A DNA stretch of 64,000 nt from contig NC_026661.2 of assembly GCF_000004075.3 (NCBI RefSeq), positions 3,844,001-3,908,000 of the forward strand, written 5' to 3'. Both the position numbers and the translations under genes were made by a program. Shown one piece after another: positions 1-64,000 of the stretch (its first letter is position 1; each line of letters starts with the position of its first letter). The notes under the pieces are model-generated. The model worked only from the letters and a program-made list of their open reading frames with translations. It had not been told where the DNA came from and ran no database searches. The DNA comes from Cucumis sativus (Eukaryota; Streptophyta; Magnoliopsida; Cucurbitales; Cucurbitaceae).

Positions 1-788
1 TTTACAAATGTTTTGAAATTTAATTATTATTCTACAATTATATTTTTGGTTTTTTTGAGACAATTTTAACCCTGTAATACTCTACTAATTTATAATTAAA
101 ATTTTACAAATAGTTCAAAACGTTTTTGGTAATAATCATATGAAAATATATAAATATTTTTTTAAATAATTAGTCATTATATGTCATCATTAATTGTAAT
201 CTTCACTTGGGGATTTTTTATTTATTCATTAACGAATATGGTATTGGTCCCTTAATTTGGCAAAACGTTTTTATAATTGTTTTATTCATTTTCGTATGAA
301 GAGTTTATACAAGATCGAAAATGTAATAATTGATTTTTCTTTGAAGAAACCAATATTGCATTAGGATGATCGTGGATGATTTGATCTTAATCCTAAATGA
401 GTTGTGAACTCCCGATTATGATAAAAATGTTTTGGTTTGTATGAATAAGAGCAATCACTTCAGTAGAGACTTTTCAAGCTTATCATTTTCGAAATTTATC
501 CTAGTAGGGAGCCGAGAACACAACTATACAAGAAGATATTTACACCATTTTGAACTTAGAAGAATTAAAGTATATGAGTTGTATAATACCTCGAGTTTCG
601 GAGGGGACATGAATAAACCAGTATCACATCTGTATGAGAGGGATCCTAAGGATATGGAGGTAATGTTAAGAAAAACTTAAAAAGAATTAAAAGTTGATTT
701 TGAATCTTGAATAATGAGACCTCAACTTTTCACTGGCCCGAGAGGGATTAGTTTATATACTTTTTTTTTTTACTATGAGATGGGTCAA
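1..788. other. AT-rich intergenic DNA
   Basis: No supported gene. A short open frame lies at 432-680 on the plus strand, but I recognise no domain in it and it has no splice or promoter context, so I do not call it. A poly-T run stands near 760. Confidence 0.5.
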
Positions 789-1200
789 CAGGTGGAAGAG
801 GATATCTCCACTAAGTAGATACCTCTTTAGCACTCTTATCATTCATGCTTTATTAATATAATTAAGAAAGTACAAGAAGCAAAAAAGAAAACGAACAAGG
901 GCTAGAGGGAAGCCCAAGAGACACCCAACATCAAACAATTATACAAAAGTAGAGATATTAAGTGCAATAGTGCTACTAGGATACTCTCTTTAAAGAGTGG
1001 GGATCTACTTGTCTAATGGTTCATGAGCGCTTTGATATCTTTCCAAATTTCGAAAATTTCTTTTTTCTTGAAGATTCTATTATTTCTTTCCAACCAAATC
1101 TTTCATAATGATACGAACACCAGATTGAAGAGGATATAATTTGATATAATTTTTCGTGTCCTTTTTAACAAGAAGGCAAGTGTGTTTGCACATAGGGCGG
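789..1200 (-). mobile_element. LINE 3'-end fragment (truncated)
   Basis: Read on the minus strand around 1029-1110, one frame gives the motif WLERNNRIFKKK followed by EIWKDIKALMNH and a stop. This is typical of the extreme C-terminus of plant L1-type LINE reverse-transcriptase proteins (seen in sequence; family assignment from memory). The rest of the protein is absent. The fragment fits a 5'-truncated insertion, which is normal for target-primed reverse transcription. No target-site duplication was identified. Confidence 0.5.
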
Positions 1201-1901
1201 CCACATGAATGTTGCTTTTCTAATTTGTTAAAACTTCCACATTTTTCCATAATTTTTGAGCAAATAAATGATACTTAAGAAGTTAGATGTCATTACATAT
1301 GTAAAACGATACTTTTGACCTATACAACATGTAGTTATAAGCAATGTTTAAATGGTCAATGCACTGTTTATTGGTCATTTCCACGAACATAGAAACATAT
1401 CTACAATATGAAGAGTGTAGCTATCGATCTTTAGTGATAGTTGATGAGTTTCGTTTAATTTAATTAAAATTTTTAATTAATTATTAACACATCTAATCTT
1501 AACATCCATAAAGTTCTCTTGTTAAGCTCGCCAAGGATAGTAATAAAGAGTAATTTGAATTGTTAAAATTATTTAAGAGATTTTTATTATAATAAAATTA
1601 ATATAAAATATAACGTAGTACTCCACCATAAATTTAATTATAGATACCCAAATTAAGATATATATTTGAATAAGTTTCAAATATTAAATTCATATGAATT
1701 GAATCCAATTCATATAGAATCAAACAGAGATGGATATATGCATATAATTATGTCTACATATAAATATGCATATATGAAAAACAAAGTTTTAGGCTCCACA
1801 CCACTTAAGAACATTTGCATATGTGATTCAACAACTGCTAAATGTAGAGTTTTAGTGACAATTAGCTCATCACATCATTGTAAAATACAAACAATAGGGA
1901 T
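1201..1901. other. AT-rich 3' flank of the minus-strand UGT
   Basis: No gene seen. It probably contains the 3' UTR and polyadenylation region of the minus-strand glycosyltransferase that ends at 1902. The frame at 1666-1905 shows no recognisable protein. Confidence 0.45.
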
Positions 1902-4398
1902 TTAGAAACTTACTTTTGCATGGGAATTAATCTCTATAAGCATTTCAGAAATGAGTCGATCCAAATTTGTAGATGATGACCCACCAAACTTACAAGCCTC
2001 TTCAGCCTTTGTCTTCCACTCTCTCGCATTTCTTCTGATGTCTTCACCCTTTTCTCCATCTCCCATCAAAACTCTCACAAGCTTCTCCACTTCCTCCCTC
2101 TTCACATCACTCCCAATCTCCAACCCATTCCCCCACTCTGTCTTACAATAATAACTGTTCATAGGTTGTTCTGCAAAGCACGGCCACGATAACATCGCCA
2201 CTCCTCCCACAATACTCTCCATCGTCGAGTTCCATCCACTGTGCGTCAAAAACCCTCCAACCGAAGGATGCTTCAAAACCTCTTCTTGATTGCACCACTT
2301 CACAAACATTCCTCTTCCTTCCGTCTCCGCTGCAAACTCCGCCGGCAACGATATTGTCTCTCCTCCCACTAGATTAGGCCTTACGATCCACAAGAATGGC
2401 TTCTCACTGTTGGCAAGTCCCCACGCAAATTCAACCAAGTGTTGAGGGGACATCACATTTACACTTCCAAAGCTGACGTAAACTACTGAGTTGGGTTGTT
2501 GTGAATCAAGCCATTTCATGCATTCTGATTGCACGTCCCATAGATCTAAACCGATGTCCTTGAGTTTCGCATCTTGGATTGACTCAGCAACTAATAAGTT
2601 GATTGGACCAATTGGGTAAATGGGAGGGAGCCTTGAGGAAAGTGCTTCCAAAACTTGGTGTTCTAAAGAATCAAATGTGTTCATTATTATTACATTGGCT
2701 TTGGGGAGTATTTCAAATTGTTGGATGAAAAAGTTGAGTACTGGGTTGTTTTTGTCGGTTGTTCTAATGGAGCTTGGGATATATTTCAAACTAATTTCTT
2801 TTTGCACTGGTGGGATCCATTCAATTGTTGTTTCTAAATCTCCATTTGTCATGAAGTTATCATCTACAAAGAAAAACCATAGGAAACCAAAAGTCAATTG
2901 AATTTTTTCTTCTAAATCTTATACCAACTTGCTGGTAAAAAATAACTCTACCCTTCAAATTTGGATTTTTATTTTGGTGGTTGAAAAAGTTGGTGTCAAA
3001 TTTGGATTAATAAAAGTATTTTTTTTTTTAAGTTTAAGAGTAATTTATAAAACTTTTCAACCATTTAGTAGTATTTTTTTGAAACAAAACTTAATAATTT
3101 TCATAGGCAAGCATATTCTAAACCATTTTTGAAAGTTTAGAGACATTTTCCTACACAAACTACAAAATTTATGGATATTTTGATATTTTATAATATAATC
3201 TAAACTGTATTAATTTAATGTATGATGTACTTTCAGTAAATGCCAAATTGAGTTCTACACAAAAAATTTATTTCAAATTTAATTTCCAACAACATTTTGT
3301 CGGTAACTTTACCATACTCGAAGTGTAAGATTAATAATATATATTCTCAACTATTACGTGAATATATCTCTATCCCAAACAAAATTTCGAAGCTGCTACA
3401 AATTAATTATTGAAAAGAAAGAAAAGAATAGGTTGAATCACTCAAAACCTGAAACTATAATAAGCAACATTACAGAGGCTATACTGCTGGAAAACCTGCT
3501 TTAATACGAATACTATGTCCATGTTAACGGATTGATCCAAAAGTTTGAGATGATGAATGGGAGCAATTTCAATGTGAATATCAATACTTTAATAGAAAAG
3601 AAAAAAAAAGTTTTGGCTCCATTTGGTTTTTGTTTTTTGAAAATTTAGTGTTTCCTATTTTCTTTCCTTTTCTTGTCATTGTTTTCATCCTTTAAGTAAA
3701 AAAGTTCTTTTAAAAACTTTTAAATTTCATAACTAGTCTTGGTTAAAACAAAATGGTAGAAATTAGATCAAGAAAACAAGATATTTTTGAGGTAAAAGAA
3801 ATGTTTATAGACTTAAAAGACCATATGATTAGCAGAGAGAAGGAGTTGTTAGTAAATGACATTGGGAAAATGGAGTCTTGTTTGATATACCTTTAAAAGG
3901 CAGCAAGCCATGTTCAACAAGTTTTGCATACTGCATATATCCAAGGCACCCACAAGCACTAGCAGTCCAAAACGTAGCAATGGGAATCCCAAATTGACGG
4001 GCAGCAAACACGGTGAAAGTCATGAGCCCATCGCCAACAATGCACGAGACCGGTGGAATAACGCCACCACTCGAGTTGATCTCCGAAATGACACTGCAGA
4101 GTGGGGCTAAGCAATTGCGGGAGGTGGAATAGAAGAGTGAAGGAATATTTCGTCCTTGGGTAGCCTTACTATCGCACGATGGGAGTCCATCGGGAATGGC
4201 TCTGAAGTGAAAGTCAGGCAAGCCATCCAAAGAGTTGGGACCTCGAGTTCTAAGGAGACATCTATGGTTGTATTCTGTGTTGACAAACGTTATGTGGAAG
4301 CCTTTGTGGTGAAAGAGTTTTGCAAGGTTTAGCATTGGAGTTATGTGGCTTTGACTTGGGAAGGGGACGAACACAGCATGAGGTTTCTTGTTACCCTT
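1902..4398 (-). pseudogene. UGT85A: UGT85A-like UDP-glycosyltransferase, start codon apparently lost
   Basis: Family 1 glycosyltransferase, which in this family moves glucose from UDP-glucose to small acceptors such as iridoid or terpene aglycones in the cytosol. Exons are complement(1902..2863) and complement(3891..about 4398), separated by a 1027-base GT-AG intron at the position used by the other copies here (AAAG|GT ... TAG|AT). The joined frame is 1470 bases and is open throughout. The C-terminal half holds the PSPG donor-binding box (WCNQEEVLKHPSVGGFLTHS, then GWNS and WPCFAEQ). At the expected start, minus-strand codons read TGA, then lysine codons, then AAG GGT AAC AAG AAA CCT CAT GCT. 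The AAG (4398-4396) stands where the family has ATG-GGT, and no ATG lies between it and the TGA. The next in-frame ATG comes after the N-terminal catalytic histidine motif (here QSHI instead of QGHI). Either the copy is dead or the assembly has one wrong base. Confidence 0.8.
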
Positions 4399-4444
4399 TT
4401 TTTTTTTTCAGTTTAGTATGAGGTTTGGGGTTTGGTTTGTTTGT

Positions 4445-4452
4445 TTATATAG
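4445..4452 (-). promoter_or_regulatory. TATA box of the minus-strand UGT
   Basis: The minus strand reads TATATAAA about 50 bases upstream of the expected initiation site. Spacing and sequence fit a plant core promoter, so transcription may persist although the start codon is missing. Confidence 0.45.
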
Positions 4453-5010
4453 GCCTCTAATAACGTGCAATACATCATCAATGGCATGGACTTGTCTTTT
4501 CTCAACAGTACGTTTGAAGAGATTGGTGATTTGAATGGATGAGATCAAATAAAAAATGACTCACTTTTTAAAAATTCGCCAATGAAAAACACGTCCACCC
4601 ACTTGCAATTGAGAAGATCACTTCATAGAGGATTTTTTTTAAAAATAATGTAAAATTTGAAACATATTTCAAAAATAGGGTGGATGCAAAACTATTTTAA
4701 AAAATAGGTGTTTTGAGGTGAAGTCTCGTACACCACTTCCATGCAGTGGACCCCACATATTCTATTTTTTCCTTATTTTTATATTTATACTACACTGGGC
4801 TCCACATTTTTTTAATTTTCTCATTATTTATATACGTGAGTTTCACACACTTCACTTTTTCTCATCATTTATATATACATACTCACATAAGATATAATAT
4901 ATATATTATACATTCAAATTCTAAAAATATCTTTCTTTATTAAATTAATTTATTTTTTTATTTTTTTCTTTATATATATTTAAATATCACAATCTTCAAT
5001 CTTCAAAGTT
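4453..5010. other. AT-rich intergenic DNA between UGT and plastid insert
   Basis: Low-complexity T-rich stretches (4740-4980), no gene recognised. The open frame at 4746-4943 is composition driven. Confidence 0.45.
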
Positions 5011-5290
5011 TATGGAATCTTTATGCTCAAAACCCCGATTCAAATAATCATTTATTTGGTACTTCCGAAGGAGCAGGAACTGCCATTCTAACCCTTCTCG
5101 GGGGATTCCATCCGCAAACCCAAAGTTTATGGCTGACTGATATGGCTCATCATCATTTAGCTATTGCATTTATTTTTCTTGTTGTCGGTTAACCAATTTC
5201 GAAATTGGATACAATATAAAAGATCTTTTAGAAGCACATGTTTTTCATCGGGGAACAATTGGGGCGCTGACATAAAGGCCTTTATGACAT
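5011..5290 (+). pseudogene. psaB: Nuclear plastid-DNA insertion: decayed psaB fragment
   Basis: Translation in the plus strand gives [20 protein letters not shown], then a segment containing [16 protein letters not shown] and [13 protein letters not shown], which I recognise as part of the photosystem I P700 apoprotein A2 (PsaB). After about 5189 the frame is broken by a stop and substitutions, but similarity continues (KDLLEAH-like, GRGHKGLYD-like) to about 5290. The plastid gene encodes a protein of roughly 734 residues, so only a small internal piece is present. The fragment has no promoter and cannot be functional. It is an NUPT whose decay shows it is not plastid contamination. Confidence 0.85.
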
Positions 5291-7368
5291 GATCAATAAA
5301 TATATTAAAATATAGTTTTCATTCATTTCATAAATGTCACATGCCATGTCGAATTTCAAAGAATTTTCAAATACCTTTGTCGTTAGTTTTGAGTGAAAAT
5401 CGTTAAAATTTTTGTTTTAATAATACCTATGAACTATGGAATAATTTCACAATGACTCTTGAACTAAAGAAGATTAAAAAAAATACATTCATTGATAAAA
5501 AGAAAATTTGTAATAATTTTCTCACCAACAAAAATTTCAAGTTAAAACATAAAATTCCAAAAAACTTTACAAAACTCCATAATAGAGGTTTCTCCTTCAA
5601 ACATACTAAAACGATAACTAGTTATGTATTTAATTATTAAAACAGTAAACTTTTAAAAATACACTCAAAGTTTCAAAAGTTTCAAAGCAAAATTAAAACT
5701 AAAAAAATGTTAGAAAAAATACATATGATATCATACACACAAACTACTAATACCGTCTTGCTTATCTATTTTTATGCACACTTTAGTAAGGTCTATTGAA
5801 CGGAATAAGAACAAGAAAAAAAATTAATGCAAACATCAAACTATTCTAAGACTTGAATTATTTTAATGAAGTTGAGATATTAATAGTTGTACGTGCATTC
5901 GTATCCAAATACATTTTTTTATTTGACTAATTATTGTTTAGGTATATTTAAAAAGAAATAACTTTGAAAATTTATGAGTTTTTTTTGAAGAATTTTATAT
6001 TTTAACTTACAATTTAATTTTACTTTGGATAATGAAAAATTTGGTGTAAAAATATATTAATGAGAATATACATCTAACCTTTTTTTTTTAGTTTAAAGTT
6101 AATTATAAAGCTTTAGAAATAAAACTTCAATAATTTTAATTTAAAACTAACTGTAAGAGTAAAAGGTTAGAGGCAATTTTTATAATTAGCTTGCATCGAG
6201 TAACGTGCAGTGTGTATTATGTATGGAGTATTCTTATTAAAATAACATCAAATTGATTATCATTAGACGTGCAATAATAAGCATTGTAGTTCGAGCAACG
6301 AGAAGCTGAGTACGTGGAGAGTTGTGGACTATACACAGATTGAATTTAAGGCAAATATAATAGATAATTTCACATGGTACTAACCTAAGTTGAATCTCAT
6401 TTTTCATTGACTTTCAAAATATGGCAAAAGAAGAAAAAGATCATTTGGATGATACAAAAAATCCCTTTCTTTTTTTGTTTTGTGTTTCGAAATGTAATGC
6501 CTAGAATTTTGAACCAAGTGTAGTGGGTGTTGATATTTTATTTTAATTTGCTTTTGTCTTGTCCTCTCATTTTCCAAGTGATCAGTGTTGAAAAGTCGAA
6601 TGGTAGACGATGTTCTGTCATTTGTTAGACAAAAACTCTTGCTGCTAATTCCCATATTTACACATTTGCTCTCAAAACTCACCTTTGAAAAGATTTCGTA
6701 ATAAACAGACAAGTAGTTTGATTTCAATATCTTTGGTGTTGGTAATTAATTTCGTACTCTGTGAAGGAATGATTAGTTATAGAACTTAATTTTTAGAAAA
6801 TGTTAATCGGAGTTGGTAAACAGGTCCATCTCTCTTACCAATTTCAGGTTGTGGTTTATATTTTATGCAAATAGAAGTAAAATTTCACGTGCTGTACATT
6901 ACCCTCAATCATTATTTACTTGTCGTTTCAAATTCAATGTCCTTACAATTATTGAGAGAGTGAGCCCAATTTGACATTCAATGTCCTTACAATTATTGAG
7001 AGAGTGAGCCCAATGGTCAGCTGAAGGAATTAATGATAGGAAACTGTGAAAACTAAAGACATGGACAGAATAGCAAGAAAGTCCAGGGATAATAAATTAT
7101 CTTGTTAGGATAATTTTACTCATTCTAGTGATTGTCTTCTAACGAACTATATTTTGTGGAATTAAATCGAAATTTGAACAAAAGTTACAAAAAGAAGAAA
7201 TTAGAAGAAGATACATATTTGTGTTTTAATAGTTTTTTCCTACTTGCATGAATAAACAATATCCAAATTGAATAGTTAACTACATCAGATTTAAGTCTAA
7301 AATAAACAATACTACGTCATTGTACAAACATGTGAAAATACAATTTGTTTTCCCAATGAGTTTGAGCC
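5291..7368. other. 5' flank of tandem unit A (homologous to 30,960-34,436)
   Basis: No gene seen. Several stretches match the upstream region of the unit C UGT. Examples are the AATGCCTAGAATTTTGAACC segment at about 6493 and again near 32,230, and the ATTTCACAATGACTCTTGAA area at about 5442 against a diverged match near 31,575. This marks the region as the 5' part of a duplicated UGT unit. Confidence 0.6.
6932..7014. repeat. 39-bp direct repeat, two copies, period 44
   Basis: The block beginning ATTCAATGTCCTTACAATTA and ending GAGCCCAAT occurs at 6932-6970 and 6976-7014. The corresponding place upstream of the unit C UGT (near 33,535) has one diverged copy, so the doubling is specific to unit A. 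Confidence 0.85.
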
Positions 7369-7375
7369 TATCAAA
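7369..7375 (+). promoter_or_regulatory. Mutated TATA box of truncated UGT copy A
   Basis: The conserved promoter segment GTTTGAGCCTAT is followed by CAAAAAG here. Copies B and C have TATAAAA at the same point. The A to C change removes the canonical TATA core, so this copy probably lost promoter strength as well as its coding sequence. Confidence 0.5.
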
Positions 7376-7436
7376 AAGAACCTAAACCAAACCCAAAACC
7401 CCATCCCTCATTTCTAGAAACTAAGAGAGAAAAAAA

Positions 7437-7832
7437 ATGGGTTCTCTTACCAAAGTAGACCAAGGAAAACAGCAACCTCATGCAGTGCTCTTCCCATACC
7501 CATCTCAAGGCCACATAAGTCCCATGCTAAAGCTTGCAAAACTCTTTCACCACAAAGGCTTTCACATAACGTTTGTCAATACAGAATACAACCATAGACG
7601 TCTCCTCAGATCCCGAGGTCCCAACTCTTTGGATGGCTTGCCTGACTTTCATTTTAGAGCCATTCCCGACGGCCTCCCACCGTCCGACGGCAACTCCACC
7701 CAACATGTTCCTTCACTCTGCTATTCCGCTTCCCGCAATTGTTTGGCTCCACTCTGTAGTCTCATTTCGGAGATCAACTCGAGTGGCACTGTTCCACCAG
7801 TTTCCTGTATTATTGGCGATGGGGTCATGACT
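7437..7832 (+). pseudogene. UGT85A: UGT85A-like copy A, truncated in exon 1 at a copia LTR
   Basis: The first 132 codons are nearly identical to intact copy B, starting [17 protein letters not shown] and including the PSQGHI catalytic-histidine motif. At 7833 the reading frame runs into the TGTTAG terminus of a copia LTR. The last host bases are GGGGTCATGACT, which in copy B continue into TTCACTG. The rest of exon 1, the intron and exon 2 with the PSPG donor-binding box are not found on the far side of the element. There the sequence is the promoter of copy B. The copy therefore cannot make an active enzyme; at most a short N-terminal polypeptide would result. Confidence 0.9.
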
Positions 7833-8215
7833 TGTTAGAAATTAATAAGCTAGATACATTATGGATAACAAATTAATAGATACATTTCTAGTTTCAAGAT
7901 ACATATGCATTTCTAGATACATGTAATTATTCAAGTACATGAATGGTATGTATTCATGTACTTCATTTATTTTGTGTCTTTTAGGAAGTGTCTCTTGAAT
8001 ACTATATATATAGAGATCATTTCCTTCATTTATATACAAGATAAAAGAATCAAATCAATAGAAGCAAATATTGAGTTTTAGAAAGTAAGTGAGTTTCAAG
8101 AGAACAACATTCTTCTCTTGTGTGTTATTGAGTTTTCTAAGAGAAAAAATTTCTTCTCTTAAAAGTTTGTGAGATTTAGAGTGAATTTAGAGTGGGCTCG
8201 TCAACGCCTCCAACA
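7833..8215 (+). repeat. 5' LTR of copia element 1
   Basis: 383 bases, TGTTAGAAATTAATAAGCTA at the start and CCTCCAACA at the end. It contains TATATATATAGAG near 8004, a likely LTR promoter TATA box. Short open frames inside it on the minus strand are not genes. Confidence 0.92.
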
Positions 8216-8218
8216 AAG

Positions 8219-8230
8219 TGGTATCAGAGC
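8219..8230 (+). other. Primer-binding site (initiator Met-tRNA type)
   Basis: TGGTATCAGAGC stands three bases after the 5' LTR. This is the standard plant copia minus-strand primer site complementary to the 3' end of initiator tRNA-Met. Confidence 0.9.
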
Positions 8231-8242
8231 AAGGATTGAAAG

Positions 8243-11200
8243 ATGTCATCTAACATGTTGCAGCCTCAACCTCGTTTTGAGGGAAAAAACTATAGGCGGT
8301 GGAGCCAGCAAATGAAGGTTCTTTATGGATCTCAAGATCTTTGGGATATTGTTGACATCGGATATTCAGAGCCAGAAAGTGAGAATGGTCTTTCAGCACA
8401 ACAACTCAATGAGTTGAGAGATGCTAGAAAAAAGATAAGAAGGCATTATTTTTCATCTACCAATCTGTGGATGAAAATATTTTTGAAAGAATATCAGGAG
8501 TCTCTACTGCTAAAGCAGCATGGGATGCATTGCAAAATTTGTATGAAGGAGAAGAAAAGGTAAAATTGGTCCGGTTACAAACACTTCGAGCTGAATTTGA
8601 TACAATTCGAATGAAAGATTCTGAAACTATTGAAGAATTTTTCAACCGTGTTCTCTTAATTGTTAATCAATTGAGATCAAATGGAGAAACAATTGAAGAT
8701 CAAAGGATTGTTGAGAAGATTCTTAGAAGCATGACTAGAAGATATGAGCATTGTTGTTGTAGCAATTGAAGAATCCAAAGATTTGTCAACTCTCTCTATA
8801 AATAGCTTAATGGGATCTCTTCAATCTCATGAGCTCAGATTGAAGATGTTTGATTCTACTCCTTCAGAAGAAGCTTTTCATATGCAGTCCTCCTATAGAG
8901 GTCGATCCAATGGAAGAAGAGGTGGACGTGGTGGTAGAGGCAATGGACGATCCAACGTTGTAACAAATACAGAGTCAGAAAGCAGGGACAATCAATTTTT
9001 TTCAAATAGAGGACGAGGAAGAAGTTCAAATAGAGGAAGAGGTAGAAGTGGTGGTCGTGGAGATTTTTCTCACATACAATGTTTCAATTGTAGACGTTAT
9101 GGACATTTTCAAGCAGACTGTTGGTCTAAGAAGACTAATTCTAATCAAGCAGAAACCACACTAATGCATGAGCAATCAAATAATGATCAAGGTCTTCTCT
9201 TCCTCACTCTCAATGTTCAAGAATCAAGCACTGAAGAAATATGGTATCTTGATAGTGGTTGTAGTAACCACATGACAGGAAGAAAGGATATTTTTATATC
9301 TTTAGATGAATCTCATCAAAATGTAGTGAAGACTGGTGACAACAAGATGCTTGAAGTCAAAGGAAAAGGAGATATTCTTGTCAAGACAAAAATGGGAGCA
9401 AAAAAAATTACTGATGTGTATTATGTTTCAGGTCTCAAACACAATCTTTTAAGTGTTGGACAACTTCTCCTAAGAGGACATGATGTTATTTTTAAAGATA
9501 ACATATGTGAGATTAGAACCAAGAATGGAGATCTCATAACGAAGGTTCGTATGACTCACAACAAAATGTTTCCAATTAAAATATGTTATGAGAAGCTTGT
9601 TTGTTTTGAGACTTTAGTAAATGACACCTCATGGTTATGGCATTGTCGATTTTGGGCACCTAAGTTTTGACACTTTGTCTCACATGTGTCAACAACATAT
9701 GGTGAGAGGAATTGTCAAATTAAAAAGGAAGATCAACTCTGTGAAGCATGTGTTTCGGAAAGCATCATCGAAATTCATTTCCGACTGGAGGTTCTTGGAG
9801 AGCATCAAAACCACTCGAGCTTGTTCATACAGACTTATGTGGACCTATGAGAACTACTACACATGGAGGTAACCGTTATTTTCTCACATTTATTGATGAC
9901 TACAGTCGAAAAACATGGATTTATCTACTAAAAGAAAAGAGTGCTACTTTCGAATGTTTCAAGACATTCAAAGCAATGGTGGAAAATGAAAGTAACTTGA
10001 AATTGAAATCATTGCGTTCGGATCGTGGAGGAGAATATATTGTTTTTGCAGATTTCTTGAAGGAAAATGGAATCAAGCATCAGAAGACTGTTCGAAGAAC
10101 TCCTCAACAAAACGGAGTTGCAGAGAGGAAAAATAGAATAATAATGGAACTTGCAAGAAGTATGTTGAAGGCAAAGAAGCTTCCTGATCAATTTTGGGGA
10201 GACGCAGTAACTTGTGCTGTTTATCTCCTAAATAGAGCTTCAACGAAAAGTGTGCAAGGTATTACTCCTCAAGAAGCATGGAGCGGATTGAAACCAACCG
10301 TTAGTCACCTAAGAGTGTTTGGGTGCATTGCTTACTCTCACATTTCAGATGAGAAAAGAGGTAAGCTAGATGATAAATCAGAGAAATGCATTTTTGTTGG
10401 GTACAGTGAGAACTCTAAGGCCTACAGACTATACAATCCGATAAGTAAGAAAGTTATTATTAGTCGAGATGTCAAGTTCGATGAAGCAAAATTGTGGCAA
10501 TGGAATGCACCAAATGAAGACCAAAATCCATTACATGTTGATATGGATGGAAAAAAAGATGCTCGAGACTTGGAGCTTGAAGTAACTCAACCACTGACTT
10601 CACCTTCTTCATCACACTCCACAAGTGATGAAGAAACTACTCCAAGGAAGACCAGAAATATTCAAGAGATCTATAATACTTCAAGAAGGATACTAGATGA
10701 AGAACATGTTGATTTTGCTTTATTTGCAAATGTTGATCCTGTATACTTTGAAGAAGCAATTCAAGATGAAAATTGGAAAGATGCAATGAATCAAGAGATT
10801 GATGCAATAAGAAGAAACGAGACATGGGAGTTAGTAAAATTACCAGAAAATAAAAAGGCTCTTGGAGTCAAATGGATCTATAGAACAAAGCTAAAGCAAA
10901 ACGGAGAAGTGCAAAAATACAAAGCCAGACTCGTTGTAAAAGGTTACAAACAAAAGTTTGGTGTGGATTATGAAGAAGTTTTTGCACCGGTAACTCGCTT
11001 GGAGACTGTTCGTTTGTTGTTAGCCCTTGCAGCAAAAAATAACTGGAAAGTTCATCAAATGGATGTAAAGTCAGCATTCCTAAATGGGTATTTAGAGGAT
11101 GAAATATATGTTGAGCAACCCCCGGTTATGCAAAGATTGGAGAAGAAAATAAGGTGTGTCGATTAAAGAAAGCCTTGTATGGGCTAAAGCAAGCACCAAG

Positions 11201-12262
11201 GGCTTGGTACAGTCGCATCGACAATTTTTTCTTAAAGGATGGTTTCAGAAGATGTCCATATGAACATGCTCTCTACACCAAAGAAGATGAAAATGGTAAT
11301 TTCTTGATAATTTGTCTATATGTTGATGATTTAATATTTACGGGCAACTCAAATATGATGATTGAAGAATTCAAAGAGAGCATGAAAAAGGAATTTGAGA
11401 TGACTGATATGGGTTTACTTCATTATTTTCTTGGTATTGAAGTTAAACAAGGTGATAATGAGATTGCAATTTTCCAAAAGAAGTATGCAAAAGATTTGTT
11501 GAAAAAGTTCAAAATGGAGAATGCTTATCCTGCCAGTACTCCTATGGAATTGGGTTTAAAGTTAAGTAAGCATGATGTTAGTGAAGCTTTTGATGCCACC
11601 ATTTATAGAAGTTTGGTTGGAAGTTTAATGTATTTAACTACAACTAGACCTGATATTATGTTCTCGGTCAGTTTATTGAGTAGATTTATGACATCACCAA
11701 AGAAAGTCATTGGGAAGCTGGAAAGAGAGTTCTTAGATACATTCTTGGAACTGTTGATCATGGAATCCACTATAAAAGGAATGTGGATAATGTTCTTGTT
11801 GGCTACAGTGATAGTGATTGGGGAGGAAATATTGATGATTTCAAAAGTACTTCTGGGTATGTATTTAATATTGGTTCTGGAGCAGTTTCATGGGCATCAA
11901 AGAAGCAAGATGTTGTAGCATTGTCCACAACAGAAGCTGAATACATTTCTTTGTCTGTTGCTAGTTGTCAAGCACTTTGGCTAAGAAATGTACTACATGA
12001 ATTGAAGTGTCCTCAAGAGAAAGGAACCATCATGTTCTGTGACAATCAATCATCTATTTCACTTTCGAAGAATCCCGTTTTTCATGGAAGAAGCAAACAC
12101 ATAAACATCAAATATCATTTCATCAAAGAATTGATCAAAGATGGAGAAGTATATATCAGGTATTGCAAGACTCAAGATCAAGTTGCAGACGTATTCACAA
12201 AAGCATTAAAGACAGATTCATTCTTGAAAATGAAAGAGAAGCTCGGAGTTTGGGAAGTCTAG
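8243..12262 (+). pseudogene. Copia element 1 gag-pol, broken by frameshifts
   Basis: Homology runs through all three frames. Gag starts at 8243 and has a CCHC zinc knuckle (CFNCRRYGHFQADC, near 9080). The protease motif LDSGCSNHM is at about 9247. Integrase (HTDLCGPM, then FIDDYSRKTW) starts near 9825. Reverse transcriptase has YVDDL near 11,320. RNase H has YSDSDWGG near 11,805. The frame changes near 8432, 8745, 9650, 9760, 11,125 and 11,710; each break looks like a single-base gain or loss, several in homopolymers. No polyprotein can be made from this copy as read. Any recent movement would have needed proteins supplied in trans, unless the indels are assembly errors. Confidence 0.88.
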
Positions 12263-12265
12263 CTT

Positions 12266-12272
12266 AAGGGGG
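12266..12272 (+). other. Polypurine tract of copia element 1
   Basis: AAGGGGG two bases before the 3' LTR, the expected plus-strand priming site. Confidence 0.75.
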
Positions 12273-12274
12273 CA

Positions 12275-12655
12275 TGTTAGAAATTAATAAGCTAGATACA
12301 TTATGGATAACACATTAATAGATACATTTCTAGTTTCAAGATACATATGCATTTCTAGATACATGTAATTATTCAAGTACATGAATGGTATGTATTCATG
12401 TACTTCATTTATTTTGTGTCTTTTAGGAAGTGTCTCTTGAATACTATATATAGAGATCATTTCCTTCATTTGTATACAAGATAAAAGAATCAAATCAATA
12501 GAAGCAAATATTGAGTTTTAGAAAGTAAGTGAGTTTCAAGAGAACAACATTCTTCTCTTGTGTGTTATTGAGTTTTCTAAGAGAAAAAATTTCTTCTCTT
12601 AAAAGTTTGTGAGATTTAGAGTAAATTTAGAGTGGGCTCGTCAACGCCTCCAACA
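12275..12655 (+). repeat. 3' LTR of copia element 1
   Basis: 381 bases matching the 5' LTR except for a few changes (for example AACACATT for AACAAATT, and two bases fewer in the TATATA run). It ends CCTCCAACA and is followed directly by AATTTTACGCATTCTAG, which is the start of unit B homology. Confidence 0.92.
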
Positions 12656-12929
12656 AATTTTACGCATTCTAGTACCTAAATTTCATAAGTGATTGTCTTC
12701 TAACGAACTATATTTTGTGGAATTAAATTGAAATTTGAACAAAAGTTACAAAAAGAAGAAATTAGAAGAAGATACATATTTGTGTTTTAATAGTTTTTTC
12801 CTACTTGCATGAATAAACAATATCCAAATTGAATAGTTAACTATATGAGATTTAAGTCTAAAATAAACAATACTACGTCATTATACAAACATGTGAAAAT
12901 ACAATTTGTTTTCCCAATGAGTTTGAGCC

Positions 12930-12936
12930 TATAAAA
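12930..12936 (+). promoter_or_regulatory. TATA box of intact UGT copy B
   Basis: TATAAAA within the conserved GTTTGAGCCTATAAAA context, about 90 bases before the ATG at 13,021. Confidence 0.6.
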
Positions 12937-13020
12937 AAGAACCTAAACCAAACCCAAAACCCCATCCCTCATTTCTCTTCAAAACAAATCCTTACATACA
13001 AACTAAGAGAGAGAAAAAAA

Positions 13021-15673
13021 ATGGGTTCTCTTACCAAAGTAGACCAAGGAAAACAGCAACCTCATGCAGTGCTCTTCCCATACCCATCTCAAGGCCACAT
13101 AAGTCCCATGCTAAAGCTTGCAAAACTCTTTCACCACAAAGGCTTTCACATAACGTTTGTCAATACAGAATACAACCATAGACGTCTCCTCAGATCCCGA
13201 GGTCCCAACTCTTTGGATGGCTTGCCTGACTTTCATTTCAGAGCCATTCCCGACGGCCTCCCACCGTCCGACGGCAACTCCACCCAACATATTCCTTCAC
13301 TTTGCTATTCCGCTTCCCGCAATTGTTTGGCTCCACTCTGTAGTCTCATTTCGGAGATCAACTCGAGTGGCACCGTTCCACCTGTTTCCTGTATTATTGG
13401 CGATGGGGTCATGACTTTCACTGTTTTTGCTGCCCAGAAATTTGGTATTCCCATTGCTTCGTTTTGGACGGCTAGTGCTTGTGGGTGCCTTGGATATATG
13501 CAGTATGCTAAGCTTGTTGAACAGGGCTTGGTTCCTTTCAAAGGTATAAATTAACTTACAATCTACAGTTCTTGTTCGTTATCGTTTTTATTATTTTCTA
13601 TCTGTCCTTTCTTTTCGTCCACTGATTATTTCTGCTGTAGTGATTAGCGCTGTGCCGCAAACATATCCTATCAATGCTTTTGAAATTTTGACATATAATT
13701 CCTACAATTACATCCGTTCTTGGGTAGATATCTATTAATTTTAATTTTGTTAAAAATATTTTTAAAATCTTACAATTTCATCTTCAAGATTTTAATTTTG
13801 TTTTAATTTAGTTCTTTGTTTCCAAGATTTAAATTTTGAACTTTAACTTTTAACTGAATACACATTTTCATTACGGGGTGTTAAATATTTATTAATTAAT
13901 ATTAAAAGTAATTATGAAGTGAAAAATTAAAATTAAATTTAGTAGTGATGAAGAAATTGTATATTATTAATTAATTGTAATTTTTTTAATTAAGAGACAA
14001 GAAGTGAGTATTAAGTTAGAAGTGGAAGTTAAGAATGAAGAGATTGAATTGAAATCAAGCTAGCTAGTTTAAAATGTAAAGTATTATTTTAAATGCAGAG
14101 AACCAAAACTATATTTTTCCTCACATTAATTTATTTGGAGTACAAAGACCCAAAACAAAACTAGCCTTTGAAGTTCATGTATAAAAATATTCAAAATTGT
14201 ATTTTAATAAGATTTCACTAGAGTACGTATCTTCTTGGCTTTGCTGTTTTATCATTTGTATTGATTCATTATTTTAATATAAAGTTAAGGAATACAAAAA
14301 ACAAAAAAAATAGGGAACTTTATCAATCAATATAAAATAATTTGGTTGATTTGGTTGTTATCTAATCTCCATTATTTTCTTCTAATTTAAAATTGATTTG
14401 TCCTCAAAATTTGATAACAATTAATCATTCAAATTTGGTGTAATTGCATATTAAATCATTAATTGATTTAAAAGTATAAGTTTATTGGTGAAAATAAATT
14501 TAATATTATATTATCTATTAATTCATCAATAAACTCAATACCATATAGTAAAAGATTTAAACACATAACCTTTTTGGACTATCGGCTCTATATCATTTTT
14601 AATCGTCAATCAATTCAAAAATTTTAGTTGGATAAATGACAAATTTAATGTAATATTTAACGATCTAAAATCTTCTACTCATAGATTATAATTTGTATTT
14701 CTTTTGTATTGCAGATGAAAACTTCACGACTAATGGGGATCTAGAAGAAACAATAGAATGGATTCCACCAATGGAGAAAATTCGTTTGAGAGACATTCCA
14801 AGCTTTATTAGAACGACAGATAAAGACGACATAATGCTCAACTTTTTCCTCGAACAATTAGAAACACTTCCCAAAGCCAATGCAATAATCATGAACACAT
14901 TTGATTCCTTAGAGCACCATGTGTTGGAAGCACTTTCCTCAAAACTTCCTCCCATTTACCCAATTGGTCCAATCAACTCATTAGTTGCTGAGTTAATCAA
15001 AGACGAAAAAGTCAAGGACATCCGTTCAAATCTATGGGACGAGCAGTCAGAATGCATGAAATGGCTTGATTCACAACAACCCAACTCAGTAGTTTACGTC
15101 AACTTTGGAAGCATAACTGTGATGTCTCCTGAACACTTGGTGGAATTTGCATGGGGACTTGCCAATAGTGAGAAGCCCTTCTTGTGGATCGTAAGGCCAG
15201 ATCTAGTGGAAGGGGAGACGGCATTGTTGCCGGCGGAGTTTTTGGCAGAAACGAAAGAAAGAGGGATGTTGGGGGATTGGTGTAACCAAGAAGAGGTTTT
15301 GAAGCATCCTTCGGTTGGAGGGTTTTTGACTCACAGTGGATGGAACTCGACGATGGAGAGTATTGCGGGAGGAGTGGCTATGATATCGTGGCCGTTCTTT
15401 GCAGAACAACAAACCAATTGTCGTTATTGTAAGACGGAGTGGGGAAATGGGTTGGAGATTGATAGCAATGTGAGGAGGGAGGACGTGGAGAAGCTTGTGA
15501 GGGAGTTGATGGAAGGAGAAAAGGGTGAAGACATGAAGAGAAATGCGGAAGAGTGGAAGAGGAAGGCTGAAGAGGCTTGTAAGAATGGTGGGTCATCCCT
15601 AACAAATTTAGATCGAGTCATTTCTGAAATTCTTTCCAGCAAAGAGAAATCAAAGCTTGAATGTCAAAATTAA
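13021..15673 (+). CDS. UGT85A: UGT85A-like UDP-glycosyltransferase, the intact copy (B)
   Basis: join(13021..13543, 14715..15673), 1482 bases, 493 residues, the normal size for plant family 1 glycosyltransferases. The intron starts GTATAAATT after AAAG and ends TTGCAG. The start is the first ATG, in an AAAAAAATGGG context shared with copies A and C. The N-terminal acceptor domain has the PSQGHI motif with the catalytic histidine near residue 26. The C-terminal donor domain has the 44-residue PSPG box (WCNQEEVLKH ... GWNSTMES ... WPFFAEQ). The Glu-Gln end is usual in UGT85 members; Ala replaces Pro in the usual GVP triplet. The best annotated relatives are called 7-deoxyloganetin glucosyltransferase-like, but the true acceptor cannot be read from sequence. 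It is the only one of four copies here without a visible lesion, so any activity from the array probably depends on it. Confidence 0.93.
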
Positions 15674-16456
15674 CGATATAATTTCATGTAAGCATGGCTA
15701 GTAACAACGCTCATGCCGTCTGGTCAAATAGTTAAGCATATTAATTTTCATAAATCTAAACGAAGAAACTTTTGTCTTCTTTGGCTTTTCCTATTACTGA
15801 TGTGTTTGATTTATATTGGTATTGTTATGGTTTCTTTAATATAAATAAGTGGTGTTCATTGGGATGTGTGCCAATGTGTTGTTGAATAATATTGTAGATC
15901 TCAAAGAAGGTTGATGTCCAATCTTAATCTGTTAAAGTCAATGAACTATTTGAAAAAAGATACAATTAAGTAAATTCTAACAAAGTGTCATACAAATTTG
16001 TATATAGACATATAAATAAATATTTTGTCATTGTTGCTGCATTTAAATTATCACTTTGCTCAAATTTGATTCTATATATCTTTTTTTCATTTCGTTAATC
16101 ACATATGCATGTCTCACTTTTATAAATGTAAATTTTTTTTTAGTAAATTTTCTGATTTCGAGGATAGTAAGTTGTGCAAGGTTTATTACCAAATTAGTAA
16201 ATATTTGGTTTAAAAAAGAATACAAATTTTGCATTTAAAAAATTAAATTTAAAATCAGATCAACAACCTCCTCTGAAATTAGTTTTCAAAAATAGATCAA
16301 CTCAATCCATAAACTTTTCAACATGAAAAAAATAAAACATAACCAAGATTAGAATAAGATCACATACACGTGGTGTGATCGATCCTATTCATCGGCGTTA
16401 TTTAAAAATAAAAAGAAAAAAGTAGTAATCAAATCAAATTTCTAAACTAATGAAAT

Positions 16457-16524
16457 ACTCACAACACAAAAGATCAGTGACATGTGGTATACTCACAACA
16501 CAAAAGATCAGTGACATGTGGTAT
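16457..16524. repeat. Perfect 34-bp tandem duplication
   Basis: The unit starting ACTCACAACACAAAAGATCA and ending CATGTGGTAT is present twice, at 16,457-16,490 and 16,491-16,524, with no difference seen. Confidence 0.9.
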
Positions 16525-19139
16525 CCATCACTTCTGCTTTCTCTAACCTATGAAAAGTTTATGAAAGTAAAGACAACACAATTTATATACAACTCCAATT
16601 TCCCTTTCTCTATCTAACTTTATTTCCCTTTCCCTATCTAACTTTTTCTTTATTTTTCTTTTTAACGGTATCTGTCTAGTTGGTAGGTGCATCCAAGCAT
16701 TTTTACAAGATGGTATCGTTTTAGCACCTTCATTATTTTCTATAATGATTTTATTCATTGAAGCACAAGGTACATGATGATAAAACAAAAGGACTAGCGA
16801 TAAGCCAAAAGAAAGAAAGATTCCTTTCTCTACCAAACTTTCCATGAATTGACAAGTCAAATTTTAATAAGTTTTTTTTCAATTTTCGTGGTCAATATAT
16901 TAATATATCAAAAATTTTACGATAAAATATTTTGTTATATTAAAAAATAATGTGCTTAATTTGTGGTGGTTACATATCTAAGAATTAATTTTTTGCAGAG
17001 TTTTTTTTTTTTTTTATATATATTCAAATGTTGTGGATCAAACGGGTTGTCTTGTAAGATTAGTAAAGATGCACGTAAGCTGACTCGGATTAATTAAGTG
17101 AACAAAAAAAAAATGTCTCTATATAATTTATTATCAACAATAGCTACCACACTCTTACTCAATCACGATTCATATTATATAAGAGAAAAATGATGTTGTT
17201 AGGGAAAGAAGTACTCCATGAAATGTTTAAATACTATTTTTCATCTCTCAATTTTGGTCCATCAACTCTATTCATTTTCTGAATTTCAAAAATTATAAGA
17301 AGACTATTGTTTTTATTATTTATAGAGGATTTGATCTAAAATTTAACTTAGCTTTCTGAAATTAGGATGTGAATTTTTCCTAATTTCAAACTAGCTAGAT
17401 CTTATCTATTTTAATTCTTAGCTTTATTCTATGGAGCCAAAATTCACCCATAACATTAACTTCTACACCAAAGTATTATTTCAAAGATGATACCTATCCT
17501 AGTCTCGTGCAGTGATTCAAATTTAAAAGTATTGTTCTAGCCTTTTCGTTATACGACGTATACAAACTTTATCAAACTAGCAGTAACTAAATCGAACTTG
17601 GCTTCTCCAACATCATTTTCAGATCTTTGGCCATATCTCTTCAATATCTAATCAAGTCCTTTTTTCTTCTTTTTGAAGACCCAGTTAGGTAATTGTCTCT
17701 TGATGCTCATAATTTATGTTATATAACCTTTTTTATTGCAACAGATTAAACATATGAGCTTAGATCTTTTATAGTTTAGGGGTAGCCCCTAGAGCCCCTG
17801 ATAATTATGAACTCATAATGCATATGAAACACACATGTTATCAAACAATTGTAAGGCTGTTAAAGCAACATTAAACCTCAAACCCCTTCCACATATTATG
17901 TTTGTAGAATAATAATGAAAAGAGACGTACTGCTATATCTAATTAACTTCAATAATGTTAACAGTTTGTGGAAAGAAAAGTATAGGTTGAAAGAAAAAGA
18001 CACATATTTTTCTATTCTCAGAATTTAAATTCAAAAATGCTATATCCAATTATATATATATTTGCAAAGCATGGTAAAAAATTATCAGAAATGTGTTTAA
18101 TTAAAAAGAACAGAAAACAAAATGTAAACACTTGTTCCAACTTGTCACATTTTTCTTCTACTTTATTATTGCTTTCTACTCTAGACCTAAGCAAAGTTTG
18201 AAAGCTAAAACAAATAGTTTTAAAAATTTGTTTTGTGTTTTCAAATTTGGTGTAAAAGTCCAACTATCTTACTTAAAGAAATATGAAAACATGATATGAA
18301 TTTAGAATAAACAAACATAATTTTTTAAATAAAAACTAAATAGTTATTAAACAATTTTAAAATTGAAATAGTTAGTTTAAAATTATTATTTAAATTAACA
18401 ATAAAGATTCCTAAAATTATTGCTAGATTATTTAACTCGACTCATCACTTACTTTGTGAAAGAAAATATGAGTTTAACAACTCATTATAAAAAAATGTTT
18501 CTATTGTATTGAAATGGTTATAAATTTTTTTATTGATGGTCGAAATTGGCAAGTAGCGATTGATAATAGTGTCAAAAGTGGCAATAATCAGAGATCATCG
18601 AAGATGGTGGTAGAAAGTTGGCTACTTCTCGATGACACACAATTGTCAGAGGTGGGTGGCCAAGATCATCAAAGATTCGTTAACAATAATTGACCCATTG
18701 GTAGTGACTAGAGTTGTTGCTCATATAAATTAGAGAAAAAGATAATCACTAAACACTCAAAATAATTTTTTAAAAGGTTGATTTCAAATATTAGTCCTAA
18801 ACCAAGTTTGAGTGCATCAACTTAACCAAAATATTTTTTTTTATAAATTTTCATTTATTTCAAAATTCATATTAAATGGTTCTCAAACACATGGATTTAT
18901 CTCAAAAACATCTTTTAAAACAAGTTAATTAAAGGTATTTCAAACATAGAGAAATTCAATCAATTTCAATAGATCAAACAAACATGTACAACTTTACCAA
19001 TCAAATCAATGGAAGAGTCCATGAGCATCTTATCAAACATATTATAAGATTAGACTTAATCGTAGAAAATAAAGCTTAATCTTTAATGATTAGAAAAGTC
19101 CAATATATTGAATTCAATAGAATTTGATACATAGAGTTA

Positions 19140-20005
19140 TGGGTCCGTTCGATTTACTTGAAAAAAAAAAGAACTTTTTAAAGAGTTCTTTTTGTTAAAA
19201 CACAACTAAAATAAAGTAGCAAACTTACCTCTTTCAATTAATGTATAGAAACCATATACTAAAAAATATTTTACTAATTTTCATTATCGTAGAAGACCTA
19301 CTACAAAATATTATGTTTAGGAACAAATTTATTAAGGGGTTAGCGTCAATAGCAGCGTACGTGTCTCTTTACATTATTGTTTTTTGTATTTTAATATTAA
19401 TTTTGAAGTGTCATATTTTAAATGTTCTGGTGTAGTGGTTGTGCACCACTTTATATATACATAGAGGGTTCAAATTTTGCACAACTACTTTTACAAAATA
19501 CATTTTATTCTAAACATAAACAATTTTTCTTTCCCCTCCAAAGACTCCAAAATGTCAATTTATTGACAGAATTGAATAGCGTCATAAAAAATAATTTAAA
19601 AAAAAAAAGGGAATGAAAACCTAACTTATTTTCTAACCTCCTTTGTTATTTAACAAATATTTTTTAAAAAATGTATTAAACTTCTATTCTCTCAACAACA
19701 TTCGATGAAAGAGATATTTTATTTTAGGTAATTTTTAAATTTATATTAACATTATAAAAAATCATGTGAAAGTTGTACAAAATTGTACAGTTTTTTCTTT
19801 ATTATTACAAATTGAGTGAAGGTTGATCATCAGTGAAATGTGAAATTTTTTTAGTGTATTTATTATATAGTGTCGAGTGTCCTTGTATAAAATTTCTTGA
19901 TCCGTAAGGATATACTAATAGTTAGTCTTCTACGATGGTTGCTGTCAGAATTGGTGGTGGTTTCTAGATATGGTTGTTGATGGTAGCCGGTGTTGGCTGA
20001 CAGAG
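19140..20005. other. About 865-bp segment present in unit B, absent in unit C
   Basis: Unit B reads ACATAGAGTTATGGGTCC ... ACAGAGAGCAGTATAGCC, while unit C reads ACATAGAATGCAGTATAGCC without interruption (near 39,118). No terminal inverted repeats or coding domain were recognised. It may be a non-autonomous insertion in B or a deletion in C. Confidence 0.55.
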
Positions 20006-20445
20006 AGCAGTATAGCCACAAAAACAAAGTAAAACTCAAAGGAATTTCCTGCTGGAGTTTATTATTATGACAAACTGGTCAATTTAGCATTATTATCTTA
20101 GCATTCCTGTTGAGGATAGCCTTAGTGATTGATTGGTATGCATTTCATCTTCTCATTTCAAACTATCAATCAATTAATTAACATTTTCTAATTAAGTTGG
20201 CTAAGCATGAGATACAAGTAAAATCAAAATAGTTACTAGCAAGAAGGAACTCCAACAAGAACCAACCCAGATTCTCCTTTATTCTCACATCGTTTACATT
20301 TACATCTAATGCAAATTTTATTTTTCATGCCATTTTAGTTCCTTACAAGCTTCAATAAACCCCCCCTCAGGTTATCTTGGAGCATGAATCGAGAATTTGA
20401 ATTGAGAAAAAAAAAATTATGTGGATTCGATCTGTACTACCACTA

Positions 20446-20844
20446 CTACAAAAGCAAAAAGGCAAGGAAAATAATACTAAAAATGTACAAACAATTGTAA
20501 AAGACAATCATCATCTTGGACCAGACAACCACATCAGGAGCAAAATGAGAAATGGAAACAATAAACTGGGGAGATCTACTCCGGTGGTAAGAATGAACCA
20601 TATTATTGAAGTTTTGGCGTGAGCTCTCTTCTTTCTGCCATTCCTGCCATCTTTCAGCTAAACCATCGCCTTCCAGCATTTGCAACACCTCCGACATTTT
20701 CGGTAGTTCCACCGGGGAGCTTTGCGTGCAAAGCACAGCAGCAACTTGAATTACCTGCTCCAGTTCTTCCTCTATGTAATTACCCAGGAGATGGGGATCG
20801 TCAACCAACGTTGCCAGTTTCTTATGATTTAGAAGTCCTTTTAC
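20446..20844 (-). pseudogene. SERK: Stranded last exon of a SERK-like receptor kinase
   Basis: The minus-strand frame matches the last exon of the complete gene at 39,580-39,906. It has the end of the kinase C-lobe ([20 protein letters not shown]) and the tail (NGLAERW-like, here [10 protein letters not shown]). Relative to the source it has an added alanine codon (VAAVLCTQ) and a conserved-Arg to Leu change (VELPKM for VERPKM). A small indel near 20,530 moves the frame past the normal stop, giving an unrelated hydrophobic tail. Intron homology continues upstream to about 21,550 and after the copia insertion to 26,755, but the preceding kinase exons are not there. It cannot encode a kinase; it is a by-product of the segmental duplication. 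Confidence 0.85.
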
Positions 20845-21552
20845 CTTTAGTTTTGAGTTCATATCACAGCCAACTTGTATTATGCAAGTGTTTGTTTATT
20901 ACTAGGAAGATCAAAATACCACGGATCAACAAGAAAAAACATGTAAAAATGTACTGAGTAACACTAAAACTCTATCAGAGATACTGATGAGAATACAAGA
21001 GGATCAATTGAAAGTAAGCTTGTGGGAGAAATTGCAAAACAAGTCCTCAAGAATAAGAGATATTACAATCTCATTGACAAAACACACTCTCAGCAAACTG
21101 TAAAGTTCGGGAGATTTTAGAATCTTGTTGTTTCAATAGAATATCGCCATGAGGCCTTTTACACATCATCCATGTCTTTGATTGAATGAGAAAAGGCTGA
21201 GTAAGGCAGCCATATAACACCCAAATTCACAGTTATTCTAAACGTATTTGTGAGAATCCTATCTAGTTAGAGGTATATAGGTAAGATTAGTATATGATAT
21301 TAATAAAATGTATTGTGGGTCATTAGGTATTCATCTGTTGGATATAAATAGTGGGAGTTGTGGACCATAGAACATGTAGATGATTTTGGTGAAAGTTTCC
21401 AATGGGAGACTTCGGGAGAGAGATATCCCTCTCGAAAGGCTACTAGTATATTGCCTTTTTTTTTTAATATTGCAATATATTGCTATCTTTTGTATTCTTT
21501 TTGTAGAGTTTTGTCGTTAGGTTGGTATTTTATTCTAAAAAGAGATTTGATT
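20845..21552 (-). pseudogene. Duplicated SERK intron-10 sequence upstream of the stranded exon
   Basis: Non-coding match to 39,907-40,612 in unit C, including CTTTTTGTATTC and the segment AAGAGATTTGATTCTGTA (AAGGGGTTTGATTGTGTA in unit C) where copia element 2 inserted. Confidence 0.7.
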
Positions 21553-21557
21553 CTGTA
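21553..21557. repeat. Target-site duplication, left copy (copia 2)
   Basis: CTGTA, repeated at 26,666-26,670. Confidence 0.9.
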
Positions 21558-21709
21558 TATTAATGTAAATAAGGTTTAGTTATTTTGGGTAATGATATTA
21601 ATGTAAATAAAGTAGGTTTAGTTTATTTGGGTAACTAACCTTGTATAAATACACTCCCTTTGATCAATCAAATAGATAAAGAGAATATTCTTCAGAATAT
21701 ACTTTCACA
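21558..21709 (+). repeat. 5' LTR of copia element 2
   Basis: 152 bases. Inside it an imperfect direct repeat of about 38 bases (TATTAATGTAAATAAGGTTT and TATTAATGTAAATAAAGTAG) makes up most of the U3-like part. TATAAATACAC at about 21,646 is a likely promoter TATA box. Confidence 0.93.
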
Positions 21710-21721
21710 TGGTATCAGAGC
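21710..21721 (+). other. Primer-binding site of copia element 2
   Basis: TGGTATCAGAGC directly after the 5' LTR, the initiator tRNA-Met type. Confidence 0.92.
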
Positions 21722-22511
21722 TAGGGTTTTTCATCTTAGCCGCCGCCGCCGCCGTCGCCGCACACCCGTGAAAGTCTCCGTCTCCGTCTCCGTCGCCGTC
21801 GCCGCCCACTCGCAGCCGTTCCGTCATCGTCATCCTCATCGCGCCGCAGACAGCTTCGATCTGTCTCCAGCCCTTCCGCGCGCCTTGCAGACAGCTCCGA
21901 TCTGTCTCCAGCCACAACATCGGCGTCGCGCCGATCAGCAGCAGCCTCGGCATCGCAGCAGCCTCGGCATCGCAACATCGGCCGTTTCCGCTCCGATTCA
22001 TCTCCATCCGCGAGGCAGCCGCATCGTTTCCGCTCCGATTCGTCTCCATCCGCGAGGCAGCCGTACGCGTCACCTTCCGATTCGTCTCCATCCGCGAGGC
22101 AGCCGTACGCGTCACCTTGCGGCCGCCGTCCAGATCTGTACCGCAAAACCTTCCGCCGCTGCCGCCATTGCTCTTCCGCCGCTGTCCAGCCGTCTCAGCC
22201 GGATCTGCCTCCGTTGGAAACCCTATCTTTCCAAGTTTCTTTGATTTCATTTTTCGCAGATCTAGCTCCGTCTTCCACTCTGTCGATGTTTCGAAGTTCG
22301 TAGATCGATAGATCTTTTGTAGATCTACACGCTGATCGTGGTTTCTTGTCGATTCGGTCTCTGGTGACAGATCTGCACGGTTCAACACCAGATCTGACGA
22401 ATCCTTCAGCCGTTTGTCTTCAAGTTTTTTTTGTTGTTTGTCTCCGTTCCCAGCCGTGCACCCCTGAATCCAGTCACGGCCGAAAATCCGCATTGTTAAC
22501 CCCAAATCAAA
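21722..22511 (+). other. GC-rich untranslated leader of copia 2, with 42-bp repeats
   Basis: About 790 bases between primer-binding site and gag, strikingly GC-rich in an AT-rich window. It has a GCC/GTC triplet run near 21,740 and three copies of a 42-base unit at about 21,985-22,110 (core TCTCCATCCGCGAGGCAGCC at 22,001, 22,043 and 22,085). Long open frames on both strands here reflect the triplet-like composition. I see no known domain and do not call a protein. Confidence 0.7.
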
Positions 22512-23381
22512 ATGGAGAGAGACCATATCTTTAGACCCATTTCTACCATACTTGATGGTACAAATTATATCACATGGGCAAATCAAATGAAAAGTTTTCT
22601 TATTGGAAGAAAACTATGGCGCATTGTAACTGGCGACATCACCAAACCAACTGCAAAGGAAGGGGATAACACATTCATTGAACGTCTCGAAGATTGGGAC
22701 AGTAAAAATCATCAAATTATCACCTGGCTTGGTAACACCTCTATTCCCGCTATACATGCACAGTTTGATGCCTTTCATGATGCTAAAATATTATGGGATT
22801 TTTTGTCTACACGCTTCAAGTCTATTGGTTTAGCCCATTATTACCAACTGCACAGTACACTTGTAAATCTAAATCAAGATTCTGGTCAGTCTGTTAATGA
22901 ATATTTGGCAGTTCTTCAACCCATTTGGACTCAACTTGACCAAGCGAACATCAGCAAAGATCATCTTCGCCTTATTAAAGTCCTTATGGGATTACGTCCA
23001 GAATATGAATCTGTTAGAGCTGCTTTACTACACCGGAATCCCTTACCCTCATTAGATGCAGCTATTCAAGAAATTCTGTTTGAAGAAAAGCGTCTTGGCA
23101 TCAACTCTACTAAACAATCTGATGTTGTCCTTGCTAGCACATACACTCCCAACAGAGCCGCAAATATGTTTTGTAAGAATTGTAAGCTCTCTGGTCACAA
23201 ATTTAGTAACTGTCCTAAAATAGAGTGCAGGTACTGCCATAAACATGGCCACATTCTGGATAACTGCCCTACCAGACCACCCCGACCTCCTAGCACTTCC
23301 ACAAAAGAGAAAATTTTTACCAAACATGGTTCCTCATCTGTTGTTGCTGCGACCTCGGATGATTCATCCCCATTCAGATAA
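22512..23381 (+). pseudogene. Copia element 2 gag
   Basis: Open for 289 codons from ATG. It carries the retrotransposon gag region (UBN2-type, with the LWRIVTGD and VNEYLAVLQPIW segments) and two CCHC zinc knuckles (CKNCKLSGHKFSNC and CRYCHKHGHILDNC, residues about 217-250). Gag itself is intact, but the frame ends at a TAA just before the protease. In a working element it should be continuous with pol, so a one-base indel near 23,380 separates them. Confidence 0.85.
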
Positions 23382-23398
23382 GTGATCTTCAGAGCTTA

Positions 23399-26300
23399 TT
23401 GAATCAACTAATTTCATCATCATCCGCTCTGGCTGTTTCATCAGGTAATCGATGGCTTCTTGATTCTGCCTGTTGTAATCATATGACCTCTGACTCTTCT
23501 CTTATGTCTACGTCTAGCCCTACAAAATCTTTACCTCCTATTTATGCTGCTGATGGTAATTGTATGAACATCTCTCATACTGGTACCATTGATACTCCCA
23601 GTGTACATCTTCCCATACTTACTGTGTTCCTAACCTGACCTTTAATCTAGTGTCTGTTGGTCAATTATGTGATCTGGGCTTAAATGTTTCATTTTCTCCC
23701 AATGGTTGTCAGGTTCAGGATCCGCAGACGGGACAGACGATTGGAACGGGTCGCAAAGTGGGAAGATTGTTTGAGCTCACATCACTTCGGATTTCATCTC
23801 CTTCTTCCATCTCTGCTTCGGTCACTGATTCTGACACATATCAGTGGCATCTTCGTCTTGGTCATGCTTCCTCTGAAAAACTTCGTCATTTAATTTCTGT
23901 TAACAATTTGACTAATCTTACTAAATTTGTTCCTTTTAATTGTTTGAATTGCAAACTTGCTAAACAACCTGCCTTATCTTTTTCTCAATCCATCTCTAAT
24001 TGTGATAAACCTTTTGATTAGTGCATTCTGATATTTGGGGTCCTGCCCCAATTACTACTGTTCATGGTTATCGCTACTATGTTTTATTCATTGATGACTA
24101 CTCTCGATTTACATGGATTTACTTTCTAAAACATCGTTCTGAATTATCTCGCACATATATTGAGTTTGCTAACATGATTCGCACTCAATTTTCCTCTCCC
24201 ATCAAAATTCTTCGCACTGATAATGCTTTGGAATATAAAGATTCCATCCTTCTTTCTTTTCTTTCCCAACAGGGCACTATTGTTCAGCGCTCTTGCCCTC
24301 ATACCTCTCAACAAAATGGACGTGCTGAGCGCAAACATCGTCACATTCTTGACTCAGTACGTGCCCTCCTTCTTTCTGCCTCTTGTCCAGAAAAATTCTG
24401 GGGTGAAGCTGCCCTTACATCAGTATATACAATCAATCGTCTCCCTTCCTCTGTCCTTCAAAATACCTCTCCGTTCGAAAAACTATATGGTATTTCTCCC
24501 GACTATTCTAAACTCAAAGTTTTTGGTAGTGCCTGCTTCGTTCTGTTACATCCTCATGAACACAATAAACTTGAACCACGTGCCCGTCTCTGTTGCTTCC
24601 TTGGCTATGGCACCGAACACAAAGGATTTCGTTGTTGGGACCCTCTTTCCAACCGACTCCGGATATCTCGGCATGTCACTTTTTGGGAACACACTATGTT
24701 CTCTCGTTTGTCCTCCTTCCACACCTCCTTCTCTAGTCCTCAATCTTTCTTTACAAACACATCTGTTGACCTTTTTCCTCTCTCTGAACCCACCTTGGAT
24801 ACTGAGCTTGCACAATCTTCACCTGCTACTGCAAATCTGGATCCACCGTCTGTCTCCGATGATGTTCCTGAATCGCCACCTGCTACTCCTCTTCGTCGCT
24901 CTACCAGGGTAAGAGAACCTCCCCCTCATCTCACTGATTACCATTGTTTTTCTACCATTGTTTCCCTTGTTGAACCCACCTCTTATCAAGAGGCCAGTAT
25001 TAACCCAGTATGGCAGAAAGCAATGGATGAAGAATTACAGGCTCTTGAAAAGACGCACACTTGGGACTATGTTGATTTACCTCCCGGTAAAAGACCCATT
25101 GGTTGCAAATGGATTTACAAAATCAAAACTCACTCTGATGGAACTATTGAACGTTATAAAGCTCGGCTTGTTGCAAAAGGATACTCACAAGAATATGGGA
25201 TAGACTATGAAGAAACATTTGCCCCTGTTGCCCGGATGACATCTGTTCGCAGCTTGTTAGCTGTTGCTGCTGCCAAACAGTGGCCTCTTTTTCAGATGGA
25301 TGTCAAAAATGCATTTCTTCACGGCAACCTATCTGAAGAAGTGTATATGAAGCCACCTCAGGGAACTTCTCCTCCTCCCAACAAGGTGTGTCTCCTTCGT
25401 CGCGCTCTATACGGTCTAAAACAGGCTCCACGAGCTTGGTTTGCCACGTTTAGCTCCACCATTACTCAACTTGGATTTACCTCCAGCTCTCACGACAATG
25501 CCCTTTTTACACGACAGACAACTCATGGTATTGTTCTTCTCCTTCTTTATGTTGATGATATGATTATTACTGGTAATGATCAACAGGCCATATCCGACCT
25601 ACAACAATATCTTGGTCAACATTTTGAGATGAAAGACCTTGGATCTCTCAATTACTTTCTCGGTCTTGAAGTCTCTCACCGTTCAGATGGTTATCTGTTA
25701 TCTCAAGCGAAATATGCATCTGATCTAATAGCACGCTCAGGAATTACAGACTCCACCACATCTTCAACACCGTTAGATCCTCATGTCCATCTAACTCCGT
25801 TTGATGGTGTTCCTCTTGACGATGCAAGCTTGTATCGGCAACTTGTTGGCAGTCTTATATACCTAACAGTAACTCGCCCAGATATTGCATATGCTGTTCA
25901 TATTGTCAGTCAATTTATGGCTGCTCCTCGAACAATTCATTTCACTGCTGTTCTACGCATACTTCGCTATGTCAAAGGCACCTTGGGACATGGTCTTCAA
26001 TTCTCATCTCAGTCTTCCCTTGTGTTGTCGGGATATTCTGATGCTGATTGGGCGGGGGATCCTACTGATCGACGATCCACTACAGGATACTGTTTTTACT
26101 TAGGTGATTCTCTCATCTCATGGCGTAGTAAGAAAAAAGTGTTATATCTCGTTCCAGTACGGAATCTGAATATCGTGCTCTGGCTGATGCTACAGCTGAA
26201 CTTATATGGCTTCGGTGGCTCCTTGCCGATATGAGTGTCCCTCAACAGGGTCCTACCCTCCTCCATTGTGACAATCGTAGTGCCATTCAGATTGCTCACA

Positions 26301-26500
26301 ATGATGTGTTTCATGAACGTACAAAACACATTGAAAATGACTGTCACTTTGTTCGTCACCACCTCTTAAGCAACACCCTCCTCTTACGTTCTGTTTCTAC
26401 TATTGAACAACCTGCGGATATCTTCACCAAAGCCTTGCCATCTAATCGATTTTGTCACTTACTTACCAAACTCAAGTTGATCGCTACTCTACCACCTTGA
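23399..26500 (+). pseudogene. Copia element 2 pol (protease-integrase-RT-RNase H), frameshifted
   Basis: Pieces in order: protease (LLDSACCNHM, near 23,460), gag-pre-integrase (23,650-24,021), integrase (HSDIWGPAP, FIDDYSRFTW, from 24,021), reverse transcriptase (YVDDMIITGND, near 25,550), RNase H (YSDADWAGD near 26,040, tail to 26,500). Frame changes occur near 23,390, 23,625, 24,020 and 26,140, each consistent with a small indel. The long 24,021-26,234 section holds integrase and RT unbroken. The element is young by its LTRs yet has no continuous polyprotein. It was either copied in trans by a relative or carries assembly indels. Confidence 0.88.
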
Positions 26501-26504
26501 GTTT

Positions 26505-26513
26505 GAGGGAGGG
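26505..26513 (+). other. Polypurine tract of copia element 2
   Basis: GAGGGAGGG directly before the 3' LTR. Confidence 0.8.
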
Positions 26514-26665
26514 TATTAATGTAAATAAGGTTTAGTTATTTTGGGTAATGATATTAATGTAAATAAAGTAGGTTTAGTTTATTTGGGTAACTAACCTTGT
26601 ATAAATACACTCCCTTTGATCAATCAAATAGATAAAGAGAATATTCTTCAGAATATACTTTCACA
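26514..26665 (+). repeat. 3' LTR of copia element 2
   Basis: 152 bases with no difference from the 5' LTR on reading, followed by the target duplication CTGTA at 26,666-26,670. Confidence 0.93.
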
Positions 26666-26756
26666 CTGTAATTAGTTGTCTTATTATGTAAGATGAATTC
26701 AATGGCCAGAGAACCATCCACTCCAATTCCCCACTCTAAGCCTGTGTCAATAAAGA

Positions 26757-27375
26757 GATTTGATTATGTAATTAGTTGTGTTATTAATATTGCCTTGAAT
26801 GGAAGATATGAACTCTTGTTGTAACCTTCACAAATTTATTCTTTTCATCACAAATTTATTCTTTCCCTGTATGTAACTTATTCACATTTGTATATAAATA
26901 TTCATTAAGGTTTGTGTATAAATATTCATTAACTTATTTTCTCCTTTGATTAAGGTTTTAGTTTGATCTCTACGGTATCAGAGCTACTCTTGTGTGCTAA
27001 TAGAAAAACTTGTCTCACAAAGCTGAAAATTTTTTCTATGGCCATGGAAGAAAAAGCTCCACAATTCAATCTTTTCATCGGACAACTAGTCTCATTTCAA
27101 TCAAACTCAACGATGAAAATTATCCCTTATGGAAATCCCAAGTTGCTACCATTAATTAAGAGTATGGGTCTTGAACACCATATCTCACAAAGGAAAAGAA
27201 ACATGACGATGAAGCTGCCAGCGAACAAGGAAGAAAGCTCCAAAGATGATCATATACTCCCACAGTTTGGATCAGAAATGATGAGCTCCTTATCTCTTGG
27301 CTTGCTGGGGATAATCTCAGAAGATGTTTTGAACATGAAAACAACTCAACCCGCCCCTTCCCCCAATTAATTACC
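26757..27375 (+). mobile_element. Truncated third copia element: LTR part, PBS and gag start
   Basis: CGGTATCAGAGCT at 26,973-26,985 is a one-mismatch initiator-Met primer-binding site. Upstream is AT-rich sequence with a duplicated TATAAATATTCATTAA, which looks like an LTR 3' part. Downstream the frames contain copia gag N-terminal motifs, an ENYPLW-like segment in another frame around 27,110 and then SMGLEHHISQ. Similarity stops by about 27,375 with no protease, integrase or RT. It is a fragment, not a gene. The frame at 26,963-27,370 passes through it with a shift. Confidence 0.6.
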
Positions 27376-28990
27376 TCAGCTTAAAAATAATTTACTTAAG
27401 AGATTTTCGTGCTCCTTGAGTTCGACCGAGACTTTATTACCACTAGAACTACCTCTTGGTGTGTAATTAGGTAAATTATTTGATTCGGATTTGTTACGCT
27501 GATGAAATCTGCTCGATCACACCACATATATGTGGCCTTATTCTAATCTTGATTATGTTTTATCTTTTTCATGTTGAAAAATTCATGGATTGAGTTCATC
27601 TGTCTTTGAAAACTGATTTTAGAATATGTTGTTCATCCATTTTGATTTTGAATTTAATTTTTTAAACGTGGAATTGATATTCAAGTTTATAAGAATAGAC
27701 TTATTTGATAATAAAATTTATAATTTTACCTTTTTAGTCTCTATGTTTTTAAAAGTAAGTTTAACCGGTCATAAAAGTATTTTTTATTTGATTTTTCAAA
27801 AATAATTATTTGATATTTAAAAATAGAAAAAAATTGTTTTAAAGAGAAAGAGCATTTTAGAAAATAACAAAATAAATTAAAATATTTACAAACTATAACA
27901 AGATTTTTGAATTCTATCAATGATAGTCCACAAATAGAAGAATATCACTGGCGATTAAATGTTTGTTATTGATAAAATATGAAGTTTTGCTATAGCTTTT
28001 AAATATTTTGTCAATTTTGTTATTCTTTACAATTCTCCTTTGGAGAATATGATTTTTAGAAATTATTCTTCTAATCTACTCATTTTTTAAAACTCAAAAA
28101 CCAAATGTGTCTGCTCTTTAAAACTTGGGACTTAAAATATACTTTTTCCAAATAAATATGATTGAATGCATTGTGTTGTTTTTAAATATTGCAAAATAAA
28201 TCAAAATATAAAAAATTCATTGTCTAGAGCAAACTAAGCTCTTGTTGGCTTTACTATAATATTATAAAATAAGGTTATAATATATTTAAAATTTTGACGT
28301 TAAACGTGTACGTATAGATTAATTAATAATTGGTTATAGGTAAAATAAATAAACAAATTATATGGTACTTGAACTTTGAAGAAAGTAACAATTAATTTGT
28401 GATTGAAATTTAATAAGTAAACAATTTAGTCTTTATATTTTCAAATTTGCAACACTTTGGTCATTGTACTTCATAATTAACCTAGTTTATATTCAACTTA
28501 ATATTTTAATTGATACTACAACTACTTAAATATACTATCAAACACATTTAAGATACCAAGAAGAACTTACCCCAACCGTAATTAATTGATATGATCTCAT
28601 CCATTTCTACGATTATTGTATTAAAAAAAATACACTGAAATGAATAGTAAAGAATAGAATTTAATAATGGAAACATGTCCCAAACACACACACTAACCCT
28701 ACCAAATCTCTTACCAATTGACCACAAATAAAGGCATATATATTTACATGTTTATATACATTTGATTTTGGTCATAAATTTCAATTTTGCATTTTGTTCA
28801 TTTATTAAATTTTGCAATGACCACGAACACTTATAATGCATGTAAGTTAAAGCGACACTTGCAAAAATGACAAAATAAATTATAATAATTAAGTTCATAG
28901 TACACACTTTATTATTTGTGAAAATGACAAAAACGAAATCTAGCTAACCCACATATCAATAGATAGAATGTCACAAGTGTCATCGTTACT
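27376..28990. other. AT-rich intergenic DNA, no gene seen
   Basis: No domain, no RNA gene and no clear transposon ends recognised. It lies between the unit B end and the minisatellite. Confidence 0.5.
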
Positions 28991-29340
28991 AATATACGTT
29001 TGATACACCTTATACACGTCTAATACACTTAATACACCATTTGATAAACCTGATACACTTGATGCACCTGATACTTTTTTATACACTCGATACATTTTGA
29101 TACACATTTGAAACATTACTAATATATGTTTGATATACATGATACACTGCATATACATTTAATATTCTTCACTTATACAATTGATTGATTAAATGCACCT
29201 GATATGCTTGGAGTCCTACTTATATCCTTAATATACTATTGATATACACTTGTAAATTTGGTTCATATACTTGATAATGATTCACTTTATTGATATGCTT
29301 TAACAATATATTGTTGTTATACTTGATAATGATACACAAA
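28991..29340. repeat. Degenerate short-period repeat (TTGATACAC-like)
   Basis: Many spaced variants of TGATACACT and TTGATACAC occur, for example GTTTGATACACC, CTGATACACTTGATGCACC, CGATACATTTTGATACACA and CATGATACACTGCATA. They are densest at 28,997-29,150 and thin out to about 29,340. The period varies around 9-12 bases, so this is a decayed minisatellite. The frame at 28,940-29,158 is just this repeat translated. Confidence 0.7.
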
Positions 29341-30959
29341 GTTACACAATTCATATACTTAATAATATTATAATGAACTGCATAAAATTTAAAAAAACAA
29401 AAAATTACGTAATATTATAATGAACTAATACATATAATATAAGTTCAAACTAAGACAAAGTAAAACAAAAAAAAATTAATATAAAAAAATAAAACAAAAT
29501 AATTTAGAAAGAATAAATAATTTTTCTAGTATAAGAATAAACAAATAATTATGGCCTTAAAAAATGAAAGAATAAATAATTAAGGAGTAGAGCATTAAAA
29601 AAAAGAAGATAAATAAGTTATTGAATGGTAGTTTAGGAATAATAACAAATTTACGATGGAAAAGTGAGAATTTTGTCATATTTACAAAATTTTAAAATAA
29701 TGTGCTATAATTGCTATATCATATTCTCAAACTGCTATCCTAATTTAAAAGACCAAAAACTTACGTAATTGATACATTTAACATATATATATATATATAA
29801 TTAAAAAATAAGTTAATAAACAAAATTTAAAAATATTTATTATTAACACTATCTTCACGTTAATGAATACAAAATGATTCATTTTCTAGGATTGAATATT
29901 TTATTAAATACCGATTTACGCATGTTAATTAGATTCAAAGGCTTCCCAATATCTAGTTAATTAATGTTTGTAAAAGTTTCATTTTCTTATTAAAAAATAA
30001 ATTAATTAATACAACTAAATTTGATTCATTTTTATAAAAATAATAAAACACCCAAATATTTACGATTCATGTAACAAAATAAAAAAGTCCATTAGATTGA
30101 TTAATTTTTTTTAATTTTCTAGGTTTGTCCTTAGTGTTTTTTAATTTCTTCATTATTCCTAATTTCCAATTTTTTTCTTCTCATCTTTTCCAATTTTTCT
30201 TTGATATTTTTTTAATTCATTATCTTTGTTTTCAATCCATAATCAATCTTGTAATTTTTTTTAAAATTGTTATTTGGTTAAAGATGGTGTACGTAATTTC
30301 TTGAACAAAAATTGTTGAGATCAAATCAATTAGTTTAGATTTGGGTACACGATCAAGTATCAATTCTATAAAATTGTAAAAGATCTTGAAAAAAAATCTT
30401 TGGGAGGATGGTACAAAAATGGTTGGGATATACCAATATAAAAAATCTTGTTTCACGATCTTCAACCAAGACCGTTTAGATTTTAGGTATCATAATCGTT
30501 TAGATTTAGATCTATACAGTATATTTGGCATTTTTGTATTTTCATTACAAACCTATGGACTTTTTTTCGTTTTCAAAATTATTTTATACACCATAAATAT
30601 TGGATCAATTTCTTATATTCTTAAAAAAAAATCCCTCCAAATTATTTATTTCTAAACTTCAAAGTGTTTGGGATATGTGCCACTAACCTTCAAATTTTAA
30701 AAAATAAAAATGAATTTTTTTTATTAAAATAATTGGTTATTTTTTATAATAATTGGAATTAAACATATGATCAATTTTCTTTTTTTTAAAAGAAAAATCT
30801 ACCCTCTCTCTTCCACTTTTTTTTTCTTTTTGTTTTCTTCTCCAACACATGTGGATCTATAAATAAATAAATAAATAAATAAATAAAGCAATGAAGGAGA
30901 AGATCTTGCTATTCACAATAATAAATAATATTAATAGAATATTAAAATATAGCTTCATT
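29341..30959. other. AT-rich intergenic DNA
   Basis: No gene seen. Includes an (AT)n run near 29,790 and an (AAAT)n run at 30,861-30,887. Confidence 0.5.
30861..30887. repeat. (AAAT)n microsatellite
   Basis: About seven uninterrupted AAAT units after GGATCTAT. Confidence 0.9.
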
Positions 30960-33900
30960 ATTCATATAAGGCCACAAAGAAAGAAGTCATAATTAAATGT
31001 CACATGCTATCCTATGGTAAATTTCGAAGCATTTTCATTTTTTTTACTATTATTGCATAAAAATAAAAATAAAATTGAAACGAAAATGCCAACAAACTAT
31101 TCTTGCCATCACGTTACATATATATAAATATACACACATACATGTCGACTTTAGATCTAGTTTCCATTTTAGTCTCAGTTTCAAGTTTGGTTTCAATTTA
31201 GTTACTATATTTATATAATTATTTTATTTATATCATCAGTGTAAAAACATCTAAATTTTTAAAATTTTAAAAAGTGAAAAAAGCGTTCAAAGATACATTT
31301 ATAGTGGTTAGTTTTGAGAAAAATCGTTAAACTGTAATTTCTCTAAACTGCAGTGCTTTTACTTGACTTTACTTTTTTGTTCGTTGTTGTTTTTTGGACT
31401 TATCTCTAGACTTTCTTTTGGATCATCATGTTAATTTCTTGCACTTCAACAAATGAATATATTTGATAGGAATGATGAGTGTGCTAAAAGCCTCTTCATC
31501 TAATGTGAATGATTGGGTGCACCAAACTGACCCAAGTTATATATTTTATTTTTAAAAAACCCTAAACTAGTGAATAATCTCATAATGATCCATGAACTAA
31601 AAACGGTAAAAAAATATTCTCATTGATTAAAAAAATTTCACTAATTTTCTCACCAACAAAACTATTCAAGTTATAACATAAAATTCAAAAAAAAAAAAAT
31701 CTTACAAAATTCTAAAATAAAATTTTTATTTAAACATACTAAAACAATAACTAACTAGTTAAGCAAAATCAATGTATTTAATTATTAAAACACTCTACTT
31801 TTCAAAATACATTTAAAGTTTCAAAAGTTTCAAAAATTATCTTAAACTTAAAGAAAAAAAGTTTAAAAAAATACATTTTATGTTATACAACACAAATTGT
31901 TAATATTGTCTTACTTTTCTATTTTTTATGCATTAAAAATAAAGAGAATCAATGAAAACATCAAGAGATTTTAGAACGTGAATCTTTCTACTTGACCAAC
32001 GTCTAAGTATAATATGGTAAAAATTTTAGTGTAAAAATGAATTGACGAGAGTATTCTTTCTCACTTCTTTTTAGCGCAAGGATTAATTATAAAACTTTTT
32101 AAAAATTCACAATTATTTTTAAAATAAAAGTTTAATAATTTTCCTTCACAATTCACCCTAAAAGTATTTTTGAATTCTCTCCCAAAGTTAGGAGTCGGGG
32201 TGGGTGTGGGTAATGTGTTTTGTAATGTAATGCCTAGAATTTTGAACCCAGTGGGGAGTGGGTGTTGATATTAATTCTTTCTGTCTTGTCCTCTCTCAAC
32301 TTCGATGTGGATTGACAAGTCTTCTGCTACACAATGTTCTGTCATTTATATAAAAAGTCTTCATTCTAATTCCCATGTTTACATATTTCACCTCAAACTC
32401 CCTTTCCAAACACTTGTTTGGAGCTATATATATCAACTTCATTGCTATAAACATCATCATCAAGATGTTTGAAGGAAGGATAATTATAGTATTGTAATAG
32501 TTTTAGTATTATGATAGTATGCATTTGAAAGATTATGATAGTTAATATATAATGTACATCAAACCCATAAATTTATTTTATTAAATAGTTTTATTAATTG
32601 TATTCGCTCAATAAATTTATGAGTCGTAATGTTTCATGTTTTTTTTCATGTGTATATATTGCACATCGAATTAAAGAAGCTTCATGTTCATATCAATCAT
32701 TTAAGTTGTGATTTTGTGTTTGCATTAATCTATTTTCTTTCATGCATACATATTTGTCATTAAATACAATATTTATTCCATAAATTTGTTATTAAATCAT
32801 TATTTTTCTAAGCATATTTTTAGAGTGATTTTCAAAAGCGTTTGTCTAATTGCTTCTAATCTAAATATTGTTGTCACATGATCACAAAAAATGAGTACAA
32901 AAATCTATATTACATAAGTAAATATTTTCAAACTTTGAAAAGAGTTTAATGAGTCAACTTAAAAAAAATTAAACAAAATACAGGAAGTACTAATTTTAAT
33001 TAAAAAACAATAAAATTCAAGATAATTTTCTATAATTTAGTTAGAAAAGAAAACATTTATTAGCTGAAATTAAAATATTTGGATAAGATAAGTCAAAATA
33101 ATTTAATTTAAAAAAACTACTTAATTAAACATATTCAAAATAGATATTTGTTGAAGGTAAATAAAACAATATGTCATTATAATTTTTTTGTGCAAAAAAA
33201 ATCTTATTATAAATTAATTTAATTGAAAAAGAAGAAAAAAAAGTGATGAATGAAAGGCTTTTTCAATTTTTTTATTTCTATGAAAAAGAGTTGGGGGATT
33301 ATGGAAAAAAGTTTGTATGGGTAAAGGATTAGGGGAATTAAGATAGGAGTTTGTTCGGGGGATTATGGGTAAAATTGGGTGTTACAGAAACCCTAAAACT
33401 ACAGTTTCCATAACATGAACTCCAAATAAGAAGGAGTTATCATAATCTACTCCAAATTTCGCAGATTGTGTTTATATTTTGTGAGAAAAACATGGTGTGC
33501 ACGTTACCTCAATAATAATTTTCATATCATTCCAAATTCAACATCTTTACAATTATTGAGAGAATGGCTTAATTTAGTGACCATGTTTGGCTAGTGAATG
33601 GAACATAACCATGATAGGAAAATTGACAAAATATTAAAGAAAATGAGGGTAATATATAAATGTTATATGAATAATAATATGGAAAAGAATTTGAGTCCAA
33701 TTAATTTTACTTTAGTGCTAATTGTCTTCCAAGATAGTACATATTCACTTTCTCATAAAAGCAGTACCTCATCAACAAGATTTAACAAACTATACTCTAT
33801 GTGGAAATAAATCGAACTTGAACAAAAGTTACAAAAGGGAAAAATGTCTATAAGAGAAAGTCATTATGAATTTTTTTTTTTTTTAAAGTTTGAATAAGAT

Positions 33901-34436
33901 GAATGTTTATAGAAACAATTCATGGTCATTTGGATAATCGTGTCACTTCTTTAAATTGGTTATTTTTTTAAAAGAGATGTGCATTCACGAAACAATGCAA
34001 TTTTATGCAAATGGTCATGTACCATTTCTTTCAATAATAAATTTTGTCTTTTAGTGATTCTTTTCTATCAACAAAAATATTTTTTTTTATTTTTGAGAAA
34101 ACCCATGGTTATAAATATATAAACTATGATTTTTTTAATGCATTTTAGTGTGTATTTAATCATTCTTATAAATTAACGAGTGATATTTGAGTGTATTTTG
34201 ATATGCATATCTATCTTTGTACAACTTCTTCTAATCACCCACATATCACATATCAAAAAAGTAATGATTGGACAATTTGAGATGCTATCAAATAAGTGTT
34301 TGTAAATTTGATTTAAAAAAATCAAAATCTAATAGTAAACCAAAGTAGGCATGAGATTTAAGTCTAAAATAAACAATATTATGGGATTATAAAAACAGGT
34401 AAAATAAACCATTTGTTTTCCCAATGAGTTTGAGCC
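30960..34436. other. 5' flank of tandem unit C
   Basis: No gene. The early part resembles 5291-7130 of unit A and the later part resembles the upstream regions of both A and B (AATTTTAC near 33,704 corresponds to the copia/unit B junction at 12,656). It contains TTTATG- and AAAT-rich segments only. It shows what the unit looked like before the A/B rearrangement. Confidence 0.6.
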
Positions 34437-34443
34437 TATAAAA
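34437..34443 (+). promoter_or_regulatory. TATA box of UGT copy C
   Basis: TATAAAA in the same GTTTGAGCC context as copy B, about 75 bases before the ATG at 34,517. Confidence 0.55.
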
Positions 34444-34516
34444 GATAACCTATACCAAACCCAAAACCCCATCCCTCATTTCTCTTCGAAACAAATCATT
34501 TCATAGAAATTAAGAA

Positions 34517-36764
34517 ATGGGCTCTCTTACCAAAGTAAACCAAGGAAAACACCAACCACATGCAGTGTTCGTCCCATACCCATCTCAAGGCCACATAAGT
34601 CCCATGCTAAAGCTTGCAAAACTCTTTCACCACAAAGGCTTTCACATAACTTTTGTCAACACAGAATACAACCATAGACGTCTCCTTAGATCCTGAGGTC
34701 CCAACTCTTTGGATGGCTTGCCTGACTTTCATTTCAGAGCCATTCCCGACGGCCTCCCACCGTCCAACGGCAACGCCACCCAACATGTTCCTTCACTCTG
34801 CTATTCCACTTCCCGCAATTGTTTGGCTCCATTCTGTAGCCTCATTTCGGAGATCAACTCGAGTGGAACTGTTCCACCCGTTTCCTGTATTATTGGCGAT
34901 GGGATCATGACTTTCACTGTTTTTGCTGCCCAGGAATTTGGTATTCCCACTGCTGCGTTTTGGACGGCTAGTGCTTGTGGGTGCCTTGGATATATGCAGT
35001 ATGCTAAGCTTGTTGAACAGGGCTTGGTTCCTTTTAAAGGTATAAATTAACTTACAATCTACAGCTCTTGTTCGTTATCGTTTTTATTATTTTCTATCTG
35101 TCCTTTTTTTTCGTCCACTGATTATTTATGCTGTAGTGATTAGCACTGTGCCGCAAACATATCCTATCAATGCTTTTGAAATTTTGACATATAATTCCTA
35201 TAATTACATCCGTAGTAGCTTTGAAGATATTTTTGGGTAGATATCTATTGATGTAATAATAATCACTGATGAACATTAATTTTATGTTTTTGAATTGTTT
35301 GATCTAAAAAGGAGCATATAGCTTAGCTTGGATTGGCTTTTATCTCGTTTTTAGATTTAAAAAATGATGCAATTTTACCTTATAAGTTCTAGAATTAATT
35401 TTGATTTAGTTAAAATATTTTTAAATCTTACAATTCCATCTCTCAGATTTTAATTTTGTTCTTGGTTTTCAAGATTTAAACTTCAAACTTTGGTTTTTGA
35501 CTGTATATTAATGAGGTGTTAAATGTTTATTAATTAGTATTAAAAGTAATTGTGAGGTGAAAATTTTAAATTGATTTGTTCTCCAGATTTGATAATAATA
35601 TTTTTTATTATATAATAATTAAAAAAATTCCATGATACATGGATTGATTTAAAAGTATAAGTTATTGATAAAAATAAATTTAATATTGTATTATAATAGA
35701 GACTTAAACACACAACCTCTATTCACCAGCGTGCCTCTGATATTATCTTTAATCGCCTGGATATAACATCTTCTGCTCACAAATTAATTTGTATTTCTTT
35801 TGTAGATGAAAACTTCATGACTAACGGGGATCTAGAAGAAACAATAGAATGGATCCCGCCAATGGAGAAAATTAGCTTGAGAGACATTCCAAGCTTTATC
35901 AGAACAACAGACAAAGACGACATAATGCTCAACTTTTTCATCGAACAATTTGAAACATTCCCCAAAGCCAATGCAATAATCATAAATACATTTGATTCCT
36001 TAGAGCACCACGTGTTGGAAGCACTTTCCTCAAAACTCCCTCCCATTTACCCAATTGGTCCAATCAACTCATTAGTTGCCGAGTTAATCAAAGACGACAA
36101 AGTCAAGGACATCCGTTCAAATCTATGGGACGAGCAATCAGAATGCATGAAATGGCTTGATTCACAACAACCCAACTCAGTAGTTTACGTCAACTTTGGA
36201 AGCGTAACTGTGATGTCTCCTCAACACTTGGTGGAATTTGCATGGGGACTTGCCAATAGTGAGAAGCCCTTCTTGTGGATCGTAAGGCCGGATCTAGTGG
36301 AAGGGGAGACGGCATTGTTGCCGGCGGAGTTTTTGGTAGAAACGAAAGAAAGAGGGATGTTGGCGGATTGGTGTAACCAAGAAGAGGTTTTGAAACATTC
36401 TTCGGTTGGAGGGTTTTTGACGCATAGTGGATGGAACTCGACGATGGAGAGTATTGTGGGAGGAGTGGCTATGATATCGTGGCCGTTCTTTGCAGAACAA
36501 CAAACCAATTGTCGTTATTGTAAGACGGAGTGGGGAAATGGGTTGGAGATTGATAGCAATGTGAGGAGGGAGGATGTGGAGAAGCTTGTGAGGGAGTTGA
36601 TGGAAGGAGAAAAGGGTGAAGACATGAAGAGAAATGCCAAAGAGTGGAAGAGGAAGGCTGAAGAGGCTTGTAAGATTGGTGGGTCATCGCCAACAAATTT
36701 AGATCGAGTCATTTCTGAAATTCTTTCCAGCAAAGAAAAATCAAACCTCAACTCTCAAAATTAA
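34517..36764 (+). pseudogene. UGT85A: UGT85A-like copy C, nonsense codon at position 60
   Basis: join(34517..35039, 35806..36764), the same exon lengths (523 and 959) as copy B. The only clear lesion is TGA at 34,694-34,696, where copy B has CGA (Arg60 in the [12 protein letters not shown] stretch). This is a C-to-T change at a CpG, the commonest methylation-driven mutation. Everything after it is open, including the PSPG box (WCNQEEVLKHSSVGGF, then GWNSTMES and WPFFAEQQ). Otherwise it is very close to copy B. Made as read, the product would be 59 residues. Restarting at the next in-frame ATG (34,709) would lack the catalytic histidine. The intact remainder suggests the stop is recent or polymorphic between accessions. 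Confidence 0.88.
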
Positions 36765-39579
36765 CGGTGCTCATATTGGGTGGCCAAATAAGCACATATT
36801 AATTTTCATAAATCTAAAGAAGAAACTCTGTCTTCTTTGACGTTTCCTATTATTGATCTGTTTGTTTTATATTGGTATTGTTATGGTTTATTCAATATAA
36901 ATAAGTGAAAGTTCATTGGACTGTGTGCCAACGTATTGTTGAATAATGTAGATCTCCAATTTTAATTTGTTAAAATCAATTAACTATTTGAAAAGAAAAA
37001 GATACAATTAAGTAAATTCTAACTAATGGTTACACATATTTGTATAATAAATAGATAAATAAATATTTTGTCATTTTTTGCTACATTTAAACTATCACTT
37101 TGCTCAAGTTTCAATATTCTATATATTTTTAAAAATTTCAATAGTCACATATGCATCTCTAATTTTTATAAATGTAAAACTATCACTTTGCTTAGTTAAG
37201 TTGTGCCGATTGATACCCAAATACATCATGGAATTAAGACTTTCTTTTTAGCTTAATCATTTTAAAACACTAATAAAAAAATAAAACAGTACAAAATATC
37301 ATGTGAGATTCGAAAAACAAAATATGGAACTTGAAAGTGGTTGGCTCAAGCGCTATTTCAAAACGAAGAAATTAAATACAATAAATGAAAAAAAAATACT
37401 ACATAAATAAATTGTGGGTATATTTCATAATCTTGAGTTAGCCCGATCTTATCTTAATTCTTAACTTTATTCTATCAAGCCATAATTCATTTATAAACAT
37501 CAGCTCCCCTACTTCAAAGTATTATTTTAAAGATCGGCTATCACCGAGTCTTGTGCTGTGATTCAAATTTAGAAGTCTTGTGTCTAACCCTAGTTAGGTT
37601 TTTAGTTATCATGGCCTTTTCATTATACGACATATACAAACTTTATCATACTAGCGTAATTAAATCGAACTTGGCTTCTCCAACATCATTTTCAGATCTT
37701 TGGCCATATCTCTTCAATATCTAATCAAGTCCTTTTCTTTTCTTCTTTCTTCTTTTTGAAGAAGACCCAGTTAGGTCTTTGTCCCTTGATGCTCATAATT
37801 TATGTTATATACCCTTTTTTATTTGCAACAGATTAAACATATGAGCTTAGATCTTTTATAGTTTAGGGGTAGCCCCTGGAGCCCCTGATAATTATGAACT
37901 CAAACGGGAATACTGACCAAATCGTGATTGTATTCATATATATAATGCATATGAAACACACATGTTATCAAACAATTGTAAGGCTGTTAAAGCAACATTA
38001 AACCTCAAACCCCCTTCCACATATTATGTTTGTAGAATAATAATGAAAAGAGACGTACTGCTATATCTAATTAACTTCAATAATGTTAACAGTTTGTGGA
38101 AAGAAAAGTATAGGTTGAAAGAAAAAGACACATATTTTTCTATTCTCAGGATTTAAATTCAAAAATGCTATATCCAATTATAAGATTTTGAAGACAACTT
38201 TGAACACATACTCAATTTTAGAGATAGGTTAATTAGTGTGGATTATTGATATGATTCATGATACTCTCTTTCAATATTATCATTAGTTATATCACACAAA
38301 CTTACAAAATCATTATTTGTTTTGTTAGTTTACTTTTTATCTGTCCTTTCCTAAACCTGTCAATTTTCATAAAAGTTAAATAGTAGTTTTTAGAAGTGAC
38401 ATTTGCAAAAATAGCAAAAAAAAACATTACCATATTAAGACTCATGTCACTACATTTTTTAAAATTATCGTCGTCTAATATATATAATTTATTTATTATA
38501 TTTGTTATATTTAGAAAATGTTTGAATAGTGTTGAAAATTTTGTTGTCTTTGAAATTTGGAAATATGAAAAGATGGTAAGAAATTTAGAGTAAACAAACA
38601 TAATTTTTGAAAACTAAAAACTGGTAAAGGTATTGCTAGATTATTTGATTTGACTCAACTATGTGATTGAGACACAATAATATATAATTAGATTGCAGTC
38701 ATCTTTTGAGTTTTGTGTAAGAGTTGTTCAAAAAATAATAATTTTTTTAAAATTCTATTTTTATTTAAACACTCAAGATAAAAATTTCATAAAATAAAAA
38801 TACATGTGTGTAATTTCTTAAAATAAAAATAAAAACCAACTTATTTTATAAATTCTTATTTTTTTTCAAAATCTATTTAAAATGGGTGTCAAACAGGTGG
38901 ATTTATCTCAAAAACAACTTTAAAAAAAGAAGTTAAAAGGTATTTCAAACATAGAGAAATTCAATACATCAATATCATGTACAACTTTACCAATCTAATC
39001 AATGGAAGAGTCCATGAGCATCTTATCAAACATTATCAGATTGCACTTAATTGTAGAAGACAAAGCTTAATCTTCAATTATTAGAAAAGTCCAACATTGA
39101 ATTGACTAGAGAATTTGATACATAGAATGCAGTATAGCCACAAAAACATGGTAAAACTCAAAGGAATTTCCTGCTGGGATTTATTATTATGACAAACTAG
39201 TCAATTTCATATGATTATCTTAGCATTCCTGTTGAGGATAGCCTTAGTGATTGATTAGTATGCATTTCATCTTCTCATTTCAAACTATCAGTCGGTTAAT
39301 TAACATTTTCTAATTAATTTGGCTAAGCATGAGATACAAGTAAGATCAAAATAGTTACTAGCAAGAAGGAACTGCAACAAGAACCAACCCAGATTCTCCT
39401 TTATTATCACATCGTTTACAATTACATCTATTGCAAATTTTATTTTTCATGCCATTTTAGTTTCTTACAAACTTCAATAAACCCCCCCTCAGGTTATCTT
39501 GGAGCATCAAGAATTCAAATTGAGAAAAAGGCAAAAAAAAATAATACTAAAATGTACAAACAATTTTAAAAGACAATCA
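36765..39579. other. Spacer between UGT C and SERK
   Basis: No gene seen. Homologous to 15,674-20,445. The convergent UGT (plus) and SERK (minus) 3' UTRs must lie here. It shares the short palindrome-like AGGGGTAGCCCCT near 37,864 with unit B (17,780). Confidence 0.6.
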
Positions 39580-42500
39580 TCATCTTGGAGAAGACAACTC
39601 ATCAGGAGGAAGATGAGAAATGGAATCAACTAAATGGGGAGATCTACTCCGGGGGTAAGAATGAACCGTATTATTGAAGTTTTGGCGTGAGCTCTCTTCT
39701 TTCTGCCAGTCCTCCCATCTCTCAGCTAAACCATTGCCTTCCAGCATTTGCATCACCTCCGACATTTTTGGTCGTTCCACCGGGGAGCTTTGCGTGCAAA
39801 GAACAGCAATTTGAATTACCTGCTCTAGTTCTTCTTCTGCATAATTACCTCCGAGATCGGGATCGACCAACGTTGCCAGTTTCTTATCATTTAGAAGTCC
39901 TTTTACCTTCAGTTTTGAGTTAATATGTCAGCCACCTTATATCATGCAAGTGTTTGTTTATTACTAGGAAGATCAAAATACCAACTGATCAGCAAGAAAA
40001 AACATATAAAAATGTAATGAGTAACACTAAAACTCTAGCAGTGATACTGAGGATCACAAGAGGATCAACTGAAAGTATGCTTGTGGGAGAAATTGCAAAA
40101 CAAGTCCGGAAGAATAAGAGATATTACAATCTCATTGACACAACACTCTGGGAGGGATAGTTTGGGGAGACTCTCAACAAGCTGTAAAGGTTGAGAGATT
40201 TTAGAATTTCGTTATTTCAATAGAATGCCACGAGGCCTTTTACGCATATCATCCATTCCTTTGATTGAACGAGAAAAAACTGAGCAAGGGCCGCCATATG
40301 AGAATCAAATTCACAGTTATTCTAAAAGCATTTGTGAGAATCCAAGTTGGAGGTATATAGGTAAGATTAGTATGATACTAATAAAAGGTGTTGTGGGTCA
40401 TTAACTATTGGTCTGTTGGATATAAATAATGGGAGTTATGGACCATAGAGCGTGTAGATGATTTTGGTGAAAGCTTCCATTGGGAGACTTTGGGAGAGAG
40501 ATAGCCCTCTCGAAAAGCTATTGGTATATTACCTTTTTTTAATATTGTAATATATTGCTATCTTTTGTATTCTTTTTGTAGTTTCCTTGGTATTTTATGC
40601 TAAAAAGGGGTTTGATTGTGTAATTAATTAGTTGTCTTATTATGTAAGTTGAATTCAGTGGCCAGAGAACCATCCCCTCCAAGCCTGTCAATAAAAAGTA
40701 AATACAATGACAAAAATCAAACCATTTTGCTTTCATGAACTTTATTTTGAGCCGTTTGCTAATATGAGACATTAGTGAATATTATTATTTAATGCTGGGC
40801 ACTCTTAAAATGGCACAAGAATTTAGAGTAGAGAGCAATACATACCCAATCAAGCAACATGACATCGTCATCTTTTGCTAACCGAGCAAGATCAAAGGCT
40901 TTCTGTCCAGTTACGAGTTCAAGAAGCATTACTCCATAACCAAAAACATCAGTTTTTTCAGAAGACTTTCCAGACGAGAGGTACTCTGGGGGTATATGCC
41001 CAATTGTTCCACGAACAGCAGTTGTGACGTGAGTGTCCTTGTAGTTCATGAGTTTAGCCAACCCAAAATCTCCAACAACAGCCACATATTCATCATCTAA
41101 TAATATATTTGCAGCTTTCACATCACGGTGAATAATTTTAGGATCACAATGATTATGTAAATATTCAAGTCCTCGTGCAGCCCCTAAAGCAACTTGTTTA
41201 CGTATTGCCCAGTTGAGTGGTGGTTGGGATTGCTTACGCTCTAGAATATTTAACATAGGTTAGTAGAAGATAAACTGATCATATGAAATGAACGCAGAAC
41301 AAGAATCACTTATTTGGGTTTCAAGAACCATTCTTGAGTATGCTGTTTTAGCTTTGTAACGATGATGAGATAAATTTTAACATTGATCCACTTTTTCAGG
41401 AGGAAAAACAAGTTTGAGTCAAGATTTACCCCTTAAGCATGATGCTAGACTTCCATTAGCCATATAAGGATAGACAAGCAATCGTTCAGTTGGTGACATG
41501 CAAAATCCATTAAGACGGAGTAGATTACGGTGGACAGCCATGCTGATCATCTCTACTTCAGCCTGAAATTGAAGCTCTCCAACCTCAGCTCGCTCCTCTT
41601 TCAATCGTTTTACAGCCACAAGAGAACCATCAGCCAAACGACCCTTATAGACCTTGCCAAATCCACCTTTGCCTAAAATGTTCTGTGGGCTAAAATAATC
41701 AGTGGCAACTTGCAGCTCGCGTAGAGAATATTTTTTTAGCTGCCCCAGGTTAATTTCAGGATCTTCTTCAGCTACATGTACACGTTAATGTAATCAATCA
41801 AGTGTGGCATAGAAACAAGAAATACTGCACATACTAATAAGAAATCTTCTAGTTAACCAACCAGGTACATCAAAGAAATGTTGCTGTGGAGTTCTTTGTC
41901 GCCAAAGAGTAAATGCAATAGCAGGCACAAGTACCAACAAAGAAGCAGCAGCAACAATTGCTCCAACTTGATTCCATTAGGTCCATCACCTCAAGTAAAA
42001 AAAATGTTGAATGATCAATCCAAGTCCTTTGGAAGAAGTAAATTCCATTTAAAATAACAATAATAAATACTAACTTTGAGAAGAAGTTTGAATCAGCAGA
42101 GCTCCTAATTTTGAGAGGATAAAATATGTTGTTGATCTGTGCATTAGGAATTGGAGTCAAAGATTCAAGCCCAAAATTTTGGCTCAATTTCATTTCTGGT
42201 AGGAATAAATGGTATGTGACCATTCGTATAGAGTTGCATTGTTTTATGAATGAACATGTATTTTCGAAAATAACCAATTTGAAGAAAACACGCAAATGTT
42301 CGAATAACCACGAATAGTCTATAAATACAACTCTTCTTCAAATTTTTCCATAATGATTTTCTCTCGTAGACATTTCTCACTTTTGTAAATTTTGTTCAAG
42401 TTCGATTTATAACAAAGTATAGATAGTTGGATCTTATGAACGAGGTATTACTTCAATGAGAAAGTTAATCTATTCTATCCTAGGAGACAATTACTCATGA

Positions 42501-45500
42501 AACTTAGGCACTAGAGGGAACAAAATTATCTCAAGAAGACAATGTAAATTCGTTGGGCTTGAATTCTATTTTATATACCAATTTTTTTTTTCTCTCATGA
42601 TATTATTCATATAACATTTCCTTGACCCAAGAGAAATTCTATTTGATTGGTTAAATTTTTTGGAGGATCTTTTGATTAATATCAAAGGTGAGTTATCAAA
42701 ACAAGAAAAATTAGATGGTGGAGAAACCAATTATGGATGAGTTACCTTTTCTTTTATAGAGAATTATAACTTTTATTGAGAAAAAAAATGAAAGAATGCA
42801 AGGATATACAAAAGAAACTCAGTCCACAGAAACGCCCCGACTAAAAGAAGGGGACAACTAAGTAAAATGTCACCAATTGAATAATTACAAAAGGTCTTCA
42901 AAATCAAAGCCTAAAGAAAAACATGAAATCTAATCAAAGATCAATCCTCAATATGATCCCTTTCTCTACCACGAAACACCTGACCGTTCCTCTCCCCAAA
43001 TGCCCCACAAGATAGCACACGCCCAGGCAAGCTATAAAAAAAAAAAAAAAAAACCCTCTCTCTAAAGGGCGATGAAGGAAGAACTCCTCGATCGTGGCAC
43101 AAATGCCCCGATGGCCAGCATGGCTAACACCAAACTCTTGCTAAAAAAAACTCCACATAGCTCGCGCATACTGACAATCTCAAAAAAGGTGATCAAGGTC
43201 TTCCTCCGTCTTTGTTGAAAGAAGAGACCGTGCTGGCCCCTCGCCATTGAAGAGAAGAAAAATAACAAAATTTTATTCCAGCATGTTATTTTAGTGTGAC
43301 AGTGATGAATTGCGTCAAGAGTTTCTCTTATTGTTTATTCAAGTTACTGGGTTGTGGAACTTGAATTTAAATAGTTCTTTGTTGTACTTTTGGGAAGAGA
43401 GATTTGTAAGCATATTTTCAAGTGTGGTTTTTCAATCTCCATTATATTAAAACCCTCAGTTGCAGAAAATTAGATGTAGTCTAGAGTTCGGGGCGAACTA
43501 GTATATTTCTTTTTATATTGTTTTATTTCCCTCCTTTGTTTTATTATTTACAATTTTATGAACGATTTATTTGGCTCAACCTGTGGAAGTGGGAGTGAGA
43601 GATATAATTTAGTTTATTCGACATTTATTTATATCTAGCCTAAATTCCCAACATTGTGAAATTTAGGTCTTCTTGTATAGAAGAGAGATGTTACACCAAA
43701 TCGCATATCAAATATATATCTAGAAACATATCTCGAAGCAATGGTATCTAATACATATCCAATATTGATTTTTTGTCTCACATGAAGTATTTATGCTTCA
43801 TATTTAGGTCTTCTCGTGTAGAAGAGAGATGTTACACCAAATCACATATCAAATATATATCTAGAAACATAACTGGAAAGTATTTGGGAGCAATGGTATT
43901 GATATATATCCAATATAGATTTTTTGTCTCACATGAAGTATTTATGCTTCATAGCACCAGCGACGGATTTAGCATAGGCTCAGGGGGACTCGAGCAATGG
44001 CGAATCCAGAAATCATATGTAGGGGGGCACTACATAACAAAAAAGATAGATGTAGTAAATGAGATTTGAACCTAGGATATTGGGGTTTTGAAGAGGGCAC
44101 GACTACTTTACCAAAGGTAAAATTTAGTAATTCTAAAGCATTATTTAATATATATTGTAATCTAACACTCCAAAATTAACATTAAAATATAAAAACGAGG
44201 AATGTGAGAGGGAACACGTGCCCCCCTAACCCCTTAATAAATCCGGCCCTGTGCTCGAGTCCCTCCTCAACTTTATGCTCTTTATATTACATATATATAT
44301 AAAATTGATATAATATCAATTCTAGAAGTTAAAGTTCAATGTTAAAATGGTCTCCTAGCCCCCACTAAACATGTGTTCAAGCCTCACTCCTTACATTTTT
44401 TTTCCATATCATTTTTACTAATCTATAAAACCCTATCGTGGATCCATCATTGATTCATAGGGCATAACTACTTTCCTCATGAGTATTGTTTTCTTTATAA
44501 AAATTGTGATTAAACTATACAATTTACAAAATACGTGTTTGCAAAAGCAGAAACAATGTAAAGAACGGTAGAATTCAACAAACATAATTTCAGTTCCATC
44601 TAAATTGAAAAGAGGTAAAAATGATGTATTACATACTTTTGTATAAATGCTAACTAAGCATACCTGAAGATGTTCGTGGTGTATCTGTCCTTTGGGGAGG
44701 AGGAGCAGAGGGAGAATTTCGAAGACGATTATTGGCAAAACTACAAAAAGTGGAAAGATATCAGCCCTAATTTTTTTTACTAGAAACCAAAATTACAAGA
44801 ACCACAATAGAGATCATCTGAGAATGAAATCGTTAGAAGAAAAAAATCATTAAAAGAACTGTGGTTGGTATTAAATATTTCATCAAATTATCTTATCATC
44901 CATTTGATAACAATGAATTAGTTTTTGAAATGATTGTAAATGGAAAAACTGCTAAAAATATTTACAAAATAAATGCTAATAGGCTCGTCGATTTCTATCA
45001 ATGCCACAAATAGACACCGATAAAAGCTTATGGATAGACACTGATAAAGGTGAAATAAGGAATGCTAAATAAAATTGTCCCACTGTTGGGGGGTTGGTTT
45101 CCAAATTTGAGGTGGGTTGGAAAAATTGATCTTATTCCAGATTACTTAAACTCAAGTAAAACTTCTTTAATCTTATTCCTCCATTCTCATTCACAGCAAG
45201 TAAACGGAGCCTTATAATTACATCATATAGTGACAAATCTATAGCACATTGAAGATATGCAAACCTGATTGGTGTGAAAAGAGAAAATGAACCATTGACA
45301 GGGATGACTCCTGTTAGAAGGTTATTTGAAAGATCCCTGAAACAAAAATTGGGTGGATATAGTTGTCATCGAGGGAACACCTCAAAGTACTAATGTAATA
45401 ATAATTAAAGGTAATGAAAAGCGGTAAAGTGTCAACAAGTAGATTTGATGCAAGACTTACAGAAGTTGAAGTGGAACAGTGGTTAAAGACATTGGAATGG

Positions 45501-47626
45501 TTCCTGATAAGCTATTGTTGTTCAGACGCCTGTATATCACCACCAACAAAGAGAAATATAAAAGCTGTTTTTAGGGGAGTCAGATGTTCCCATCAATGTA
45601 CGATAATAGTAGAAGAAAATTCATGTTGTTACAAACCTATTGGTAAAACATATACATTTTTTAAACATAAATTTCAGCAGAAAATTGATATTACAAATAG
45701 AAAAATAAACGTAACAAGATGAAAAAGAAATTACTACATACAAGGTAGTTAGTTTTGTAAGTTTGCCCAGAGTATCAGGTATTGGACCAGATAAACTGTT
45801 AGAATAAAGATCCAAGCTCTCCAAGTTTTTCAAATTTCCAAATCGTTTTGGAATTGTTCCACTGATGTTGTTGCTGTAGAGTTCCCTGACATAGATTAAT
45901 GAATGATTTTCAAACCACCATATGCATAAATAAGATATCCTCTTAACATGTTTCACTAGTGTTATTAATTAAAAAGTTACCTGTCAGAGATCAATGAATG
46001 ACTTTCAAACCAATAACAACATGCATATAATTTAAAAAGGACATCGGATCAAAACAATCTATACAATCTAAAATCTAAAATTGGGCTTCAAAATTACTCA
46101 AAACAAGTCTTTTTCTATTAATCAAAATCTTGCAAATACAGGAGATTGACCTATTTATAGAATACCAATTACTTAGAGAATACCCAACTGACAAACAAAC
46201 TAATAAAACCAACAACTATGTCCTTCTAATAATTAACAATAAACAATTTCAAACAAAACATTACAAGACTTTCTAATCTTACTATTTCATTTCCCTCTTG
46301 TGTAAAAAAATAACTCCTCCTCCGATTCAAAGATAATGAAGTGGAAGATTGTTTTCCACATATCAAAGCAGTATACGATGCTGTAGCTAACTTGGCTAAC
46401 TGTCACCATCTGTCACTAATTTCTTTTTCCTTAACCCGAAATTGTGTGAGTGACTCATGTGTATTCTACTACTACTTGAAAGTTCCTCTGAATTGTCCTC
46501 ATTAAAATAAGCAATGGCACAACACAAAAATTCTTCCTCCAGCTTAGTCAAAATAGATTGAGAAGGTCCTTCACTTTTATTTGGTTCAGGTTACCACAGC
46601 TTTTCATTAACTTGTCACCCAAGTGGTAATGAAACTATTTCTAGTTCCTGTTCAAGTCTCCAATAATCCTAGAATCATCGTTTGGTTTCTCAATGCGCAT
46701 ACAGGCATTAGTTAAGCCAAGTAGAAATTAATCAACTTTCACAGTTAACAAAGAACAGAAAATATACTATTTGGTTGCTAATATTAAAATTTCACCACCA
46801 CCTTCATTGTGTCAGCAATAATACTAAGTACTGTGCATGGTTGAGAATTAGAGACTGAAAGAGATAATAGTCATCAGTGCTAAGACCGAAAAGAGAAGGG
46901 GTGAAAACAAATAATATACAACACAAAAAGGAAATAAGAATAGACTTCCCCTTAAATCAGAATGACTTACAAGTACCGCAAGTTTTTGAGTTGATCAAGC
47001 TGTGGAACCAGTTTTCCAGACAGATTCGCATTACCGAGATCACTGTGCAAAATAGTCACAGGAAACATTTTCCATATAAATTCTAGTAAGCTGTGACTAA
47101 TTAGAGAAACAAAACAGTGTAGGATAAACAAACTTACACACGTACAACACTGTCATTTCCATCACATGTAATATGAAACCATGTGCAAGGATTCATAAGG
47201 AGGGAATTCCAACTTTCCAAGGCATTATTGGGGTCAACCAGACTCAGCTTGAAGGCATTTAGTGCATCACCTGTTTAAGACCCACAAAGAAATTGGGAAC
47301 ATACACATTGATATATCTCAATTACACAATTTTTTCGAATCCAATCAACAACTTCATATAGAACCATTCAAAAAGGAAATTATTCCAACATAATCTATAC
47401 AGCCAGTAATGGGAATTCAACCACACGTCCGGTGGACTTCCACCAAATACGATGTTCTTGTAGATAAAATAAATGAAAAAATGGAACAAGAAAAAAAGTA
47501 GGAGAATCACAAACCTTCCCCGTTAGCAGAAACCCGTAAAACGAACCCCATAACGAAAATTAAGCACAGGAAAGAAAAAACATCTGAAAACACCAACTTT
47601 AATCTGCCCATTTCATTGCTTCTCAT
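39580..47626 (-). CDS. SERK: SERK/BAK1-like LRR receptor kinase, 11 exons
   Basis: Plasma-membrane co-receptor family for brassinosteroid and immune receptors. Exons (complement): 47515..47626, 47138..47270, 46971..47042, 45742..45885, 45461..45529, 45265..45336, 44664..44740, 41862..41966, 41430..41771, 40846..41240, 39580..39906. Sum 1848 bases, 615 residues, normal for SERKs, with the family's 133/72/144/72-type exon sizes. Order: signal peptide, N-terminal cap ([10 protein letters not shown]), about five LRRs ([24 protein letters not shown]), short Pro/Ser-rich segment, transmembrane helix ([10 protein letters not shown]), kinase with [34 protein letters not shown]. Oddities: exon 5 is one codon short (69 bases); the usual IAPEY is IPPEY; the C-terminus ends ELSSPR, not the usual SGPR type. 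Exon 8 keeps frame only with the acceptor at 41,968-41,967. The expected acceptor 23 bases earlier (exon from 41,989) leaves a one-base deficit. Start chosen at the ATG giving [10 protein letters not shown]; the MGRLK methionine at 47,611 is an alternative. Confidence 0.85.
42745..43270 (-). mobile_element. LINE 3'-end fragment in SERK intron 7
   Basis: The minus strand gives EDLDHLF, a stop in place of Trp, then [10 protein letters not shown], the zinc-binding tail motif of plant LINE reverse transcriptases. It runs on to [13 protein letters not shown]-like sequence and an AATAAAA-containing tail near 42,785. Frame breaks are numerous and there is a run of about 20 A (T on the coding strand) near 43,040. 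It lies between SERK exons 7 and 8 in the same orientation as the gene and accounts for part of the large 2.7-kb intron. Confidence 0.65.
43662..43953. repeat. Tandem duplication, about 141 and 151 bp
   Basis: Two diverged copies, 43,662-43,802 and 43,803-43,953, each from TTTAGGTCTTCT through GAAGAGAGATGTTACACC to GAAGTATTTATGCTTCATA. They sit within SERK intron 7. Confidence 0.85.
45886..46970 (-). other. SERK intron 3 (about 1.1 kb)
   Basis: Between the exons ending at 46,971 and starting at 45,885. AT-rich, with donor GTAAGT and acceptor TGTCAG. I see no gene or element within it. Confidence 0.7.
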
Positions 47627-48060
47627 CTCTACACAGGTCAATTTGATAATAGAAACCGAAAGGGGGAAACAATGGCGTCGAATTTGAAAACGACAAATGT
47701 GGGAGCGATGAATGAAGGAAGTTTGAGTGAAGGAAGGTGTGTGATGGGGTATCTGGGAAAGAGGAAGCAAACTTATGGTTGGAAGCGTTGACGAGTCCAC
47801 TCTAACTTTATTCTAACTTTCTAAACTTCAATTTCCAAAGATATTTCAAGGATGGTTGGTTGAATAATGAAAGCGGTGTTGTTCATGGAAACGAAGAATA
47901 GAAAAATGGAAATGGTTTGACTGAAAGAGAAAGTGATTTTGTTTTTAGGGTGGAAGTCAACTGGGAGAGAAGAAGACTGAAGGTGAAGGTGAAGGTTGAA
48001 GGTTGAAGGTTGAAGAAACTACGCCAAAGCAAAAGAAGAAGAATAAATACTATTTGTAAA
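47627..48060 (-). promoter_or_regulatory. SERK 5' UTR and promoter region
   Basis: Upstream of the SERK ATG. On the plus strand it shows a run of GAAGGT/TTGAAGG repeats (about 47,980-48,015), so the minus strand is CT-rich, as is common in plant 5' leaders. No clear TATA box. Confidence 0.4.
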
Positions 48061-49451
48061 ACGGACCCATTTCAGTATTGCAAGTCTTCATTTCACTGTC
48101 CATTTTAACGGCTACTTTCTTACATCTTTCATCAATATTAAATTTGTGGCTTTTTTACTCTTTTACCCCTGGATTAAATTATTAAAATAAACTTTTCATT
48201 CATATCAACCGTATTTTTTAACTCTCCCGTTATCTTTTAGTTCTTTCATTATCTCTATGTGATCTTGCTCTACAACACAAACTGAAGTTGATCGTGTTAA
48301 AATCACTCGTGTTGACTTGTCAAAGTTGGTGTGTGATCTCATAGAAGTTTATTGTGTTTAAAGAAGTCGTAGTCGTGTCAAAGAAAAAGGAAGAAAAGGG
48401 AAACAAAAACTAGAAAAACAGTCATCGCATTCAAAGAATGAAAAGCGTAATTTGTATAATTCTTAGAATTTAGATGATGACTTTATAGGAAAAGTTCCAA
48501 CTTTTTAAGTCATACAAAAATGATTTTGAGCTTTAAAATGAATCTTTTAATCAATTATCTTCGGTCCTTTATGTCTTGAAAATGGTTGGTTATACACTAT
48601 CTTTTAGAACTAATAAGATGTCTAGCAACATTTATAAGTAATAGATTTTTATTACCCAGTGTAGTTCAACTTTAAGAGCTAGGTTCAAAAAAAAAATTCT
48701 AAAATATTTTACTCCTAAACACACACAAAAAAAAGTTCATTTTAATTTGGAATACAACCAATTTCACCTAAATTTCAAAACTTTAAGTAAAGTATAAAAA
48801 AATGTTTTAAAATATAGATCAACATTGCATTTATAAATATAGCAAAATCTTACGGATGATAGATAGCAATAGACATAGATAGTTATAGAGTGACATTTTA
48901 CCATATCATCTTCAACCATAAGCAAAAATATATTTGATCAGAAAAGCTACAAAGACAAAGAAATTGGGAGAACACTATTATATATTAATCCAAAAATATA
49001 GAAAAATAAGCAACTAACACACTAAGTTATGATTAATAAAAAGATGATATCCATAGAAACAATTCTATAAGAAACACAGTAGCTAAAACATTGGAACCAC
49101 TATTGTCAAAAGTATCTACATAATTTTTGTACAATGGAAATTCAAGCTTCAACGCACAGCTGCTTTTTGGCTATTTCCATGCAAGATTTCAGTTCAGCGA
49201 CTGACTGGAAGACGAAATCTCAGCTTATGAACTAAAAATTAAGGAAGGCAAATAGTCTCTTAAATAGCAAATATGATATATCCACATAAAATGAAGTTTC
49301 AATCCTTTAAACCATTGGGGGGTACTACACAATACTTTGCAAAATAAGACTTGCTATTACCGGCCGCATAAAATATTTGCTGCTATGAAGAGAAAAAATT
49401 CTGAGACTTTCGACTTTGGAGTATTAATAGTTATGCTGAAACTATATACGG
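48061..49451. other. Intergenic between SERK and F-box/kelch gene
   Basis: No gene seen. The right part should contain the F-box gene 3' UTR. Confidence 0.5.
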
Positions 49452-50894
49452 CTATATAACAAGGGTCTGGCAACTAACCAGTTCGGCTGACCCAACGGTT
49501 CGAGTGGCTATCACCTTTGTAAAATTTTCAGATTCTTCGTCTAATTCTTGCAATTCTCTGAAACAGATATCTTGTGAAGACGACGATGATGATGCAGATT
49601 GAAAGGAAGCCAGATGGTGATTTCTCACACCAGCTTGCATAACAGTTATGTTGTTATTTGCATCTTTGGTGATGACATGAAGTTTTTGGGTTAACCCAGC
49701 GAGTAAATAAGGAGATTCTGAATCAGAAAAGTCATGAATGGGAATGTCTTCTGCCACAACTTTCCAGGCATCAGAATGGGAATCATATACCTTGACCTTG
49801 GCATTGTCAAGAGAACTAGAAGGATCCAATGCATACAGTTCCCCGTTAACCGTGACACTCAATTTAGTTCCAGCTTGCCTTGCAGGCCATCCCTCACCCA
49901 TCCCCATGGGCATTTCAACCCAGGTATTCACATCTGGATCATATACTTCTCCTCCAACGTCGACGAAAAAAGGCCAGCAATATAGACTTTGAGGCACAAA
50001 CAGCTTGCCCTGATATGATGTTAATCCTGTTGCAATTGGCTTGAGTAGATCGGCAAGAAATGCAGTAGGCAATACCTGAGCTTTAGCAAAGGGCATGCTC
50101 GGCATTTCAGACCACATGCCAGTATTTGGATCATATACTTCAGCAGATTGTAGAGGTGACAAACCACCATTGCCTCTCGTGACTCCTCCAACTACATAAA
50201 GCTTGTTGTTCAAAACTGTAGTTTTACAGTAGGCTCTACCAATTGACATAGAGTGTGCTTCATTCCATGTATTTGCCACGGGATCATATCGCCAGACACA
50301 CCTCATTGCCGAAGCACTGGAGAATCCACCTAACACATACAGACACCCATCAATTGCACCAACAGCACAACCACAGAATGGCATTTGATCTAATGCATCC
50401 TTCCTCCCAAGCCAAGCCATTATAGCATCTGCTATTCTCATACTAGAACCTGCCATATTCCAAATCCGTTGCCCGGTTAAACCCTTCTTAGTTTCATCTT
50501 CTAGAGAAATAGTAGGCATTGGGGGCAACTTCTGCCATCGTCTAGCCTGTGGATCCATAGCATACCAAACGAGTTTCCCATCCTTGACCTTTGTCAATAT
50601 GTACAGCCATTCCTCAGCCGTTCCAAGTTCCTGTCGGAGATGGAAGAGTTGGTTGCTTGTAATGGCATGTTTCCATGCTCGAGAGACCATTTTAAGTCTC
50701 AAGTAATGTATCCTGGGAACTCTAGCTAAAATCTGGATAGAAATTTCATCAGGAAGGCTGGAAATCAGTCTCTGGTTTTCCTCCCAATAGTTTGACATCA
50801 ATTTTTGCTTTTTGCAAGCTTCAACAGGTACAAACTCATCGGGACCATCCGCTCTAGCCCCAAAAATGTTTAAGCTCAATTTAGCTCCCATCAA
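49452..50894 (-). CDS. F-box/kelch-repeat protein (At1g22040-like)
   Basis: Intact 480-residue protein in one exon. F-box at about residues 43-88 (LISSLPDEISIQILARVPRI, then the SRAWKHAI segment), which docks to SKP1 in SCF ubiquitin ligases. Kelch repeats from about residue 180 (DGCLYVLGGFSSAS, NNKLYVVGGVTRGNGG, then YDPNTGMWSEMPSMP and YDPDVNTWVEMP) would form the substrate-binding propeller. The Ser-rich stretch near residue 440 and the C-terminal tail are outside the repeats. Single-exon coding, the length and the order match the Arabidopsis F-box/kelch protein I recall as At1g22040; the substrate is unknown. The start is the first of two adjacent ATGs (MMGAKLSL). Upstream the minus strand has a good acceptor (GATGCCTTTCAG, ending 50,980), so a 5' UTR intron is likely. 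Confidence 0.92.
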   Translation of the reverse strand: MMGAKLSLNIFGARADGPDEFVPVEACKKQKLMSNYWEENQRLISSLPDEISIQILARVPRIHYLRLKMVSRAWKHAITSNQLFHLRQELGTAEEWLYILTKVKDGKLVWYAMDPQARRWQKLPPMPTISLEDETKKGLTGQRIWNMAGSSMRIADAIMAWLGRKDALDQMPFCGCAVGAIDGCLYVLGGFSSASAMRCVWRYDPVANTWNEAHSMSIGRAYCKTTVLNNKLYVVGGVTRGNGGLSPLQSAEVYDPNTGMWSEMPSMPFAKAQVLPTAFLADLLKPIATGLTSYQGKLFVPQSLYCWPFFVDVGGEVYDPDVNTWVEMPMGMGEGWPARQAGTKLSVTVNGELYALDPSSSLDNAKVKVYDSHSDAWKVVAEDIPIHDFSDSESPYLLAGLTQKLHVITKDANNNITVMQAGVRNHHLASFQSASSSSSSQDICFRELQELDEESENFTKVIATRTVGSAELVSCQTLVI

Positions 50895-52139
50895 GAAGGT
50901 TTGGCCAATTCAGTGTACAAAAATAAAACTCTTCTGAACTAAGCAAGACAACTACTGCCATAGGCTTTCCACATCACATCTGAAAGGCATCATAAATGGA
51001 AGTAAAGAATCACGAAGGCAAACTGACAAGAGACACTAAGATAAAACATGAGGACAAGCAATGCCCAATGAAACAGAGAAACCAAGAACTAGACTATGCT
51101 ATCGGTGAAAATGAATGAACAACTAGATGGGAGTAGGTAGAGAGAGAAGTGATGTTACAAAAATGTTTCAAGAAACATAAGAAATCTTACACTCAAGAGA
51201 AAATTAACATATATAGAGAGAGAGATATTCAACGTGAATGCATAATAGGAAGCATAGATATGGACATAGGTATCCTACCATTATCAAAAAATCAAGACCA
51301 CCAATATGACAAGGCAGATAGATTCAAAACTTCACTTGTTTGTGCCATACACATTTCCATACCTATAAATTGAAAAACTTGCATTTCAAAGTAACTTAAA
51401 TTTTAGAGAAAAGAGAACTCGCGAACAACACTCACTCATCTCATTTATGTGCAAAAGCCAGGACCAAATATCTCCCCCATCCATATCATTCTTTTGCACA
51501 ACCAAAACAGTGTCTTCACTCTTTTTTCCCTCTCTTCCCTCTCTCTCCAGCAGGGTTGCATAAGCTAGACTCAGGCACTCTCATCTGAAAAACCCAACAT
51601 GAAATTCCAAAACTCCAAATCTGAACTGTAACTCCTTTTCTCTTCTCTCATGTTTCTATGTTGTCATTGTTGCCCTTTCCCATCCCGAATCCTTTTTGTT
51701 AGCCATAACCAAGAGAAATCTGATGCTAAAATATTCTTTTGCTCTCCCTCTCCCCTCCGATTGTTTCTCGTCACTTTTCTCCTACCAACATTACATACAT
51801 CTAAAGTAAACAAGTAAAAGCAATGATACATTTATTGCATGTAGTTTTCTAGGCATGCTATAGATATATAATCTAGAAGTTCCTTCTCTATCAACCTAAA
51901 TGGAAGAAGGGGGATTTTTTTTTGGGAAACATGAGTTTGCACTGAGTTGTGTGATTCGTGGGAGAGGAATAATAGGACCTTTAGAGGGATTGAACAAAAC
52001 CCTAACAGTGTTTGGTTTCTTGTTAGTTTCTATGTTTCTCTTCGGACCCTAGTGATGAGTCATTATATAATTATTTTCTAGGTCTGACTGAAATTGATTG
52101 GATCCCTTTTTTTAGGTGCATGCCATTTTGCAGACGATT

Positions 52140-54250
52140 TTTTGGATTCTCTTTAAAAGGTTTCTTTTTTTACCCAACAGAAGTTCAGTTTATTGTCACA
52201 GGAAAAACAAAATGAGTATCATCTTCGCAAAGAAGAAATGTGTCACCTGCCAATTGTGAAATAGGGACATTAAAAGCCTCCAAAGAAACAATTCGAACAA
52301 GTCTTTTCAATGAGTTTGTTAAAGGACATCAGTTACCAAAAGGAATAGCAACCGAGATAAAGGATCTTCTTGCCTCAATCCTCTAGAAGCCACAATCCTT
52401 TCTCTAGGTCTTCCATATATAAAACCTGTGAATTTTGTAGCTCTTATGCAACCTTTGATCCATATCCATTGTCTTTCAAAACAAACAAGCATCCTTGTTT
52501 CTTAAGGAAAGTTCCAATCCATTCAATCAATAGTTTATTCCATATCGAGCTTTAGAATCCATCCCTTCTTTTTCTTCTTTATTAAAAGACTATTCAACAG
52601 TTGCCTAAATAATCGGAAGTATAGAAGATCACTCAGCTTCTTTAAGAATCCCAATAGATTAAATAATCACTGACTCTTCAATTTCTTTGCCCAATAAAAA
52701 CTTCATTTTTGTCTTACTAACATCAACCTCAATGCTTCAGAATCAGCTTTCTTTAATAAAATTGACTTCCAACCCATTCATTTTCCTTCTGCATCCCAAA
52801 TTGACCAATTACGTATCAAATAATTAATAACCTCTTTAATGATGAAAAGAAGTGGATGATCAACTTTGCCATGAAGCACACGCATAATAATTTCTTCCAA
52901 AGAGAAGTGGAAAGGTGCCTTCAGACTACAATACTTTGAAAATTTACTCAAACAGGGATTTACCATCGGATGCTACTTGAGGACAAGGCTCATCTAAAAG
53001 GACATCTCCAACCTCCTGACTAAAACAATATAACTACATCCAGGGGGATAGTATCAAGCAGCAACAGACATTCATTAGATTCTATGAAAAAACTCCATTA
53101 CATTGGTAACAAGAAAATTTTTAATACCACATTCTCATTTAGGACTGGAGCATTTAGTCCTGCCATTGACGAAGGCTAATTAAAGGGAAAACATCTGCCA
53201 ACAAATTTAGTAATTTTAGTTCACTAATTTAGTAGTTAGTTCGCGTGCTTTTCATCTGCCAAGACCAATTGCATATGATTTATGTCCAGAGAATTTGAAA
53301 AGGTATTTGAGGATAAATTTCCTTGAATGAAATCTGTAGGATCTTACGGAGAAACATCACCAAATCTAAGAAAAGAATCCCCTCTTATTCAATCCTTGAT
53401 TGCAATGGTTGTTGGTACAAAACCACACAAATTCTTCTTAACTTCTAGCTGCTAGGAGAAAACCATAAAAATTCTTCTTAACATCAATGCAAAACTCAGT
53501 ACAATAAATCATATTAAGTGTTCTAACAAGACCAATAAAGTTTTCAACCTATGCTTCAAAAGTGTTCCAATCCCAACAAGTTAGAGATAAGTTCTTGACA
53601 TAGATCCATCTACCATACCACATGTATTAATGAGATTCTGATGAGAATGTTTTTCTCCTTACCACTTCTCAAATGAAGATGAAAATTACCAAAGATTTCA
53701 TTTTCCATTTAATCCTAGATCACTTAAAATGCTACCTTCATCCATTTTAAGTAAAGCTGTGTAAAGAAATTATCAAAATAGTGACCTCATAAAGATCCTC
53801 TAATACTTCCTCAATATCCTTCCAATTCTTGTGAGAAAACAGTCCAGAAACAACCAGTGACTCATTAAAATTCATGTTCACCACCAATAATTTTCTTAAC
53901 ATCCTTCTGGAATTGAAAATTCCTTAAGCATAGGCAACTTAGTTAGATCCTTTGAACACTGATAATTTTCCTCATGCTTCATGATTAAACTTCTCAACAT
54001 ATCCCAGAAATAAAACCATCCTCGCTTCAGAAACCCACAGGGACACTAACCAACCTCCTTCCAACAGATATTGGCTACAGTCTACACAATACAATCAAAA
54101 ATCTGAGGAAGGCCTGTGTTAATGAATTCGGGTAATTCCAAAACCTTCACTATCTTGCTTAGGGAAGAACAAAGATTCAAGACATTTCAACAACTCAGCC
54201 AAAGACTTCTCAAAGCATCAAAGATGAGATAAAGAGAGGGATGGCTGACT
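52140..54250 (-). mobile_element. Decayed LINE (reverse-transcriptase remains)
   Basis: On the minus strand, 52,414-52,325 reads GRPRERIVASRGLRQEDPLS followed by RLLFLLVTDVL, which is the conserved GLRQGDPLSP block of L1-type reverse transcriptase. Next, around 52,250, comes ISQLAGDTFLLCEDDTHF-like sequence where the FADD catalytic box belongs; in this copy the second Asp context is degraded. Further upstream (53,200-54,100, minus) scattered pieces resemble the DUF4283-type ORF1 of such elements, with weak support. Many stops and indels show it is long dead. Endonuclease and most RT blocks are missing. Confidence 0.6.
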
Positions 54251-55213
54251 AAAATTCCATATCTGCGAAATAAAATCATTCAAATTTGCAAGAAATTGCA
54301 ATAATATTTCTTATCAATGCAAGAGCTACTAACCAAACTAGAATGAGACTTATGGAATCTTATGAAGAAATAAAACGGTCGAACATACTTAATTTGAGAG
54401 AGATTCTGAAGAAGATGCACTGGTTGAGGGTCGGGGATGAAGGTTAGGGTAGTCGAGAGAACGGAGGAGGGGAGCATTTTTAGGGGTTCTCCGTTATTGC
54501 AGTTATTTATGCATTCTTACCAACAATAATAAACAATGAGTAACCATTACATTCTGCCAAAATATATAATGCAAATGGGGAACACCGCATGAGATACAGT
54601 TCTCAAAATTTCACAAACCAGATAGAAACACATGAATGTAGCAGTAGAAACAAGCAACCAAGAACAGCAAACAAAAATTGGGACATCAAGAGACTTCTCG
54701 TACCATGAATTGAGAACCGCGTATCCCACAGCTCAATACAATTTCGGTACAATTTCTCTCATGCTCATAGGGAATAAAACAACATTAAGTCACACAAAAG
54801 TAAAAGAAACCAAAAACAGAAATGGAAAATGTAAATAGAAATATTACAACAGAAAGCAAAAACACAGAGGAAAAAAAAAAAAAAGAAGGAAATTTCCACC
54901 CGAAGCTAAAGGGGCACAGACCCAATCCTGTCATCAGTTATGAAATCGAATGCCAAAAATAATAAAAGGAACCTAAGAAAAACCCCAAATCCCAAAAATT
55001 GAGCAAAATCCCATGAGTGACGAGGAAACCCTGAATTAAACAAATCGAACAAAATCCCAAAAAATGTGGGATGGATCGGGGGAGATATCATGATTTCATA
55101 GAGACAAGGAAAGGAAATGGGAAATGCGAAGAAGAGAAATCAATTACCAAGAATGAATTGGAAGACGAAGGAGAAGGAAGGTCAAAATTGGATTGTGATG
55201 AAACCTGAAGCCG

Positions 55214-55236
55214 TCTCTCTCTCTCTCTCTCTCTCT
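55214..55236. repeat. (CT)n microsatellite in probable 5' leader
   Basis: About 11 CT units; GA on the minus strand. GA/CT runs in plant leaders often bind BBR/BPC (GAGA-binding) factors, an inference only. Confidence 0.9.
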
Positions 55237-55312
55237 TTCTTGGTTTCAACCGTCTGAGAAGGGGTGGGGGAGATGTGTGTGTGAACAGCTGAAAATGGTC
55301 ACCACCAACCAT

Positions 55313-58300
55313 GAGCGATCAGCTGCAACGCGGATCCATATTTGAGAAGAATCTAAGCCGTTGAGGGAAAGAAAGAGCATCCCATGAATCCTCAATTATT
55401 TTGGCTTCCGTCGCCTCACGTTTTCCATATCTCCTCACCTTTACACGTGGCTCATTCACCACTTTACTCAATAATTTATTATTTTCACAAATAATGTTTT
55501 TTTAAAAAATAATGACAAATATAGAGTAATATCAAAAAAAAAAAAAAAAAAATTGAGTATGGAAGTAATGCTATTTTAAATCCGCATTTTGTTTCTTATT
55601 TAACATGATTAGTATCCAAAATCAATTTTTAAGTTTGGAAAAAGAAAAGTTTATGGAACAAATATAATTATATATAGTAAATTATTTTAGGTAATAAGAA
55701 CGTAATAATTACAATATAATAACCTACCTTCTCGAATTTATATTACGATATATATTAAATAATAGTCCATTTTAACTAAATCTTGTTTTTGGTAGAGTGG
55801 TTGTGCCATGTAAAACCACGTGATCACACATCGATCTAAACCGACTTGAATTGAATTGGGTTGGAGTAGACGATTGAGTTGAGTGGTAAGGGTCCATGAG
55901 GGAGGGGTTGAGAGTCATATGCGAAACCAGTTGTGTTGAATTTGGGTGTGGAAAGGGCAATAAGTGGAAGCAATTTGAAGAGTGAGAAAAAAGAAAAGAA
56001 TTAAAGAGGTTGAGGTCTGAGCTGGCAATTCGGTAAGCCTGTCTTCTACCTCTTCACATAAAGTCTGTCATCTCATTTACTTTTCTTTCAAACTTTCCAA
56101 TTTATCAACACAAATACAATTCCACCAGTTCCTAATATTCATTTTCAACTTTCCACTTTCTATTCTCTCACTTTATTACTATTATTATCGTATCCTAAAA
56201 AATCAAAATCATTTCTATAAAAATGATTATGGTTGAAAGTCCAACGTCTAGATAGAAACTAAATTCAAATTCAAAATTTTGGAGTGATTTTGAAGGAGAA
56301 TGTTACCTTTTCTTCGGATTTAATCATACCATTGTTAAAAGAACGTAAGTTTTTTTTTTTTTCTTCCGATAAACGTTTGATAGATAATTTGGTATTTAAA
56401 ATAATTAATGAATTTGTAAATACCAGAAATTACTCTCGATTTTGTTTACTTTACGTGTTTTCAAATAAATAATTAAATTTTAGTAACGAAATAAAATAGT
56501 TTTTAATAACATGTTTTTTCAAAGTAAAATATAATTTCTTCGTAAAAAGACAACAATGATGATGAAATTAAGAAGCCGAAACAAAATGCTAGGTTGCTAA
56601 TTTAAGGGTGTTCGGGGTTAGCCAAAATTATTTTATTTCCAAATTGTGGTGTTTAGCTTGAACTAAAATTGATTTTAGAAGAATATTAGATAATAGGTGA
56701 TTTTTAGTCAATCACTTACTTAATTCAGTTGTTGGTTTAAAATTTTGGAACAAAAGATGACAAACATTGTCTATGTTGTTAAACTGTTATTAAAAGTAAC
56801 AATTACAGATGTTTTCGATTTTCTTCCAAAAAAACTATAATATATATAAACATGCATCAACCATGCATACAAAAATTTGACAATAAAATAAATAGAAATA
56901 AATATTTACATTTATTAGCTAATAGGAGTAATTCTAACTCAGCTTGATTTGAAAATCAATTCTAAATAGATAAAAAAAAAAAAATCACTCTTAAGAGTTT
57001 AGTACCAAACATAAATCTAATTGTTTAAAAATTCAACTGTACCTAAATCATTACTCCAAGTATCGACGTAAAACACATTGTTAGTCTGTTACAGTAAGAG
57101 AATGAGTGATTGGACAGTGAAAATTGAAAATCTCTAAGAGAATAAAAAGATTCTTTTGACAAAAATGGGGAAGATTTCAATGTATGTAAGGTCGTTTTGT
57201 GTGTCCATAAAACATATATACGTGGTTTCCATCAAACTAGAAAGCGAGTGAAGTCGCCATATCACATTACAAATAGTGCTCCATGAGAAGCATGGGGTGT
57301 TGATTGCACATTTGAAGAACACCTCAATTTTTCCTTTCTGAGACTTTTGAAAAAAGCATATGACTCACTAATAATAATTATTAGATCACATTTACAACAG
57401 TACTAACTAATGTCAACACATTATATTTTGTGAATACTACAAAATAGATAACACTATTTGAACTTTGCTTTTGAAAAAAACACATATGTGAAAGTCTCAA
57501 TTATTAATTGGAGGGTTCTTTTTTTACTTTTCCTTTTATAGCATCGTTAAGGTTTAGTTTGCTTCTTTCCATCTTTTTCTTCCCTATGTAGATTTATTGG
57601 ATATGTTGATTGAATCATGGTAAATTTGTAAGAGGAGGTCACTTACGAGACTATAAAAAGAAAAATAAATAACCATTGGTGTGGTTGTACTTATAAGACA
57701 AAAACGTTTAATACTTGAATTAGATATGAGCTAAGGGTTAGAGCATTTTGTATGGATAAACCACATAAATCTATTGCATACATACCTAACACGTTAGGTT
57801 TGTAATGGTAGCTTAACCAATTACACAATGACACAAAGACGATATATTGTTGTAATATGTAGCTTACCAATTACACAATGTTCAAAAAGTTCAAGAGTCT
57901 ACACCTCTTGTGTGCCAAAGATCACTATTTCTTTATATTCATAAAGCATTTTGTATGGATAAACCACGAAAATCTTTGTGTCGTATTGATTTCTTGTTCT
58001 TTATTCTTTGCTTGTTGATTTCATCTGTCATAAACAATTTTGTTTGGAAATTTTCATTGGGTGGTTTTTTACTTTGTGATTAGTGTTTTACATGCACGAT
58101 TAGAATGAAGCTTAAATATATAAATTAGACGACGATTTCTCCTTAGAGTAATAAACCCCATATAATCGTTTATGTTTATATACTATATATTATGTTGTTT
58201 TTTCTAGTTAAAAGATAATAGAAGTGAGGATATAACACTACCTCAAATAGAATCGATGTATGGTTTTAGTTTAAACCAAAACTAAACCGTTACGAGAAAC

Positions 58301-58577
58301 TTATGCTTTAGTTTGATAATATCATACTATTATAAAGATACTCCGACAATCTATCCATCCCTATGATTAATACAAAAATCAATAATAAATAAACAAAACA
58401 TTTAAATTTTAATTCACTATATATATATATATATTTAAGTGTGTGGTCCAAAAACCATGGGCATCCAAACCCAGGAAGAAAAAGAAATATTCATCATAGA
58501 GCATTGTACCATTTCTGTCACTCTCTCTGATCCCCATTAACCTCTTTGAAAAAGACAACCTCAGTAAACTCCATCAA
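55313..58577. other. Intergenic DNA between divergent F-box and NaKR genes
   Basis: No gene recognised. AT-rich, with a poly-A run near 55,535 and an (AT)n run near 58,420. The promoters of the two genes probably lie at its ends. Confidence 0.5.
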
Positions 58578-58584
58578 TATAAAT
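58578..58584 (+). promoter_or_regulatory. TATA box of NaKR2-like gene
   Basis: TATAAAT about 75 bases before the ATG at 58,659; the leader between is CT-rich. Confidence 0.55.
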
Positions 58585-58658
58585 CTTCATATTTGCCTCT
58601 CTGCCTCCATTTCTTCTAGTACTATATACTGTATACTCATCACCCATATATATTTACC

Positions 58659-59561
58659 ATGAAGAAGCTAGGTGGATTCATGTGCCACTCTGCTGCCACC
58701 ACCGCAGTCTGCATCCCCTCCGATCCCCGCTCCACCGTTGTGTCAAGAAGGCTGGCTAGACCCGACTATGCTAATAATAATCATGCCAATAATGGCAACC
58801 GTAGTGCGAGGTTTGTGAGCAATAATACTGTGAAGTACTCGAAGCTTGTCGAATCATCTCCTAGTTTGAGTGTTCGGAGCGAGGGAAAGCATATCAATTT
58901 GAAGAAACCGGCCATGCCGGTTATGCTTTCTTCACCAGCGGAGAATAATAACGTCTTCCATGTGGTGGTTATGAGGGTGGCGCTTCACTGTCAAGGCTGT
59001 GCTAGTAAAGTTAAGAGACATCTCTCGAGAATGGAAGGTATTGTAAATCCATGCATATATTATTCATTATATAATCATTTCTATATATGATTACTATATA
59101 TATAATAATGTTGTTAGTGATATCAAATTTCAATTAATTTCAACAAATAATAGAACTATATAAAAATTATCCAAATTGATAATTTTAACTGTTTTTCTAT
59201 TATATTTAACTGCATGCAAAAGTTTCTCCTTTTGTAATATATATATATAATGTTTTTCATTGATTTTTAAAGGGGATTTCAAGTTTAGTAATTGCTAAAA
59301 CTTAAATGAAAATTACATATATATATAATGAAAATTGAAGGATGAAAAAGGAATAGTTGAAGAATATAATGAATGAGAAATATAGAATTAATTGTGTTTG
59401 AATGTAATTTAAATTGAATATGGGAAAGGACAGGAGTGACGTCATTCAGCATAGATCTTGAGGCGAAGAGGGTGACTGTGATGGGACATATTTCACCGCT
59501 GGGTGTATTACAAAGCATTTCCAAGGTCAAGAGAGCTGAGTTATGGGCAACCCAAGCTTAG
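58659..59561 (+). CDS. NaKR2: Heavy-metal-associated protein, NaKR2-like
   Basis: join(58659..59037, 59434..59561), 507 bases, 168 residues. The intron is GTATTG ... GGACAG, within the codon for Gly of RMEG. The N-terminus (MKKLGGFMCHSAATTAVCIP) resembles the SODIUM POTASSIUM ROOT DEFECTIVE family. A basic, Ser/Asn-rich linker is followed by one HMA domain (about residues 98-163) with the metal-binding pair HCQGCASKVKRHLSRMEG, and after the intron FSIDLEAKRVTVMGHISP. The protein ends KVKRAELWATQA. The length matches the short NaKR2 type rather than the roughly 320-residue NaKR1. NaKR1 acts in phloem ion loading and flowering in Arabidopsis; the role of the short forms is less clear. The exon 1 frame left unspliced would read on for only 17 codons. 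Confidence 0.9.
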
Positions 59562-59751
59562 ACATCATCATTATTCACTTTTATTATTACATATAACCAT
59601 CACTATGAGGGAAAAGAAAGATACCCAAAATGGCACTCCAAAAGAAAGAATAACCCAATTTTAATGTAATTTCATCACTGCTTTCTATTAGAGTTGTATA
59701 AGAGTGGGTTGAATTTTCGATTTGGTTGTCAAAATTCCTCTAAAACGGCCC
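59562..59751. other. NaKR 3' UTR and spacer
   Basis: Short interval before the site II/telo-box promoter. The 3' UTR with a TTTTAATGTAATTTC-type end lies here. No other signal. Confidence 0.5.
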
Positions 59752-59800
59752 GGCCCAACCCAACCCAACCCCCGCTTAAAACCCTAGACTCTATTTAAAG
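59752..59800 (+). promoter_or_regulatory. Site II plus telo-box promoter of the snoRNA cluster
   Basis: GGCCCA at 59,752-59,757 (site II, TGGGCC on the other strand), CCAACCC repeats, and the telo-box AAACCCTA at 59,779-59,786. TTTAAAG just downstream could serve as a weak TATA element. This pairing is known from Arabidopsis promoters of ribosomal-protein and snoRNA genes. It stands about 200 bases before the first snoRNA unit and far from any protein start, which ties it to the RNA cluster. Confidence 0.65.
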
Positions 59801-59999
59801 AGTTTGGCGAATGTTGGCGCAGCCCCGCTAGGGTATGAACAACTTCAATCCTTTTCGTTCTTTTCTTTTTTTTTTTCTTCTACGGTTTAATCTGACTAAT
59901 CTTCTATGTTATTCGTCTTTCCTAATATCTGTTATCTTTAACCTATTCGTACTTTGTTCTTTCTGCATTTTCGTTTCGATTTATGAGTTTCAAGTTCTG

Positions 60000-60083
60000 A
60001 AGAATGAAATGATGAGCTTTTTTTATTTGCTTTGATTGCCGTGATGATGGCAACATTAGTATTAGCTCTAGCTGATCATTCTT
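60000..60083 (+). ncRNA. Box C/D snoRNA, copy 1 (18S rRNA guide, U44-like)
   Basis: Terminal stem AAGAATGA (60,000-60,007) pairs exactly with TCATTCTT (60,076-60,083). Box C is ATGATGA (60,009-60,015), box D is CTGA (60,072-60,075), and an inner TTGCCGTGATGATGGCAA hairpin contains a C'-like TGATGA. The 12 bases GTATTAGCTCTA (60,059-60,070), plus the next G, are complementary to CUAGAGCUAAUAC of plant 18S rRNA. By the box D+5 rule the target is the A in UAG-A-GC, the residue that human SNORD44 modifies as I recall it. Function: guide for fibrillarin-dependent 2'-O-methylation in the nucleolus. This copy has the best box C of the three. Confidence 0.78.
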
Positions 60084-60160
60084 TCAGCGATTGATTTATT
60101 TTGTTTCTCTTTCGTATTGGTTTTCCTTTCAGTTCGAACTTGTTTTAAATTGTACTTTTT

Positions 60161-60239
60161 AAGAATGATGTGAGGAACATTTTTGTTTTGATTGCTGTGA
60201 TGATGGCAATTTTTGTATTAGCTCTATCTGATCATTCTT
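60161..60239 (+). ncRNA. Box C/D snoRNA, copy 2
   Basis: The same architecture: AAGAATGA stem, TCATTCTT closing, box D CTGA at 60,228-60,231, inner ATTGCTGTGATGATGGCAAT hairpin, and guide GTATTAGCTCTA at 60,215-60,226. Box C is TGAGGA where copy 1 has TGATGA, one mismatch, so binding of the core protein may be weaker. The base just before box D is T, giving a 12-base duplex with 18S rRNA instead of 13. Confidence 0.7.
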
Positions 60240-60402
60240 TTATCTCCCTTCTTTTTTTATTTTGAAATTCAGGATGTTTTGTCTTAACTTTGTATTTCTC
60301 TTGCTGAGCTGTTTTGTTTTGATTTTCTTGGTCTTGTTTTACAGAATCATAACTTTCGTATTGGATTTCCATTCAGTTTATTTGTTTTTGGTTCAAGCAA
60401 TC

Positions 60403-60482
60403 AAGAATGAAATGAGGAACATAGGTGATTTTGATTGCTGTTATGATGGCAATTATTGTATTAGCTCTATCTGATCATTCTT
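60403..60482 (+). ncRNA. Box C/D snoRNA, copy 3
   Basis: AAGAATGA stem at 60,403, TCATTCTT at 60,475-60,482, box D CTGA at 60,471-60,474, guide GTATTAGCTCTA at 60,458-60,469. Box C is ATGAGGA (one mismatch) and the inner C'-like box is TTATGATGG, also one change. It may be a weakened copy. The spacing of the three units (about 160 and 240 bases) fits a plant polycistronic precursor. Confidence 0.68.
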
Positions 60483-62176
60483 CATACTATTTGGAATACA
60501 CTTTATACATTTTTTAGTTTAAAAGAAAATCATTTTTAGAAAAAATTAACCTTTGAAGTGCATTTTCTTTTTATACCTGTGGTAAAACCTAACCCACATT
60601 TTAATTTCTTTCGATACATTTCACTCTCTGCCATGAGTCATACCTTGAAGTTCTATATCTTTTCATCTACACATGAATGAAAGTCGCTTTTGTAGTTCAA
60701 TTCACATTCTATGACTTTATTTAAAGTTCATGACTTTGACCAAGCAATCCTTGTGAAACATCCCTCAACACAACTTTGAGGATAATGAGCTTTTAATTTG
60801 TTAACTAATATGACAACTCTAACTTCCATCAAGCATACTTAAGCAAAATTTTTGGGACAAAGTAGGTTGAAAAGATTGTCAGTATTGAATTTAGATTTCG
60901 AATCACAGAGTTTGGACATTATAATTTAGCTCTAGAGCTTAGATTTAAGAATGGATTATTTTACAAATTGACTGAGTTGTTCTGTTGAGTATACTAACAT
61001 TATAGTTAGTTTAGTTTTAATTTTCAGAAGGCAACAACTATAATATCTAGTTTTACTCCTCTCTCCCTAAAATCCACCTCAGATTTACATTTTGCTCCTG
61101 ATTCATACCTGCTGCAAGCCCTTATACTTGAGTATGATTAACAATGGCTTGACGCCCACTGTCTTCGTGATCAATTGGTTTTGGTTTGAGAACTTGTCCA
61201 AGTTCATCGAGCAACTTGAAATCATTTGTGAATAAGAAGATTTCTAAAGATATCAATTGGTTTTGGTTTGAGAACTTGTCCAAGTTCATCGAGCAACTTG
61301 AAATCATTTGTGAATAAGAAGATTTCTAAAGATATAAAAGTATGATGAAGTTGTTGTTTATAAACAAAAGTGTACCACTTCTTTTTATATATAGTTTAAT
61401 CACAAGTCACTATTCCTATTCAAAACATTTCAAGACAAGTAAGAATAGCCGTTATCCCTATTCAAAAGTAAGAATAGCCGTTAACATTTCAAGACAAGTA
61501 AGAATAAATGTCAAGTATTGAAGTAAATGTCAACGGGAGAGCCATCAAAACATTTCAAACATTTCAGTATTGAGAAAAATCTGGTTTGAGGGTAAATGTT
61601 AAGAATAAAGGCCAAATCCACAAAGAAGGAAAAATGGAAATTAAAAAAACAGGAGAAATACGTAATTTGATTGATAACATAATCATCCATTCGATTATAG
61701 AAAACTTTTCGCTCTCTTATGAGCCAACCCTTATCAGTTGTATTTTCTAGAATATTTGTTTTCTGTTATCTCATTCATTCGATTGAAAAGAGAAGCAATT
61801 TTCCATGCCCCAATCCCTATCGTGGCGTACTGGAAGTTGGAGTAGAAGAAAAACAGAAAGAAACTACAATAAAACAAACAACTCCCAAATGTATCATATG
61901 ACATAGATATCAATCCACAAGGGTTAGATAATATATAGTTTTGACACATTACAAGGAAAAACCACAATACAAGCAGATGCGGAAGCATAAGCATAGCCAC
62001 CTGAAAGGCGAACTAACAAACTCAACAGCATTAGTACAACATAATCAAAAGCTCTGTCCTAGACCGAAACGTACAAAAGGCATAAGACATCTCGCCAACT
62101 AAGCCGCTTCATCTTCTACAGTAACATTATTTGAAAGTTGAGAGAGGCAGTACGTACTCTATGAGAAATCATCTCT
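60483..62176. other. Intergenic DNA and BAG gene 3' UTR
   Basis: No further gene recognised. Holds the 82-base duplication at 61,170 and short repeats of AAGACAAGTAAGAATA near 61,430-61,505. The last 140 bases are probably the BAG gene 3' UTR. Confidence 0.5.
61170..61333. repeat. Perfect 82-bp tandem duplication
   Basis: The unit starting ATCAATTGGTTTTGGTTTGA and ending ATTTCTAAAGAT is present at 61,170-61,251 and 61,252-61,333 with no difference seen. Only two copies, no spacers, so not an array of any other kind. Confidence 0.92.
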
Positions 62177-63955
62177 TTATTCGGAGGTTTCAAAAGCATT
62201 GACACTGTTCTCAGCTTCATCAATCAACTGGACTACCTGAGCTACACCAGCTGCAATTTCCTTATTGATGCTTCCACTGGGCATATCGAACGTCCTTCTA
62301 CGAAAGGAAATCGATCTTTTAGCAGGTTGGGGATCAACCACATCAAGCATGGCTTCTAGTTCGATTACCATTGATTTCTTGGCAGTTCGCACCATCACAT
62401 CAACTCCCTGCAGATGTACAATGTATCAACACATTGTATTTGTATATCAGGTCATATGTTTATTTATCTCGCAATCAAGTGAATATGTATGCATCAGACA
62501 AAACCTATTCCTCCTAGAACATCTCAAAATCATTAAAAATCTCCTCGGGGCAATTAACTTGGAAAATTGCAAATAATGCGCAGAGTCAAAGGATACAACT
62601 TTTATCATGGAATGAAGGATGGAAGAGAACCTCCTCTATCATAAAACAACTATTTGAATACAATGAGACCCCAGAAGCCGTGAAAGAAACAGAACTCTGA
62701 GTCTTAAATAATTTGTTTTGATTTTACAAAGTCGAGTTCCGTGTTGTTCCAAAGTTAGATATCAAACCAAACCAAACCAAATTGTGTACTTCTCTCCTGG
62801 GTAGCCTTAAAAAAGTTATAGTTTTCTTGAATTAGATGAAAGCTGTTCTTTGATTACCATTCTAAAACTAGAAAACATCCCCCTAAAGATCAAACTTTTT
62901 ATTTAATATAAATACAAAATAAAATAAATATAGTTACAAGCTCTGAAAGTAGCAACGTAACTTGGAAGCATGCAAAGCAAAAATTCACATGATATAACTC
63001 TTCAAAGTAAATAAATAAATGGAAACGAGGTATAAGGTTGAGCAACATTTTTTTGGGCTGAACGTGTGAAAGAAGACATCAAAAAACATGAGACTAAAAA
63101 AGACGGATGAGCCAGAGAAATGACTCTACATGAAGTGAGCGATGAAGTTTCTTTCAAAGAAAGAGGAAGACAATATCTTGGTCAAAACTCAAAACTCAAG
63201 CGATTGATTACAATCAAGACAAAGCTGTCAATCAAGGACACAATTAGTATAGGACTATTGAAGTCAGAAGAAAAGAAACAAGACTAAAAGGGTCTTAGTA
63301 GGTGTATTACTCTTTGAATCAAAAAGGTTCTCCTAAATAAAAAAACTTGGAAGGAAATCAAACTGTAGAAAACAAAGCTTATAAAAAGAAATGAGGGTAC
63401 ACCTACATGCTGAGAAATACATGATTATTCTATGATGTTGGATTATACCTAACGCTTACACTTGTGATAGTTTTAATCTAATCGAAGTCAAATCATAACA
63501 AAGAGTTGGAATGAACGGTAACATGTTAAAAATATATATGATTTTGTAGAATAAAACTCAGCATTTTAAAATGATTAAGAACATTATAGTTATAACATAT
63601 TAACGAACATAAACATATGCCTCATGAGTTAATTTACAAGTAGGAAGAAGAAAGAGATCTTAACCTCAATTGCATCGACAGTGAGAAGCAAGACAATTAT
63701 TTTTTCACTGAACCTTTGGCGCTCCTCTGCATCCCGAGCCAGCCGCTGAGTGTAAGCAAAATTATTGAAAGCTTCCCTGATCTCCTTCAACTTTGTCTTG
63801 GCAACTGACAGATCTCTAAGAGCACGAAGAACCTTTGACCTGTGGACTAGGTATTCTCTGAAATTTATTTGAATGATAACAGCTGCATCTTGAGGAGACA
63901 ACTCCTTCTTCTTACCCTTCTTATTTTCCACAACTCTAGTTCTCCTGGCAAAGGC
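62177..63955 (-). CDS. BAG7: BAG-family co-chaperone (BAG7-like), last two exons, partial
   Basis: complement(62177..62407, 63665..about 63955); the gene continues past the window on the minus strand. The upstream exon has an IQ motif (AVIIQINFREYLVHRS) leading into the BAG domain (RALRDLSVAKTKLKEIREAF through QRFSEKIIVLLLTVDAIE). Splicing (GAG|GTTAAG ... CTGCAG|GGA) is phase 0 and continues GVDVMVRTAKKS, then the FRRRTFDMPSG tail and stop. BAG domains bind the Hsp70 ATPase domain; the IQ motif binds calmodulin. This C-terminal layout matches Arabidopsis BAG7, an ER-associated stress regulator, as I recall the family. The left limit of the upstream exon is set by an in-frame TGA just upstream and an AAAG acceptor that is not strong, so that boundary is uncertain. 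Confidence 0.85.
62408..63664 (-). other. BAG-gene intron (about 1.26 kb)
   Basis: Between donor GTTAAG (63,664) and acceptor CTGCAG (62,408). No gene or element recognised inside. Confidence 0.7.
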
Positions 63956-64000
63956 CTTTCATCACAAAAACACATTCGGTAAGTTCCCTATATATTTCAT

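Follow-up and report, generated by a model that had tools for sequence, protein, structure and literature searches.

What do the three short related units at positions 59,752 to 60,482 of this cucumber DNA encode, and which RNA would they act on? The window, that is, the whole stretch of 64,000 nucleotides analysed here, had received an initial annotation in which these units were described as box C/D snoRNAs. Judged by sequence, the cluster is very probably (we put this at about 0.93) a tandem triplet of a known plant snoRNA, set behind a plant-type snoRNA promoter and most likely guiding methylation of 18S rRNA at A162. The snoRNA family is known, and the three-copy cluster is a further, new member of it. 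The coordinates of all features are collected in Table 1.

Table 1. Features of the snoRNA cluster (window positions) and of the comparison unit on contig L094 (contig positions).
Feature	Position	Strand	Details
Site II element TGGGCC (GGCCCA on +)	59752-59757	-	Pattern match
Telo-box AAACCCTA	59779-59786	+	Pattern match
TATA-like motif TATTTAAAG	59792-59800	+	Motif seen; putative role
snoRNA copy 1 with terminal stem	60000-60083	+	RF00359, 68.9 bits; Rfam match 60002-60081
Copy 1, box C ATGATGA	60009-60015	+	
Copy 1, guide	60059-60070	+	
Copy 1, box D CTGA	60072-60075	+	
Spacer repeat between copies 1 and 2	60109-60134	+	92% identity to 60353-60378
snoRNA copy 2 with terminal stem	60161-60239	+	RF00359, 61.7 bits; Rfam match 60163-60237
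Copy 2, box C GTGAGGA	60170-60176	+	
Copy 2, guide	60215-60226	+	
Copy 2, box D CTGA	60228-60231	+	
Spacer repeat between copies 2 and 3	60353-60378	+	92% identity to 60109-60134
snoRNA copy 3 with terminal stem	60403-60482	+	RF00359, 59.3 bits; Rfam match 60405-60480
Copy 3, box C ATGAGGA	60412-60418	+	
Copy 3, guide	60458-60469	+	
Copy 3, box D CTGA	60471-60474	+	
L094 (PBTU01000001.1), candidate C/D snoRNA	2786-2882	+	Same 18S guide at box D
L094 unit, box C GUGAGGA	2793-2799	+	
L094 unit, guide	2860-2871	+	
L094 unit, CTGA	2873-2876	+	

The initial annotation had suggested an Rfam search, and the covariance-model search assigned all three units to family RF00359 (snoZ102_R77). Each unit covered the whole model (1-88) and exceeded the 40-bit gathering cut-off, with E values of 1.6e-9, 7.4e-8 and 2.6e-7 for copies 1, 2 and 3, respectively. 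The elements read from the letters beforehand were all borne out. The 8-bp terminal stem AAGAATGA/TCATTCTT was exact in all three units, which also had the 12-nt guide GTATTAGCTCTA in common. Towards the 5' end, copy 1 has a perfect box C (RUGAUGA), from which copies 2 and 3 depart at one base (UGAGGA). Every unit has box D (CUGA) close to its 3' end together with the terminal stem, both by sequence and when folded singly. With up to one mismatch, the guide occurred three times in the window against 0.28 expected, a count reached in none of 100 shuffles. The sequence ahead of the D'-like TTGA differed by indels among the copies. A routine Rfam scan picks up all three units at once, and annotation pipelines with an Rfam step would find such units. 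Within 59400-61600, an Rfam search for other RNAs (E up to 5) gave 17 matches, the 14 outside RF00359 all being below gathering scores, and a tRNA search of the window found none.

Folded alone, each unit was predicted to form an internal hairpin around box C'. In its surroundings, the terminal stem of copy 1 was lengthened in the predicted fold by outer pairs with a one-base bulge. In the fold of a 736-nt precursor, the terminal stem was kept by copy 2 only (8/8 pairs, against 0/8 in copies 1 and 3); this minimum-energy, protein-free fold is a weak guide, but it speaks against simple stem recognition.

Two 18S-like stretches of the cucumber genome contain UAGAGCUAAUAC, to which the guide is perfectly complementary. 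The D+5 base opposite the guide was A162 of 18S rRNA, a number counted from these two partial copies on the assumption of no indel before that point. Both copies (L014 and L015) lie on contig C4 at about 10.35 Mb and match RF01960 positions 4-1116 and 4-605. By the D+5 rule, all three units would guide 2'-O-methylation of A162, in line with the single shared adenosine proposed earlier. The base beside box D is G in copy 1, where it pairs with the C before UAGAGC, and U in copies 2 and 3. Table 1 of PMC8053127 includes 18S A162 among the methylation sites mapped in Arabidopsis, with SnoR18 as its guide. The earlier link to human SNORD44 was upheld by a table in PMC6461891, in which Arabidopsis SSU-A162 is paired with human SSU-A166/SNORD44. 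In PMC4274896, snoZ102_R77 is placed in the SNORD44 clan, and its processing products are reported from Arabidopsis small-RNA data.

Among the closest known systems is RF00359 itself (clan CL00060), whose full model, boxes, guide and internal hairpin are matched by the cucumber units; the cucumber cluster differs in its three tandem copies and in the UGAGGA box C of two of them. Human SNORD44 (U44) addresses the same adenosine according to the table mentioned above, but is encoded in GAS5 introns (PMC6466398), whereas the cucumber cluster has promoter motifs of its own. Arabidopsis SnoR18, assigned to 18S A162 in the tabulated entries of PMC8053127 and PMC6461891, would share this target with the cucumber units, and the former source also lists it for 25S A2935.

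Ahead of the units come a site II element, a telo-box and then a TATA-like motif, in the order known from plants; this agrees with the promoter proposed in the initial annotation. The motif definitions (TGGGCY for site II, and the telo-box) were taken from PMC4660826, where a telo-box and site II upstream, together with a TATA box, are described as the promoter of polycistronic plant snoRNAs. One such promoter would drive a single polycistronic precursor spanning all three units. Across the 64-kb window, telo-boxes numbered 7 (shuffle mean 2.93) and TGGGCY motifs 17 (shuffle mean 24.83); the chance that one given 250-bp stretch holds both was about 0.002 by a hand estimate. Since neither motif is rare in the window, they gain weight only from their place ahead of three snoRNAs. 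In the data of PMC8053127, 24 of 26 promoter-predicted snoRNA genes were without expression. The evidence at the cucumber locus is the snoRNAs themselves, not the promoter prediction.

The cluster also stood out in the cucumber assembly (226.6 Mb). At least three RF00359 matches were obtained with 56 of 121694 candidates scored, and all belonged to this cluster. The exact guide followed by CTGA 0-3 bases behind was found three times assembly-wide, again only in the cluster, and not once for the reversed control. The 12-mer guide alone occurred at 26 places compared with 18 for the reversed control pattern: three in the cluster, two in the 18S-like stretches described above, and 21 elsewhere. 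Among these 21, NNGA followed within 0-3 bases at four places, with a box-C-like motif upstream at none of the four. A search for ATTAGCTCTANNTGA gave eight places in the genome, three of them in the cluster. The other five were considered as a second A162 guide and rejected: in three, 90 nt of sequence held no box-C-like motif even with one mismatch allowed, and in the remaining two the only such motif lay about 17-20 nt upstream, too near for a snoRNA. This second-guide search covered exact guides.

Copies 2 and 3 were the most similar pair, with 72/79 identical positions (91%), compared with 67/79 (85%) for copies 1 and 2 and 65/80 (81%) for copies 1 and 3. The 26-base spacer repeat lies ahead of copy 2 and again ahead of copy 3. 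Because copies 2 and 3 are closest and the repeat precedes both, the pattern fits an order of events, as we infer it, in which copy 1 would have split early from the ancestor of copies 2 and 3, followed by a second duplication.

Outside the cucumber genome, the exact guide with CTGA was present in 107 stretches, 84 in genome contigs and 23 in viral contigs; a longer guide pattern was found in none of the viral contigs. One stretch, on contig L094, belongs to a candidate C/D snoRNA that shares the 12-nt guide and CTGA with the cucumber units and the box C GUGAGGA with copy 2. Its stem has 5 bp with a one-base spacer and was not formed when the unit was folded alone (z -0.38). Unlike the cucumber units, it scored below the RF00359 cut-off (22.1 bits against 40) and carries a snoR38-like second guide stretch, AGUUAUCCCUGUC; its snoR38 score of 28.9 (cut-off 45) was likewise short of gathering, as were all its matches. 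The contig is titled as a Verrucomicrobiales MAG, yet encodes a fusion of ubiquitin and nickel superoxide dismutase (Sod_Ni), which we take to be a feature of green picoalgae. On account of this fusion, L094 is probably a misbinned eukaryotic contig of green picoalgal rather than bacterial origin.

Could the cucumber units nevertheless be a chance resemblance or a dead repeat? The frequency of the 12-mer guide by itself would allow this, but the three full-length covariance-model matches, in which guide, boxes and stems are aligned in register, make it very nearly negligible. Among the 107 bacterial, archaeal and viral contig matches to exact guide plus CTGA, a box-C-like motif lay within 80 nt in only four, and such a motif plus a stem in one, the L094 unit, itself likely a real snoRNA; both accompany the guide in 3/3 window units. 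An alternative raised in the initial annotation places the units in introns of a non-coding host; lariats of its spliced transcript would then release them. This is improbable and found little support. Compatible with it are a donor-like GGTATG (GT at 59833) and acceptor-like CAG ends at five places (60087, 60132, 60272, 60344 and 60376), one within the spacer repeat; an intron starting at 59833 could contain copy 1. However, a few simple splice patterns, scanned over 59800-60600, gave only three donor-like sites and, beyond copy 3, no acceptor-like site at all. Within this interval copy 3 could not be intronic, and introns are unlikely for it. Perfect 8-bp stems behind a promoter of this kind suit an exonic polycistron.

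The three units may differ in activity. The UGAGGA box C of copies 2 and 3 presumably places G-U instead of U-U at position 3b-3n of the kink-turn. In human box C/D kink-turns, U:U at 3b:3n shows strong conservation (PMC5689011), and copy 1 pairs one base more beside box D (G opposite C), so that copies 2 and 3 could be decaying duplicates, with only copy 1 active. We consider this unlikely: neither copy has lost its stem, box D, guide or internal hairpin, and both remain well over the Rfam cut-off. Moreover, according to PMC4382518, U4 kink-turns strongly favour G-C or G-U at 3b-3n, and folding on L7Ae persists even with G-C there. That the L094 unit combines this guide with the GUGAGGA form of box C takes further weight from decay; together with the commonness of G-U in U4 kink-turns, this means that inactivity is not the default expectation. 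The UGAGGA variant thus appears unusual but is probably tolerated. A much more speculative idea, to which we give very little credence, is that assembly of the G-U units differs from that of copy 1, a single promoter then yielding graded guides that would tune A162 methylation. If true, the box C of the algal-like L094 unit would be an old alternative form of the guide and not a sign of decay.

The surroundings of the cluster contain a plus-strand gene upstream (58659 to about 59561, at least two exons), the translation of which appears to resemble a heavy-metal-associated (HMA) domain protein. Downstream, an 82-base unit is tandemly duplicated at 61170-61333, its copies being 100% identical. 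It is followed at 61411-61567 by short imperfect repeats of 15-30 bases built on AAGTAAGAATA and ATTCAAAACATTTCA.
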